A stretch of 64,000 nucleotides of DNA. Origin: Ancylobacter oerskovii (GTDB taxonomy: Bacteria > Pseudomonadota > Alphaproteobacteria > Rhizobiales > Xanthobacteraceae). Each line of letters starts with the position of its first letter. Position 1 is the stretch's first letter. Shown here piece by piece: positions 1 through 64,000 of the stretch. The notes beneath the pieces are model-generated. The model was not told the origin of the DNA. It did no database searches and worked only from the letters and a program-made list of their open reading frames with translations. The DNA is taken from assembly GCF_018390555.1 (NCBI RefSeq), contig NZ_JAHBGB010000023.1, positions 62,001 to 126,000 of the forward strand, written 5' to 3'. The translations under genes were made by a program, and so were the position numbers.

Positions 1-1
1 G

Positions 2-1078
2 GCGGTGGTCGCCGCGGTGCTGGCGGCGCTGTTCGCGCAGCCCGGGGTGCGGCCAGCCGAGCGGGGCGAATTCTCCCGCCGCGCCTTCCTCAATGGCCGG
101 ATGAGCCTGGCCGAGGCGGAAGGCCTGGCCGACCTGATCGCGGCCGAGACGGCGCAACAGCGCCGGCAGGCGCTGGCGCACGCCTTCGGCCATCTCGCCG
201 ACCGGGTGGAGGCCTGGCGCGGGGCATTGGTGCGCGGCATGGCGCTGGTCGAGGCCGGTATCGACTTCGCCGAAGAGGACGACGTGCCGGCGCAGGCCCG
301 CGCGCTTGCCAGGCCGGGACTGGAGGCGCTGCTCGCCGAGCTCGACGCCGCGCTCGCCGACCGTCGCGGCGCCATGGTGCGCGAGGGCGCGGCGATCGCC
401 ATCGCCGGCCGGCCCAATGCCGGCAAGTCGTCGCTGATGAACGCACTGGCCGCGCGCGACGTCGCCATCGTCTCCGACGAGCCGGGCACCACCCGCGACG
501 TGCTGGAGGTGGCGCTCGATCTTGACGGCCACAAGGCGACGCTCATCGATACCGCCGGGCTGCGCGAGGCGAGTGGGGCGGTGGAGGCGGAGGGCATCCG
601 CCGGGCGCGCGCGCGCATCGACGCCGCGGATCTGGTGCTGTGGGTGCACGATGCCGGCATCGCCGGCGAGATCGTGCCGGACATCGCCACCCCGCCGGGC
701 GCGGAGATCTGGGTGGTGGCGAACAAGAGCGACCTTGCCGCCGCGCCGACCACGACGCCGGGTGCGGCGCGGATTCTCGCCGTCTCCGCCCGTACTGGCG
801 CCGGGCTCGGTGCGCTCACCGGGGCGCTGGCCGCCTTCGTCGCCGCGCGTGCCGGCGGTGCGGAGCATCCGGCGTTGATTCGCGAGCGCCAGCGCGGGGC
901 GGTGGGCGAGGCGGCGGATCATCTGCGCCGGGCGCTCGCCGGCTGGGAAGCCCTGAGCGACGAGCTGGTCGCCGAGGAATTGCGGCTCGCCGCCCGCGCG
1001 CTCGGCCGGGTGACGGGCGCCATCGATGTCGAGGACCTGCTCGACGTGGTGTTCCGCGAGTTCTGCATCGGCAAGTGA
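2..1078 (+). CDS. mnmE: tRNA uridine-5-carboxymethylaminomethyl GTPase MnmE (5' truncated by window)
   Basis: Only the last 358 codons are visible; the first 75-80 residues of the TrmE N-terminal domain lie outside the window. The inserted G domain is clear: P-loop GRPNAGKS at about residues 136-143 of the fragment, the switch region DEPGTTRD, DTAGLR and the guanine-specificity motif NKSD. The protein ends in FCIGK, whose cysteine belongs to the family C-terminal signature. With MnmG it installs the 5-carboxymethylaminomethyl group on wobble U34 of some tRNAs, in the cytoplasm. mnmG follows after 226 bases that hold two parS-like sites. Identification is secure. Confidence 0.96.
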   Translation, partial: AVVAAVLAALFAQPGVRPAERGEFSRRAFLNGRMSLAEAEGLADLIAAETAQQRRQALAHAFGHLADRVEAWRGALVRGMALVEAGIDFAEEDDVPAQARALARPGLEALLAELDAALADRRGAMVREGAAIAIAGRPNAGKSSLMNALAARDVAIVSDEPGTTRDVLEVALDLDGHKATLIDTAGLREASGAVEAEGIRRARARIDAADLVLWVHDAGIAGEIVPDIATPPGAEIWVVANKSDLAAAPTTTPGAARILAVSARTGAGLGALTGALAAFVAARAGGAEHPALIRERQRGAVGEAADHLRRALAGWEALSDELVAEELRLAARALGRVTGAIDVEDLLDVVFREFCIGK

Positions 1079-1115
1079 GGCGATATCCCCGGCACGGGTT
1101 TTCCCGGCCGCGGAT

Positions 1116-1131
1116 GGATTCACGTGAAACC
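1116..1131. promoter_or_regulatory. parS-like ParB-binding site 1
   Basis: GGATTCACGTGAAACC matches 13 of 16 positions of the widespread parS consensus TGTTTCACGTGAAACA, with the right half better conserved. It lies 2.9 kb upstream of parA. Together with two better sites nearby it is probably a real but weaker ParB nucleation site. Confidence 0.65.
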
Positions 1132-1163
1132 GGCCGGCGACCGGCATCGATTCGCCGCCGTAC

Positions 1164-1179
1164 TGTTTCACGTGAATCA
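1164..1179. promoter_or_regulatory. parS-like ParB-binding site 2
   Basis: TGTTTCACGTGAATCA matches 15 of 16 positions of the parS consensus. It lies in the mnmE-mnmG gap, 48 bases centre to centre from site 1. Its clustering beside parAB supports a role in chromosome segregation. Confidence 0.85.
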
Positions 1180-1304
1180 CGGTGAACGCTTCCTTAACCG
1201 GCGGCCGGCACCCGGTGCCGAAGGCCGCGATGGCCAGCGTCTGCTTGACGGCGCCGGTGAATTGGCGCTTCAACACCGCCGACATGCCCGAAGGATCGAA
1301 CGGA

Positions 1305-3155
1305 ATGAGCGACACGCGTTTCGACGTGCTGGTGATCGGCGGCGGCCATGCTGGTACCGAGGCGGCCGCAGCGGCGGCGCGGCTTGGCGCCCGCACGGCG
1401 CTGATCACCCACCGGCGCGACACGATCGGCGCCATGTCTTGCAACCCGGCGATCGGCGGGCTCGGCAAGGGGCATCTGGTGCGTGAGATCGACGCGCTGG
1501 ACGGGCTGATGGGCCGGGTCGCCGACCAGGGCGGCATCCAGTTCCGCCTGCTCAACCGCCGCAAGGGTCCCGCCGTGCGCGGGCCGCGCGCGCAGGCGGA
1601 CCGCAAGCTCTATGCCCGCGCCATGCAGGCGGCGATCGCGGCGCAGCCGAATCTGACCGTCATCGAGGGCGAGGCGCATGATCTCCGGCTGGCGGACGGC
1701 GTCGTCGCCGGCGCGGTGCTGCGCGACGGGCGGGAACTCGCCGCCGGCGCGGTGGTGCTGACCACCGGCACCTTTCTCGATGGCCTCATCCATATCGGCG
1801 ACCGCCAGACCCCGGCCGGCCGCATGGGCGAGGCGCCGGCGCTGGGCCTGTCCGGCACGCTGGCGCGGCTGGGGCTGACGCTCGGCCGGCTGAAGACCGG
1901 CACGCCGCCGCGGCTGGACGGGCGGACCATCGACTGGGCGTCGCTGGAGATGCAGCCGGGCGACGAGCCGCCGGAGCCGTTCTCGGCGCTCACCGAACGC
2001 CTGCCCAACCCGCAGGTGAGCTGCGGCATCACCCGCACCACGTCTGCCACCCATGAGGTGATCCGCGCCAACATCGCCCGCTCGGCGATGTATTCCGGGA
2101 ACATCAAGAGCATCGGGCCGCGTTATTGCCCGTCCATCGAGGACAAGATCGTCCGCTTCGGCGAGCGCGAGGGGCACCAGATCTTCCTCGAGCCGGAGGG
2201 GCTGGACGACCCGACCGTGTACCCGAACGGCATTTCCACCTCGCTGCCGGAAGACGCGCAGAGGGCGCTGCTCGCCACCATCCCCGGCCTGGAGAAGGTG
2301 GTGATGCTGCGGCCGGGCTACGCCATCGAATACGACCATGTCGACCCGCGCGAGCTCGCGCCGACGCTGGAAGCGAAGAAGGCGGCCGGCCTGTTTCTCG
2401 CCGGGCAGATCAACGGCACCACCGGCTATGAGGAGGCGGCGGCGCAGGGGCTGGTCGCCGGGCTCAACGCCGCGCGCCGCGCCGCCGGCATGGACGGCGT
2501 CACCTTCGACCGCAGCGCCGCCTATATCGGGGTGATGATCGACGATCTCGTCACCCGCGGGGTGAGCGAGCCCTACCGCATGTTCACCTCGCGGGCCGAG
2601 TACCGCCTGTCGCTGCGCGCCGACAATGCCGACCAGCGGCTGACCGCGCGCGGTACCGAGCTGGGCCTGATCGGGCCGCAGCGGGAGCGGCTCTTCGCCG
2701 GCAGGCTGGCGGCGCTCGAACGGGTGCGCGGCTGGGCACGCTCGGTGTCGCTGACCCCGGCGGAGGGCGACCGCCACGGGCTGACGCTCAACCGCGACGG
2801 CCAGCGGCGCACCGCCTTCGACCTGCTCTCCTATCCGCATGTGGGCTGGGCCGACATCTGCCGCATCTGGCCGGAGGTGGCGGCGGAGGATGCCGGCATC
2901 GGCGAACAGGTGGAGATCGACGCCAAATATGCCGTCTATCTGCATCGGCAGGAGGCCGACATCGCCTCGTTCCGCCGCGAGGAAAGTGCCGAGCTGCCGG
3001 AGCTCGACTATCGCGGGCTGGCGGGGATCTCCAACGAGATCAAGGCCAAGCTGGAATCGATTCGGCCCCGTACCATTGGCCAGGCGGGACGGATCGACGG
3101 CATGACTCCGGCGGCGCTGGCGCTGCTGGCGGCGCATGCGCGACGGGCCCGCTGA
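1305..3155 (+). CDS. mnmG: tRNA uridine-5-carboxymethylaminomethyl enzyme MnmG (GidA)
   Basis: This is the FAD/NADH-dependent partner of MnmE in U34 modification. The chosen ATG gives 616 residues, normal for the family, and starts just before the dinucleotide-binding motif [11 protein letters not shown]; it has AAGGA 9 bases upstream. Other family marks are [12 protein letters not shown] near residue 47, a tripeptide GLR-like folate/FAD region, and a C-terminal domain containing YRGL and IRP. It sits between mnmE and rsmG in the classic origin-proximal order. Longer in-frame starts at 1182 and 1230 would add an unrelated leader and are disfavoured. Confidence 0.97.
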
Positions 3156-3252
3156 GCGCGGGTTTCGAGACAGCGTGGGCAAGGGATAAGCGCCGGCATT
3201 TGCCGCCTGCGGGATTTTTACCGCAGGCCGGCGGCGCTATGCTGGAGGCATG

Positions 3253-3924
3253 ATGACCGCCGATTCGGATGACCGCCGCCGCGCCTTGGCGCTGACCCCT
3301 GTTTCACGTGAAACGGAGGATCGCCTCGTCGCCATCGCGGCGCTGTTGGAAAAGTGGCAGCGCACCATCAATCTGGTGGCGCCGGGCACGCTTCCCAAGC
3401 TCTGGACCCGCCATATCGCCGATTCGCTGCAGCTGGTGCCGTTGGCCGGCGAGGTGACGCGCTGGGTCGACCTGGGCTCGGGCGGCGGCTTTCCGGGGCT
3501 GGTGGTGGCGGCGGCGCTGGCCGAGCGGCCGGGCGCGGACGTGACGCTGGTGGAGAGCGACAGCCGCAAGGCGGCGTTCCTGCGGGAGGCGGCCCGCATC
3601 GCGGAACTGCCGGCCACCGTGCTGCCGGCGCGCATCGAACAGGTGGCGCCGCAGATCGCCGCCGGGGTGGAAATCGTCTCGGCCCGCGCGCTGGCCCCGC
3701 TGCCGAAACTACTGGAACTGAGCTTTCCCTTCCTCGCGCAGGGTGCCCGCGGCCTGTTTCTGAAGGGACAAGATGTTGATAACGAATTGACCGAGTCCTC
3801 TAAATCTTGGAGAATCGAGGCTCGAATTTCGGAGAGCGTGACGGATCCCGGCGGACGTATCCTGGTGGTGGATCACGCCATGCCGCTCGATCGCGATCCG
3901 GGCGGATCGCAGGCCGGCGGATGA
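3253..3924 (+). CDS. rsmG: 16S rRNA (guanine527-N7)-methyltransferase RsmG (GidB)
   Basis: SAM-dependent methyltransferase acting on G527 of 16S rRNA. The SAM-binding loop reads [12 protein letters not shown] near residue 73, followed by the acidic LVESD strand typical of RsmG. Length is 223 residues. Two adjacent ATGs at 3250 and 3253 follow GGAGG at 3244-3248; the second has the less cramped spacing. Codons for PVSRET near residue 17 coincide with a 15/16 parS palindrome, so part of the N-terminus is constrained by DNA function. parA begins 67 bases downstream. Confidence 0.95.
3300..3315. promoter_or_regulatory. parS site 3, inside rsmG coding sequence
   Basis: TGTTTCACGTGAAACG matches 15 of 16 positions of the parS consensus and is the most symmetrical of the three sites. 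It is read as V-S-R-E-T in rsmG. It lies 0.7 kb upstream of parA, as is common for alphaproteobacterial parS. Confidence 0.9.
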
Positions 3925-3991
3925 GCGCATGCGCATGCTCCTGGCAAGGGATTGAACCGCAGCGGCGGTTCGCGGAAGGCGGAAACGGACC

Positions 3992-4879
3992 ATGAGCGAG
4001 ATCGACGACCAGGCGGCATCCGGCGAGGCGGCCTCGCTCGCGCCGCGTGCGCCGGCGGCGGTGCCGCGGGTGCTGGCGCTGGCCAACCAGAAGGGCGGGG
4101 TCGGCAAGACCACCACCGCCATCAATCTCGGCACCGCCCTGGCCGCCATCGGCGAGACGGTGCTGATCATCGACCTCGACCCGCAGGGCAACGCCTCGAC
4201 CGGACTCGGCATCGAGCGGCGGGACCGCCGCATGTCGACCTATGACGTGATGTGCGGCGAGGTCTCGCTGCGGCAGGCGGCGCTGCCAACGGCGGTGCCG
4301 CGGCTGCATATCGCGCCGTCCACCATGGATCTGTCCGGGCTGGAACTGGAGCTGGCCACCGCGCGCGACCGCGCCTATCGGCTGCGGGACGCGGTGCGCC
4401 GGCTGAACGGGGATTCGTCTCTGGCACGAAACGAATCCCTCGAATTCACCTATGTGCTGATCGACTGCCCGCCCTCGCTGAACCTGATCACTGTCAATGC
4501 CATGGCGGCGGCGAATGCGATCCTGGTGCCGCTGCAATGCGAGTTCTTCGCCCTGGAGGGCCTGTCGCAGCTGCTGAAGACGGTGGAGCAGGTGCGGCAG
4601 ACGCTGAATCCCGGCCTGTCGATCCACGGCGTGGTGCTCACCATGTTCGATGCGCGCAACAATCTCTCCAACCAGGTGGTGGAGGATGTGCGGCAGTTCA
4701 TGGGCGAGAAGGTCTACGAGACCATCATCCCGCGCAATGTGCGGGTGTCGGAGGCGCCGTCCTACGGCAAGCCGGTGCTGCTCTACGATCTCAAATGCGT
4801 CGGGTCGCAGGCCTATCTTCGTCTCGCATCCGAAATAATACAGCGCGAGCGCAATCTGCGCGCGGCGACGGCACTCTGA
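3992..4879 (+). CDS. parA: Chromosome partitioning ATPase ParA
   Basis: Walker-type ATPase of the ParA/MinD superfamily, 295 residues. The deviant Walker A motif KGGVGKT lies at residues 34-40, followed by IIDLDPQGNAST (switch I and the conserved Asp) and DCPPSL. A 28-residue Ala/Pro-rich leader precedes the ATPase core. It is followed after 10 bases by parB. Known role of the family: nucleoid-bound ParA gradients move ParB-parS complexes to segregate the origin region. The three parS-like sites just upstream support a chromosomal role. Confidence 0.97.
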   Translation: MSEIDDQAASGEAASLAPRAPAAVPRVLALANQKGGVGKTTTAINLGTALAAIGETVLIIDLDPQGNASTGLGIERRDRRMSTYDVMCGEVSLRQAALPTAVPRLHIAPSTMDLSGLELELATARDRAYRLRDAVRRLNGDSSLARNESLEFTYVLIDCPPSLNLITVNAMAAANAILVPLQCEFFALEGLSQLLKTVEQVRQTLNPGLSIHGVVLTMFDARNNLSNQVVEDVRQFMGEKVYETIIPRNVRVSEAPSYGKPVLLYDLKCVGSQAYLRLASEIIQRERNLRAATAL

Positions 4880-4889
4880 GGAGGCGTTC

Positions 4890-5801
4890 ATGGCGATGGC
4901 GGAAGACGGCGGACGTTCGCGTCTGGGGCGCGGCCTGGCGGCGCTGATCGGCGATTTCGGCGACGATGCCCCGGGGGCGTCGGAGCGCGCGACCCCGGCG
5001 GGCGGTGCCCGGCGAGTGCCGCTCGCCTTCCTGCGGCCGAACCCGGCCAATCCGCGGCGGACCTTCGTCGAGGCCGATCTGGAGGATCTCGCCAATTCGA
5101 TCCGCGAGCGCGGCATCATCCAGCCCATCGTGGTGCGGCAGCTGGCCGGCCAGCGCGACGCCTACGAGATCGTCGCCGGCGAGCGACGCTGGCGGGCCTC
5201 GCAGCGGGCCGGCGTGCACGAGGTGCCGATCGTGGTGGTCGACGTCTCGGATCGCGAGGCACTCGAGATCGCCATCGTCGAGAACGTCCAGCGCGCCGAT
5301 CTCAACCCGCTGGAGGAAGCGGCGGGCTATCAGCAGCTCGCCGAACAGTTCAGCTATTCGCAGAACGATCTGGCGCGGGTGATCGGCAAGAGCCGCTCGC
5401 ATGTCGCCAACACCATGCGGCTGCTCAAGCTGCCGGACGGCGTGAAGGCCTATCTCGCCGACGGGCGGCTCTCGGCCGGCCATGCCCGCGCGCTGCTGAC
5501 GCAGGACGACCCGGAGACCATCGCCCGCGCCATCGTCGAGCAGGGGCTGAACGTGCGCGCCGTCGAGGCGCTGGCGCAGGAGCTCAACGAAGCCAAGGCC
5601 CGCGCCGAGGGCAAGCCGGCGCGCAAGCCGCGCACCCCGCGCGAGGTCGACGCCGACACAAGGGCGCTGGAGAAGCAGCTTTCCGACGTGCTCGGCCTGG
5701 CGGTGAGCCTGCGCCATGACGGCCAGTCCGGCGAAATCCGCATCCGCTACGCCTCGCTGGAGCAGCTGGACGAGGTGTGCCGGCGGCTGTCGGCCGGCTG
5801 A
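4890..5801 (+). CDS. parB: Chromosome partitioning protein ParB
   Basis: CTP-dependent parS-binding clamp, 303 residues. The N-terminal ParA-interaction motif RLGRGLAALIGD lies at about residues 11-22, the CTP-binding GERRWRA at about 97-103, ENVQR and NPLEEA follow, and a helix-turn-helix runs through QNDLARVIGKSRSHVAN. The C-terminal region is a short dimerization domain. AGGAGG precedes the ATG. It is the last gene of the rightward segregation block and faces holA. Confidence 0.97.
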   Translation: MAMAEDGGRSRLGRGLAALIGDFGDDAPGASERATPAGGARRVPLAFLRPNPANPRRTFVEADLEDLANSIRERGIIQPIVVRQLAGQRDAYEIVAGERRWRASQRAGVHEVPIVVVDVSDREALEIAIVENVQRADLNPLEEAAGYQQLAEQFSYSQNDLARVIGKSRSHVANTMRLLKLPDGVKAYLADGRLSAGHARALLTQDDPETIARAIVEQGLNVRAVEALAQELNEAKARAEGKPARKPRTPREVDADTRALEKQLSDVLGLAVSLRHDGQSGEIRIRYASLEQLDEVCRRLSAG

Positions 5802-5811
5802 GGCGCCTCAA
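5800..5811. repeat. 12-base perfect palindrome at the parB stop
   Basis: TGAGGCGCCTCA overlaps the parB stop codon in the gap between the convergent parB and holA genes. It has no loop and no T-tract, so it is not a standard intrinsic terminator. It is the only symmetric element in this 61-base gap. Confidence 0.4.
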
Positions 5812-5862
5812 CCGGGCGCCCGTTGCGGCGAAAGCTTCGATTCGAGAACGGAACGATCCGCC

Positions 5863-6888
5863 TCATCCCCGCCGGGCGGTGGCGGCCAGTTGCAGCAGCG
5901 CCCGCTCCGCCAGCGCCGGACCGAGGGCGGCGTTGCGCCGGGCGGCGAGCAGGGCGTCGTCGAGCGTCAGCAGCGCCCGTTCCAGCCGGGCGGCGGTCCA
6001 GCTGCGCAACGCCTTCTCCACCAACGGCTTGCGGCGGAAATGGATCGCCGGGCGGGCGCCGTCGAGGGCGCGCTCGACGCTGCCGCCGGCCTCGATGGCA
6101 AGCCGCATCAGATGCAGCCCCTGCGCGGCGCGGGCGACCGAGCCGAGGATGACGTCACCGCGCATGCCTTCGCCGAGCGCCTTGCGATAGGCCTCCGCCG
6201 CCTCCGCCGACAGGCCGGCGAGCGCGGAATCCACCACCTCGTCGAGGGCCAGCGCCGAGGCGTCGCCGACGATGTCGCGTACGTGCCGGGCGGTGATGCG
6301 CGGCTCGCCGGCGGCGTAGAGCAGCAATTTCTCGATCTCGCCGCGCGAGGCGAGGCGGTCGCCGCCGAGCAGGCCCATCAGTTCCTCGCGGGCGTCGCGG
6401 TCGATGGCGATTCCGGCGCCGGCGGTCATGGTGTCGATCAGCCGGGCGAGGTCGCGCTCGCTGTCGGCATAGCAGGCGACGGCCAGCGCGCGCGGCGAGG
6501 ATTCGCAGGCGGAACGGAGCGGGGCGTTCTTCTTCAGGTCGCCGGCCTCGATCACCACCACGGCCTCGAGCGCGGGCATGGCGAGCAGCGCCTCAACGGC
6601 TGGGACGACGTTCTTGGCGCCGGCCCGCAGCGAGATCACCCGGCGCCCGCCGAACAGCGCCACCGTCCCGGCCTCGTCGACCAGCCGGCCGGGATCGCCG
6701 GCGATCTCGTCGCCGTCGAGCCGCACCAGGCCGAAGGGATCGGTGGAGCCCTCGCCGGCCTTGGCGAGGAAGCTGCGGGCGCGCTCGCGCACCAGCCCGG
6801 TATCCGGGCCGAACAGCAGCAGCACCGGCCGCAGCGGATCGATGCGCGACAGCGTGGCCTCGACATCCGCGGGCCGGACGGCGACCAT
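5863..6888 (-). CDS. holA: DNA polymerase III delta subunit HolA
   Basis: Clamp-loader subunit that opens the beta clamp. The chosen start gives 341 residues beginning MVAVRPADVEATL, the usual length, and places the ATG 5 bases after the lptE stop. Visible features are the N-terminal LLLFGPDTGLVRERA region and the central helical part around LLGGDRLASRGEIEKLLLY, both typical of delta. An open frame continues upstream but lies inside lptE and is not used. Third gene of leuS-lptE-holA, the usual alphaproteobacterial order. Confidence 0.93.
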   Translation of the reverse strand: MVAVRPADVEATLSRIDPLRPVLLLFGPDTGLVRERARSFLAKAGEGSTDPFGLVRLDGDEIAGDPGRLVDEAGTVALFGGRRVISLRAGAKNVVPAVEALLAMPALEAVVVIEAGDLKKNAPLRSACESSPRALAVACYADSERDLARLIDTMTAGAGIAIDRDAREELMGLLGGDRLASRGEIEKLLLYAAGEPRITARHVRDIVGDASALALDEVVDSALAGLSAEAAEAYRKALGEGMRGDVILGSVARAAQGLHLMRLAIEAGGSVERALDGARPAIHFRRKPLVEKALRSWTAARLERALLTLDDALLAARRNAALGPALAERALLQLAATARRG

Positions 6889-6893
6889 GACGC

Positions 6894-7544
6894 TCAGTTC
6901 CGCGGGCGGGCGGAGGTCGGGGTACCGATGACCGGCGTCGTGGGATCGGTGACGAGGGTCGAGGCGGAATTCGGGCTGACGGTCGCCCCGCCCTTGGTGG
7001 AGAAATAGACGGCGAGCTGGGTGCGGATGGTCTGCGCGACCACGGTGGAGGCGCGGTTCTGCGCGTCGCGGATGGCGCGGGCGCGGGCGAAGCGCTGATA
7101 GCCCGAATCGATGGAGGCCTTGCCATAGGCATTGGAGGCCATGACCGGCTTCTTGTCGTTGCCGGCCTCGAAGAGCTGCCACTTCGAATCGACGGTGATC
7201 ATCTCGACTTCCGGCAGGCCGGAGATCGGGTCGATGATGGCCGCGGTGGTGTTGTCGGTGACGTTCAGCACCAGCCGGTACGGCGCGCCGACCGGATTTC
7301 CGGCGCCGCCGGTGAGGGCGAAGATCAGGTCGTTGCGCACCTCGTTGCCGACGCGGCCGGGAGCGAACACCACCTCGACGTCGCCGAGCTGGTCCTGGAG
7401 GCCGGTGCCGGCCTCGTTGGTGCTGTTGGCGTACATCGGCCGGAAGCAGCCGGCGGTGAGGCCGGACAGCAGCACGACGCCGGCGAGGGCGAAGAGGCGG
7501 CGGCGGGTGGGCGCGGGGCGGCGCGACAGCTCAGGCGACGACAT
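6894..7544 (-). CDS. lptE: LPS-assembly lipoprotein LptE
   Basis: Outer-membrane lipoprotein that plugs the LptD barrel and helps insert lipopolysaccharide. The 216-residue product starts with an Arg-rich stretch and hydrophobic helix ending in the lipobox LTAGC near residue 33. The mature part has the LptE-like FRPMYA start and a C-terminal Ser/Thr/Pro tail. It overlaps the end of leuS by 14 bases and is 5 bases from holA, so the three are probably co-transcribed. The assignment rests on lipobox, size and synteny. Confidence 0.88.
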
Positions 7545-10170
7545 TCACGATCCTCTGCGGAACCACGATGATACGCTTCGGTGCGCGCCCGTCGAGGGCT
7601 TCGGCGATGAGATCGAGCGCCAGCACCGCCTGCTCCACCTCGGCAGGGCTCGCCGCCTTGGGCACGGTGATCTCGCCGCGCTTCTTGCCGTTGATCTGGA
7701 TCGGCAGCGTCACGCTGTCGTCGACGAGCAAGGCGGGATCGCTCGCCGGCCAATGAGCGGTGGCGGCGAGGCCGGCGCCGCCGAGCACCGTCCAGCATTC
7801 CTCGGCGAGATGCGGCACCATCGGCGCGATGACGGACACCAGGATCGACGCGGCCTCGCGCAGGGCGAAGGCGAGGTCGGGCGCCACGGTTTTCGCCTTG
7901 CGGGCGGCCGAGAGGGCGTCGCCGAACTCGTTGGCGAAGCCGTGCACGCGGGCGACGGCGACGTTGAAGCGCAGCCGCTCGACATCGTCGGCGACATTGG
8001 CGGCCAGACGGTGGGAGGCGCGGCGCAGGGCGGTCGATTCGGCACCGAAATCAGCGGGCGCGGCGGTGGCCGCCGGGGCTAGCGCCACGGTGTCGCCGAC
8101 CAGCCGCCAGATGCGCTGCACGAAGCGCCAGGCGCCCTCGATGCCGGCGCTAGTCCATTCGCTGTCGCGCTCCGGCGGGGTGTCGGAGAGCATGAACCAG
8201 CGGGCGCAGTCGACGCCATAGGTGTCGGCCACCACTTCCGGCGGCACGACGTTGCGCTTCGACTTCGACATCTTCTCCGGTGCGCCGACGGTGACGGGCT
8301 CATCGGTGCCGACCCGCACGGCGGTGCCGTCCGGGCGCTTCTCGACCTCCTCCGGGAACAGCCACTTGCCGGCCTGGTCCTTGTAGGTCTCGTGGACGAT
8401 CATGCCTTGGGTGAACAGGCCGGCGAACGGCTCCTTCACCGAGACGCGGCCGATCTTCTGCAGCGTGCGGATGAAGAAGCGCGAATAGAGCAGGTGCAGG
8501 ATCGCGTGCTCGATGCCGCCGATATACTGGTCGACCGCCAGCCAGGCGTCGGCGGCGTCCTTCTGCAAGGGCGCGGTGCCGGGCTCGGAAGCGAAGCGGG
8601 CGAAGTACCAGGACGAATCCACGAAGGTGTCCATGGTGTCGGTCTCGCGCCGGGCCGGGGCGCCGCATTGCGGGCAGGCGACATGTTTCCATGTCGGATG
8701 CCGGTCGAGCGGGTTGCCGGGCTGGTCGAAGGTGACGTCCTCGGGCAGGCGCACCGGCAGCTGGTCCTCGGGAACCGGGACAGGGCCGCAGCTCTCGCAA
8801 TGGATCACCGGGATCGGGCAGCCCCAGTAGCGCTGGCGCGAAATGCCCCAGTCGCGCAGGCGGTAATTCACCGCCCGCTCGCCGACCGGCTCGTTGCCGC
8901 GGATCTCGTTCTCGAGGCGCAGCGCCACGGCTTCCTTGGCGTGGGGCACGCTCTTGCCGTCGAGGAACTGCGAGTTGAACAGCGTGCCGTCGCCGTCATA
9001 GGGGCCGTCCGCCACCGAGAACTGTGCCGGATCGGCGCCGGTCGGCAGCACGACCGGGACGATCGGCAGGCGGTACTTGGTGGCGAAGTCGAAGTCGCGC
9101 TGGTCATGCGCCGGGCAGCCGAAAATGGCGCCGGTGCCGTAATCCATCAGCACGAAATTGGCGACATAGACCGGCACCGACGGCCCGCCGAGCGGATGGG
9201 CCACCTTCAGGCCGGTGTCATAGCCCATCTTCTCCTGGGTCTCGATCTCGGCGGTGGAGGTGCCGCCGCGCCGGCATTCCTCGACGAAGGCCTTCAACGC
9301 CGGATCACCCGCTGCCAGCGCCTCGGTCAGCGGGTGGCCGGGCGACAGCGCCAGGAAGGAGGCGCCGAACAGCGTGTCCGGGCGGGTGGTGTAGACCTTG
9401 ATTTCCTGCGGCAGCTCCGCGGCAGCGTTCTCCAGCGCGAAACGGACATGCAGGCCTTCGGAGCGGCCGATCCAGTTGCGCTGCATGAGGCGCACCTTGT
9501 CCGGCCAGCGTTCCAGCGTGTCGAGGCCGGCGAGCAGTTCCTCGGAGGCGTCGGAGATGCGGAAGAACCACTGGGCGAGCTTGCGGCGCTCGACGAGGGC
9601 GCCGGAGCGCCAGCCGCGGCCGTCGATCACCTGCTCGTTGGCGAGCACGGTGTTGTCGACCGGGTCCCAGTTCACCTCGCTCTCGCGGCGATAGACGAAG
9701 CCGGCCTTCAGGAACTCGATGAAGATGCGCTGCTGCTCGCCATAATAGGAGGGATCGCAGGTGGCGATCTCGCGCGACCAGTCCAGCGACAGGCCGAGCA
9801 GCTTGAGCTGCTCGCGCATGGTGGCGATGTTCTCGTAGGTCCACTTGCCCGGATGGGTGTTGCGCTCGATGGCGGCGTTCTCGGCCGGCAGGCCGAAGGC
9901 GTCCCAGCCCATCGGGTGCAGGACGTTGAAGCCCTTCATCCGCTTGAAGCGCGCCACCACGTCGCCCATGACGTAGTTGCGGCCGTGGCCGATATGGATG
10001 CGTCCCGACGGATAGGGGAACATCTCCAGCACGTAGTATTTCGGCCGCGGATCGCCGTTGGCGGTGCGGTAGATGCCGCGCTCGTCCCAGATCTTCTGCC
10101 AGCGGGGCTCGGCCTCGCGGGCATTGTAGCGCTCGGTGGTGGTCGATGTCTGGGGCGAAGGCGATGTCAT
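7531..10170 (-). CDS. leuS: Leucyl-tRNA synthetase
   Basis: Class I aminoacyl-tRNA synthetase of 879 residues that charges tRNA-Leu. The HIGH-type motif IHIGHGRN follows FPYPSGR near residue 50, and the KMSKS loop is EKMSKSKRN near residue 640. A CPxCG zinc-type segment (VACPQCGAP) and the CP1 editing domain with TTRPDT are visible. It starts MTSPSPQT and ends [10 protein letters not shown], like homologues. First gene of the operon with lptE and holA. No T-box-like leader was seen in the 126 bases upstream. Confidence 0.97.
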
Positions 10171-10296
10171 GGAAGCCGGTCTTGTCGTCGCAGTCGTGAA
10201 AGGCGGGCGGGATGTGGCGAGCCGGGCGGTCGCGCGCGGGAAAATCGCACGCGCGGAACGGCGGCGCCGGACTAGGGCACGAAGTCGGCGCTCCGG

Positions 10297-12090
10297 TCAA
10301 CCTCCGGCGGCGCCCGGTGCCGGCGCGGTGCCGGCCTCTCCGCCGGCCGGGTAGACGTGGCCGGCGATGCGGACGCGGTTGCGGCCGGCCTCCTTGGCGG
10401 CATAGAGCGCCCGGTCGGCCGCCATCATCAGGTCGCTGCCCCGCAACTCCGGCGCCGGCGTGCAGGCGGCGCCGCCGACGCTGATGGTGACGGGGCCGCC
10501 GACCGACGGGGTATGGGCGATGCCGAGCTCTCGCACGGTGGCGCGCAGCCGCTCGGCAAGCTCGGTGGCGGCGGCCGGCGTCGCATCCGGCATCAGCACC
10601 GCGAACTCCTCCCCGCCGATGCGGGCGACGACATCGTTGCCCTGGACGGCGGAGGCGAGCGCCTGGGCGACGCGATTCAGGCAGCGATCGCCCTCCAAAT
10701 GGCCGAAATGGTCGTTGTAGGGCTTGAAATCGTCGATATCGATCATCAGCAGGCCGAGCCGCCGGGCCGTGCTCCATTGAACCGCGAAGACGGCGTCGAA
10801 GCTGCGCCGGTTGGCGATGCCGGTGAGCGGATCGAGGCTGGCCAGCGAGCTCAGCCGGCGGTTGGCGCTGCGCAGCGCGTCCTCGCGGCGCGTCAGCTCC
10901 TCCGCCATCGCCTCGAAGGCGGAAGCCAGCGGCGCCAGCTCGGCGATCACCACCCTGCCGCCGGCGCCGTCGTCCTCCCGCTTGCCCTGGCCGAAGCGGG
11001 TGAGGCGCTGCGACAGCGCCAGCACGGGCGCGACGATGAGCGTCTCGCCGACCAGCCACAGCCCGAGCAGCATGACGAGGGTGGCGACCAGGAGCGTCAT
11101 CGCCGCCCGCCAGGTCGCCCGCTCGACCTCGCGCGTCACCGCGCTCATGTCGAGGCCGACGATGAGGTGCATGTTGCTGCGGGGCAGGCGGCTATAGCCG
11201 TAGAGGCGCGGCACCCCGTCCGCACCCTCGGCGATCAGCGTGCCGAGGGTGCGTGCCAGGGCCTGCTCGACGACGGGGCTATGGCGCAGGTCCTGCCCCG
11301 CCAGCGTGCCGTCGTCGGGCGTGGCGCGGATCACGGTTCCGGTGGGATCGATCAGCAGCACCTGCGAGCGCAGGTCGAGGTCGGTGGTGTAGGAATCCGG
11401 GAACAGGCCGGAGATCCCCAGCCGCGCCACCACCACCGCGCGGACCTGGCCGTCCTCCTCCACCGCCGGCGCCGCCATGTATATGGCGGGGGACTGCGTG
11501 ACGAAGCTCTGCTTCACCGTGCTGAAGTTGCGTATGCCGTGCATGGCGATGCGGAAATATTCGCGCTCGCCGATGTCGAGGCCCTCCGCCTCGGGGGTCG
11601 TGGTGCAGACCACATGGCCGTCGGTGTCGGCGAGGCCCAGGCTCTCGATGCTGGGGGCGGCATCGAGCACGGTGTACAGGCGCGTGCATTGGGGCGGCGG
11701 CTCGTCCGACGGGTCGGCCTTGGCCGCCAGCGCCATGTCGGTGGCCAGCGTGGTCAGGACGGCGTTGGCGGCGGCGAATTCCTCGGCGTATCGGCTGATG
11801 CCCTGCTGCACCAACTCCATGGCCCGCAGGCGGGATTGCTCGACCGCCTCCGCGTGGAGGCTGAAGATGCTGACGCTGCGCTCGCCGATCACCAGCGTCA
11901 TGACGCAGACCACGAAGGTCGCGAGGCGCGCCCGGAGGCTGACGGTTCGCGTTCGCGAACGGACCGTGCGGGGAAGCTGCAACCAGGAAGCGCGGGGAGA
12001 GGAGGTGCCGTCGGCACCCCGATCGTTCGTCACCGATGCGTCGTATGTGCTCTGACCTACGGGAAGCGACGCTAACCCGTGTCCTGGCAC
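10297..12090 (-). CDS. Membrane diguanylate cyclase with periplasmic CACHE-type sensor
   Basis: Predicted c-di-GMP synthase of 597 residues from this start. Order: a cytoplasmic leader, a first membrane helix (about 53-72), a periplasmic dCACHE-like sensor region (about 75-310), a second helix (LLVATLVMLLGLWLVG, about 325-345), a HAMP-like linker and a C-terminal GGDEF domain. The active site is GGEEF near residue 492. The allosteric I-site position, normally RxxD five residues before it, reads QGND, so product inhibition is probably lost. The start is uncertain: an internal GTG 19 codons later would still keep both helices. It is divergent from yggS. The ligand cannot be read from sequence. 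Confidence 0.88.
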   Translation of the reverse strand: MPGHGLASLPVGQSTYDASVTNDRGADGTSSPRASWLQLPRTVRSRTRTVSLRARLATFVVCVMTLVIGERSVSIFSLHAEAVEQSRLRAMELVQQGISRYAEEFAAANAVLTTLATDMALAAKADPSDEPPPQCTRLYTVLDAAPSIESLGLADTDGHVVCTTTPEAEGLDIGEREYFRIAMHGIRNFSTVKQSFVTQSPAIYMAAPAVEEDGQVRAVVVARLGISGLFPDSYTTDLDLRSQVLLIDPTGTVIRATPDDGTLAGQDLRHSPVVEQALARTLGTLIAEGADGVPRLYGYSRLPRSNMHLIVGLDMSAVTREVERATWRAAMTLLVATLVMLLGLWLVGETLIVAPVLALSQRLTRFGQGKREDDGAGGRVVIAELAPLASAFEAMAEELTRREDALRSANRRLSSLASLDPLTGIANRRSFDAVFAVQWSTARRLGLLMIDIDDFKPYNDHFGHLEGDRCLNRVAQALASAVQGNDVVARIGGEEFAVLMPDATPAAATELAERLRATVRELGIAHTPSVGGPVTISVGGAACTPAPELRGSDLMMAADRALYAAKEAGRNRVRIAGHVYPAGGEAGTAPAPGAAGG

Positions 12091-12191
12091 GCGGCAAGGA
12101 CGGACGGGCGAAATCGCGCCTGCCGTCTGTCAAATCGCGTCATTGCTTGGCATATGGAGCATCTGTCCGTCGCCGTCCGAAGGATGCCCGC

Positions 12192-12908
12192 ATGAGCGCC
12201 GCCCCTCCCGCCGCTTCTTCCGCCCCCTCCCCCGTCGCGCTTCGGCTCGCCGAGGTCGAGGCCGCCATCGCCCGCGCCTGCCGCGATGCCGGCCGGCCGG
12301 CCGAGGCGGTGAAGCTGATCGCCGTGTCCAAGACCTTCGATGCCGAGGCGATCCGTCCGGCGCTCGCCGCCGGCCACCGCCGCTTCGGCGAGAACCGGGT
12401 GCAGGAAGCCAAGGCGAAATGGCCGGAGCTGAAGGCGGAATACCCCGATGCCGAGCTGCACCTCATCGGGCCGCTGCAGACCAACAAGGTGCGCGAGGCG
12501 CTGGCGCTGTTCGACGTCATCCATACGCTCGACCGGCCCTCGCTGGCGAAGGAGCTCGCCAAGGAGATCGCCCGGGCGGACGGCAAGGCGCCGCGGCTGA
12601 TGGTGCAGGTGAACACCGGCGAGGAACCGCAAAAGGCCGGGGTGGCGCCGCTGGAGGCCGATGCGTTCATCAGGATGTGCCGCGAGGACTACGGCCTGCC
12701 GGTGGAAGGGCTGATGTGCATCCCGCCCGCGGAGGAGCCGGCGGCGCCGCATTTCGCACTGCTCTCCACCATCGCCCGCCGCAACGGGCTGGCGACGCTG
12801 TCCATGGGCATGAGCGGCGACTACGAGACCGCGGTGGCGCTGGGCGCCACCCATGTGCGGGTCGGCAGCGCCATTTTCGGCGGGCGTCCGCCGATCCCGG
12901 CGGGCTAG
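12192..12908 (+). CDS. yggS: PLP homeostasis protein YggS/PROSC
   Basis: Single-domain fold-type III PLP-binding protein, 238 residues, without known catalysis; the family controls pyridoxal phosphate levels. Marks are KLIAVSKTF (PLP lysine), FGENRVQEA, HLIGPLQTNK and the C-terminal MGMSGDYETA and GSAIFG. AAGGA lies upstream of the ATG. An in-frame upstream ATG at 12036 would overlap the divergent cyclase and is rejected. Its TAG shares a CTAG tetramer with the stop of the convergent L,D-transpeptidase. Confidence 0.95.
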   Translation: MSAAPPAASSAPSPVALRLAEVEAAIARACRDAGRPAEAVKLIAVSKTFDAEAIRPALAAGHRRFGENRVQEAKAKWPELKAEYPDAELHLIGPLQTNKVREALALFDVIHTLDRPSLAKELAKEIARADGKAPRLMVQVNTGEEPQKAGVAPLEADAFIRMCREDYGLPVEGLMCIPPAEEPAAPHFALLSTIARRNGLATLSMGMSGDYETAVALGATHVRVGSAIFGGRPPIPAG

Positions 12909-13480
12909 CCGACGACGAGGGCGGTGCGGGGCCCGATACGCGCCAGGAGCCGCAGCAGGTCGGGACGGCGGAAGGCGATGCAGCCGGCCGTGGGCTCGAA
13001 GCCGGGGCGCGCCAGATGGAGGAACACCGCCGAGCCGCGCCGGGCGCGGCGCGGGCGCTGGTTGTGGTCGAGCACCACCACCAGGTCGTACAGATCGTCC
13101 GGCCGCCACATCTCCTCATGCGAGGCCCCGAGCGGCGCGCGCGCCGGCCGGTTGTAGCGTCCGTGCTCCGGCGCGTCGCACCACAGATCCTCCGGGCGGG
13201 TGCGATGCAGGGGAAGGCGGCTCGCCGGCCGGCGGCCATGATCGGCGCGCCAGCGCAGCTGCAGCGGATGCCACCTGCCGGCCGGGGTGGCGCCGTCGCC
13301 CTCGCGCTTGTCGTGCCGTATCCCGCTACGCCCGAGCGCCACCGGCGCCGCGAATCCGGGGCCGATGACCACGCCTCTGGTGGGGCATCCGGGCCGGGCG
13401 ACGACGCGCAGCCGGGAGATCGTCCCCGGCTTTTCTTTGTGAAACCTCTTCTTCTTCACGCGTTTTCCGTTCACGATCAC
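12905..13480 (-). CDS. L,D-transpeptidase family protein (YkuD domain)
   Basis: The C-terminal half shows the YkuD catalytic signature: FLHLARPGFEPTAGCIAF, with the nucleophile in GCI and an upstream His. The central ALGRSGIRHDKREGDGATPAG stretch is typical of the small YkuD proteins of Hyphomicrobiales. Such enzymes make 3-3 peptidoglycan cross-links or anchor envelope proteins. No signal peptide is visible. The start is uncertain; the GTG at 13480 gives 191 residues, and open codons continue to 13618 with only a TTG there. It is divergent from the response regulator at 13642, which suggests envelope-linked control. Confidence 0.8.
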   Translation of the reverse strand: MIVNGKRVKKKRFHKEKPGTISRLRVVARPGCPTRGVVIGPGFAAPVALGRSGIRHDKREGDGATPAGRWHPLQLRWRADHGRRPASRLPLHRTRPEDLWCDAPEHGRYNRPARAPLGASHEEMWRPDDLYDLVVVLDHNQRPRRARRGSAVFLHLARPGFEPTAGCIAFRRPDLLRLLARIGPRTALVVG

Positions 13481-13641
13481 GTCACGGGGCCGGCTGTATC
13501 GCCGTTTGGCGACGCGGCCACTCTTGCCGAAGGGGCCGAGCCTGCCTAGTCGGGAAACGTGATCGACGTCGAAGCTGATATCACGCCTGCGTTTCGAACG
13601 ACGGCACGGGCAGGGCAACTCAAGCGATCGGAAGCTGACAG

Positions 13642-14328
13642 ATGGCGAATGCTCAAAGAGTTCTGGTGGTCGACGACGACAGGGAACTGCGCGAGGCGCT
13701 GGTGGAGCAGCTCGCCCTCTATGACGAGTTCGAGGTGGTGGCCGCCGACAGCGGCCGCGCCGCGCAGGAGGCCGTCGACGCCGGCCGCATCGACCTGGTG
13801 CTGATGGATGTCGGCCTGCCGGACGGCGACGGCCGCGAGGCGGTGCGCGCCATGCGGCAGAAGGGCTTCAAGGCGCCGGTGATCATGCTGACCGGCCACG
13901 ACACCGACAGCGACACCATCATGGGGCTGGAAGCCGGCGCCAACGACTATGTCGCCAAGCCCTTCCGCTTCGCGGTGCTGCTCGCCCGCATCCGCGCCCA
14001 GATGCGCTCGCACGAGGCGAGCGAGGACGCGGTGTTCACCATCGGGCCGTATACCTTCCGCCCCGGCGCCAAGATGCTGGTGACCGAGCGCAATTCCAAG
14101 ATCCGCCTCACCGAGAAGGAGACGGCGATCCTGCGCTATCTCTACCGGGCGGGGAAGAAGCCGGTGGCGCGCGAGATCCTGCTGCAGGAGGTGTGGGGCT
14201 ACAATTCCGGCGTCACCACCCATACGCTGGAGACGCATATCTACCGGCTGCGCCAGAAGATCGAGAAGGATCCCTCGCATCCCAATCTGCTGGCCACCGA
14301 GGCCGGCGGCTACAAACTGGTACCCTGA
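13642..14328 (+). CDS. OmpR/PhoB-family response regulator (CenR-like)
   Basis: The 228-residue product has a receiver domain (acidic pocket VDDD, phosphoacceptor Asp in LMDVGLPD, conserved Lys in AKPFRF) and a winged-helix DNA-binding domain with HTLETHIYRLRQKIE and a terminal GYKLVP. The receiver-linker text resembles CenR of rhizobia, an envelope regulator, but no histidine kinase gene is adjacent. The ATG has GGAAG upstream. It is flanked by an L,D-transpeptidase and a cyclic-nucleotide-binding protein. I leave the symbol empty because CenR identity is inference. Confidence 0.9.
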   Translation: MANAQRVLVVDDDRELREALVEQLALYDEFEVVAADSGRAAQEAVDAGRIDLVLMDVGLPDGDGREAVRAMRQKGFKAPVIMLTGHDTDSDTIMGLEAGANDYVAKPFRFAVLLARIRAQMRSHEASEDAVFTIGPYTFRPGAKMLVTERNSKIRLTEKETAILRYLYRAGKKPVAREILLQEVWGYNSGVTTHTLETHIYRLRQKIEKDPSHPNLLATEAGGYKLVP

Positions 14329-14410
14329 CCGCGCGGCAGGTGATTCACTCGCGCGCGACTGCTGATTCGCGTGGGCGATTCGCCCCCGCGCGCTGGAGGT
14401 GGGCCGGGCG

Positions 14411-14899
14411 ATGGCCATCGAGGACGACATAGCGCTGCTCGAAGGCGTGCCGCTCCTGCAGCTGCTCGGCCGCGAGGGGCTGCGGGTGATCGCCATCAGC
14501 GCCGATACGCGCAGCCTCAACGAGGGCGAGGTGCTGTTCCGCGAGGGCCAGTTCGCCGATGCCGCCTATGTGGTGGTGAGCGGCCGGCTGCGCGTCTCCC
14601 ACGAGAATCCCGAGCGCAGCGCCAAGCCCGGTCACAATGAGGAAGTGGGGCCGGGCACGCTGCTCGGCGAGGTGGCGCTGATCACCGATACCAAGCGGCC
14701 GGCCACCGCCATCGCGCTGGAGCCCTCCGCGGTGCTGCGCATTCCGCGCGTCATCTTCATGCGCACGGTGGAGAGCTATCCCGAATCGGCGGTGCGCCTC
14801 GCCGAGACGCTGAGCGCGCGGGTGAGCGCCACGCTGGGCGAACTCGAAGGCGTGCGCCGCCGGCTCGACGCCATCGGCACGCCGGCGGGCGGGCGCTGA
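14411..14899 (+). CDS. Stand-alone cyclic-nucleotide-binding domain protein
   Basis: The 162-residue product is a Crp-type beta-barrel: FREGQFADAAYVVVSGRL, GTLLGEVALI (phosphate-binding cassette) and a long C-terminal helix. The cassette position that carries Arg in cAMP binders is in TKRPATA. There is no helix-turn-helix, so it is not a DNA-binding Crp protein; it may signal by protein contact. GGAGG lies 11 bases before the chosen ATG, and a GTG at 14399 is an alternative. It follows the response regulator by 82 bases in the same direction. Confidence 0.85.
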   Translation: MAIEDDIALLEGVPLLQLLGREGLRVIAISADTRSLNEGEVLFREGQFADAAYVVVSGRLRVSHENPERSAKPGHNEEVGPGTLLGEVALITDTKRPATAIALEPSAVLRIPRVIFMRTVESYPESAVRLAETLSARVSATLGELEGVRRRLDAIGTPAGGR

Positions 14900-14927
14900 G
14901 GCGCGCCGCCGGAGCGGATGTCGCGCC

Positions 14928-15359
14928 ATGATCCCCGTCACCAACCGCATCAGCCTCGCCGAGGAGGAGATCGTCGAGGCGTTCGTGCGCGCCTCCGGGC
15001 CCGGCGGCCAGAACGTCAACAAGGTGTCGAGCGCGGTGCAGCTGCGTTTCGACGTGCGCGCCTCGCCGAACCTGCCCGAGGCGGTGAAGGAGCGGCTGGA
15101 AAAGATAGCCGGCAAGCGGCTGACCAATGACGGGGTGATCGTCATTTCCGCCCAGCGCTTCCGCACCCAGGAGCGCAACCGCGAGGACGCCCTCGCCCGC
15201 CTTGTCGAGATGATCCGCGAGGCGGCGGTGGTGCCGGTGACGCGCCGCCCCACCCGGCCGACGCTGGGCTCGAAGATGCGCCGGCTGGAAGGCAAGGCGC
15301 GGCGTTCCGGCGTCAAGGCGCTGCGGCGCGACAAGCCGGGCGGCGGGGGCGAGGAATAG
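14928..15359 (+). CDS. arfB: Ribosome-rescue peptidyl-tRNA hydrolase ArfB
   Basis: Release-factor-like hydrolase of 143 residues that frees stalled ribosomes. The catalytic motif GPGGQNVNKV is near residue 26, followed by SSAVQLRFDV as in ICT1/YaeJ. The basic C-terminal tail (RRLEGKARRSGVKALRRDKP) is the part that enters the empty mRNA channel. It lacks the codon-recognition domains of true release factors. It starts 28 bases after the cyclic-nucleotide-binding gene. Confidence 0.94.
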   Translation: MIPVTNRISLAEEEIVEAFVRASGPGGQNVNKVSSAVQLRFDVRASPNLPEAVKERLEKIAGKRLTNDGVIVISAQRFRTQERNREDALARLVEMIREAAVVPVTRRPTRPTLGSKMRRLEGKARRSGVKALRRDKPGGGGEE

Positions 15360-15585
15360 CCGGCTCTTTCCTTGCGGTGCCGTAGCGACGTCGATGGGTG
15401 GGCTTCGGCGGTATGGTGGCTTCCAAAGCTGTCGCCCGGACGGAAACGTCGGTGCGATCTGATGTGAGACCGATCATCCGTATCGGGATGTTTTCAGTGG
15501 CAGGCGCGCCCGACTTTTTGACGCGCTCCGGCGTCCACGACCTGGCGTGATGTTCAGGAGGCGTGTCGTCGTTGTCTGGATGGCC
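15360..15585. other. Gene-free gap after arfB
   Basis: This gap lies between the convergent arfB and the DUF1674 gene. I see no convincing open frame, hairpin with T-tract or RNA gene in it. Confidence 0.5.
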
Positions 15586-15798
15586 TCAGAAATCCGAGGC
15601 GATGCCCTTCACTTCCCAGTCGCCATAGCGCACCGGCTCGGGGCCGCCGCGCCCGTCGATCTCCTTCGGCAGCGGCGCGGGCGCGCCCTGGGCCGCGCGG
15701 CGGGCGGCGGCCTCTTCCAGGGCGCGGCGGGCGGCGGGCGGCAGCTCGCGCGGCGGGGCCGGCGGGGGCGCGGGAGAGTTGGTGTCGTTCTCGTCCAT
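15586..15798 (-). CDS. DUF1674 / SDHAF4-like succinate dehydrogenase assembly factor
   Basis: A 70-residue acidic/Pro-rich protein whose C-terminus, GGPEPVRYGDWEVKGIASDF, is the hallmark of DUF1674, the bacterial counterpart of SDHAF4/Sdh8. In eukaryotes that factor protects and matures the flavinylated SdhA subunit; a role here is by homology. The start MDENDTNS is preferred over a longer frame beginning at 15855. No sdh gene is in the window. It is divergent from htpX. Confidence 0.85.
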   Translation of the reverse strand: MDENDTNSPAPPPAPPRELPPAARRALEEAAARRAAQGAPAPLPKEIDGRGGPEPVRYGDWEVKGIASDF

Positions 15799-15964
15799 GG
15801 CCCATTGGAACCACCGCTCGGGCCGGCGCGTCAAGGCATGACCGACAGCCGCCATGGCGGGGGGCTTTGGTCCGTCGCCGCGCGGCTCCCTTGCGTCAGC
15901 CGGTGCCGCTTCCCATCCTATTCCCGACGAGGCGCCGCGGAACCGGCGCCGGAAGAGGGCATCG

Positions 15965-16954
15965 ATGAACTATTTTCGCACGGCGATCCTGCTGGCGGGG
16001 ATGACGGCGCTGTTCATGGCCGTGGGCTACATGATCGGCGGGTCCGGCGGCATGATGATCGCGCTGGTGGTCGCCGCCGGCATGAACGTCTTCAGCTACT
16101 GGAATTCCGACCGCATGGTGCTGTCCATGTACGGCGCCCGCGAGGTGGATCGCGCCAGCGCGCCGGAATTCGTCGGCATGGTGGAACAGCTCGCGGCCCG
16201 CGCTGACCTGCCCATGCCGCGCGTCTACATCATCGACAGCCCGCAGCCCAATGCCTTCGCCACCGGCCGCAACCCCAGCCATGCCGCGGTGGCGGCCTCC
16301 ACCGGCCTGCTCAACGCGCTCTCGCGTGAGGAAGTGGCCGGCGTGATGGCGCACGAGCTGGCGCATATCAAGCATTACGACACGCTGACCATGACCGTCA
16401 CCGCGACGCTGGCCGGCGCGATCTCGATGCTGGCGAATTTCGCGATGTTCTTCGGGCACAACCGCGAGAACAACAATCCCTTCGGCGTGATCGGCACCAT
16501 CCTGATGATGATCCTCGCCCCGCTCGCCGCCATGGTGGTGCAGATGGCGGTGTCGCGCTCGCGCGAATATGTCGCCGACCGCGAGGGCGCGCTGATCTGC
16601 GGCCAGCCGATGTGGCTCGCCTCGGCATTGGCGAAGATCTCGAACTACGCGCATCAGGTGCCGAACATGGAGGCCGAGCGCAACCCGGCCACCGCGCACA
16701 TGTTCATCATCAACCCGCTGTCGGGCGAGCGGATGGACAATCTGTTCTCCACCCACCCGGCGACGGAGAACCGCATCGCCGCGCTCGAGGCGCTGGCGCG
16801 GGAAATGGGCGGCGCGGCCCCGGCCGGCTCCGGCTGGGGTGGGCAGCCGCAGGGCGGTGCCGGCGCGACGGCGCGACCCTCGTCGGATCCGTGGGGGCGA
16901 GGCGGCGGCCAGAAGGGCGGCCAGGAGGGCGGGCGCCGTGGCCCCTGGGGCTGA
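15965..16954 (+). CDS. htpX: Membrane zinc metalloprotease HtpX
   Basis: M48 peptidase for quality control of inner-membrane proteins, 329 residues. Two N-terminal membrane helices are followed by the zinc site HELAHIKH near residue 132, two further hydrophobic helices and the distal glutamate in [10 protein letters not shown]. The tail after about residue 285 is Gly/Pro-rich, as in many Hyphomicrobiales HtpX proteins. The start MNYFRTAIL is chosen on family likeness; an upstream in-frame ATG at 15854 would add a non-conserved leader. Confidence 0.95.
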
Positions 16955-17129
16955 GCCGCGTATCGCGGCCGGCTCGAGGGGTGGCCCGGCGCGGACCCGA
17001 TAAGGCCCTGACGCGAGCCTGGCGGGCGACGCCGAGGGACGCGAGGAGCCATATTCCACGCAATGCCGGCGGCACGCTTGAAAAACCGCGGCTTCGCGGC
17101 TATCAGAGGCGCCGTCGACGGGTGTCCGT

Positions 17130-17205
17130 GCCGCGGTAGCTCAGCTGGTAGAGCAACGCATTCGTAATGCGTGGGTCGGGGGTTCGAATCCCTTCCGCGG
17201 CACCA
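17130..17205 (+). tRNA. tRNA-Thr (anticodon CGU)
   Basis: A complete 76-base cloverleaf. The acceptor arms GCCGCGG and CCGCGGC pair, the anticodon stem ACGCA/TGCGT closes loop TTCGTAA, and the T-loop reads GGTTCGAATCC. The CCA end is encoded. The anticodon CGT at 17163-17165 reads ACG codons. Confidence 0.98.
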
Positions 17206-17402
17206 TTACCCCCCGAGCGGGGCCGAACGGTCCGCTTCTTCACATTGATGGCTACGTGCGAGCCCGGCCGCGATGCTTGCCGCGCGCTCGCGGCTTGCCG
17301 CTGGGCGCCAGCCGGGGCGCGCCATCGGGAGGCGGTCAAGGACCCGGCACCGGGAGAGCGACGGCGCGAGGGTTCGCGCCGTCCCTGCCGATCGGCTTCC
17401 CG

Positions 17403-17741
17403 TCAGCGCCAGACATACCAGCAGTTGCGGAACGGCCGGCCCCAGCGGTCGCGGCGCCAGCCGCAGACCCGGCGGCGACGGCCGCGCCAGCGACGGCGGC
17501 GGCGCCAATAGCCCGGGGGCGGGCCGGGAGGCGGCCCCCAGCCGTGGCGGGGCGGACCCCAATATTGTGCGTCCTCGATGGCGGTGCCGTCCGGGGTGGC
17601 GGCAGCCGCGGGGTCGGGCGGGGCGAGGCCCTTCAGCTGATCGAGCGGCGTCGCCTCGGCCGGGGCGGCGAAGGCGAGGCCGGCCGTCGCCCCGGCGCCG
17701 ATGGCGCCGGCGAGGCCGAGAAGAAATCCACGTCTGTCCAC
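17403..17741 (-). CDS. Small exported Arg/Trp-rich protein
   Basis: A 112-residue protein I cannot assign to a function. It starts MDRRGFLLGLAGAIG, a Tat-like or Sec signal with Arg-Arg before the hydrophobic core and AFA-A cleavage near residue 25. The mature part is a Pro/Gly spacer, a run of about 12 Arg in 20 residues, and a C-terminus with two Cys (RRVCGWRR and RNCWYVW). Similar short proteins are common in Hyphomicrobiales. It is separate from its neighbours by about 200-300 bases. Confidence 0.65.
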   Translation of the reverse strand: MDRRGFLLGLAGAIGAGATAGLAFAAPAEATPLDQLKGLAPPDPAAAATPDGTAIEDAQYWGPPRHGWGPPPGPPPGYWRRRRRWRGRRRRVCGWRRDRWGRPFRNCWYVWR

Positions 17742-18039
17742 GTCTGTTCTCCCGCAAGGGGACGTCCCGCTTCGGCGCGGAGGCGGCCCATCTGCCGCTG
17801 CAACGCCGGAACCGGAACGTGGGTTTCGCCGACCCAGCCGGCAGCATCCCGCCGCTTCGCGTCAGCACCCGGGCGGAAACGGGGCCGAAGCATGCCTTCC
17901 GCGGGGAGAAGTCGGGAGCGGATCGCCGGAAATGCCGCGCCGGCGGGCGCCGCGATCCTGCGTGGACGCAGAAGCGACGTGCCCTGCGGATCGGCGGGCG
18001 GGGCTGCGCGGCGGGCGGAAGTGCCCTGCCGGTCTCGGC
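17742..18039. other. Gene-free gap upstream of the small exported protein
   Basis: 298 bases between the start of the small exported protein and the stop of the large hydrolase, both leftward. No supported gene or hairpin terminator was seen. It should contain the promoter of the small gene, but no clear -35/-10 pair is visible. Confidence 0.4.
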
Positions 18040-20253
18040 CTATAGCAGCTGGGCGACCTCGAAATGCATGCCGTCCGGCCGGGTGTTGAAGTGGCCGCCC
18101 CAATAGAAGCCGTGCCGGTTGGCGATCGGCACCAGCTCGCGCAGGCATCCCTTCTCGCCCATCGCCGCGGGCTCGACGCCGAGCGGATTCCAGGCGGCGT
18201 TGATGTCGAAGGCGGTGCCGAAGGCGTGGTTGGACAGCTTGGTGGTGCTCTTGCGCTGGAAGCGCGCCACGAAGGCGCCGTCATAGGTGAGGATGCGGTC
18301 GAGCAGCCCGGCCTTCTCCCATTCCAGCCACAGCGCCACCAGCTGGTCCTTCGCCTTGACGTGGAAGCGGATGGCGAGCGGTCCCGGCTTGCCGAGGAAG
18401 CTCTTGAGCGGGATCTCGACCTTGACGATGTTGCGCGTCTCCCAATCGCCGAGGATGCGGATGTTCTCGGGATTGCCGGCGACGGGGGCGTGCACGAACT
18501 GGAAGGCGCCGAACAGCTTCTGGCGGTCCTCCAGCGACAGCAGCGGGCGGAAGCCGGGGCGCGGGGGGAAGTCGGGCGAGGAGAGGTCCAGCGCCGCCGG
18601 CGGCGGGGCGATGCCGACCAGTTCCTGGGCGAAACTCGGGCACTCCCGCACCCGGCCCCAATCCTCGTCGTCGGACACCCGCATGGCGTCGTTGAACCAG
18701 GCGACGAACCGGTCGATGTGCTGGCCGGTGCCGCGCGGGAAGCAGTGCAGCTTCCAGCGATTGGCGCCCGCCTCGTCGCGCTTGAGCGAGCCGGCATTGT
18801 AGGCCGCGGCCACCCGCGGCGGGTCGAGCTGGGTGGAGCTGCGCTGCTTGGCGATGTAGGCGGTGCCGGCGTCGATCGAGGTGGCCGGATCGAGCAGGTC
18901 GTCGGCCTTCAGGCTCTCGCGCCCGGTGGCGAAGCGGGCGGTCTTCACCAGCGTCTGCATCAATCCGACGCTCTCGTCGCCGATCTGCGGCTCGGCACGG
19001 CGGGCACCGGGATTGCCGGAGCTCTCGGTGGCGATGGTGGCGACCACCAGCTCCACCGGCACGCCGTATTTCTTCGCCGAGGCGGCGCAGAGCGGGCCGA
19101 ACCGGTCCCAGATGCCGCTGACGGTCGTGGGCTCGCCCGGCGTGCCCTCGGCGCGGGCGCCGTCTATGGCGATGCCGGCCGGGGTCAGCGCCCAGCTCAC
19201 CCCGTCGGGAAAATGGCGGTGCGGGTGGGTGAGCTTCGGCATCAGCTCGGTGAGCACGCTGGGGCTCATCGGCTTGGCCGGCTCGGGCGCCGGTTCCTCG
19301 GCCGCCGGGGCGACGACGACGCCCGGGGACGGCGAGACGGTGGCGATCGACCCGTCCTCGGCGACGACGATGGTGCCCGCCGGCGGCGACTTGGCCTGCG
19401 ACACCGTCTTCGCCACTTCCTCGACGGTGCGCATGTTTTCCTTCGCCTGCCGCTCCTGGCTCTCGGCGGTGCGCTGCTGCAGGCCGGCGGCGAGCACGTC
19501 CTTGTTGCGCGAGCTCTGCGAGGAACCGAGCCAGAAGCTCATCACCGTGGCGAAGGCGGCGGCGAGGGCGCCGACGCAGATATTGATGATCTGGATGACG
19601 AAATCGGAGCGCGGCTGCACCAGAGCGGCGATCTGCGCGGGCTGCAGCGTGCCGATGATGTCGGCGAGCTCCTCGGGGAGCTCGGGCGGCTGCGGCACTT
19701 CCAGCCGGTTCTTCAGCAGGAGGAACATCGCCAGCACCAGGAAGAAGCCGATGGTGACGATGTAGGACAGCACCATCGGCGTGCGGGCGACGATGGTGTC
19801 CTTGTCGAGCAGCGTGCTCAGCAGCTGCCGGGCGCCGGTGGTGTCGGCAAGGTCCTGCTGGCGCTGCTCCAGCGCCGCCTTCTCGCCGGCGACGATCTCG
19901 TCGAGCCGGGCCTTGTGGGCGGCGAGGTCGCGGTCGAGCGCATCCTTGCGGACCTGCGCCTCCTGCGCGATCTCGTCACGCCGGCGCTGCGCCTCGGCCT
20001 CCAGCTCCAGCCGCTTCTCCTCGGCGACGATGCGGGCAAGGGACAGCCGCAGCTCGGCCGCGGCCGCCGGGTCCTGGTCGACCTTTTCCTGGGCGGTGGT
20101 GGCGTCGAGCGAGCCGGTGGTGCGGGCCACCGCCTCGACCACGGCGTCGGCGACCTTGTCGCCGCGCTTGCCGACAAGGAAGTCGAGCAGGCTGGGAAGA
20201 AGATTACCGGCAAGCAAAATCAGCGGATTCATGAGGCCCCCCAGCCTGTTCAT
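18040..20253 (-). CDS. Holin-like / lytic transglycosylase / M15 peptidase fusion protein
   Basis: A 737-residue multidomain murein hydrolase. Order: a hydrophobic N-terminal segment (8-28), a charged coiled-coil (about 55-135), two membrane helices (about 160-181 and 217-241) followed by FWLGSSQSSRNKD, resembling the 3TM holin of gene transfer agents. A Pro/Ala linker (290-375) leads to an SLT-type transglycosylase domain (about 380-525, catalytic Glu410 in ATESSGNP, then SVGLMQT and AAYNAGS). Last is an M15/VanY-like zinc peptidase (about 600-737, ligands His676, Asp683, His730 in SNHAFGTAFD and DGMHFE). Start is ATG 20253 or 20232; longer starts lie in the divergent promoter zone. No phage genes flank it. 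Function, presumably local cell-wall opening, is inference. Confidence 0.85.
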   Translation of the reverse strand: MNRLGGLMNPLILLAGNLLPSLLDFLVGKRGDKVADAVVEAVARTTGSLDATTAQEKVDQDPAAAAELRLSLARIVAEEKRLELEAEAQRRRDEIAQEAQVRKDALDRDLAAHKARLDEIVAGEKAALEQRQQDLADTTGARQLLSTLLDKDTIVARTPMVLSYIVTIGFFLVLAMFLLLKNRLEVPQPPELPEELADIIGTLQPAQIAALVQPRSDFVIQIINICVGALAAAFATVMSFWLGSSQSSRNKDVLAAGLQQRTAESQERQAKENMRTVEEVAKTVSQAKSPPAGTIVVAEDGSIATVSPSPGVVVAPAAEEPAPEPAKPMSPSVLTELMPKLTHPHRHFPDGVSWALTPAGIAIDGARAEGTPGEPTTVSGIWDRFGPLCAASAKKYGVPVELVVATIATESSGNPGARRAEPQIGDESVGLMQTLVKTARFATGRESLKADDLLDPATSIDAGTAYIAKQRSSTQLDPPRVAAAYNAGSLKRDEAGANRWKLHCFPRGTGQHIDRFVAWFNDAMRVSDDEDWGRVRECPSFAQELVGIAPPPAALDLSSPDFPPRPGFRPLLSLEDRQKLFGAFQFVHAPVAGNPENIRILGDWETRNIVKVEIPLKSFLGKPGPLAIRFHVKAKDQLVALWLEWEKAGLLDRILTYDGAFVARFQRKSTTKLSNHAFGTAFDINAAWNPLGVEPAAMGEKGCLRELVPIANRHGFYWGGHFNTRPDGMHFEVAQLL

Positions 20254-20455
20254 GTCACGCCAATCGGATGTCTGCTGCACTGTGACCCAACGGTAGCACA
20301 ACCCCGGGGCGCGGGACAGGCCAGCCGGCGCCGCCGCGCTGTCCGCCCGCCGCGTCATCGCCATTGCCGCCGGGCGCCGGCGCCCTATGTGCCCTGTTCC
20401 GGCACGCGCGCCGGAACGTGCCCGGGCGGTGCCGGCGAACCGGCGGGAGAGGGCC

Positions 20456-21118
20456 ATGCTCTTCGAGGATCGGATCGATGCCGGGCGCCGGCTGGCGGCG
20501 ACGCTGGCCGCCTACCGGTCCCGCCGCCCGGTGGTGCTGGCCCTGCCCCGCGGCGGCGTGCCGGTGGCGGCGGAGATCGCGCGAAGCCTCGCGGCGCCGC
20601 TGGACCTGCTGCTGGTGCGCAAGATCGGCCTGCCGGGCCATTCCGAGCTGGCCATCGGCGCGGTGGTGGACGGGGCGGCGCCGCTCATCGTGCGCAACGA
20701 GGCGTTGATCCGCAGCGCCCATGTCGGCGAGGAGGCCTTCCAGCATGTGTGCCGCGACGAACTGGCGGAGATCGAGCGCCGCCGGACCCGCTATCTCGGC
20801 GGGCGCACGCCGGTGCCGGTGGCGGGACGGGTGGCGATCGTCGTCGATGACGGCATCGCCACCGGCGCGACGGTGAAGGCGGCGCTGCGGGCGCTGCGGC
20901 GCCGCGAGCCGGCGGAGCTGGTGCTGGCGGTGCCGGTCGCGCCGGCCGAGGCGGTGGCGGCGCTGCGGCGGGAGGTCGATGCGCTGGTCTGCCTCGCCAC
21001 GCCGGAGCCGTTCGGTGCCATTGGTCGCTTCTATGAGGATTTCGGCCAGCTCAGCGATGCGGAGGTGATCGCGATCCTCGCGCAGTTCCCGGCCGAGGCC
21101 CGGCCGCCGGAAACCTGA
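20456..21118 (+). CDS. Phosphoribosyltransferase family protein
   Basis: A 220-residue type I PRT-fold protein. The PRPP-binding loop is VVDDGIATGAT near residue 139, and the N-terminus has VVLALPRGGVPVA and LLVRKIGLPGH, typical of the predicted phosphoribosyltransferases found alone or fused to hydrolases (COG1926). The substrate is unknown. GGAGAGGG lies just upstream of the chosen ATG. It is divergent from the hydrolase fusion and converges on the PfkB kinase. Confidence 0.85.
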   Translation: MLFEDRIDAGRRLAATLAAYRSRRPVVLALPRGGVPVAAEIARSLAAPLDLLLVRKIGLPGHSELAIGAVVDGAAPLIVRNEALIRSAHVGEEAFQHVCRDELAEIERRRTRYLGGRTPVPVAGRVAIVVDDGIATGATVKAALRALRRREPAELVLAVPVAPAEAVAALRREVDALVCLATPEPFGAIGRFYEDFGQLSDAEVIAILAQFPAEARPPET

Positions 21119-21137
21119 ACCAGCCTCGCGCGGCGCG

Positions 21138-21977
21138 TCAGTCGGTGGTGAGCAGCGGCGCGTCGTTCCAGAAGTGCCGGCGGTCGGCGAGGAAGCGGGC
21201 CGCGATCGCGCTGGCGTGGCGCACCGCCTCGGGGGCGGTCCTGCCGCGCAGCAGCGCGTCGATGTAGCCGGCGGCGAACACGTCGCCGGCCCCGGTGGTG
21301 TCCCCGGCGCCCGCGACGGCCGCGACCGGCAGGGCGGTCTGGCCGGTCGCCTCGACGAGATGCACCGGCCGCGGCCCGTCGGTGAGCACCAGGGTGGAGA
21401 GCGACGGGCCGGCGATCCGCCGCGCCTGCTCGAAACTGTCCGGCCCGAGGGGGATGCCGCCATCGGGCGCCGCGCCGATCAGCACCTGCGCCGGGCGCCG
21501 TTCCCCCGCTTCCAGCGGCACCTGCGCCACCACGATGGTTTCGCGCGCGAGGCCGGCCAGGACATCGGGCTGCATGCGCCGGACATTCACATAGGCGATG
21601 TCGGCGGCCCGCGGCGGCACTGCGTGGAGGCGGCGCGCCTCGGTCGTGCGCGGCGCCAGGATGGTGCGTTCGCCGGCCGGGTCGACGAAGATGTCGAGCG
21701 GCACTGTGCGGCGGCCGGATCTCCCGATCGCGCCGATATCGAAGCCGAGCGCCACCAGCCGGTCGAGGCAGGCCTGGCCGAGATCGTCCTCGGCCAGCGT
21801 CGCGACGAGAGTGACCGCATGGCCGAGCGCCAGCAGCGCCGCGCCGGTGTTGAAGCCGCCACCGCCGCATCGCAGGGCGTGGCCCTCATAGGTCAGGCGG
21901 GCGCCGCCGCGCAGCGGCGCGTCCAGTCGCCAGATGCGGTCGACATTGACGCTGCCCGCGACAAGGATGTGGCCCAT
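21138..21977 (-). CDS. PfkB/ribokinase-family carbohydrate kinase
   Basis: A 279-residue sugar kinase. The N-terminal ILVAGSVNVDRIW strand, the GGGGFNTGAALLALG motif and the catalytic GAGDTTGAGDVFAAGY (anion hole and base Asp) are all present. The phosphoacceptor cannot be read from sequence. GAAGG lies 9 bases before the ATG. A hairpin terminator upstream separates it from the MFS operon, so it is probably a separate transcription unit. Confidence 0.88.
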   Translation of the reverse strand: MGHILVAGSVNVDRIWRLDAPLRGGARLTYEGHALRCGGGGFNTGAALLALGHAVTLVATLAEDDLGQACLDRLVALGFDIGAIGRSGRRTVPLDIFVDPAGERTILAPRTTEARRLHAVPPRAADIAYVNVRRMQPDVLAGLARETIVVAQVPLEAGERRPAQVLIGAAPDGGIPLGPDSFEQARRIAGPSLSTLVLTDGPRPVHLVEATGQTALPVAAVAGAGDTTGAGDVFAAGYIDALLRGRTAPEAVRHASAIAARFLADRRHFWNDAPLLTTD

Positions 21978-22071
21978 CTTCGGCTGCCCTTCGGCGGGCG
22001 CACCTTGCGGCCCGCCGCGATGTCCTCGCAGGTTCGGCGGCGTGTGGAAAGCCCCGCGGCGGGGCGTCGCT

Positions 22072-22102
22072 GAAACGAAACGGGCGCCCGTGAGGGCGCC
22101 CG
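22072..22102 (-). terminator. Intrinsic terminator of the FAH-SDR-MFS operon
   Basis: On the minus strand the stem CGGGCGCCC/GGGCGCCCG (9 bp, 4-base loop, 22081-22102) is followed by TTTCGTTTC. It lies just past the MFS stop and before the kinase start. Confidence 0.75.
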
Positions 22103-22126
22103 CGCGGGGATGGTATCGGCCGGCGC

Positions 22127-23452
22127 CTAGTTCGGCCGGCGTCTGGTCGGCTTCACCTTGATGGTGAAGCACAGCAGCGCGGCGAGGATGGGCCCGGTCG
22201 CCAGCGTGAGCAGCGCCGGGGTGAAGCTCTGGGTGGCGTCGCGGATCCAGCCGACGAGATAGGGGCCGGCGAAGCCGCCGATCTGCGCGAAGCCGTTGAT
22301 GAAGGCGAGGCCGCCGGCGGCGGCGGCGCCGGTGAGGAACTGCGTCGGCAGGCTCCAGAACACGCCGAGTACCGCCCAGACGCCGAAGGCGGCGATGCAG
22401 ATCAGCACCAGACCCATCGTCGGATCGGAGGCGAAGGCGCTCGCGCCCAGGAACACGCCGCCCAGCAGGGCCGAGAAGGCGGTGTGCCATTTGCGCTCGC
22501 CGGTGCGGTCCGAGCTGCGCGCCACGGCGACGAGGCCGATGGCGGCGAAGATGAACGGGATGGCGGTGACGAGGCCGGTCTGGAAATCGGTGAGCCCGCC
22601 GATCGACTTGACGATCTGCGGCAGCCACAGCACCACGCCATACACCGCCATGGCGTTGAACATGTAGATGACGGTGAGCAGCCAGACGCGGTAATCGCGG
22701 AAGATGGCGCCGAAATCGTGTGCGCCCACCGCCTTCACTTCCTCATGCTCGCGCTCCAGCTCGGCGATCAGCCATTTGCGCTCGGGCGCGGTGAGCCAGC
22801 GCGTGTCCTGCTCCGGCCGGTCGACCAGGTAGAACAGGGTGATGATGCCGAAGATCACCGCCGGCACGGCTTCGAGGATGAACAGCCACTGCCAGGCGAC
22901 GAGGCCGAGCCAGGTCGGGTTGGCGGAGAGGATCCAGCCGGAGATCGGCGCGCCGATCACGGTGGACAGCACGGTGGCGGTCATGAAGCCGGCGGTGGCC
23001 TTGGCGCGGTCGCGCTGCGGGAACCAGTAGGTGAGGTAGAGCAGGATGCCCGGCACGAAGCCGGCCTCGGCGAGGCCGAGCAGGAAGCGCATCGCGTAAT
23101 AGCTGTACTCGCCGCCCACGAAGGCCATGCCGCCGGAGATCAGGCCCCAGGTGATCATGATGCGGGCGATCCAGAGCTTCGGCCCCACCTTCCGCATGAT
23201 CATGTTGCTGGGGATCTCGAAGGCGATGTAGCCGATGAAGAAGATGCCGGCGCCAAGGCCATAGGCCGTCTGCGACAGGCCGATGTCCTTGTTCATGTGA
23301 AGCGCGGCGAAGCCGACATTCACGCGGTCGAGATAGTTGATGATGAACAGGACGAAGCAATAGAACACGATCCGCCAGCGCAGCTTGCCGAGCACGCTCC
23401 TGCGGATGGCGTCGTCACTTTCGACCGATGGCACTCCCGTCGCGACCGACAT
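22127..23452 (-). CDS. MFS transporter, anion:cation symporter type
   Basis: A 441-residue inner-membrane permease with about 12 hydrophobic helices. The first helix ends NYLDRVNVGFA, the signature of the ACS family that takes up organic anions such as tartrate, galactonate or phthalate. The loop 2-3 motif appears around MIMRKVGPKLWIARIM, and a charged central loop (RPEQDTRWLTAPERKWL) is typical. AAGGAGGAG precedes the chosen ATG. It is the last gene of the operon with the SDR and FAH genes, suggesting it imports a sugar-acid-like substrate. Confidence 0.9.
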   Translation of the reverse strand: MSVATGVPSVESDDAIRRSVLGKLRWRIVFYCFVLFIINYLDRVNVGFAALHMNKDIGLSQTAYGLGAGIFFIGYIAFEIPSNMIMRKVGPKLWIARIMITWGLISGGMAFVGGEYSYYAMRFLLGLAEAGFVPGILLYLTYWFPQRDRAKATAGFMTATVLSTVIGAPISGWILSANPTWLGLVAWQWLFILEAVPAVIFGIITLFYLVDRPEQDTRWLTAPERKWLIAELEREHEEVKAVGAHDFGAIFRDYRVWLLTVIYMFNAMAVYGVVLWLPQIVKSIGGLTDFQTGLVTAIPFIFAAIGLVAVARSSDRTGERKWHTAFSALLGGVFLGASAFASDPTMGLVLICIAAFGVWAVLGVFWSLPTQFLTGAAAAGGLAFINGFAQIGGFAGPYLVGWIRDATQSFTPALLTLATGPILAALLCFTIKVKPTRRRPN

Positions 23453-23550
23453 CGCGTCTCCTCCTTGGCGGGATCGATTGGTGGTTGGAGCCGCGCCCGG
23501 CGGTGCGGCGACCGCCGCGCGAGGCTCGACGGCTTTGGCCCGACGGGGCT

Positions 23551-24297
23551 TCAGTAGGTGGCGCGCCCGCCCGACACGTCGAAGACGGCGCCGGTGGAGA
23601 ACGAGGCCTCCTCGCTGGCGAGCCAGCACACCAGCGCGGAGATCTCCTCGATGGCGCCGAAGCGCTTCACCGGGATCTTCGACAGCATGAAGTCGATATG
23701 CGCCTGGGTCATCTGGTCGAAGATCGGCGTCTTCACCGCCGCCGGGGTGATGCAGTTGACCCGGATGTCGGTGGTGGCGACTTCCTTGGCGAGCGACTTG
23801 GTGAAGCCGATCACCCCGGCCTTGGAGGCGCTGTAGGCCGAGGCGTTGGGGTTGCCTTCCTTGCCGGCGATGGAGGCGATGTTGACGATGCGGCCATAGG
23901 CCTTCGTCTCCATCGCGCGGATCGCCGCCTGGTTGCAGTAGAACAGGCCGTTGAGGTTGACGTCGATCACTCGCCGCCAGGCCTCGGCCGGATAGTCGCG
24001 CACCGTGGTGTTGGGGCCGGTGATGCCGGCGCTGGCGACGAGGATGTCGAGGCCGCCGAGCGCGGCGGTGCTCGCCGCCATCGCCTCGGCCACGGCCGTG
24101 TCGTCGCAGATGTCGAGCGCCTGCACGTCATGGGCGCCGGTGGCCTGCCTGGCCGCGGCGAGCGCGTCGGCCTGCAGGTCCCACAGGCTGACCTTGGCGC
24201 CCTCGGCGACGAGGCGCCTGGCCACGTCGAGGCCGATGCCGGACGCGCCGCCGGTGACGACGGCGGCGCGGTTGGCGAAACGATCGGGGAACAGCAT
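23551..24297 (-). CDS. SDR-family NAD(P)-dependent dehydrogenase
   Basis: A classical short-chain dehydrogenase, 248 residues. The cofactor motif TGGASGIG is near residue 16, NAG is replaced by ASAG, and the catalytic Ser and YSASK are present, with a C-terminal DVSGGRATY. It starts 11 bases after the FAH hydrolase stop, so the two are translationally close. An SDR with an FAH-family hydrolase matches the diketo-hydrolysis route for deoxy sugar acids (LRA5/LRA6 of L-rhamnonate catabolism); the actual substrate is unknown. Confidence 0.9.
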   Translation of the reverse strand: MLFPDRFANRAAVVTGGASGIGLDVARRLVAEGAKVSLWDLQADALAAARQATGAHDVQALDICDDTAVAEAMAASTAALGGLDILVASAGITGPNTTVRDYPAEAWRRVIDVNLNGLFYCNQAAIRAMETKAYGRIVNIASIAGKEGNPNASAYSASKAGVIGFTKSLAKEVATTDIRVNCITPAAVKTPIFDQMTQAHIDFMLSKIPVKRFGAIEEISALVCWLASEEASFSTGAVFDVSGGRATY

Positions 24298-24308
24298 GTC
24301 CGTTCTCC

Positions 24309-25163
24309 TCAGCCGCGCGACCAGGCGACGACGGCCTGGCGCTGGGTGCCGAGCTTCTCGATGCCGAGCGTCATCACGTCGCCGGGCTTGAGATAGACGG
24401 GGGCCGGCTTCTTGCCCATGCCGACGCCGGGCGGCGTGCCGGTGGTGATGATGTCGCCGGGCAGCAGCGTCATGAAGCGGCTGACATAGGCGACGATGGT
24501 GGCGCAGGAGAAGATCATGGTGCGGGTGTTGCCGGTCTGCATGCGCACGCCGTTGACGTCCAGCCACATGTCGAGCGCCTGCGGGTCGCCGACCTCGTCG
24601 GATGTCACCAGCCACGGGCCGACCGGGCCGAAGGTGTCGCAGCCCTTGCCCTTGTCCCAGGTGCCGCCGCGCTCGATCTGGAACTCGCGCTCCGACACGT
24701 CGTTGACGAGACAATAGCCGGCAACATGATTGAGCGCGTCCGCCTCCTCGACATAGGAGGCGCGGGTACCGATGACGATGCCGAGCTCGACTTCCCAATC
24801 GCCCTTCACCGAATCCTTCGGCAGCATCACCGTGTCGTCCGGGCCGGACAGCGAGGAGGTCGCCTTGGTGAAGACCACCGGCTCGGTGGGGATGGGCAGG
24901 TTCGATTCCTCGGCATGGTCGACATAGTTCAGGCCGATGGCGATGAACTTGCCGACATTGGCAAGCGGCACGCCGAGGCGCGGGGCGCCCTCGACGAGCG
25001 GCAGCGTGGCCGGATCGACGGCGGCGAGCCCGGCCAGCGCGGCGGGGGCCAGCGCCCGGGAATCGATGTCGGCGAGCCGGGCGGACAGATCGCGGATGCG
25101 GCCCTCGGCATCGAGGAGGCCGGGCTTTTCCTGGCCCGACGGGCCATAGCGCAACAGTTTCAC
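24309..25163 (-). CDS. FAH-family hydrolase, diketo-deoxy-sugar-acid type
   Basis: A 284-residue fumarylacetoacetate-hydrolase-family enzyme. Domain marks are IGLNYVDHAEE, the metal-binding Glu cluster in DWEVELGIVIG, and GDIITTGTPPGVG. The N-terminus MKLLRYGPSGQEKPG is typical of 2,4-diketo-3-deoxy-sugar-acid hydrolases and ureidoglycolate-lyase-like proteins. It starts with GTG, with AGGA about 10 bases upstream. First gene of the leftward operon with the SDR and MFS genes, divergent from the IclR regulator. Confidence 0.9.
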   Translation of the reverse strand: MKLLRYGPSGQEKPGLLDAEGRIRDLSARLADIDSRALAPAALAGLAAVDPATLPLVEGAPRLGVPLANVGKFIAIGLNYVDHAEESNLPIPTEPVVFTKATSSLSGPDDTVMLPKDSVKGDWEVELGIVIGTRASYVEEADALNHVAGYCLVNDVSEREFQIERGGTWDKGKGCDTFGPVGPWLVTSDEVGDPQALDMWLDVNGVRMQTGNTRTMIFSCATIVAYVSRFMTLLPGDIITTGTPPGVGMGKKPAPVYLKPGDVMTLGIEKLGTQRQAVVAWSRG

Positions 25164-25502
25164 GGCGGAGGATTCCTGAAGGAGGGCGGGACGGACTGCC
25201 TCGAGCCGGTCCCGTCCGGCGGTTCCCGGCGGTGACGTCCGCGAGGCGGCGAGGCGAACTCAGTCGGGAAGGGCAAGGCCCGGCGCAGCGATCGCTGCAG
25301 CTTCATCTCCCAAGGTGGTTTCTTGTTGTTGAAATCCCATATAATGGGATTTATGTTTCATATGTGGAATAAAAGCGCAGAAGATGGCACGGTGTCAAGG
25401 CGTGGCGGGCGCTCGGACGCGCTGCGCCCGCCCCGTCGCGGCGGCGTTGTCGGTCCTGCCTGCGGCCGCTAGGGTCGCCGCACCGATCTCCAGGGAGACA
25501 TG
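25164..25502. promoter_or_regulatory. Divergent control region between FAH operon and IclR gene
   Basis: A 339-base gap with a conspicuous AT-rich island at 25330-25375 in otherwise very GC-rich DNA. The island holds an inverted repeat (annotated separately) and a second, looser one (TTTC-ATATGT-GGAA). No gene is supported here. Confidence 0.65.
25332..25352. promoter_or_regulatory. Candidate IclR-family operator
   Basis: AAATCCCAT-ata-ATGGGATTT is a perfect 9-base inverted repeat with a 3-base spacer, located between the divergent FAH operon and the IclR gene. Symmetry and position fit an operator for the adjacent regulator; binding itself is inference. Confidence 0.65.
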
Positions 25503-26357
25503 ATGGCCAAGGAAACGCCCGCCGTGGATTCACCTGCCGTGGATTCACCCGCCGTGCCGCCGGACGGCGCCCGCCCTTCCGCCTCCGGGAAGCCGGAGGG
25601 GGCCGCGCCCTCGGGTGCGCAGACGCTGCTGCGGGGGCTCGACGTGCTGGAAGCGGTGGCGGCCGGCCGGGGCGATCTGGCGAGCCTTTCGCGCGAGCTC
25701 GGCATGACGCGCACCACGGTGCATCGGCTCGCCGCGGCGCTGGTGGAGCGCCGCTACCTGAATTTCGTGCCACGCCAGGGCTACAGCCTCGGCCCGAAGC
25801 TGATGGAGCTCGGCTTCCGCGCCCAGCGCGACATGCCGCTGCGCCAGGCGGCGCACGCCCATCTCCGGCAACTGGCGGAAAAGACCCAGGACACGGTGCA
25901 GCTGGGCATACTCGACGGCGACGCGGTTCTCTATCTCGACAAGGTGCCGGGACAGCGGCTGTTCGAGATCCGCTCGACCATCGGCGACCGGCACCCGGTC
26001 TGGTCGACCGGCCTCGGCAAGGCGCTGGTACTCGACATGGACGAGGCGCGGTGGAACGGCTTCTACGGCGCCGGCGGGCCGCGCCCCGGTGCACCGGCGG
26101 CGCTGACGCGGGAGGCCTGGCTGGGGCGGATGCGGGCCTATGCCGCCAACGGCATCGCCTTCGACATGGAAGAGACCGAATCGCAGCTGCGCTGCGTGGC
26201 GGCGCCGATCCGCGACGCCAGCGGGGCCATCGTCGCGGCGCTGAGCGTCTCAAGCATCGCGCAATATATGCAGCCGGAGCGGATGGACGCGCTGTCGGCC
26301 GAAGTGCGCCGCACGGCGGAGGCGATCAGCGAGGCGCTGGGCTGGCAGGTACCGTGA
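25503..26357 (+). CDS. IclR-family transcriptional regulator
   Basis: A 284-residue regulator: a low-complexity leader, a winged helix-turn-helix (about 40-100; LSRELGMTRTTVHRLAAAL) and the IclR effector domain (about 115-280; STGLGKALV, RCVAAPIRD, LSVSS). ATGs at 25500 and 25503 follow AGGGAG; the second has better spacing. It probably controls the divergent FAH-SDR-MFS operon through the inverted repeat at 25332-25352. Two tandem 15-base units encode AVDSP twice in the leader. Its stop lies 2 bases from the tRNA-Leu CCA end. Confidence 0.92.
   Translation: MAKETPAVDSPAVDSPAVPPDGARPSASGKPEGAAPSGAQTLLRGLDVLEAVAAGRGDLASLSRELGMTRTTVHRLAAALVERRYLNFVPRQGYSLGPKLMELGFRAQRDMPLRQAAHAHLRQLAEKTQDTVQLGILDGDAVLYLDKVPGQRLFEIRSTIGDRHPVWSTGLGKALVLDMDEARWNGFYGAGGPRPGAPAALTREAWLGRMRAYAANGIAFDMEETESQLRCVAAPIRDASGAIVAALSVSSIAQYMQPERMDALSAEVRRTAEAISEALGWQVP
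25521..25550 (+). repeat. Two tandem 15-base units in the IclR leader
   Basis: GCCGTGGATTCACCT and GCCGTGGATTCACCC lie head to tail and keep the frame, encoding AVDSP-AVDSP. They look like a recent in-frame duplication in an unstructured leader. Confidence 0.8.
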
Positions 26358-26359
26358 TC

Positions 26360-26446
26360 TGGTGCGGGCGGTCGGACTCGAACCGACATATCCGTGAGGA
26401 CGGCGGATTTTGAGTCCGCTGCGTCTACCAATTCCGCCACGCCCGC
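26360..26446 (-). tRNA. tRNA-Leu (anticodon CAA)
   Basis: Read on the minus strand: acceptor GCGGGCG pairs with CGCCCGC, the anticodon stem GCGGA/TCCGC closes CTCAAAA, a long variable arm is present as expected for leucine, and the T-arm contains GGTTCGAGTCC. CCA is encoded, giving 87 bases. The anticodon CAA reads TTG codons. It converges on the IclR gene with a 2-base gap. Confidence 0.98.
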
Positions 26447-26558
26447 GCGGGGAGCTATCTATAACGGATGACGCGGCTCGCCAAGCCGGGATCGCCGCGC
26501 GGACATCCCCCGTTTTGCCGCCGCATCCGCCGGCGCGCCGGGCGGGTCGCCGGGCGGG

Positions 26559-27350
26559 TCATGCCGACAGGCGATCGAGCGGCGTCCCCCGTCCCTGCTG
26601 CGCCGATTCCGGGAAACGCGCATCGACCCAGCAGCCGAACGCCGCCTCGGCGACATCGCGGGCCTGTTCGGCGCAGATCCGGCCCTGCCGGCGCAGCTGA
26701 CGCACGTCGATGCCGGCGGCGGCGAGCGCCACCGCATGGCCGACATACCATTCCTCCAGCCCGCGCGGATCGGCCTCGAGGTGGAACTGCAGCGCCAGCC
26801 CGGCCTCGCCGCCGCAGGCGAAGGCCTGGTTCTCGCGATGGGCGTCGAAGGCGAGCCGGCGGGCACCGGGCGGCAGCTCGATGCCGTCGCCGCGCCAGTG
26901 CAGCACCTTGGCGCCGGGCCGTCCGAGCGGCGCCAGGGCCGAGCGCCGGCCTTCCGGCGTCAGCGACACCTCGCCCCAGCCGATCGGCGCCGTCGTGGCG
27001 GCCTCCACCCGCCCGCCCAGCGCGGCCGCCATCAGCTGGGCGCCGAGGCCGATGCCGAGCGTCGGCTGGCCGCGCGACAGGCGGCGTTCGATGAGATGCA
27101 TCTCGCTGGCGAGGAAGCGGAAGGCGCGCTGGTCGCCGACGCCGATCGGCCCGTCGAGCACGATGACGAGGTCGGCGTCGCGAATGGAATAGTGCGAGAG
27201 CTGGTCGGTGCTCGCTTCGCAATAGGAGACCGACCAGCCGCGCGCATCGAGCGTGCGGGCGAAGCCGCCGAGGTCCTCGAAGGCCACATGGCGGATCGCC
27301 ACGGCGGAACGCCGCCGGTCCGCCCTACGCCTGCCGCGCATCTGCATCAT
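26559..27350 (-). CDS. Class I glutamine amidotransferase-like protein lacking the nucleophile Cys
   Basis: A 263-residue GMP-synthase-like amidotransferase (YfeJ type). The nucleophile elbow reads PTLGIGLGAQLMAAALG where active family members have GICLGAQ: the codon is GGC (Gly) instead of TGC (Cys). The His and Glu of the triad are present in LQFHLEADP. Either it is a catalytically dead paralogue, perhaps regulatory, or a recently inactivated enzyme. The start is uncertain, with ATGs at 27350, 27347 and 27341 and no good ribosome binding site. An inverted repeat abuts it. It is divergent from the CaiB gene. Confidence 0.78.
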   Translation of the reverse strand: MMQMRGRRRADRRRSAVAIRHVAFEDLGGFARTLDARGWSVSYCEASTDQLSHYSIRDADLVIVLDGPIGVGDQRAFRFLASEMHLIERRLSRGQPTLGIGLGAQLMAAALGGRVEAATTAPIGWGEVSLTPEGRRSALAPLGRPGAKVLHWRGDGIELPPGARRLAFDAHRENQAFACGGEAGLALQFHLEADPRGLEEWYVGHAVALAAAGIDVRQLRRQGRICAEQARDVAEAAFGCWVDARFPESAQQGRGTPLDRLSA

Positions 27351-27390
27351 CCATCCGTCGTTATGTCCATGTGAATATAACGATGGATGG
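27351..27390. promoter_or_regulatory. 14-base inverted repeat before the amidotransferase gene
   Basis: CCATCCGTCGTTAT (27351-27364) and ATAACGATGGATGG (27377-27390) pair at 13 of 14 positions across a 12-base spacer. It is an AT-rich palindrome next to the start of the leftward amidotransferase gene and 134 bases before the rightward CaiB gene. Candidate operator; no regulator is assigned. Confidence 0.6.
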
Positions 27391-27524
27391 GCCACGGGAA
27401 GCAAGCCCGTTCGCGCCTGCTGCGGCGCGCCTTTGGAAGGGGGACGCCCGCCGGCGTCCGCGGCCGCTTGCTCCGCACGCCCGGAACCCGCTATGTGCCG
27501 TCTTCCCGAAACGGAGGCGGTCTC

Positions 27525-28721
27525 ATGCCCGGCGCGCTCGACGGCATCAAGGTACTCGACCTGTCGCGGGTCCTCGCGGGGCCCTGGGCGACGATGACGC
27601 TGGGCGACCTCGGCGCCGAGGTGTGGAAGGTGGAGAATCCCGGCTCCGGCGACGACACCCGCACCTGGGCGCCGCCCGCCGCCGGCGGCATCGCCACCTA
27701 TTACCTCGCCGCCAACCGCAACAAGAAGAGCCTCGCCGTCGATCTCACCACCCCGGAAGGGCGGGAGATCATCGCCGGGCTGGCGGCGCAGGCGGACATC
27801 GTCATCGAGAATTTCCGCCCGGCGAGCCTGCGCAAGTTCCGCCTCACCTATGAGGACCTGAAGGCGATCAATCCGCGGCTGATCTACTGCTCGATCTCCG
27901 GCTATGGCCGCGACAACGCGCAGGAGGACCGGCCCGGCTATGATTTCGTCATCCAGGCCGAAAGCGGGTTCATGGCGATCACCGGCGAGGCGGAGGGCGA
28001 GCCGATGAAGCTCGGCGTCGCCTTCGTCGATCTCGTCTCCGGCATGAACGCGGTGCAGGCGATCCTCGCGGCGCTCTACATGCGCGAGCGTACCGGGCAG
28101 GGGCAGGCGATCGACATCGCGCTGATGGACGGGGCGCTGTTCCTGCTGGCCAATGTCGCCTCGGCGCATCTGAACACCGGCAATGAGGCGAAGCGCTTCG
28201 GCAATGCGCATCCTTCCATCGTGCCCTACCAGATCTTCGCCTGCCGCGACGGGCGGCTGGCGCTGGCGGTGGGCAATGACGAGCAGTATCGCCGGCTGTG
28301 CGTGAACGTGCTGGAGGCGCCGGAACTGGCGCAGGATCCGCGTTTCGTCACCAATCGCGGGCGGGCGGAAAGCCGCGCCGCGCTGCTGCCGCCGCTGTCG
28401 ACGAAGATCGCCGGCTTCGGGCTCGCCGACATTCTCGACCGGCTGCACCGCTTCGGCATCCCGGCCGGCAAGGTGCACACGGTGTCGGAGGCCTTCGCCA
28501 GCGAGACGGCGCAGCTGCGCGGCAGCGTGGTGGAGACGCCGCACCCGGCCATCGGCAGCTTCCGCTCGGTGCGCAGCCCGCTGCGGCTGGCCGAGGCGCC
28601 GCCTACTGTGCGCCGCGTGCCGCCGGGGCTCGGCGAGCACACCGATGCCGTGCTGGGCGAGGTGCTCGGCTATGCGCCGGAGCGGATCGCCGCCTTGCGC
28701 GCGGCCGGCATCGTCGGCTGA
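27525..28721 (+). CDS. CaiB/BaiF family CoA transferase
   Basis: Class III CoA transferase, 398 residues, which moves CoA between carboxylic acids. N-terminal DGIKVLDLSRVLAGPWATM, LGAEVWKVE, NRNKKSLAVDL and the VIENFRP strand are family marks; the catalytic Asp is probably in AFVDLVSG. GGAGG lies 7 bases before the ATG. An in-frame upstream start at 27387 would add 46 non-conserved residues. The substrate is unknown. It converges on a GntR regulator 15 bases away, which may tie it to the neighbouring catabolic operon. Confidence 0.92.
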   Translation: MPGALDGIKVLDLSRVLAGPWATMTLGDLGAEVWKVENPGSGDDTRTWAPPAAGGIATYYLAANRNKKSLAVDLTTPEGREIIAGLAAQADIVIENFRPASLRKFRLTYEDLKAINPRLIYCSISGYGRDNAQEDRPGYDFVIQAESGFMAITGEAEGEPMKLGVAFVDLVSGMNAVQAILAALYMRERTGQGQAIDIALMDGALFLLANVASAHLNTGNEAKRFGNAHPSIVPYQIFACRDGRLALAVGNDEQYRRLCVNVLEAPELAQDPRFVTNRGRAESRAALLPPLSTKIAGFGLADILDRLHRFGIPAGKVHTVSEAFASETAQLRGSVVETPHPAIGSFRSVRSPLRLAEAPPTVRRVPPGLGEHTDAVLGEVLGYAPERIAALRAAGIVG

Positions 28722-28736
28722 GGCCGGCGGGGTTCG

Positions 28737-29414
28737 TCATTCCCCCAGCAGGTTGGCCTTCACCCGCACGAGATGCCGGGTCATCGCGGCCTCGGCCGCG
28801 CGGCCGTCGCGGGCGCGCAGCGCGGCGACGATCTCGCGATGCTCCTGCCGGTAGAGGTCGCGGCGCTCGGCGGTGATGGAGCGGCGCTTGAGCTCGCCCC
28901 AGTCGGCATGGTCGCGGGCGGCGGTGATGGTGGCGTAGATCGCCACCATCAGCCGGTTATGCGTCGCCTCGGCGATGGCTTGGTGCAGCGCCGCGTCCCA
29001 TGTCTCGAATTCCTCGAAGTCGTCAGCCGCCTCCGCCTCGCGGTTGCAGGCCTCCATGCGCTCGAAATCGGCGGCGGTGGCGTTCATCACCACCAGTTGC
29101 GCCAGGCGCGGCTCCACGATGAGGCGGGCGGCCATGATCTCGGTGGGGCTGGCGTCGCGGCTGCGGGCGGGCTCGCCGGCCGGCGGCGTCTTCGCCACAT
29201 AGGTGCCGGAGCCGATGATGCGCACCACCTTCTTCTGCGCTTCCAGCACCGACAGCACGTCGCGCACCGCCGAGCGGGGCACGCCGAGCTTCTCCGCCAG
29301 CGCCCGCTCGGTCGGCAGCTTGGCGCCCGGCCCATAGGTGCCGGAGCCGATGGCCCGGTCGAGGAAGTCCTGCACCAGGCTCGCCGGCTTGCGGTCGACC
29401 AGCACGCTATCCAT
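28737..29414 (-). CDS. GntR-family regulator, FadR subgroup
   Basis: A 225-residue regulator: a GntR winged helix (about 8-75; LPTERALAEKLGVPRSAVRDVLSVLE) and a helical FCD effector domain (about 95-220) with His and Asp positions for a metal-bound ligand. GGAG lies 6 bases before the ATG. Three TTGGNNNNCCAA palindromes between it and the divergent FAH gene strongly suggest autoregulation and control of the transport/hydrolase operon. The effector is probably the operon's substrate. Confidence 0.92.
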   Translation of the reverse strand: MDSVLVDRKPASLVQDFLDRAIGSGTYGPGAKLPTERALAEKLGVPRSAVRDVLSVLEAQKKVVRIIGSGTYVAKTPPAGEPARSRDASPTEIMAARLIVEPRLAQLVVMNATAADFERMEACNREAEAADDFEEFETWDAALHQAIAEATHNRLMVAIYATITAARDHADWGELKRRSITAERRDLYRQEHREIVAALRARDGRAAEAAMTRHLVRVKANLLGE

Positions 29415-29439
29415 GACGTCTCCGTCCCGTTTCTTGCAT

Positions 29440-29451
29440 TTGGTATACCAA
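29440..29451. promoter_or_regulatory. GntR operator O1
   Basis: TTGGTATACCAA is a perfect 12-base palindrome 26 bases upstream of the GntR start, placed for autoregulation. It shares the TTGGNNNNCCAA pattern with O2 and O3. Confidence 0.8.
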
Positions 29452-29521
29452 TAGATTCCGCCGCAAACAACAATGTGAGGCGCATTTCAAGGCGATATCG
29501 CCGAAAGTCTGGAGCCGCTGG

Positions 29522-29527
29522 TTGACA
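29522..29527 (+). promoter_or_regulatory. Candidate -35 element of the FAH/ABC operon
   Basis: TTGACA, a perfect sigma-70-type -35 hexamer, lies immediately before O2. A matching -10 is not clear (CCTGAT or CTGATA at 18-19 bases). If used, O2 would lie inside the promoter, which fits repression. Confidence 0.45.
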
Positions 29528-29528
29528 T

Positions 29529-29540
29529 TTGGCAAACCAA
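29529..29540. promoter_or_regulatory. GntR operator O2
   Basis: TTGGCAAACCAA keeps both outer half-sites of the TTGGNNNNCCAA pattern. It directly follows the TTGACA hexamer and is 32 bases centre to centre from O3, about three helical turns. Confidence 0.75.
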
Positions 29541-29560
29541 TATGGCCTGATAGGTGGCAA

Positions 29561-29572
29561 TTGGTCAACCAA
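29561..29572. promoter_or_regulatory. GntR operator O3
   Basis: TTGGTCAACCAA lies just upstream of the AAAGGA ribosome binding site of the FAH gene, consistent with a downstream repressor site. Confidence 0.75.
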
Positions 29573-29585
29573 TAAAGGACCGGAG

Positions 29586-30446
29586 ATGAAATTCGCCACC
29601 TATGTCCATCAGGGGAAGGAAAGCGTCGGGCTGGTCGATGCCGAAGCCGGGCGCGTCTACCGCGTGGATGTCGCCGACATGGTCGAGCTGATCGCCCGTT
29701 ATGACGAGATCGCCCCGTCGATCCGCCGGAACGGCAACGGCGCCGAGCTTTCCGAGGTCAAGCTGCTCGCCCCGGTCCCGCGCCCGCGGCGCAACATCTT
29801 CTGCGTCGGCAAGAACTATCGTGACCACGCGAAGGAGTTCGCCAATTCCGGCTATGAGGCCGGGGCGGTGAAGGGGGCGGAGATCGACGACTATCCGGCG
29901 GTGTTCACCAAGCCGGGCACCTGCGTGATCGGGCCGGGCGACACCGTCGACACCCATCCGCGCGTCACCAGCGCCGTCGACTACGAGGTCGAGCTCACCA
30001 TCGTCATCGGCAAGGGCGGGCGCGACATTTCCCGCACCGAGGCGCACCGGCACATCTTCGGCTACACCATCATCAACGACGTCACCGCCCGCGACCGGCA
30101 GAAGAACCACCGCCAGTGGTTCCTCGGCAAGGCGCTCGACACTTTCTGCCCGATGGGGCCGTGGATCGCCACCGCCGACGAGGTGGATGCAGAGAACCTG
30201 CAGGTCCGCACCTGGGTCAATGGCGAGCTGCGCCAGGACGCCAATACTAGCGACCTGATCTTCGACATACCCGGCCTCATCGAGACCATTTCCGCCGGCA
30301 CCACGCTGGAGCCGGGCGACCTCATCGCCACCGGGACGCCGGCCGGGGTCGGGCTCGGCTTCAACCCGCCGAAATTCCTCAAGGCCGGCGACAACGTCAC
30401 CATGACCATCAGCGGCATCGGCACGCTGAGCAACCCGTTCGCCTGA
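29586..30446 (+). CDS. FAH-family hydrolase (second copy)
   Basis: A 286-residue fumarylacetoacetate-hydrolase-family protein. Marks are FCVGKNYRDHAKEF, the metal-binding DYEVELTIVIG, NDVTARDRQ and GDLIATGTPAGVG. It differs clearly from the copy at 24309 and is closer to acylpyruvase/dioate-type members; the exact reaction is unknown. AAAGGA precedes the ATG. First gene of the GntR-controlled operon with an ABC transporter and an alpha/beta hydrolase, so it probably cleaves a C-C bond in a compound imported by that transporter. Confidence 0.9.
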   Translation: MKFATYVHQGKESVGLVDAEAGRVYRVDVADMVELIARYDEIAPSIRRNGNGAELSEVKLLAPVPRPRRNIFCVGKNYRDHAKEFANSGYEAGAVKGAEIDDYPAVFTKPGTCVIGPGDTVDTHPRVTSAVDYEVELTIVIGKGGRDISRTEAHRHIFGYTIINDVTARDRQKNHRQWFLGKALDTFCPMGPWIATADEVDAENLQVRTWVNGELRQDANTSDLIFDIPGLIETISAGTTLEPGDLIATGTPAGVGLGFNPPKFLKAGDNVTMTISGIGTLSNPFA

Positions 30447-30478
30447 CGACCTGCGCATGAGATCACACGCCTAGATCG

Positions 30479-30497
30479 GGCGGGCGAAAGGCCCGCC
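30479..30497 (+). other. Intercistronic hairpin between FAH and permease genes
   Basis: GGCGGGC and GCCCGCC form a 7-bp stem around GAAAG. No T-tract follows, so it is more likely an mRNA-stability element or weak attenuator than a terminator. It sits in the 99-base gap inside the operon. Confidence 0.45.
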
Positions 30498-30545
30498 AGC
30501 CAAAAGCCGAAGCGCAGAAACAAGGCGCCGGCTCCGGGAGGAAAA

Positions 30546-32255
30546 ATGGCTCTGCTTACCCTCGCGTCCCCCTCGCGGGCGGCCGCCCTGCCGCGCTGGC
30601 TCGGCCTCGAAGGCCTGGTCATCGGCGGCGCCATCGCCGCGCTCGTCGTGCTCGTCGTCCTGCCCGTGCTGTCGCTGGTGGCGGCGAGCGTCTGGGACAA
30701 GGGGCTGACCGGCTCCTTCTTCGCCACCGCGCTGGGCAGCACCGCCAATCTGCGGGCGCTCGGCAATTCGCTGATCCTCGGCGCCTGGACCGGGCTGATC
30801 TCCATCGTCATCGGCGTGCCGCTGGCCTGGGCGGTCAGCCGCACCAACGTGCCGGCCAAGGGGCTGATCCAGCTCACCGCGACGCTGTCCTACCTGTCGC
30901 CGCCCTTCCTCACCGCCATCGCCTTCGTGAACCTGTTCAGCCCCAATGCCGGGGTGGCCAACGTGTTCCTGCGCGAGGTGGTGGGCCTCGACGTCACCTT
31001 CAACATCTTCACCATGAGCGGCCTGGTCTTCGTGACCGTGCTGCACACCTTTCCCTTCGTCTACCTGCTCGCCTCCTCGGCGCTGCAATCGGTGGACGCC
31101 TCCTATGAGGAGGCGGCGCAGATCCTCGGCGCGTCGAAGCTGCGCACGGCGCTGAGCATCACCCTGCCGCTGGTGGCGCCGGCGGTGCTGTCGGGAACCC
31201 TGCTCGCCTTCGTCAACGCCATCGCGCTGTTCGGCTCGCAGGCGATCATCGGCCTGCCCGGCCGGGTGGTGACGCTGCCGACCCGCATCTACGCGCTGTT
31301 CGACTACCCGCCGCAATATGGCGTCGCCTCGGCGCTGTCGCTGTTGTTCATCGCCATCACGGTGATCGCGCTCTATCTGCAGCGCGCCTTCCTCGCCCGC
31401 CGCTCCTATGTGACGCTCGCCGGCAAGGGCGCACGCCCGCAGCTGATGGACCTCGGCGGCTGGCGCTGGGCGCTGTTCGCGCTGTGCGTCGTGGCCTTCG
31501 TGGTCGCCATCCTGCTGCCCTATGGCACGCTGATCGCGGTGTCCTTCTCCAAGAGCTGGGGCCTCGCCTTCTGGCAGAACCTGACGCTGGAGAACTACCG
31601 CTTCATCCTCATCGACTACGACGTCACCCGCCGGGCGATCCTCAACAGCCTGATGCTCGCCACCATCGCGGCGACCTTCTGCGTCTTCCTCGGGGCGATC
31701 ATCTCCTGGATCGACATCCGCACCAGGCTCCCCGGCCGCAAGCTGCTCGACTATGCCGCGCTGATCCCGCTCGGCCTGCCGGGCATCGTGATGGCGGTGG
31801 CGCTGCTGCAGTTCTGGCTGAAGATGCCGGTCGCCCTCTACGGCACTTTCGCCATCCTGCTGCTGGCCTATGTCGGGCGCTACGTGCCGCTCGGGGTGCG
31901 CGCCGCCAACTCCTCGCTGCGCCAGATCGACCCCTCGCTGGAGGAGGCGGCGCAGATCCTCGGTGCCTCCTGGGGCACGCGGATGAAGGAGATCACCCTG
32001 CCGCTGATCCGGCCCGGCCTGTTCGCCGGCTGGCTCCTGGTGTTCGTGCCGGTGATCCAGGAGCTTTCGGCCTCGATCCTCCTGTTCTCCTCCGAATCCA
32101 TCACCCTCGCGGTGGCGGTCTACAACCTCTACGAGACCGGCTACACCGAGCCCGTCGCCGCTCTCGCCATCGTCAACATGATCATCATCGCGGTCGCCAT
32201 CGGCATCGCCCGCCATTTCGGCGGCAGCCGCATCGGCCTGAAGACCGGCGGTTGA
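30546..32255 (+). CDS. ABC transporter permease, duplicated (FbpB type)
   Basis: A 569-residue inner-membrane protein with two fused permease halves of about six helices each. Both carry the ATPase-contact EAA loop: EEAAQILGASKLRTALSITLPL is near residue 195 and EEAAQILGASWGTRMKEITL near residue 463 (each shown in part). This fused layout is typical of the FbpB/AfuB family. GGGAGG precedes the ATG. It is followed by the matching ATPase, and the solute-binding protein is three genes downstream. The operon context points to an organic substrate rather than iron. Confidence 0.93.
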   Translation: MALLTLASPSRAAALPRWLGLEGLVIGGAIAALVVLVVLPVLSLVAASVWDKGLTGSFFATALGSTANLRALGNSLILGAWTGLISIVIGVPLAWAVSRTNVPAKGLIQLTATLSYLSPPFLTAIAFVNLFSPNAGVANVFLREVVGLDVTFNIFTMSGLVFVTVLHTFPFVYLLASSALQSVDASYEEAAQILGASKLRTALSITLPLVAPAVLSGTLLAFVNAIALFGSQAIIGLPGRVVTLPTRIYALFDYPPQYGVASALSLLFIAITVIALYLQRAFLARRSYVTLAGKGARPQLMDLGGWRWALFALCVVAFVVAILLPYGTLIAVSFSKSWGLAFWQNLTLENYRFILIDYDVTRRAILNSLMLATIAATFCVFLGAIISWIDIRTRLPGRKLLDYAALIPLGLPGIVMAVALLQFWLKMPVALYGTFAILLLAYVGRYVPLGVRAANSSLRQIDPSLEEAAQILGASWGTRMKEITLPLIRPGLFAGWLLVFVPVIQELSASILLFSSESITLAVAVYNLYETGYTEPVAALAIVNMIIIAVAIGIARHFGGSRIGLKTGG

Positions 32256-32269
32256 GGCAAGAGAACAAC

Positions 32270-33361
32270 ATGGCCACGATCCAGATCAACAACCTGTCGA
32301 AGTTCTACGGCAGCAAGGAAGGCGGGGCGGCGGTCAGCGGCCTCAACCTCGATATCCGCGACAACCAGTTCGTCACCCTGCTCGGCCCTTCCGGCTGCGG
32401 CAAGACCACGACGCTCAGATTGATAGCCGGCTACATCACGCCGGATGCCGGCACCATCCGCGTCGGCGACCGCGTGGTCTCGTCGGCCGACGGGGTGGCC
32501 CCGCCGGACAGGCGGGGCATGGGCATGGTGTTCCAGAACTATGCGGTGTGGCCGCACAAGACGGTGTTCGAGAACGTCGTCTTCGGCCTCAGGCTGCGCA
32601 AGGTGCCGGCCGAGGCGGCGCGGCGCAAGGTGCTGGACATGCTGGCGATGGTGAACCTCGCCGGGCTCGAGGACCGGCTGCCGAGCGAGCTGTCCGGCGG
32701 CCAGCAGCAGCGCGTGGCGCTGGCCCGTTCGCTGGTGGTCGAGCCGGGCATCCTGCTGCTCGACGAGCCCTTGTCCAATCTCGACGCCAAACTGCGCGAG
32801 AAGATGCGCACCGAGCTCAAGCAGCTGCAGCGCCGCACCGGCATCACCTTCGTCTATGTGACGCACGACCAGGCCGAGGCGCTGGCGCTCTCCGACCAGA
32901 TCGCGGTGATGCATGGCGGCGAGCTCCAGCAATACGGTTCGCCGGACGATGTCTATCGCCGCCCGGCCAACAAGATCGTCGCCGATTTCATGGGCATCGT
33001 GAACTTCCTGCCCGGCACGGTGGAGGCGGGGCCGAACGGCCTCGCCGTGGCGGTGGACGGGGTGGCGGTGCCGGCGCCGGTGCATGGCACGCTCGCCGCC
33101 GGCCAGCCGGTCGATCTCGCCGTGCGGCCGGAGAGCGTGCGCCTCGCCGTCGGAGAGGCCGGGACCGGGCGGCTCGCCGCCACCGTCACCGACATGACCT
33201 ATCTCGGCAATCTCGTCGAATACTGGCTGCAGCTCGAATCCGGCACGGCGCTGCGGGCGCAGACGCACCCGCTGGAGCGCTTCTCGGTCGGCGACCGGGT
33301 GAACCTCTCCATCGACGCCGCCGATTGCAGCGTGTTCCCGCGCGCCGGCGCCGCGCACTGA
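32270..33361 (+). CDS. ABC transporter ATP-binding protein (FbpC/PotA type)
   Basis: A 363-residue ATPase: Walker A GPSGCGKT at 39-46, Q-loop MVFQNYAVWPHKTV, signature LSGGQQQR, Walker B ILLLDEP, D-loop SNLDAK and switch His in YVTHDQ. A C-terminal TOBE domain (about 285-355) is present. The start is 14 bases after the permease stop. It energises the preceding permease. Confidence 0.95.
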   Translation: MATIQINNLSKFYGSKEGGAAVSGLNLDIRDNQFVTLLGPSGCGKTTTLRLIAGYITPDAGTIRVGDRVVSSADGVAPPDRRGMGMVFQNYAVWPHKTVFENVVFGLRLRKVPAEAARRKVLDMLAMVNLAGLEDRLPSELSGGQQQRVALARSLVVEPGILLLDEPLSNLDAKLREKMRTELKQLQRRTGITFVYVTHDQAEALALSDQIAVMHGGELQQYGSPDDVYRRPANKIVADFMGIVNFLPGTVEAGPNGLAVAVDGVAVPAPVHGTLAAGQPVDLAVRPESVRLAVGEAGTGRLAATVTDMTYLGNLVEYWLQLESGTALRAQTHPLERFSVGDRVNLSIDAADCSVFPRAGAAH

Positions 33362-33385
33362 CATCCCGACAAGGAGACGCAAGAC

Positions 33386-34312
33386 ATGTCCACCACCGCC
33401 GCCCTGAAGCCCGCGCCGCGCGGGGAAGAGCACTGGACCAGGAACGGCGACGCCGAGCTGTTCCTGTGGCGCAAGGCCCCGGAAGCCGGGGCGAAAGCCG
33501 GCACCGTGCTGTTCGTGCACGGCTCCTCCATGGCCTCGCAGCCGACCTTCGACCTTGAGGTGCCCGGCCGGCCCTTCTCCTCCGCGATGGACTATTTCGT
33601 CGACAAGGGCTTCGAGACCTGGACCGTCGATCTGCGCGGCTATGGCCGTTCCGACAAGCGCCCGGGCACCGAGGCGACCATCGCGCAGGGAGCGGAGGAC
33701 CTCGCTGCGGCCACCGACTACATCATCGCCGAGACCGGCGTGCCGGCCTTCCACGTCTACGGCATCTCCTCGGGGGCGCTGCGCGCCGCCACCTTCGCCG
33801 AGCGCCATCCCGAGCGGGTGAAGCGGCTGGCGCTCGACGCCTTCGTATGGACCGGCGAGGGCAGCCACACGCTGGAGAACCGCCGCAAGAAGCTGCCGGA
33901 CTTCCCGCGCGGCGGGCGCCGGCCGATCGACAAGGCCTTCGTCTATTCGATCTTCAACCGCGACCATCCCGGCACCGCCGAGGACAAGGTGATCGAGGCC
34001 TTCGCCGACGCCATCACCGCGCTCGACGATTCCATGCCCAACGGCACCTATATCGACATGTGCACCCATCTGCCGGTGATCGATCCGGCGAAGATCACCG
34101 TGCCGACCATCGTGATGCGCGGCGAATATGACGGCATCGCCGGCATGGACGACCTGATCGCGTTCTTCAGGAAGCTGCCCAATTCCGACAAGCAGTTCGC
34201 GGTGATGCCCGGCATCTCGCACGCGTCGTTCCAGCAGAAGAACTACATGCTGGTCTACCACATACTGCACGGCTTCTTCACGCAGCCGGAGCCGATCTAC
34301 CGCGGCGGATAG
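33386..34312 (+). CDS. Alpha/beta hydrolase
   Basis: A 308-residue alpha/beta-hydrolase-fold enzyme. The oxyanion motif FVHGSSM is near residue 45, DLRGYGRSD follows, the nucleophile elbow is YGISSGA, and the triad acid and base are likely in RGEYDGI and GISHAS. AAGGAGAC precedes the ATG. No signal peptide is visible, so it probably acts in the cytoplasm. Lying between the ATPase and the binding protein, it probably hydrolyses an ester or lactone of the imported compound; the substrate is unknown. Confidence 0.9.
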   Translation: MSTTAALKPAPRGEEHWTRNGDAELFLWRKAPEAGAKAGTVLFVHGSSMASQPTFDLEVPGRPFSSAMDYFVDKGFETWTVDLRGYGRSDKRPGTEATIAQGAEDLAAATDYIIAETGVPAFHVYGISSGALRAATFAERHPERVKRLALDAFVWTGEGSHTLENRRKKLPDFPRGGRRPIDKAFVYSIFNRDHPGTAEDKVIEAFADAITALDDSMPNGTYIDMCTHLPVIDPAKITVPTIVMRGEYDGIAGMDDLIAFFRKLPNSDKQFAVMPGISHASFQQKNYMLVYHILHGFFTQPEPIYRGG

Positions 34313-34370
34313 AAACGCGGAGTACCGACGAAAACGCCAACAACAACAAATAATACATCAGGAGGAACAT

Positions 34371-35399
34371 ATGAGGACGCTCATCGACCGGCGCGGGTTC
34401 ACCCTCGCGCTCGGCCTTCTCGCCGGCGCCGCGGCGCTGCCGGCGGCGGGCCACGCAGACGAGGCGGACATGGCCAAGGCCAAGGCCGAGGGCAAGGTGG
34501 TCTGGTACACCTCGACGCCCATCGAGCAGGCCAACAAGCTCGCCAAGCTGTTCGAGCAGCAGAGCGGCATCAAGGTGGAGCTGTTCCGCTCCGGCGGCTC
34601 GGCGATCCTGCGGCGCTTCAACCAGGAAGCCTCGGCCGGGCGCATCGCCGCCGACGTGCTCACCACCTCCGACCCCGCCGCCTCCAACATGATGGCGGAG
34701 CAGGGCCTGTTCGTGGCGTTCAAGCCGAAGGATTTCGACAAGATCCCGGAGACGGCGAAGGACAAGGACGGCAACTGGATCGGCCAGCGGCTGAACCTGA
34801 TCACCATCTACATGCGCGGCGACAAGGTGCCGGAGGCCGAGCGGCCGAAGAAATGGACCGACCTCACCGCCAAGACCTTCGACAAGAAGCTGGTGATGAC
34901 CGATCCGTCCTTCACCTCGCTGCAATTGTCGGTGGTCGGCACGCTGTCGGAGAAGCTCGGCTGGGACTATTACAAGCAGCTCGCCGGCAATGACGTGATG
35001 GTGGTGCAGGGCAACCAGCAGGTCTCCGACAACCTCAAGCGCGGCGAGCGGCTGATCGCGGTGGGGGCGCTGGATTCCTACGCGGCGGAAGACCGTGCCA
35101 GCGGCCACGACATCGTCACCGTCTATCCCGCCGACGGCACCTTCGTCATTCCCTCGCCCACCGCGGTGGTGAAGGGCGGGCCGAATCCCGAGGCGGCCAA
35201 GGCCTTCGCCGCCTTCATGATCAGCGAGGCGGCGCAGAAGATCTTCCCGGCGGACGGCGGCTATGCGGCGCGCAGCGACGTCGATCCGCCGGCCGGCAGC
35301 CCGAAAGTCTCGGACCTCGTCATCATCCCCGTCGACTATGCGGCGCTGGAGAAGAAGGCGGCCGAGGTGAAGGACGAGTTCAACGCCATCTTCCGCTGA
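34371..35399 (+). CDS. Periplasmic solute-binding protein (FbpA-like)
   Basis: A 342-residue binding protein of the type-2 FbpA/Afu family. The signal peptide starts MRTLIDRRGFTLALG, with Arg-Arg before the hydrophobic core (Tat-like), and cleavage is expected near GHADEAD, about residue 27. The mature protein shows GKVVWYTSTPIEQA, FRSGGSAIL and NPEAAKAFAAFMIS. The iron-ligand tyrosine pair of FbpA is not evident, supporting an organic ligand. AGGAGG precedes the ATG. Last gene of the operon. Confidence 0.93.
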   Translation: MRTLIDRRGFTLALGLLAGAAALPAAGHADEADMAKAKAEGKVVWYTSTPIEQANKLAKLFEQQSGIKVELFRSGGSAILRRFNQEASAGRIAADVLTTSDPAASNMMAEQGLFVAFKPKDFDKIPETAKDKDGNWIGQRLNLITIYMRGDKVPEAERPKKWTDLTAKTFDKKLVMTDPSFTSLQLSVVGTLSEKLGWDYYKQLAGNDVMVVQGNQQVSDNLKRGERLIAVGALDSYAAEDRASGHDIVTVYPADGTFVIPSPTAVVKGGPNPEAAKAFAAFMISEAAQKIFPADGGYAARSDVDPPAGSPKVSDLVIIPVDYAALEKKAAEVKDEFNAIFR

Positions 35400-35414
35400 G
35401 AGGCGGTAAGCGAC

Positions 35415-35445
35415 GCGGCGGCGGCGGGCGCGGGCCTGCCGCCGC
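35415..35445. terminator. Hairpin between convergent operons
   Basis: GCGGCGGC and GCCGCCGC form an 8-bp stem with a 15-base loop in the 53-base gap between the binding-protein gene and the methyltransferase gene. No T-tract is present on either strand, so strength is uncertain. Confidence 0.4.
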
Positions 35446-35452
35446 TTCGCGT

Positions 35453-36106
35453 TCAGCGCGGATCGGCGAGCGCCGGCCGCAGCGCCGTCGCCAGCGCCCG
35501 GCGGTTGAGGCGCGGCGCGGCGCGCAGGACCGCCAGCGTCTCCGCCCGCTCCAGCACCGCGGCGAAGCGCAGCACGGGGTGATATTCCGGCCGGTTCCAG
35601 AAATCATGCACCGCCACCGTCACGCCCGGCGGCCCGAACAGCAGCGCGGCGAGGATCGAGGCGACGCGGAACCGCCCGTCGACGAAGACGAGATCGGGCG
35701 CGAAGTCCGGCGCCTGCACCCAGGGCGCCGGCGCATAGGCGGGCCAGCGGCCCTTCAGGCTCTTGTCCTTGGGCTTGCCCCAGTTCTTCACCGGGCCGAG
35801 ATCGACATGGATGAAGGCGAGGCGTCCCTCGGCCTCGGCCTCGGCGAGCGCCGGCACCAGGCGCAGCCGGGCGATCCAGGCCGGGTCGGAATCGACGCTG
35901 AGGATGCGCGCCGCGCCGGCCCGCACGAATTCCCCGGTCGAATGGCCGCAGCCATATTCGATGATGCCGCGCGCCGCCCGCGCATGGCGCATGAGCAGGT
36001 CGAGTTCGGCCGGGCTCAGCGTCGGCCCGAGCGTCGGCGCGGCCGCCTCCGTCCCGACGGCGGCGGTCGCTTCATGCTCGTGCGGCGATTGGTTCGGCAG
36101 GTTCAT
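35453..36106 (-). CDS. Class I SAM-dependent methyltransferase-like protein
   Basis: A 217-residue protein with a Rossmann-like SAM motif IIEYGCGHSTGEF near residue 48 and the acidic strand LSVDSDPAWI. Later PDLVFVDGRFR fits a methyltransferase-fold strand with a conserved Asp. The substrate is unknown. It follows aguA by 64 bases in the same direction, but a link to putrescine synthesis is not evident. Confidence 0.75.
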   Translation of the reverse strand: MNLPNQSPHEHEATAAVGTEAAAPTLGPTLSPAELDLLMRHARAARGIIEYGCGHSTGEFVRAGAARILSVDSDPAWIARLRLVPALAEAEAEGRLAFIHVDLGPVKNWGKPKDKSLKGRWPAYAPAPWVQAPDFAPDLVFVDGRFRVASILAALLFGPPGVTVAVHDFWNRPEYHPVLRFAAVLERAETLAVLRAAPRLNRRALATALRPALADPR

Positions 36107-36170
36107 CGCTCTCTCTCGGCGGGCGCACGCTAGCCGCCGGCCCGCCCGAGGGGAAGCCGGCATTTGCCGA

Positions 36171-37259
36171 TCAGCCCGGCATTCCCGCCGGCTGCTGCTG
36201 GGTGATGCAATGGATGTTGCCGCCGCCGAGCAGGATCTCGCGCGTCGGCAGGCCCACCACCTCCCGGCCGGGGAACAGCCGGCCGAGGATCGACGCCGCC
36301 TCCTCGTCATGGGCGGGGTCGAGGCGCGGCATCAGCACGAAGCCGTTGCCGACATAGAAATTCACATAGGAACCGCCGAGCCGCTCGCCCACCAGCCGGC
36401 TCATCGTGCCGCCGGAGGCGAGGTCGATCGCCTCCTCCGGCGTGCGATGCAGCGGGCCGGGTAGTGGCAGCTTCACCACTTCGAGGGCGCGGCCCCTGGC
36501 GTCGCGGGCCCGGCTCAGCCGGTCGAGGGCGTCGCGGGAGATGGCGTGCTGCGGATCGGCCGGGTCGTCGCACCAGGTCAGCGCCACCACGCCCGGCCGC
36601 ACGAAACAGGCGATGTTGTCGATATGGCCGGAGGTCTCGTCGTCGACGAGGCCGGCGCCGAGCCAGATGATGCTGGAGACGCCGAGATGGTCCTTCAGAT
36701 GCTGCTCGATCTCCTCGCGGGTGAGCGAGGGATTGCGGTTGGGGTTGAGCAGGCATTCCTCGGTGGTGAGCAGCGTGCCCTCGCCGTCGACATGGATCGA
36801 GCCGCCTTCCAGCACCAGCGGCGCGGCGTAGCGCGGCGCGCGCTCGGTCTCCAGCACCTTGGCGGCGATCAGCCGGTCGTTGTCGTAGGGCGAATAGAGC
36901 CCGCCCCAGGCGTTGAACTCCCAGTCGACGCCGCGCAGCCGGCCCTTGGCGTCGGTGACGAAGGTCGGCCCGCTGTCGCGGCACCAGGCGTCGTCATTGG
37001 CCGCCTCGACGAGGCGAATATGGGCGGGAAGCTGGTCGCGGGCATTCTGCCACTCGCCGGCGGAGACCAGCAGGCTCACCGGCTCGAAGCGGGCGATGGC
37101 GGTGGCGACCGCGGCGAAGGCCGCCTGCCCCGGCACCGCGCCTTCGCGCCAATTGTCCGGCCGCTCCGGCCAGATCATCCAGGTGCCGGCATGCGGCTCC
37201 CATTCCGCCGGCATGCGGAAGCCGTCGGCGGCGGGAGAGGTGAGGAGCGTCTCGGTCAT
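36171..37259 (-). CDS. aguA: Agmatine deiminase
   Basis: Converts agmatine to N-carbamoylputrescine and ammonia. The 362-residue protein has the family marks [42 protein letters not shown] and the catalytic Cys in GGGNIHCIT near the C-terminus. It follows aguB by 61 bases on the minus strand, and together they complete the arginine-decarboxylase route to putrescine. No arginine decarboxylase is in the window. Confidence 0.96.
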
Positions 37260-37320
37260 GCGCGGCTCATGGAAAGCGGAAGGGCGGCGGAAGGGAGGGG
37301 CGAGGGAGCGGGAGGCCCGT

Positions 37321-38211
37321 TCAGCGGCTCACGGTAGGGGTGGTCTTGCCGTCGAGGGTGAGGATCGGCGCATAGAGCTCCGGCCGGCGGTCGCGAAACA
37401 CGCCCCAGGAGCGGCGCTGATGCGCGATGGCGTCGAGGTCGAAGCTCGCCAGCAGCACCGTCTCGTCGGTGCGGTCGGCTTCCGCCACCTTCTCGCCGGT
37501 CGGTCCGGCGATGAAGGAGGAGCCGTAGAAGGTGATCTGCGTGCCGTTGCGCCCCGGCTCGGTGCCGATGCGGTTGGAGGCGAGCAGCGGCATCAGGTTG
37601 GCGCCGGCATGGCCCTGCATCACCCGCTGCCAGTGGGCGGCGGAATCGAGGCCGGGATCGTGCGGCTCGGAGCCGATGGCGGTCGGGTAGAGCAGCACCT
37701 CGGCGCCCATCAGCGCCATCGTCCGCGCCGATTCCGGGAACCACTGGTCCCAGCAGATGCCGACCCCGATGCGCCCGGCGGCGGTGTCCCACACCTTGAA
37801 GCCGGTATCGCCGGGCGAGAAATAGAACTTCTCGGTGTAGCCCGGCCCGTCGGGAATGTGGCTCTTGCGGTAGACGCCCATCACCGTGCCGTCGGCGTCG
37901 ATCATGGCGAGGCTGTTATAGGCGGCCGGCCCGGCGCGCTCGAAGAAGGAGAGCGGCAGCACCACGCCGAGCTCGGCGGCCAGCTTGGCGAAATGCGCGA
38001 TCAGCTTGTTGCCCTCGAAGGGGGCGGCGAGGTCGAGGAATTCGTGCAGCTGGTCCTGGCAGAAATAGGGGGTCTCGAACAGCTCCTGCAGCAGGATCAG
38101 CTGCGCCCCTCCGGCCGCCGCCTCGCGCACCAGCCGCTCGGCGCGGGCGATATTGCCGGGGATATCCCAGTCGCAGCGCATCTGGGTGGCGGCGAGGGTA
38201 AGAACACGCAT
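37321..38211 (-). CDS. aguB: N-carbamoylputrescine amidase
   Basis: Nitrilase-superfamily enzyme of 296 residues that turns N-carbamoylputrescine into putrescine. The triad is visible: Glu in [11 protein letters not shown], Lys in [10 protein letters not shown] and Cys in [15 protein letters not shown] lies upstream of the ATG. It is upstream of aguA in the same transcription direction. Confidence 0.96.
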
Positions 38212-38248
38212 GGGGAGCTCCGGGAGCGCGAGACCGATTCGGGCCGGT

Positions 38249-38701
38249 TCAGTTGACCGCCCGCAGGGGCTTTTCCAACACTGCGAGCACGCGGGCAAGT
38301 TCGTGCCCGCGCTTCAGGATGAGCCCGGTCTGCGACACCACCGTGTAGGCGCCCTGGCGCTTGGCGAGGCGGGGGTCCTTCTCCACCCGGTAGATCGGCA
38401 CCTCGGTGGCGCGGCGGAAGATCGAGAACACCGCCCGCTCGCGGGTGAAGGCGATGGCGTAGTCGCGCCATTCGCCCAGCGCCACCATGCGGCCGTAGAG
38501 GCCGAGGATGCGGTCGAGCTCCTGTCGATCGAAGGTGACGACGTCGTTTTTCTGGCCGGTCTTCTCGCCGCCGCGCGCCGCGGCGGCCAATCCTATGGGC
38601 TCGATATCCGCCACGCGGACCTCCCGGAACCTGCGCCCGCGCGGCTCGCCCGGGCTGCCGCCGGGCTGCGATCGGAGCGTGCGATCGGATCCCGGCATCA
38701 T
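38249..38701 (-). CDS. DUF2794 protein
   Basis: About 150 residues from this ATG; GTG 38737 is an alternative start. The conserved core VVTFDRQELDRILGLYG, GEWRDYAI and AVFSIFRRATEVPIYR, ending GLILKRGHELARVL, is diagnostic of DUF2794, a family widespread in alphaproteobacteria without known function. The N-terminal 55 residues are low-complexity. It lies 37 bases upstream of aguB in the same direction and may be co-transcribed with it. Confidence 0.85.
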   Translation of the reverse strand: MMPGSDRTLRSQPGGSPGEPRGRRFREVRVADIEPIGLAAAARGGEKTGQKNDVVTFDRQELDRILGLYGRMVALGEWRDYAIAFTRERAVFSIFRRATEVPIYRVEKDPRLAKRQGAYTVVSQTGLILKRGHELARVLAVLEKPLRAVN

Positions 38702-38737
38702 CGATCTGTCATGATCGCCCCGCCGGCCGGCCGCCAC

Positions 38738-39076
38738 AAGCCCCCTCCGGGCCGGCCCCCGCGCCGGTGGGCGCGGAAAGCGCGGGGCCGCGGGCTTCGG
38801 CCACCCCTCACGGCCTCGTCAACCATGGACACAGCCTTGCCAAGATTCGGCCTTTCGGCTGCCAAGCGCGGGGTGGATAAGATTAACCATAGCGTCAGGC
38901 CGATCCGCGAAGCGCATCGGTTTCCCAGCCCCCCAGCCCCCCGCGGCGTCGCGTGGACCGTGCCTGGCGCTACTCAGGTTCAATCCCCAACGAACTGATC
39001 GAGGTCGGCCGCAACGCCGGCCTTTCTTTTTGCCGCCCGGCTGGTTGCCCCTCCTGCCCTCGCCGCGCGACGCGGC
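38738..39076. other. Gene-free region with an orphan plus-strand terminator
   Basis: No protein gene is supported. It holds a hairpin near 38900-38922 (CCGAT/ATCGG arms) and a good intrinsic terminator at 39003-39031 oriented rightward, although both flanking genes are leftward. A rightward small RNA of roughly 100-200 bases is possible. Confidence 0.45.
39003..39031 (+). terminator. Orphan intrinsic terminator
   Basis: GGTCGGC and GCCGGCC form a 7-bp stem (one G-U pair) with a 6-base loop, followed by TTTCTTTTT. It points rightward and no plus-strand gene precedes it for 3.6 kb. Confidence 0.75.
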
Positions 39077-39922
39077 TCAGGGGATCGGCTGCAGCGCCGC
39101 CCCGAGGATCGGGCCGGGGGCGCCGGCCGAGCCGGCTTGCACGAGCACCGCGAGCGCGTCGACATCGAGGTCGCCCGGCCGGCGCAGCGGCGCCTCGAAG
39201 CTGGCGGCGCTGCCGTTCCAGTCGCCCAGCTTCACCCAGCCGCGCACCACATTGTGGTAGGTGATCTCGGCACCCTCGTTCTCGCCGCGGCCGATGACCA
39301 CCTTGGCCTTGCTCGCCACCGGGCACAGCCAGACCTCGCCGCTGCCGGTGCCCGGCCCGACCGCGACATGCAGCTTGCCGCCCTGGGTGGACAGCGTCAC
39401 CGGCAGGTCGGGGGCACGGGAGGTGGCGAGCGTCTGCTCCAGCGCCGAGCGGTCATTGGCCACCGCCATGGCGGTGCCGTTCACCACCGCCTGCGGGGTG
39501 AACATCTTGGAATCGCCGCGCAGCTTGGCATAGGCCTTCTGGCGCGAGGTGTGGCCGTGCTTGGCCAGCGTGTCCTTCCAGCCGAGATAGTCCCAGTAGT
39601 CGACGGCGAGGGTGAGCGCGATCACGTCCGGCCGCTCGGCGACCTCGGCCAGCAGCTTGTCCGCCGGCGGGCAGGCGGAGCAGCCCTGGCTGGTGAACAA
39701 TTCGATCACCGCCCGCGGCTTGGTCACGGCGTGGAGCGTGCCGGCATTCGCCTCCTGCGCCCGGGCCGGGGCGATCATGGCGGAGAGCATGCCGATGAAG
39801 CCCAGCCCCGCAATCCCCATCCCGGCGATCCTCAGCGCCGCGAGGCACGTCACCAGCCCCGGCAGGCGGGGGAGGACGGCTCGGGGGAGGCGGCCGGCAG
39901 GACCGGACAGGGGCAGCGACAT
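39077..39922 (-). CDS. DUF1223 thioredoxin-fold exported protein
   Basis: A 281-residue protein. A long hydrophobic N-terminal segment ends with APARAQEA (signal peptide, cleavage near residue 57). The mature part opens with AVIELFTSQGCSACPPADKLL, the CxxC-bearing DUF1223 signature with a thioredoxin-like fold, then YWDYLGWKD and TPQAVVNG. The family role is unknown, although a redox function is plausible. The leader is unusually long, so the true start could be the internal ATG near residue 35. Confidence 0.85.
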   Translation of the reverse strand: MSLPLSGPAGRLPRAVLPRLPGLVTCLAALRIAGMGIAGLGFIGMLSAMIAPARAQEANAGTLHAVTKPRAVIELFTSQGCSACPPADKLLAEVAERPDVIALTLAVDYWDYLGWKDTLAKHGHTSRQKAYAKLRGDSKMFTPQAVVNGTAMAVANDRSALEQTLATSRAPDLPVTLSTQGGKLHVAVGPGTGSGEVWLCPVASKAKVVIGRGENEGAEITYHNVVRGWVKLGDWNGSAASFEAPLRRPGDLDVDALAVLVQAGSAGAPGPILGAALQPIP

Positions 39923-40185
39923 CGGGACGGCAATTCCTCATCTGCGTCCCGTGGCAGTCGGGGACCGGTTAGGCTTTAGGACGCGCGGCCGCCCGCGGCC
40001 AGTCACATTGGAGTGTCGCCCGCGCACGGAAGGGTGAAGTTGCCGCCGGGCGACAGGTGGCGGCGCCGGCGCGGCCCCGGCGCGGGCCTGGCGGCGCACC
40101 GGGCGCCGCAACCGCCGGCCCGAAACGCCGGCGGCGCGAGGGGACAGGCCCTTCGCGCCGCCGTTTCATGTGAATCAGGCCGTGC
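39923..40185. other. Gap between DUF1223 and acnA
   Basis: 263 bases without a supported gene. It contains the strong hairpin at 40129-40163 that probably ends acnA transcription. A TTTCATGTGAA sequence near 40164 only superficially resembles parS. Confidence 0.5.
40129..40163 (-). terminator. Likely acnA terminator
   Basis: CGGCGGCGCGA (40129-40139) pairs perfectly with TCGCGCCGCCG (40153-40163), extended inward by GGGG/CCCT pairs to about 15 bp with a 5-base loop. On the minus strand it is followed by GCGTTTCG, a short T-run. It lies 23 bases after the acnA stop. Confidence 0.6.
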
Positions 40186-42870
<2,685 letters not shown>

Positions 42871-43091
42871 GGCAGACGCATCCTAGGTGAGAGTGGCCTC
42901 GACACGCTCGTTGGAGCCCTTGGACAGGAAGCGGTGGCGCGGGCTATAGCTCGCGCGGCTGGCCTCAAGGCCACGGCGCATCGTTCGGTTTTCTATATAG
43001 AGCGATTTCAAACGACGATCCTAGGGGTCTGACGGGGTGCAGCGGAAATTTGTGCAATGCGGGGGCGCCGCGGTCGCCGCGGGGAGCGCCG

Positions 43092-43745
43092 ATGCGGCTG
43101 GCCGTTAGGGAACTCACCTGCCGGCGCGGCGCGCGCGAACTGTTCCGCGGCCTCGCTTTCACGGTCGAGGCCGGGCGGGCGCTGGTCGTCACCGGCCCCA
43201 ACGGCGCCGGCAAATCCTCGCTGCTAAGACTTTTGGCGGGGCTGGCCTCGCCGGTAGCCGGATCCGTGCGGCTGGAGGGGGCGCCGGAGCCGGACGCCTA
43301 CCGTGAGCAGGTGCATTATCTCGGCCATCTCGACGCCCACAAGCTCTCCCTTTCCGCCGCCGACAACCTCGCCTTCTGGCGCGACATGCTCGGCGGCGTC
43401 GACCGGGGCTCGGCGCTGGAGGTCGAGGAGGCGCTGGACGAGGTCGGGCTCGCCGGGCTGGGCGCCCTGCCGGTGGCGGTGCTGTCGGCCGGCCAGAAGC
43501 GGCGCCTCGCCCTCGCCCGGCTGCTGGTGGCGGAGCGCCCGCTCTGGATCCTCGACGAGCCGACCACGGCGCTCGACGCGCGGGCGCAGGCGCTGTTCGC
43601 CTCGCACGCACGCGCGCATGTCGAAAAGGGTGGCCTGCTCGTCGCCGCCACCCATGCGCCGCTCGATCTCGGGCCGTGCGAATCGCTGGAGATCGGCCGC
43701 CACGCGGCGCGCACGGCCTCCGACGCCGGGGGGGCGCCGCGATGA
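43092..43745 (+). CDS. ccmA: Haem-exporter ATPase CcmA
   Basis: ATP-binding subunit of the CcmABCD complex for cytochrome c maturation, 217 residues. Walker A is GPNGAGKSS near residue 41, the signature is VLSAGQKRRLALARL and Walker B is LWILDEP. HYLGHLDAHKLSLSA is typical of CcmA. GGGGAG precedes the ATG. It overlaps ccmB by an ATGA. Confidence 0.95.
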   Translation: MRLAVRELTCRRGARELFRGLAFTVEAGRALVVTGPNGAGKSSLLRLLAGLASPVAGSVRLEGAPEPDAYREQVHYLGHLDAHKLSLSAADNLAFWRDMLGGVDRGSALEVEEALDEVGLAGLGALPVAVLSAGQKRRLALARLLVAERPLWILDEPTTALDARAQALFASHARAHVEKGGLLVAATHAPLDLGPCESLEIGRHAARTASDAGGAPR

Positions 43746-44413
43746 TCCGCGCCTTCCTCGCGCTCCTGCGCCGCGACCTCGCTCTGGCGCTGAAGGCCGG
43801 CGGCGGCGCCGGGCTCGGTGTGGTGTTCTTCCTCGCCGTGGTGGTGGTGACACCCTTCGCCATCGGGCCGGACCTCAATCTGCTGGCCCGCATCGGTCCG
43901 GCGATCCTGTGGATCGGCGCGCTGCTCGCCTCGCTGATCGGGCTCGACCGGCTGTTCGCCGCCGATGCCGAGGACGGTTCGCTCGACCTGATGTTCATGA
44001 GCGAGCTGCCGGTCGAGCTGGCGGCGGCGGCCAAGGGCCTCGCCCATTGGCTGGCCACCGGCCTGCCGCTGGTGGTGGCGGCGCCCGTGCTGTCGCTGCT
44101 GCTCAATCTCGAGCCGGCGGCGATCGGCGCCCTGTGCCTGACGCTGCTGGTCGGCACGCCGGCCATCACCTTCCTCGGGCTGGTCGGGGCCGCTTTCGCG
44201 GCGGCGTTCCGGCGCGGCGGGCTCTTGGTGGCGGTGCTGGTGATGCCGCTCACCATCCCGGTGCTGATCTTCGGCGTGGCGGCGACCGGGGCGGCGATCG
44301 GCGGCACGGTGCCGTTCGGCGCGCCGTTCCGCATCCTCGCCGGCCTGTCGCTCGGGGCGCTGGTGCTCGGCCCGGTGGCCGCCGCCGCCGCGCTGCGCGC
44401 CACGCGGGAATGA
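43742..44413 (+). CDS. ccmB: Haem-exporter membrane protein CcmB
   Basis: A 223-residue inner-membrane protein with about six helices. Family marks are FLALLRRDLALALK, LGVVFFLAVVVV.PFAIGPD and LLASLIGLDRLFAAD. It works with CcmA, CcmC and CcmD in releasing haem-loaded CcmE. The start overlaps the ccmA stop (ATGA), indicating translational coupling. ccmC and ccmD, usually next, are absent here; the atp operon follows instead. Confidence 0.95.
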   Translation: MIRAFLALLRRDLALALKAGGGAGLGVVFFLAVVVVTPFAIGPDLNLLARIGPAILWIGALLASLIGLDRLFAADAEDGSLDLMFMSELPVELAAAAKGLAHWLATGLPLVVAAPVLSLLLNLEPAAIGALCLTLLVGTPAITFLGLVGAAFAAAFRRGGLLVAVLVMPLTIPVLIFGVAATGAAIGGTVPFGAPFRILAGLSLGALVLGPVAAAAALRATRE

Positions 44414-44741
44414 AAAATATTTCCATTCCGCGAATCGGCGGCTCTGGCATACCAGGTGCTGCAATGCGCCGCAGGTGGCGGCAAGCCGTTGAAACGCCGC
44501 CTGGAACCTCGGCAAGGCCTTCGAAGCGCGTGCCAATGGCGCGCTACGTCATTTGGCGGTTCGAATCCATGCTTTCACCGTGTTGCAGCACGGGAAGAGG
44601 CGTGTTAGGGAACCGCCCGACCTGATTGGGGGGCCCGCTCGGTCGGCCTTCCTTTTTCAGTTCAAAACCCTTGTAAAACCGGGTTCGTCCCCAGCCTCTC
44701 CCGGCTGAGGCGGACAACCCGAGAAGCCCGAGAGAGGCACG
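44414..44741. other. ccmB-atpH intergenic region
   Basis: 328 bases without a supported gene. It includes the ccmAB terminator (44617-44658) and, after it, the atp leader ending in GAGAGAGG before the atpH GTG. No clear -35/-10 pair was seen, although AT-rich TTCAAAACCCTTGTAAAA at 44661-44678 could be promoter DNA. Confidence 0.55.
44617..44658 (+). terminator. Probable ccmAB terminator
   Basis: CCGACC (44617-44622) and GGTCGG (44641-44646) form a 6-bp stem with a long 18-base loop, followed by CCTTCCTTTTTC. It separates ccmAB from the atp operon. Confidence 0.6.
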
Positions 44742-46827
<2,086 letters not shown>

Positions 46828-46866
46828 CCGGGCGGACGGGTATCGGGGCACGGGAGCCGAGGGTAG

Positions 46867-49205
<2,339 letters not shown>

Positions 49206-49242
49206 GGCTCTGCCGCGTGCGGCTTGGCGGCGTGATCCGGCG

Positions 49243-49265
49243 CCGGCCCTCCCTGCGGGGGCCGG
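49243..49265 (+). other. Hairpin between atpD and atpC
   Basis: CCGGCCC and GGGCCGG form a 7-bp stem around a 9-base loop in the 124-base atpD-atpC gap. No T-tract follows. It may stabilise or segment the mRNA. Confidence 0.45.
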
Positions 49266-49329
49266 TCGTCACCGTGCCGCGGCGTAGCGACTAGTTGCTT
49301 GGCTGCCCCGACGGGGCGCTGGAGGAATC

Positions 49330-49746
49330 ATGGCCAATTTCCCGTTCGAACTCGTCTCGCCGGAAAAGCTCGTCTATTCGGGCTCGGTGACCGAGGTGGT
49401 CGTTCCGGGCGCCGAAGGCGAGTTCGGCGTGCTCGCCGGCCATGCGCCCTTCGTTTCGGTGATCAAGCCCGGCGTGCTGATCATCAAGGGCGACGGCAAG
49501 GTGCAGAAGCTGTTCGTGCGCGGCGGTTTCGCCGAGGCGGGCCCGCAGGGGCTCACCGTGCTCGCCGAGACGGCGGTGCCGCTGGCCGAGCTGGGCCCGG
49601 GCAAGCTGGCGCAGATGATCAAGGACGCGCAGGAAGACGTCGAGGACGCCAAGGACGACGCCACCCGTCTCAAGCGCCAGACCGTGCTCGACGCGCTGAA
49701 GACCACCGCCGCCGCCATAGAGGCCGACGGGCGCACCGCGCATTGA
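49330..49746 (+). CDS. atpC: ATP synthase F1 epsilon subunit
   Basis: A 138-residue subunit. The N-terminal beta-sandwich (FELVSPEKLVYSG, VVVPGAEGEFGVLAGHAPFVS) is followed by a short C-terminal helical part. It couples F1 to the c-ring and restrains ATP hydrolysis. GGAGG precedes the ATG. Last gene of the operon, ended by a good terminator. Confidence 0.97.
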   Translation: MANFPFELVSPEKLVYSGSVTEVVVPGAEGEFGVLAGHAPFVSVIKPGVLIIKGDGKVQKLFVRGGFAEAGPQGLTVLAETAVPLAELGPGKLAQMIKDAQEDVEDAKDDATRLKRQTVLDALKTTAAAIEADGRTAH

Positions 49747-49786
49747 TCGGGGCCCGCGCGGCGGGCCGCTGAAGCAAGACGAAACG

Positions 49787-49811
49787 AGGCCGTCTCCGAG
49801 GCGGCCTTTTT
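49787..49811 (+). terminator. atp operon terminator
   Basis: AGGCCG and CGGCCT form the stem around a 9-base loop, followed directly by TTTTT. It lies 40 bases after the atpC stop and just before the tenA start region. Confidence 0.85.
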
Positions 49812-49830
49812 CATGTCCGGGAGATCCGCG

Positions 49831-50517
49831 ATGAACGCCACGCCGCCCGACGCCGCCTCCTTCAGCCGCGAGGCCTGGCAGCGCAACCTCGCCGTCTACG
49901 AGGCGATCCGCACCATGCCCTTCAACGAGGCGCTGGCGGCGGGCACGCTGGAGCTCGGCCGCTTCCGCCACTACATGGTGCAGGACGCGCATTACCTCAT
50001 CGCCTTCGGCCGTGCGCTGGCGGTGGCGGCGGCCAAGGCCGACGATGCCGACGGCCTGGTGCAGTTCGCCGAGGCGGCCAAGGTGGCGGTGATCGTCGAG
50101 CGGTCGCTGCACACCGATTTCTTCCGCTCCTTCGACATTTCCCCCGCAGCCTTCGAGGCGACGCAGATGTCGCCGGTCTGCCACCATTATTCCAGCTTCC
50201 TGATCGCCAGCGCCCATGCCGAACCCTATCCGGTGGTGCTGGCGGCGCTGCTGCCCTGCTTCTGGATCTATGCCGAGATCGGCCGCGACATTCTCGGCCG
50301 CGCCGCGCGTCCCAACCCCTATGACGCCTGGATCGACACCTATGCCGGCGAGGAGTTCCACGAGGCGGTGCGCGCGGTGATCGCCGCCACCGACCGGGCG
50401 GCCGACGCCTCCTCGCCGAGCGTCGTCGCGCGCATGCACCGCGCCTATGCCTATGCCAGCAAGCTCGAATGGATGTTCTGGGATTCGGCCTGGCGCGAGG
50501 CGGATTGGCCGATCTGA
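49831..50517 (+). CDS. tenA: TenA-family aminopyrimidine aminohydrolase
   Basis: A 228-residue all-helical TenA protein, predicted to salvage thiamine breakdown products. Marks are NEALAAGTLELGRFRHYMVQDAHYL, LLPCFWIYAEIG (with the likely catalytic Cys) and YAGEEFHEAV. GGGAGA lies before the chosen ATG; an earlier ATG at 49813 overlaps the atp terminator. The GntR gene downstream may be its regulator. Confidence 0.92.
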   Translation: MNATPPDAASFSREAWQRNLAVYEAIRTMPFNEALAAGTLELGRFRHYMVQDAHYLIAFGRALAVAAAKADDADGLVQFAEAAKVAVIVERSLHTDFFRSFDISPAAFEATQMSPVCHHYSSFLIASAHAEPYPVVLAALLPCFWIYAEIGRDILGRAARPNPYDAWIDTYAGEEFHEAVRAVIAATDRAADASSPSVVARMHRAYAYASKLEWMFWDSAWREADWPI

Positions 50518-50622
50518 CGGCTCGGCCCGCGCGGGCGGCGCGGCGGAAGGCGGGCGGCCATGGCGCCGGCGCCCGGAAGGTGCTTAATCTGGCAGGTAGC
50601 CGGCGATCCGCCGCGGAGGAAC

Positions 50623-51378
50623 ATGGACCGTCCCGTCGTCGATAGCCCGGTCGCGCAGCGCGGGCGTTCGGAAGCGCCGATCCGCGCGCGCATCCTGCAG
50701 GCGATCTTCGAGCGGCGCCTGCATCCCGGCGAGAAGCTCACCGAGGAGCGGGTGGCCGAACTGTTCGGCGTCAGCCGCACCGTGGTGCGGCAGGCGCTGG
50801 CGCGCCTCGCCCAGGACGGCATCGTCGAGCAGCGGCCCAATCGCGGCGCCTTCGTCGCGGCGCCGAGCCGCGCCGATGCCCGCCATGTGCTCGATGCCCG
50901 CGCGGTGGTGGAGCCGGAGATCGCCGCCACGGCCTGCTGCGGGCCGGCGACGGCGGTGGCGCGGCTGCGCCGCCATGTGGCGATGGAGAACGAGGCCCGC
51001 GCCGCCGGCGAGCGGGCGACGCTGGTGCGTCTTACCGGGGAATTCCACATCGCGCTGGCCGAGGCGGCGGGAAATCCGGTGTTCGTCCGCCTGCTCACCG
51101 AATTGCAGGCGCTGTCCTCGCTCGCCATCCTGCTCTATGCCCGCGGTGAGCACGCCGCCTGTCCGCCACACGAGCATGCCGACATCGTGCAGGCCATCGA
51201 GGCCGGGGATGGCGAGACGGCGGCGCGGCTCATGCGCGTGCACATCGCCCATGTCGCCGAGGAACTCGACCTCGCGGAGCCGAACGGGAGCCGCCCGCCG
51301 GGGCTCGCCCAGGCGCTCGGGCTGGAGCCCGGCCTGTCCGCGCGCGGGGGCGCGGGATCCGGCTCCGAAGCGGAGTGA
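50623..51378 (+). CDS. GntR-family regulator with FCD domain
   Basis: A 251-residue regulator. The winged helix (about 15-80) includes LTEERVAELFGVSRTVVRQALARLAQDG, and the FCD domain (about 95-215) has the metal-type residues FHIALAEAAGN and HEHADIVQAI. GGAGGA precedes the ATG. It follows tenA by 105 bases in the same direction; control of pyrimidine salvage or transport is plausible but not shown. Confidence 0.92.
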   Translation: MDRPVVDSPVAQRGRSEAPIRARILQAIFERRLHPGEKLTEERVAELFGVSRTVVRQALARLAQDGIVEQRPNRGAFVAAPSRADARHVLDARAVVEPEIAATACCGPATAVARLRRHVAMENEARAAGERATLVRLTGEFHIALAEAAGNPVFVRLLTELQALSSLAILLYARGEHAACPPHEHADIVQAIEAGDGETAARLMRVHIAHVAEELDLAEPNGSRPPGLAQALGLEPGLSARGGAGSGSEAE

Positions 51379-51550
51379 GCGGGGCCGGCCGGGAGACGGC
51401 CGGGCGGCCAACGAAAAAAGCCCGCATCGGCGCGCCGGCCGGAGGGACAGAAGCTGATCGGAAGAAGCAGAGCCGGGAGCCGCTCGGCGAGAGACCGCTC
51501 GCGAAGCCGGCCCGGCGGCGCGCGGCCGTCAGGTGCCGCGCGCTCGGGCT
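51379..51550. other. Gap between the convergent GntR and infA genes
   Basis: 172 bases without a gene. On the minus strand a GC-rich fold followed by GGGCTTTTTTCG near 51414-51424 could end infA transcription, but the stem is imperfect. Confidence 0.4.
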
Positions 51551-51832
51551 TCAGCGGCGGCGGCCCGGAGGCGGGCGGCGCTGGCCGGAGCCGACAGGCG
51601 GGGTCGGGCCGCCGGTCTTATGGCGGAAATTGATGCGCCCGCGCTCGAGGTCGTAGGGCGACATCTCCACCACCACGCGGTCGCCCACGATGGTGCGGAT
51701 GCGGTTCTTCTTCATCTTGCCCGCCGCATAGGCGAGAATTTCATGTTCGTTGTCGAGCACGACGCGGAAGTTCCCGTCGGGCAGCACCTCGGTGACGGTG
51801 CCGTCGAACTCGAGCAGTTCCTCTTTCGCCAT
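51551..51832 (-). CDS. infA: Translation initiation factor IF-1
   Basis: A 93-residue S1-like OB-fold protein that occupies the ribosomal A site during initiation. [21 protein letters not shown] and [13 protein letters not shown] are diagnostic. The last 20 residues form a Gly/Pro/Arg-rich tail beyond the usual 72-residue core, as often seen in Hyphomicrobiales. An in-frame upstream ATG at 51930 lacks family likeness. Confidence 0.97.
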
Positions 51833-52011
51833 TCCTGGCTCTCCTTGTCGAAGCTTTCGAGCCTGTGGTCAGGGCAAATACCCTGACTCCAGCGCTTTGT
51901 CTCGTCCAAAGCCCTTTCCTGCCGGCTCAAATCGTCCGATCGACAGGAAAGTGCTCATGGGTCATCGGATATCTGCTCCGCAAGGGTGGGTGAACCCTTG
52001 CGGAAGCGGTC

Positions 52012-53595
52012 TCAGCGTGCCGGCCCGCGCGACTTCCAGGGCCGCTCGCCGCGCCCGCCCTCGGGGCGGGGCCCCTCGTGGCGCGGACGCTCCGGGCGGG
52101 CGCCTTCATGGCGCGCTCCCTCGTGGCGGGGTCCGTCATGGCGGCCGCCCTCGTGGCGGGATCCTTCGTGACGCGGCCCCTCGTGGCGCGGGCGCTCGCC
52201 GCGCGCCGGCTGCATGAAGCCGACGCCGCTCAGATCGCCGGAGCGGCCTTCGGAACGGCCTTCGCCGCGCCCCTCGCCGCCGCGATATTCCGGGCGTCCG
52301 CCGGGACGGCCGGAGCGACCCGCCGGGCGCGGGCCGCGCTCGCCGTCACGACGGCCGGCGCCCTCGCCGCGGCCGCCGCGGCCGCCGCGCTCCTCGCGGG
52401 GCGGCCGCTCGTCGCGGAAGCCCTCGCGCACCGGTCGGCCCTCGCGGCGGCTTTCGCCGCGGCGGTCGACGCTGGGGATGGTCAGCTTGATCAGCCGCTC
52501 GATGTCGCGCAGATAGGCGCGCTCCTCGCCGTCGCACAGCGAGACGGCGATGCCGTCGGCGCCCGCGCGGGCCGTCCGCCCGATGCGGTGGACATAGCTC
52601 TCGGGTACGTTGGGCAGGTCGTAATTGATGACATGGCTGACGCCGGGCACGTCGATGCCGCGCGCGGCGATGTCGGTGGCGACCAGCACCTTCACCTTGC
52701 CTTCGCGGAAGGCGGCCAGCGCGCGTTCGCGCTGCGGCTGCGACTTGTTGCCGTGGATGGCTTCGGCCGCGATGCCGGCGCCGGCGAGGCCCTTCACCAC
52801 CCGGTCGGCGCCGTGCTTGGTGCGGGCGAAGACGAGGGCGCGGTCGAGCCCCTCGCCCTGCAGCACCTCGATGAGCAGCTCCGGCTTGCCGGCGCGGTCG
52901 GTGAAGAACACCTTCTGCTCGATCTTGTCGGCGGTCTTGGCGACCGGCGTCACCGCGACGCGCACCGGATCGGTGAGCAGCGCGGCGGCCAGCTTCTCGA
53001 TCTCCTTCGGCATGGTGGCCGAGAAGAACAGGTTGCGGCGCTTGGCCGGCAGCTTGGCGACGATGGCGCGGATGGCGTGGATGAAGCCCATGTCCAGCAT
53101 CTGGTCGGCTTCGTCGAGCACGAAGACCTCGACCTCGTTCAGCCGGACCGCGTCGTTCTCGACGAGATCGACGAGGCGGCCGGGTGTGGCGACGAGGATG
53201 TCGACGCCGGCCGCCAGCGCCCGGGCCTGCCGGCCGAGCGGCACGCCGCCGATGGCGAGCGCGGTGGAGGGGCGCACATGCTTGCCGTATTTGCGGAAGC
53301 TCTCGAGGATCTGGCCGGAGAGCTCGCGGGTCGGCGAGAGGATCAGCGCACGGGCGGTGCGGCGCTCGGGACGGCGGCGCACGGTGACGAGGTGCTGGAG
53401 GATCGGCAGCGCGAAGGCGGCGGTCTTGCCGGTGCCGGTCTGGGCGATGCCGACGAGATCGTGGCCGGCGAGCACCTGCGGCACGGCCTGGGCCTGGATC
53501 GGGGTGGGGGTGTCGTGGCCGGCTTCCGCCAGCGCCTTCAGAATGGGCTCGACGAGGCCGAGCTCGGAAAAGGAGGTCAAGTAACGTTCTTTCAT
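52012..53595 (-). CDS. DEAD-box RNA helicase (RhlE-like)
   Basis: A 527-residue helicase. Motifs in order: the Q motif region TSFSELGL..PTPIQAQAVP, AQTGTGKT (I), PTRELSGQI (Ia), TPGRLVD, DEAD (II), SATMP (III), RGIDVPGVSHVINYD (V) and HRIGRTARAG (VI). After about residue 385 comes a basic Gly/Arg-rich tail ending in nine RHEG-type pentapeptides. Such tails bind RNA nonspecifically and can drive phase separation. MKERYL is preferred as the start; ATG 53634 is the alternative. Confidence 0.93.
   Translation of the reverse strand: MKERYLTSFSELGLVEPILKALAEAGHDTPTPIQAQAVPQVLAGHDLVGIAQTGTGKTAAFALPILQHLVTVRRRPERRTARALILSPTRELSGQILESFRKYGKHVRPSTALAIGGVPLGRQARALAAGVDILVATPGRLVDLVENDAVRLNEVEVFVLDEADQMLDMGFIHAIRAIVAKLPAKRRNLFFSATMPKEIEKLAAALLTDPVRVAVTPVAKTADKIEQKVFFTDRAGKPELLIEVLQGEGLDRALVFARTKHGADRVVKGLAGAGIAAEAIHGNKSQPQRERALAAFREGKVKVLVATDIAARGIDVPGVSHVINYDLPNVPESYVHRIGRTARAGADGIAVSLCDGEERAYLRDIERLIKLTIPSVDRRGESRREGRPVREGFRDERPPREERGGRGGRGEGAGRRDGERGPRPAGRSGRPGGRPEYRGGEGRGEGRSEGRSGDLSGVGFMQPARGERPRHEGPRHEGSRHEGGRHDGPRHEGARHEGARPERPRHEGPRPEGGRGERPWKSRGPAR
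52057..52191 (-). repeat. Nine tandem 15-base units in the helicase tail
   Basis: The unit encodes x-R-H-E-G with x = P, S, G or A (PRHEG, SRHEG, GRHDG, ARHEG, ARPER and so on). At DNA level each unit looks like CCCTCGTGGCGCGG on the plus strand. Variation between copies is mostly at the first residue. Confidence 0.85.
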
Positions 53596-53920
53596 GGGGG
53601 CGACGTCCGGCCGCGCGCGCCTGATGGTGCGCACCGCCCGTCGCGGGGATGGTGGACACCCCGCGTGGCCTGGGACGTCGGCGAAACCGGATGATCAGGG
53701 GCCGAAGACTGCCGCGGCACCCGCGGAAGCGGGAGATGTGCCGAAGCGGAAATCGAGCGACGCGGCCCCGATACGAGCACGGCTCAGGGAGCGCATCGGC
53801 CCCTCCGTCTCGCATGCAGCGCCTATGTGGCGCAAAAAGGCGGGGATTTCAAGGCATCGCCGCTTATATAGGGGAGAAGGCCGCTTTCGCCGCGGCCGCT
53901 TTGGCCGTTCAAGGAGCGAC
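53596..53920. other. Divergent promoter region between helicase and methyltransferase genes
   Basis: 325 bases without a supported gene. An AT-rich CTTATATAGG at 53863-53872 upstream of the methyltransferase resembles a -10 element, without an obvious -35. Open frames here only extend the flanking genes. Confidence 0.5.
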
Positions 53921-54649
53921 ATGTATCCCGACGTCGTCGATCTGCGCAGCTTCTATGCCCAGCCGCTCGGCGTGGTGGCCCGCCGGCTGGTCGGCCGGGC
54001 GGTGCGCGCGCGCTTCGACAATGTGCGCGGGCTCTCCGTGCTCGGCATCGGCTATGCGACGCCCTATCTCGGCGTGTTCCGCGAGGAATGCGAGCGGGCG
54101 CTCGCCTTCATGCCGGCGGCGCAGGGGGTGACGCGCTGGCCGTCCCGCGCGCCCACCCTCGCCGCCCTGGTCGACGAGAGCGAGCTGCCGCTGCCGAACG
54201 GCGCCATCGACCGGGTGGTCGCGGTGCACCTCATCGAGCATGCCTCCGACGCCACCGAGGTGCTGCGCGAGGTGTGGCGGGTGCTGGCGCCGGGCGGGCG
54301 GCTGCTCTGCGTGGTGCCGAACCGGCGCGGCGTCTGGGCGCGGGTGGACAACAACCCGTTCGGCCATGGCCGCCCCTATTCGCGCTCGCAGGTCACCGCG
54401 CTGCTGCGCGAGGCGCTGTTCACCCCGGTCGGCTGGGGCGAAGCGCTCTATGTGCCGCCGGTGCCGCGCACCTGGTTCCTGCGCTCGGCGGTGGCCTGGG
54501 AGCGGGTGGGCGGCCTCATCGCCTCGCCTTTCGCCGGGGTCCACATCGTGGAGGCGACCAAGCAGCTCTACAGGCCGGTGGCGGTGAAGCGGCGGGCGCG
54601 CATGCGCGTGCTCGCCCCGGTACTCGCCCCGCAACCGGCGGGCGGGTGA
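53921..54649 (+). CDS. Class I SAM-dependent methyltransferase
   Basis: A 242-residue Methyltransf_11-type protein. VLGIGYATPYLGVF stands in the SAM-binding position, followed by LPLPNGAIDRVVAVHLIEHA and EVWRVLAPGGRLLCVVPNRRG. AAGGAG lies before the ATG. Homologues often sit beside gloB in Hyphomicrobiales, but here a nucleotidyltransferase follows. The substrate is unknown. Confidence 0.87.
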   Translation: MYPDVVDLRSFYAQPLGVVARRLVGRAVRARFDNVRGLSVLGIGYATPYLGVFREECERALAFMPAAQGVTRWPSRAPTLAALVDESELPLPNGAIDRVVAVHLIEHASDATEVLREVWRVLAPGGRLLCVVPNRRGVWARVDNNPFGHGRPYSRSQVTALLREALFTPVGWGEALYVPPVPRTWFLRSAVAWERVGGLIASPFAGVHIVEATKQLYRPVAVKRRARMRVLAPVLAPQPAGG

Positions 54650-54665
54650 GGGTGGGCGGATAAGC

Positions 54666-55511
54666 ATGCGGGAACGAGCGCAGGGGGAGACGTCCCGCCA
54701 CATCGGCGCCGATATGGAGGCTGGCATCGTCGCGCGGATCGACGATCGGCTGGCGCGGGTCGCCCGTGAGCATGGCGTGACGATTCCCCTCGCCATCGAG
54801 AGTGGCAGCCGTGCCTGGGGCTTTCCTTCACCGGACAGCGATTATGACTGCCGCTTCATCTATGTGCGCCCGCTCGACCACTATCTCGCACTCCACCCGC
54901 ACCGCGATGTGATCGAGACGCCGCTCGACGCGGTGTTCGACGTCAATGGCTGGGATCTCGCCAAGGCGCTGAGGCTCATGCTGCGTGGAAATGCCGTCGT
55001 GGTGGAGTGGCTGACCTCGCCTCTGGTCTATGGCGCCGATACGGCTTTTCGCACGGAGTTCTTGGACCTCGCCGGCCGGGCGGCCGAGCGTTCGCTCGCC
55101 ATGCGGCATTATCTCCATCTCGGCGAGCGCAACCGGCGGACCTATCTCGCCGATCCGGCCGACGTGCCGCTGAAGAAGCTGTTCTACGCCCTTCGGCCGG
55201 CGGTGATGCTGCGCTGGCTGCGCCTCAACCCGACGAGAGCTCACGGCCCGATGGACCTTCCGACACTGGTCGCCGAGACCGACGTGCCCGCCAATGTCGG
55301 CGCCGAGATCGTCGAGCTGCTTGCCCGCAAGGCAGAGACGCGCGAACTCGGCCGGGCGGCGCTGCCCGACGCCATCGCCCGCCTTCTCGACAGCGAATTC
55401 GATTGGGCGCGCGAGGCCTCCCGGGTTGCACCCCCGGCAGCGCGCGAGGCGGCCCGCCGGGAGGCGGACGCCTTCTTCCGGGCGACGGTCCGGCGTTTCG
55501 ACGGCACGTAG
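54666..55511 (+). CDS. RlaP/YcgL-like nucleotidyltransferase
   Basis: A 281-residue member of the polymerase-beta-like nucleotidyltransferase superfamily (PF10127 type). The active-site pattern is IESGSRAWGFPSPDSDYDCRF, with GS and the DxD pair. RlaP relatives in other bacteria are tied to RNA repair, but no RNA ligase is adjacent here. The start at 54666 is tentative; ATG 54714 would also work. Codon choice looks slightly less GC-biased than its neighbours, which hints at acquisition. Confidence 0.82.
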   Translation: MRERAQGETSRHIGADMEAGIVARIDDRLARVAREHGVTIPLAIESGSRAWGFPSPDSDYDCRFIYVRPLDHYLALHPHRDVIETPLDAVFDVNGWDLAKALRLMLRGNAVVVEWLTSPLVYGADTAFRTEFLDLAGRAAERSLAMRHYLHLGERNRRTYLADPADVPLKKLFYALRPAVMLRWLRLNPTRAHGPMDLPTLVAETDVPANVGAEIVELLARKAETRELGRAALPDAIARLLDSEFDWAREASRVAPPAAREAARREADAFFRATVRRFDGT

Positions 55512-55555
55512 CCGCACGCGGCGGCGCGCATGGTTTTCCGCCGGCGCCCCCGGCC

Positions 55556-56224
55556 CTACTTCCCGCGCGACAGCAGGAACACCGCCTGCTCGCCCAGCAG
55601 GTTCCACACCGCCCAGGGCAGGTTGAAGCGCACCTTCTGGCCGTAGCCGTTCAGCGCCGTGGCGTGCTCGATGCGCGCGCCCACTTCCTCCACCAGCGCC
55701 ACGAAATCGCGGATGGTGCAGAAATGGATGTTGGGCGTGTCGTACCAGCTATAGGGCAGGTTCTCCGTGGAGGGCATCCGCCCGTTCAGCAAGAGGTCGA
55801 GCCGCATCCGCCAGAAGCCGAAATTGGGGATGGAGACGATCACCCGCCGGCCCACCCGCAGCATCTGCTCCAGCACCCATTTCGGGCGCCGCGTCGCCTG
55901 CAGCGTCTGCGACAGGATCACATAGTCGAAGGCGTCGTCGGGATAGTCGGCGAGGTCGATGTCGGCGTCGCCCTGGATGATGGCGAGGCCGCGGGCGACG
56001 CCGGCATTCACCCCGGCGCGGGAAATCTCGATGCCGCGCGCGTCGCAGCCGCGTGTATTGGCGAGCAGCGCCAGCAATTCGCCGTCGCCGGCGCCGACAT
56101 CGAGCACCCGCGAGCCGGGCTCGACCAGCTCGGCGATCAGCAGCAGGTCGACGCGGGCGCCGGAGGCGGCGCGGGCGGCCTCCTTCATGGTGAGGTCCTG
56201 GATCAGGGCTTCGCGGGCGTTCAT
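55556..56224 (-). CDS. metW: Methionine biosynthesis protein MetW
   Basis: A 222-residue methyltransferase-fold protein that works with MetX. SAM motif [39 protein letters not shown] and [12 protein letters not shown] are diagnostic of MetW. Its ATG overlaps the metX stop in an ATGA, indicating coupling. Confidence 0.95.
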
Positions 56225-57501
56225 CGGGCGATCCCCACGGCGCGGGCGGCGGAATCGAGGAAGCCGCGGGTGATGGCGGTGAGCTCGGGCTCGTCGAGCA
56301 GGAAGGCGTCGTGCCCCTTGTCGCTCTCGATCTCGGCGAAGGAGACCGGCGCCCCCGCCGCGTTCAGCGCGTGCACGATGGCCCGCGAATCCGAGGTCGG
56401 GAACAGCCAGTCGGAGGTGAAGGAGACCAGGCAGAAGCGCGTCTTCACGCCCTTGAAGGCGTTGGCGAGCACGCCGCCATAATCGGCGGCGAGGTCGAAA
56501 TAATCCATCGCCCGGGTGACATAGAGATAGGAATTGGCGTCGAAGCGGTCGACGAAGGCCTCGCCCTGGTGGCGCAGATAGCTCTCCACCTGGAAATCCG
56601 CGTCGAAGGAGAAGGTGCGCCCGTCGCGGTCCTGCAGGCGGCGGCCGAACTTCCGGTGCAGCGAGCCGTCCGACATATAGGTGATGTGCGCCGCCATCCG
56701 CGCCACCGCGAGGCCGCGGCGCGGGCTGGTGCCTTCCAGCAGATAGCGGCCCTGGCGCCAGTCGGGATCGGCCATCACCGCCTGGCGGCCGACCTCGTGG
56801 AAGGCGATGTTCTGCGCCGAATGCCGGGCGGCGGCGGCCATCGGCATCGCCGCGAACACCCGTTCGGGATAGCTCGCCGCCCATTGCAGCACCTGCATGC
56901 CGCCCATGGAGCCGCCGACCACGGCGAGCAGCTTGTCGATGCCGAGCCGGTCGATCAGCATCGCCTGCGCCCGCACCATGTCGCGGATGGTCACCACCGG
57001 CAGGTCGAGCCCGTAGGGGAAGCCGGTCTTCGGGTTGATCGAGGACGGGCCGGTGGTGCCGAGGCAGCCGCCGAGCACGTTGGAGGCGATGACGAAGAAG
57101 CGGTCGGTGTCGATCGGCTTGCCCGGCCCGATCAGCGTCTCCCACCAGCCCGGCTTGCCGGTCACCGGGTGGACATTGGCGGCGTGCTGGTCGCCGGACA
57201 GCGCGTGGCAGATCAGTATGGCGTTCGACTTGTCGGCATTGAGCGTGCCATAGGTCTGGTAGGCCACCTGGAACGGGGTCAGCGTGACGCCGGCATCGAG
57301 GGTCAGCGGCGTGTCGGGGCCGAAATGCGCCAGTTCGGATTGCGGGAAATCCGCCTGCGCCCGCGCCAGCGCCTCATAGGCGCGCCCCGGCCCGACCGGG
57401 CGGTCGTCGGCGCCCCCCGCGGCGGGCGTTCCCGTGGCGTGGGTTCCGGTGGCGGGGCTCGCGGCCTCGTTCCTGTCGTTCACCGTGTCGCTCCCGGGCA
57501 T
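56221..57501 (-). CDS. metX: Homoserine O-acyltransferase MetX
   Basis: Alpha/beta-hydrolase-fold enzyme that activates homoserine for methionine synthesis, 426 residues from this ATG. The nucleophile elbow is GGSMGGMQ, with Asp in TSDWLFPT and His in [19 protein letters not shown] is typical of the family. An 18-base-later GTG at 57483 has a better ribosome binding site (GGGAG), so the true start may be there. A longer frame to 57675 adds a non-conserved leader. No SAM-II riboswitch was found upstream. Confidence 0.94.
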
Positions 57502-57707
57502 CTCAACCGTCTTACCGGACGAACAGTTCGATATAACGGACGATCCGATGATCCTACAGCGCCATCTTGTCAATAGCGGCCGGGCCGGGATGTGCCGCCT
57601 CGACCTTGGGGAAGGCGGCGGCGGGGCCGGCGCGATCCGCCCCGACAGCGGCGCGGGCTCGCGAAAATCGTTCATCTTTTGCGGAACATGTTCTAGGACA
57701 GCGGGCC

Positions 57708-58622
57708 ATGAGATCCGCTGACGCCCCTTCTCCCGAAAATCAGCCGGCCGCCGCCGGGTCGGCCCCTGCCGATCCCGCCGCCGCGCTCACCGGGCTGCGC
57801 GCCGACATCGACCGCATCGATGCCGCCATGCACGCGCTTTTGATCGAGCGCGGCGAGATCATCGACCGGCTGGTCGAGGTGAAGCGCTCGCGCGCCACCG
57901 AGGGCGGCTCGGCCTTCCGCCCGGCGCGCGAGGCCTCGATGATGCGGATGATCGCCGACCGGCATCGCGGCATCCTGCCGCTCGACACCGTCGAGGGCAT
58001 CTGGCGCGTCATCATCTCCACCTTCACCTATGTGCAGGCGCCCTATGCCGTGCATGCCGACCTCGCTTCCGGCGAAGCGGCGATGCGCGACACCTCCCGC
58101 TTCCATTTCGGCTTCACCGTGCCCTTCGTCGCCCATATGGGGGCAGGGGCGGTGGTGAGCGCCGTGGCCGGCTCGAAGGGCGATCTCGGCCTCGTTCCCG
58201 CCTTCGCCCCGCCCGGGGCCGGCCCGTGGTGGACGGCGCTCGAAGGCGACAACGCGCCGAAGATCATCGCCCGGCTGCCCTTCGTCGAGCGTGCCGATCA
58301 TCCCGCCGGCCTGCCGGTGTTCTGCATCGCGCATCCGGTCACCGATGGCGCGGTGACCGAGGTCGAGATGTGGAGCGTCCGCGTCGCCGGCTGGAACGCC
58401 GGCGCGGCGCGCGCGCTCGCCCCGCTGGCCGAGACGCTGGCGGTGCCGGACCGCGGCCTCGACGGCGCCGCGCTGCTGGTCTCCATCCCGCTGGCGGGCG
58501 AGGTCGGGCTTGACGGCGTGCTCGGCGCCCTGCGCGCCTGCGGCGCCTCGGTGCGCTCCGCCGCCCTCGTCGGCTCGCATGCCAGCCGCTATGTGCATGC
58601 GCCCGCGGGAGCCGCCCGGTGA
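57708..58622 (+). CDS. Chorismate mutase with extra C-terminal domain
   Basis: A 304-residue protein. Residues about 28-115 form an AroQ-type mutase ([43 protein letters not shown]), converting chorismate to prephenate. Residues about 120-304 form a second domain with no function I can name. It opens the rightward cluster with hisC and the prephenate dehydrogenase, so it feeds Tyr/Phe synthesis. Start ATG has AGGA about 9 bases upstream. It is divergent from metX. Confidence 0.88.
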
Positions 58623-58640
58623 TGGCGCCCCGCGGCAAAG

Positions 58641-58789
58641 CTCCCTCTCCCCGTGGGGGAGAGGGATGGGGTGAGGGGGCTCCACGCTTCCCCATATCGT
58701 CCCCCCTCACCGACCCGCGGAGCCTGTCCTTGGGCTCGCCAAAGGCGAGACCCGAGAGCGGGCGACCTCTCCCCAATGGGGAGAGGGAA
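58641..58789. repeat. Palindromic intergenic repeat, copy A
   Basis: Composite palindrome between chorismate mutase and hisC: CCCTCTCCCC-gt-GGGGGAGAGGG at 58643-58665, then GTGAGGGGG pairing with CCCCCTCAC about 25 bases later, and CCTCTCCCC-aat-GGGGAGAGG at 58766-58786. It is an inverted relative of copy C. Confidence 0.85.
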
Positions 58790-58859
58790 TTGCCGACCGT
58801 CCCGCTGGCATGAACTGCCCATAGTTTCCCCCTTCCCGTCCGCTGCCGGAGTTTCCGTG

Positions 58860-59996
58860 ATGTCGACCACCCCCGTTTCCGATCGTCCCGTTCCCCGCCC
58901 GGGCGTGCTGGCGATCGAGGCCTATGTGCCCGGCAAGGCGCAGGCGGGCGGCGTCGCCAAGGTCTACAAGCTGTCGGCCAACGAGAACCCGCTCGGCCCC
59001 AGCCCGAAGGCGCGCGAGGCCTTCCATGCCGCCGACGCGCTGGAGCTCTATCCCGACGGGTCCTCGACCAGGCTGCGCGACGCCATCGCGGCGGCCTATG
59101 GTCTCGATCCCGCGCGCCTGGTCTGCGGCACCGGCTCGGACGAGCTGATCACCCTGATCGCCGCCGCCTATGCCGGCCCGGGCGACGAGGTCATTTATTC
59201 GCAATACGGCTTCCTGGTGTACCGCATCGCCACGCTGGCGGCCGGCGCCACCCCGGTGGTGGTGCCGGAGCGGAACCTCACCGCCGATGTCGACGCGCTG
59301 CTGGCGGCGGTGAACGAGAAGACCCGCATCGTCTTCCTCGCCAATCCCAACAACCCGACCGGCACCTATCTGCCCTTCGACGAGGTGCGCCGGCTGCAGC
59401 GCGGCCTGCCGCCGCACGTTCTCCTGGTGCTCGACGCCGCCTATGCCGAATATGTGCGGCGCAACGACTATGAATCCGGCATCGAGCTGGTGGCGACCAC
59501 CCGCAACGTCGCCATGCTCAGAACCTTCTCCAAGATCCACGGCCTCGCGGCGCTGCGCGTCGGCTGGCTCTACGGCCCGGCCGAGGTGGTGGACGCGGTG
59601 AACCGCATCCGCGGCGCCTTCAACGTCAATGCCGCCGCCATCGCCGCCGCCACCGCCGCCATCGGCGACACTGCCCATGTCGAGGCCGCCGTCGCCCATA
59701 ACGATACCTGGCTCGCCTGGCTGACCGCCGAGCTCACCGCGCTCGGCCTCACGGTGACGCCGAGCGTCGGCAATTTCGTGCTGGTGCATTTCCCGGACGT
59801 CGACGGCAAGCGGGCGCCGGATGCCGATGCCTTCCTCTCCGCGCGCGGCCTGATCCTGCGCCGCATGGACGCCTATGGCCTGCCGGGCGCGCTGCGGCTC
59901 ACCGTCGGCACCGAGGAGGCCAACCGGCTGCTGGTCGCCGTGCTGGCCGAGTTCCTCGGCAAAAGCTCCGCGAAGGACCATGGCCATGGTGCTTGA
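58860..59996 (+). CDS. hisC: Histidinol-phosphate / aromatic aminotransferase
   Basis: PLP-dependent class II aminotransferase of 378 residues. Marks are [37 protein letters not shown] and the PLP lysine in [16 protein letters not shown]. Lying between chorismate mutase and prephenate dehydrogenase, it may serve as the aromatic (Tyr/Phe) aminotransferase. CGGAG lies about 10 bases before the ATG; frames extending upstream run through the repeat. Confidence 0.93.
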
Positions 59997-60921
59997 TCCG
60001 CCGCTGCCGCGGCCGATGGTCGGCCGGCTCGCCGTCATCGGCCTCGGCCTGATCGGCTCCTCGATCCTGCGCGTGGCGGAGGCCCGCCGGCTGGCGGAGG
60101 TCGGCGTCGCCTATGACGCGACGCCGGCGGTGCGCGCCCGCGTCGCCGAGCTCGGCATCGCCGACGAGGTGGCCGCCACGCCCGCCGAGGCGGTGCGGGA
60201 TGCCGACATCGTCATCCTCTGCGTGCCGGTGGGCGCCATGGGCGCGGTGGCGCAGGACATCGCCGCGCATCTGAAGCCGGGCGCCATCGTCTCCGACGTC
60301 GGCTCGGTGAAGGGCGCGGTGCTCTCCGCGCTGTCGGCGCACCTGCCGGCGGGCGTGCACATCGTGCCCGCCCATCCGGTGGCGGGCACCGAATATTCCG
60401 GCCCCGACGCCGGCTTCGCGACGCTGTTCAAGAACCGCTGGTGCATCCTCACCCCGCCCGAGGGCGCGGAGGCGGGGGCGGTGTCGGCGCTCTCGGCGCT
60501 GTGGACGGCGATGGGCGCCAATGTCGAGACCATGACCGCCGAGCACCATGACCTGGTGCTGGCAATCACCTCGCATGTACCGCATCTCATCGCCTACAAC
60601 ATCGTCGGCACGGCGGCGGACCTGGAGAAAGTCACCTCCTCCGAGGTGATCAAATACTCGGCCGGCGGCTTCCGCGACTTCACCCGCATCGCCGCCTCCG
60701 ATCCCACCATGTGGCGCGACGTGTTCCTCAACAACCGCGAGGCGGTGATCGAGGTGCTCGGCCGCTTCACCGAGGATCTGATCGCGCTGCAGCGGGCGAT
60801 CCGCTGGGAGCAGGGGGAGGCGCTGTTCGACCTGTTCACCCGCACCCGCGCCATCCGCTGCTCGATCATCGAGATCGGCCAGGAGACCGCCGCCCCCGAT
60901 TTCGGCCGCGAGCGCGGCTGA
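59986..60921 (+). CDS. tyrC: Prephenate (arogenate) dehydrogenase
   Basis: A 311-residue TyrA-family dehydrogenase: NAD-binding [29 protein letters not shown] and [13 protein letters not shown]. It oxidatively decarboxylates prephenate or arogenate toward tyrosine. GAAGGA at 59972-59977 best fits ATG 59986; ATG 59980 is too close. It overlaps the hisC end by 11 bases, suggesting coupling. No ACT domain is visible. Confidence 0.94.
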
Positions 60922-60939
60922 GCCAAGTCCGGCAGATGT

Positions 60940-61010
60940 CCCTCTCCCCGGCGGGGAGAGGGGTAGGGTGAGGGGGCTTCCGGCCCGCAGTCGTTGCTTC
61001 TCCTCACCGC
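60940..61010. repeat. Palindromic intergenic repeat, copy B
   Basis: CCCTCTCCCC-ggc-GGGGAGAGGG at 60940-60962 is followed by TAGGGTGAGGGGGC and a complementary CCTCAC near 61002. It is a shorter relative of copy A, located after tyrC. Confidence 0.8.
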
Positions 61011-61113
61011 CTCGCGGGCCATGTCTCCGTCGCGACCGGATGCTTCCGGCAGCGACCCTGTCGGACCCGGACCCCGGCCCGGCAATGGTCGAGACGGGAG
61101 AGAGCGGCGTTGC

Positions 61114-61536
61114 TCACGCCGCCTCGGCCTCGCTCGTCGCCTCGCCCGCTTCCGGGACCGCCGCCTCGCTCTCCAGCTTGGCATAGACCCGCAGCCGGTG
61201 GCCGTCGGGGTCCAGCGCCACGAAGCTGCGGCCGAAATCGAGGTCGGTCGGAGGCAGTGCGATCGGCACGCCCTTCTTCGCCCAGCGCTCATAGGTGGCG
61301 TCGACGGCGGCGGCATCCGCCACCTTGAAGCCGATCTCGTTGCCGCCGGAGCGCAGATGCGGCGTCGGCCTCACCCCGTCGCGCCGCCACAGGCCGAGCC
61401 CGAGGCCCGGCGCCAGCGCGAACAGCGCGAAGCCGGCGCTCGCCTCCACCGGCTGGCGCTCCAGCACGTCGCCATAGAAGCGGGCGCTGGCGCGGGGATC
61501 GTTCACATAGAGAAACAGGTTGCTGGCATCGATCAT
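61114..61536 (-). CDS. VOC-family (glyoxalase/bleomycin-resistance fold) protein
   Basis: A 140-residue paired beta-alpha-beta-beta-beta protein: FLYVNDPRASARFYGDVL opens module one and GFKVADAAAVDA with FVALDPDGHRLRVY closes module two. The metal and substrate are unknown. It lies 74 bases after the WYL regulator on the same strand and is probably co-regulated with it. Confidence 0.87.
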   Translation of the reverse strand: MIDASNLFLYVNDPRASARFYGDVLERQPVEASAGFALFALAPGLGLGLWRRDGVRPTPHLRSGGNEIGFKVADAAAVDATYERWAKKGVPIALPPTDLDFGRSFVALDPDGHRLRVYAKLESEAAVPEAGEATSEAEAA

Positions 61537-61610
61537 GATCGGCCCCCGAAAATCCGTGCTGCAATGAATGCGGGGAGCCTACACGTTCATGCTGCCAATT
61601 TCCGGCAGCA

Positions 61611-62363
61611 TCATGCGGCGCTGTCGGCCGGCTCCGCCTCGGGGGGCATCAGTGTCGCCGGCACGTTCGGCGCCTCGCGCGGCTGGGCGTGCTTCCACTG
61701 CTTCCAGCGCTGCACCAGCTCGGCCCGGCGGGTGGGGTAGCGGGCCTCCAGCATGTCGGCGCTGGCGATGCGGTCGGTGCGGAAACTGCGGAAATCGTTG
61801 CGCAACTCGCACCAGCCGATCATCAGTCGCACCTGGTCGAAGAAGGCGAGCGCGAAGGGCCACACCACCCGCTCGCTGCTCGCGCCGCTGGCGTCGCTAT
61901 AGCTGAGCCGCAGCTTGCGCTCGGTGCGGATCGCCTTGCGCAGCAAGGCGGGGTCGATGGCGTCGGCAGGGATGGGCGCGCCGGGGGCGATGAACAGCGA
62001 GGAGCCCTCCATCTCCTCGCGCAGGTCCGGCGGCAGCACGGCGCCGATGCGGGCGAGCGCCCCGAGCGCCGCCTCGGCCAGCCGCCCGTCCGCCCGCCCG
62101 GCCACCCAGCGCGAGCCGAGCACCAGCGCCTCGATCTCCTCCGGGGTGAACATCAGCGGCGGCAGCAGGAAACCCGGCCGCAGCACATAGCCGACGCCCG
62201 GCTCGCCCTCGATGGTGGCGCCCTGCGCCTGCAGGCTGGCAATGTCGCGATAGAGCGTACGCAGGCTCACCCCGATCTCGCCGGCGAGCGCGCGCCCGCT
62301 CACCGGCCGGCGATGGCGGCGCAGCACCTGCAGCAGGTCGAAAAGGCGCTCGGAACGGGACAT
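61611..62363 (-). CDS. YafY-type WYL-domain transcriptional regulator
   Basis: A 250-residue regulator with an N-terminal HTH_11 domain (LFDLLQVLRRHRRPVSGRALA, VSLRTLYRDIASLQAQG) and a WYL domain (about 130-225; LRLSYSDASG, VWPFALAFFDQVRLMIGW). Ligand unknown. Upstream of the VOC gene on the same strand and divergent from the small secreted protein. Confidence 0.9.
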   Translation of the reverse strand: MSRSERLFDLLQVLRRHRRPVSGRALAGEIGVSLRTLYRDIASLQAQGATIEGEPGVGYVLRPGFLLPPLMFTPEEIEALVLGSRWVAGRADGRLAEAALGALARIGAVLPPDLREEMEGSSLFIAPGAPIPADAIDPALLRKAIRTERKLRLSYSDASGASSERVVWPFALAFFDQVRLMIGWCELRNDFRSFRTDRIASADMLEARYPTRRAELVQRWKQWKHAQPREAPNVPATLMPPEAEPADSAA

Positions 62364-62455
62364 GCCGCATTATAGCCGCGAGACTGCTGACGGATACTGG
62401 CAGCAGCGTCGATGCTTCACCGCGCTTTCTTCCGCCTGCCGAACAGGAGACCCCC

Positions 62456-62854
62456 ATGCCTCATCCCGCCGGTGCCGCCCTTCTCGCGCTCGGCCTGTCG
62501 CTCGCCGCGGCGGGCGCCGCCTCGGCCGCCCAGCCGGTGGCCGCCGACCCGCTGGTCGGGCGCGTCTGGGTGGAGACGAAGCCGGCGTCCGGCCTGCCCG
62601 GCCCGATGCTGGTGTTCCTGCCGGACGGCACCCTCATCATGGATTCCTGCTGGGAGACCTATGCGCTGCGCAAATGGAGCCGCACCGCGCCGGACGCCAT
62701 CGCCTGGGACGAGGACGGCGCGACGATCACCGCGAAGGTGGCGTCGGTGTCGCCGGCGCAGCTGGTGCTGAAGGTCGGGGCGGGCAAGGATGTGACGGAA
62801 CATCGTTACAGCCTCGCCAAGGTGCCCTATGTCTGCCCGGACATGAAGCGCTAG
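62456..62854 (+). CDS. Small secreted protein, function unknown
   Basis: A 132-residue protein I cannot place in a family. It has a clear signal peptide (LLALGLSLAAAGAASA-A, cleavage near residue 24). The mature part of about 108 residues looks beta-rich with two Cys (DSCWETY and YVCPDMKR) that could form a disulfide; it recalls small lipocalin/META-like exported proteins. AGGAG precedes the ATG. Confidence 0.75.
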   Translation: MPHPAGAALLALGLSLAAAGAASAAQPVAADPLVGRVWVETKPASGLPGPMLVFLPDGTLIMDSCWETYALRKWSRTAPDAIAWDEDGATITAKVASVSPAQLVLKVGAGKDVTEHRYSLAKVPYVCPDMKR

Positions 62855-62967
62855 GACATCGTGCGCCGGGACATCGAGCGTCAGGACATTCCGGGCCGGG
62901 CCGAACCGGCGACCGGACCGGACGGCAGACGCCCGGCGAAGGATCCGGCCGGGCAGTGAGGCATCAG

Positions 62968-63111
62968 GTGCAGACACATCTTCGCAAGACCCTTTTCATC
63001 GCCGCGCTGGTGCTGCTGGTGGTCGCGGTGGCCGGCAGCATGGTCATCGCCGTCTCCTCCAGCCGCAGCGCCGGCCCCGCCGAAACAAGCCCGGCCACGC
63101 AGGGCGGCTGA
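62968..63111 (+). CDS. Possible small single-helix membrane protein
   Basis: A 47-residue frame starting with GTG after GAGG: MQTHLRKTLF then a hydrophobic run IAALVLLVVAVAGSMVIAV and a Ser/Ala tail. The positive-then-hydrophobic layout fits a membrane-anchored small protein. No family recognised; coding status is uncertain. Confidence 0.45.
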   Translation: MQTHLRKTLFIAALVLLVVAVAGSMVIAVSSSRSAGPAETSPATQGG

Positions 63112-63133
63112 GCCTCCGGCAGACGCGCTGTCG

Positions 63134-63285
63134 CTTCCCCTTTCCCACGGGAGAGGGAAGTTCCGGTTGGACGCCATCCGGCCCATTTTCCGCTCCGCTT
63201 GCCGCGTCTCTTTCTTGCCCTCTCCCCGTTGGGGAGAGGTGGCCCGCGCAGCGGGTCGGTGAGGGGGAACGCGATTGGGAAGCGC
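63134..63285. repeat. Palindromic intergenic repeat, copy C (inverted relative of A)
   Basis: CCTCTCCCC-gtt-GGGGAGAGG at 63219-63239 is followed by GGGTCGGTGAGGGGGAACG and GGGAAGCG, which on the minus strand match the CGCTTCCC..CCCCCTCACCGACCCGC part of copy A. An imperfect extra palindrome lies at 63134-63160. Confidence 0.82.
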
Positions 63286-63378
63286 AGAAGACCCCTCGCC
63301 CCCTCCCTCTCCATCCGGGAATGCCCCTCCGTCCGAGGGCGTCGTCCATCCCCCCGGTCGCCGGTCCATCGGCGCTCT

Positions 63379-63410
63379 CAAACGAAAATGCCCGGCTCAT
63401 CGCCGGGCAT
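63379..63410 (-). terminator. mmsA terminator
   Basis: On the minus strand ATGCCCGGC and GCCGGGCAT form a 9-bp stem with a 5-base loop (63388-63410), followed by TTTTCGTTT. It lies 47 bases after the mmsA stop. Confidence 0.85.
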
Positions 63411-63456
63411 TCGCATTCGTTAGCCGGATTCGGACCGGGCTTTTCGCCGGCTCGGC

Positions 63457-64000
<544 letters not shown>

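Follow-up and report, generated by a model that had tools for sequence, protein, structure and literature searches.

A candidate holin-endolysin fusion retained by Ancylobacter and other Alphaproteobacteria

The 64,000-nucleotide stretch of DNA analysed here (the window), from the soil bacterium Ancylobacter oerskovii, contains, on the minus strand at 18040–20253, a single uninterrupted open reading frame of 737 codons. As the preliminary description had proposed, its product combines a membrane part, a lytic transglycosylase and an M15 peptidase in one polypeptide. Two ATG codons are candidates for the start: 20253, the earlier choice, from which the 737 codons are counted, and 20232. The more likely start is ATG 20232, giving a protein of 730 amino acids, because a G-rich stretch lies immediately 5′ of it and because it matches the beginning of most aligned relatives (MNPLI and the like). 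Pfam placed an SLT domain at residues 390–498 (18760–19086, minus strand; E 8.3e-19; PF01464, 67.7 bits against a cut-off of 21.3) and a Peptidase_M15_4 domain at residues 669–733 (18055–18249, minus strand; E 1.5e-16; PF13539, 61.2 bits against a cut-off of 25), and gave no significant match N-terminal of SLT. A linker of about 70 residues separates the N-terminal module from the hydrolases. The closest sequence relative of the SLT domain is MltC, a membrane-bound lytic transglycosylase.

The residues singled out earlier, Glu410 of the SLT domain (19024–19026) and the M15 zinc site formed by His676, Asp683 and His730, are invariant in all nine aligned proteins, the window protein counted. Three intact full-length orthologues with 87–88% identity occur in Ancylobacter sp. 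Lp-2, A. sonchi and A. defluvii and rule out a frameshift joining two genes. A loss of catalytic residues was likewise not seen. Compared with these three, the window gene has a dN/dS of 0.22–0.24 over its whole length; by part, the ratio is 0.19–0.26 for the module, 0.26–0.41 for the linker, 0.17–0.25 for SLT and 0.18–0.19 for M15. Every part of the fusion gene is under purifying selection.

Hydropathy analysis of the module identified two strong membrane segments, at about residues 161–179 (19717–19773, minus strand) and 219–237 (19543–19599, minus strand), and a third, N-terminal segment at residues 10–28 that is only borderline. An AlphaFold2 model of residues 1–300 based on 34 sequences (mean pLDDT 81.5, pTM 0.44) comprises short helices flanking P20, a long, coiled-coil-like helix at residues 62–149 (19807–20070, minus strand), a helix at 154–184 containing the first span and another at 216–287 containing the second; the membrane part is less certain, with blocks of 55–85 pLDDT. 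The two membrane helices noted previously were recovered, and the coiled-coil as one long helix. A model of the full-length protein had a mean pLDDT of 47 and was set aside. In the module model, the N-terminal hydrophobic stretch (residues 10–26; 20176–20226, minus strand) is split at P20 into two short helices and is probably not a full membrane span. This point matters for topology, since a third span here would place the enzymes outside. Over 34 proteins, the net charge is −0.9 in the loop between the strong spans, compared with +0.12 before the spans and +0.65 after them, and the loop is poorer in Lys and Arg than the C-terminal flank in 29 of 34 proteins but poorer than the N-terminal flank in only 22. 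The positive-inside signal is thus weak, and the charge pattern modestly favours a cytoplasmic location for both protein ends.

Within the module, conservation is highest at the GSSQSSRNKD signature, residues 243–252 (19498–19527, minus strand). Around it, in the end FWLGSSQSSRNKD, L242, G243, S244, S245, S248, K251 and D252 are invariant across 34 aligned modules. A Foldseek search against viral models returned nothing at E 0.001 or better; neither the top match, VHML ORF20 (E 0.054, probability 1.00), nor the match at rank four, ‘Holin of 3TMs’ (E 1.4, probability 0.80), was taken as proof. The corresponding structure search against the PDB gave nothing useful, with no match at E 0.001 or better.

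A profile search with the whole protein matched residues 8–111 to PHROG 1544 (E 1.4e-8), a phage family listed as having unknown function, and all 34 fused modules match the same family. Relatives that stand alone were found by a class-wide profile search with the module, which gave matches in 33 of 385 genomes; since many of these covered the profile only partly and lay in open reading frames of about 180 amino acids, the 33 genomes are not to be read as 33 genomes with a fusion. Eleven of the class-wide loci were inspected, and nine provided the stand-alone alignment (A2), with L072 and L073 omitted. By eye, L072 is another GH108-like fusion. All nine stand-alone relatives match PHROG 1544, and their alignment matches that of the fused modules in a profile-profile comparison with 99.2% probability (E 9e-20).

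The preliminary description had instead called the end of the module GTA-holin-like and pointed to the holin family PF11351 (GTA_holin_3TM). The conserved end itself stands, as the 34 modules attest, whereas the tie to PF11351 does not. The fusion protein has no Pfam match to this family at E up to 1, a family search of the window genome did not match it, and the fused-module profile reached a probability of just 10% against four PF11351 members. We therefore reject a PF11351 origin for the fusion protein. The two share an arrangement, with an N-terminal hydrophobic part, a helical middle and two C-terminal spans, but differ in that the fusion protein lacks a Pfam match and its module profile lacks similarity. 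Stand-alone PHROG 1544 relatives do show remote similarity to PF11351 (94%, E 1e-7, nine against four sequences).

In phage lysis, holin and endolysin are normally encoded by separate genes. Searches with two queries found 63 and 137 phage records with stand-alone relatives, of which we inspected 15 phages, picked for variety, including two selected for the holin or amidase that their listing mentioned. In 12 of the 15 (10 of 13 without the two picked by name), the stand-alone gene has an annotated murein hydrolase no more than 3 kb away, directly adjacent in ten, one gene away in one and three genes away in one. The other three phages have no annotated murein hydrolase within 3 kb; for one of them, a Pfam analysis of the two flanking genes recognised no hydrolase. 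Six of the phage hydrolases were assigned by Pfam, two to M15_3, two to M15_4, one to Phage_lysozyme and one to Amidase_2. In addition, the gene beside the stand-alone gene of Rhodoferax phage P26218 is named as GH108 in the record note, and in Aeromonas phage KLEA5 a lytic transglycosylase, by record name, lies one gene away. The stand-alone gene is itself named a holin in just one of the 15 records. PHROG 1544 proteins such as those of Rhodoferax phage P26218, Vibrio phage 1.243.O and Synechococcus phage MinM1 are thus homologous to the module, and their genes adjoin GH108 or M15 hydrolase genes; they differ in being separate genes for proteins of about 160–200 amino acids, whereas the bacterial forms described here are fused and chromosomal. 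That phages place the stand-alone module beside the enzyme types fused to it in bacteria is the main argument from which we infer a holin-like function.

A module scan of species genomes found 35 chromosomal loci, nearly all titled Alphaproteobacteria, together with two Accumulibacter MAGs. A fused hydrolase is present at 34 of the 35 loci (26 GH108 and eight SLT plus M15_4, one of them broken), which indicates that the enzyme part is interchangeable. Counting the window, the 36 proteins comprise 26 with GH108 and nine with SLT plus M15_4 (among them the window protein and the broken L047), and PG_binding_1 occurs in six. At the remaining locus, L070 (Reyranella), the module is broken and, by subtraction, a hydrolase is absent. 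At L047 (Rhizobium ruizarguesonis, L047:5953-8186) the reading frame is broken within the module, reflecting a pseudogene or a sequencing error; its downstream piece alone entered sets A5 and A7, and both L047 and L070 were omitted from A6 and the module tree. One additional relative, in genome G057, has the module fused to M15_3.

Several members carry an extra part before the module, GH19-like in L060 (with a sub-threshold match in the truncated copy L011); in L056, L062 and L068 this part looks CHAP-like by eye. None of the members extended in this way has an obvious signal peptide by eye. L046, L054 and L060 are long members with both an extra N-terminal part and PG_binding_1, and two of them, L046 and L054, have a damaged GH108 active-site motif. 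In the alignment, 25 of 26 proteins have E at the position of the GH108 Glu, but that of L054 falls at the deleted motif, so the EG motif is present in 24 of 26. Genome G035 encodes a membrane-linked M15_4 protein without the module (L012:862-1998), which has PG_binding_1 and, by eye, a C-terminal hydrophobic segment.

Within the genus Ancylobacter, the SLT plus M15 fusion occurs in four of 30 genomes and a GH108 fusion in five others; no genome has both. In the module tree, a branch with support 79/87 (unstarred and not strong) has the SLT plus M15 modules on one side, and the modules of the GH108-type Ancylobacter proteins are placed elsewhere. These positions suggest that each form entered Ancylobacter by an acquisition of its own.

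Ten open reading frames near the fusion gene in the window were examined with Pfam. Eight match GGDEF, response regulator, cyclic-nucleotide-binding, RF-1, M48 peptidase, phosphoribosyltransferase, PfkB and MFS families and two have no match; the preliminary description had likewise seen no phage or gene transfer agent (GTA) structural genes flanking the fusion. None of the ten was recognised as a defence or toxin gene. A tRNA-Thr gene is located at 17130–17205, some 0.8 kb from where the fusion gene ends. Between them, 298 bases from the fusion gene, lies a minus-strand gene (17403–17741) for a 112-residue protein rich in Arg and Trp whose N-terminus is, by eye, of the twin-arginine type (DRRGFLLG). 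This Tat-type gene adjoins the fusion gene in the window, in Lp-2 and in A. sonchi. Positions 14–24 kb of the window have no DNA in common with the regions of Lp-2 and A. sonchi other than the fusion gene and the Tat-type gene; the pair is thus kept together while its surroundings vary, although Lp-2 and A. sonchi have one upstream gene in common with each other. In A. defluvii, what is shared with the window region is instead the fusion gene together with the phosphoribosyltransferase side upstream of it, and its fusion and Tat-type genes lie at the ends of different contigs. Homologues of the Tat-type gene are present in 27 of 30 genomes, including genomes without the SLT plus M15 fusion; the closest are those of the three other fusion genomes (82–84%, compared with at most 75% elsewhere). 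The 17403–17741 protein is a possible partner or cargo of the fusion protein.

Around the 35 loci, 128 of 135 neighbouring genes were scanned, the exceptions being one piece of the L047 target, two overlapping L056 calls and four L070 neighbours; the neighbours were called by a crude GC-based script and some are spurious. No phage structural family was found among the matches listed (25 of 143 families). A transposase-like open reading frame adjoins L057 by eye. Neither the neighbours called nor the same 25 listed families showed a cargo gene common to the 35 loci. A gene for a PF09994 (Tle1-like phospholipase) protein adjoins the fusion at two Mesorhizobium loci (L039:8191-9582, L040:8195-9586), and homologues lie within 3 kb of it in Bradyrhizobium lablabi and Tropicimonas (L045:9811-10887, L046:409-1701). 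Pfam assigned this family by name to the L039 protein only, and the profile that relates the four was built from these same four proteins and is not independent. In the class background, 13 such genes occur in 11 of 76 genomes, so that 0.026 loci would be expected in 421 kb compared with the three lineages seen; as the background consists mostly of smaller genomes and the neighbours were noticed after the fact, this enrichment is no more than a lead. An unannotated polytopic membrane protein of about 540 amino acids is also encoded upstream of the fusion at the two Mesorhizobium loci and in a Xanthobacteraceae MAG, whose fusion has another hydrolase type (L039:4288-5925, L040:4338-5930, L060:2569-4218). 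Two of these proteins were tested and have no Pfam match, and in a search of 61 relatives the protein was present in that same Xanthobacteraceae MAG only.

With moderate confidence, we propose that a phage holin-like protein and an endolysin have been fused into one polypeptide that the host has kept as a membrane-tethered means of opening its envelope. The view put forward in the preliminary description, of a double murein hydrolase that is tethered to the membrane, stems from phage lysis proteins and has been retained by the host, is well supported by the PHROG 1544 match, the neighbours in phages, the catalytic residues, selection and the host-type surroundings; its opening of the wall locally, like the topology, membrane opening, trigger and purpose, is what we infer from these data. 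In the proposed mechanism, the N-terminal half would act as a holin-like membrane protein of PHROG 1544, and in the C-terminal half the lytic transglycosylase would cut glycan strands and the M15 peptidase stem peptides. The two membrane helices would probably leave both ends in the cytoplasm and keep the hydrolases from the wall, so that these would be made inside and remain idle, as free endolysins are. Assembly of the holin-like part would then open the inner membrane, and the tethered hydrolases, on their linker of about 70 residues, could reach the wall and cut nearby. In this way the host would open its envelope locally and release protein, as Type 10 secretion does, or would lyse some cells in a programmed manner. 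The data do not tell secretion, lysis and plain remodelling apart.

A device for programmed lysis and not for secretion, which would kill a subpopulation or an infected cell and release its contents, is possible, though we would not expect it. Judged by its domains, the protein combines every component of a holin-endolysin pair and two distinct hydrolase activities, and its sporadic distribution would suit such a role; the Pfam survey of the ten window neighbours, in which neither defence nor toxin genes were recognised, argues against it.

We think it rather unlikely that the protein is a membrane-anchored wall-remodelling enzyme, in which the module would serve as an anchor or spacer with three spans, a C-terminus outside and no holin action, and the hydrolases would trim periplasmic murein continuously. 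The borderline third segment at residues 10–28 and the proximity of the SLT domain to membrane-bound MltC are consistent with this explanation. However, the module belongs to a phage family found beside endolysin genes, the charge pattern favours both ends inside, and in the model P20 interrupts the N-terminal helix; moreover, a presence in four of 30 genus genomes is sporadic and does not look like housekeeping.

TtsA belongs to GH108, and ChiX is an M15-type peptidase. Type 10 secretion is described as a minimal pair of a holin and a wall-degrading enzyme, with some systems lacking spanins (PMC13284979). By homology, the fusion contains such a pair of host-encoded holin and peptidoglycan hydrolase, in fused form. 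The Type 10 systems (Serratia ChiWXYZ, Salmonella ChiH/ChiP and TtsA) are similar in that a phage-derived holin and peptidoglycan hydrolase are used by the host and in that the hydrolase has no signal peptide (PMC9527704, PMC13284979). They differ in having separate genes and linked exported cargo, whereas here there is one gene, for which secretion would be a putative role. A more specific version of our proposal, which we regard as doubtful, is a single-gene Type 10-like secretion device, in which the holin-like module would take its own interchangeable hydrolase through the membrane and leave it tethered at the opening, with a linked Tat-type cargo. The tether would keep wall cutting local, so that the cell could survive; the 112-residue Tat-type protein would be the cargo in Ancylobacter, and the polytopic membrane protein and Tle1-like phospholipase of Mesorhizobium might be accessory parts.

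The preliminary description had also connected the protein with a GTA. In the window genome, the GTA marker PF13547 is on contig C12 and the fusion gene on C16, and a GH24 lysozyme gene (L136:13581-14306, also on C12) lies about 4 kb from the marker; by eye, the lysozyme has a C-terminal hydrophobic segment. The marker is present in 28 of 30 Ancylobacter genomes, compared with four of 30 for the SLT plus M15 fusion. In many other Ancylobacter a GH108 gene is located 4–6 kb from the marker instead, which suggests that enzymes are exchanged in the GTA lysis slot as well. GH108 is found in 21 of the 30 genomes and is absent from the four SLT plus M15 genomes and five others; a first impression that the fusion replaces GH108 was dropped once the GH24 gene had been found near the marker of the window genome. 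A GTA lysis role for the fusion gene was rejected on the basis of the separate contigs and the separate lysozyme, and the GTA part of the earlier domestication reading, which also lacks a PF11351 match, is not supported. Fused relatives were sought in mobile elements as well: of 154 matches to two peptide patterns in viral contigs none was confirmed as a fused relative, the window module matched nothing in phages (E up to 1) or in plasmids, and in a whole-protein search of phages the matches were confined to hydrolase regions, none covering 80%. Although the module comes from a phage family and the genome carries a GTA marker, a prophage remnant or the lysis gene of the host's GTA is disfavoured and appears very improbable, given the location and distribution of the marker, the neighbours that are host-type or without Pfam match, the searches of viral contigs, phages and plasmids, and the selection and intact catalytic residues that speak against decay.

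The closest precedent we found for the proposed holin-endolysin fusion is from Clostridium sporogenes, where WP_163247266.1 is a natural fusion present in six C. sporogenes genomes, with a TpeE-family holin that has one membrane helix and an amphipathic helix (PMC9527704). For that protein it was proposed that each holin carries one enzyme, perhaps anchored afterwards (PMC9527704). The order is alike, with the holin part first and the endolysin part second in one polypeptide (here by domain content). The clostridial holin differs, as described there, in being of the TpeE family with one helix, compared with a two-span PHROG 1544 module here; also unlike that case, the present family has other hydrolases, interchangeable enzymes and a distribution across many Alphaproteobacteria. 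In the open-licence literature searched we found no report of such fusions besides the C. sporogenes case, and the module-fusion family, the exchange of its enzymes and its occurrence across Alphaproteobacteria seem to be new.

The related one-piece versions with swapped enzymes in other bacteria suggest a borrowed envelope-opening tool. If our proposal is correct, a family of host genes has fused holin and endolysin, with both parts under selection and the enzyme swapped, which would mean that a tethered endolysin can be of use to a cell. This would bear on the question, raised by Type 10 secretion, of how a hydrolase that has no signal peptide gets across the membrane while the cell survives, and it would give PHROG 1544, an unnamed family present in many phages, a testable function.
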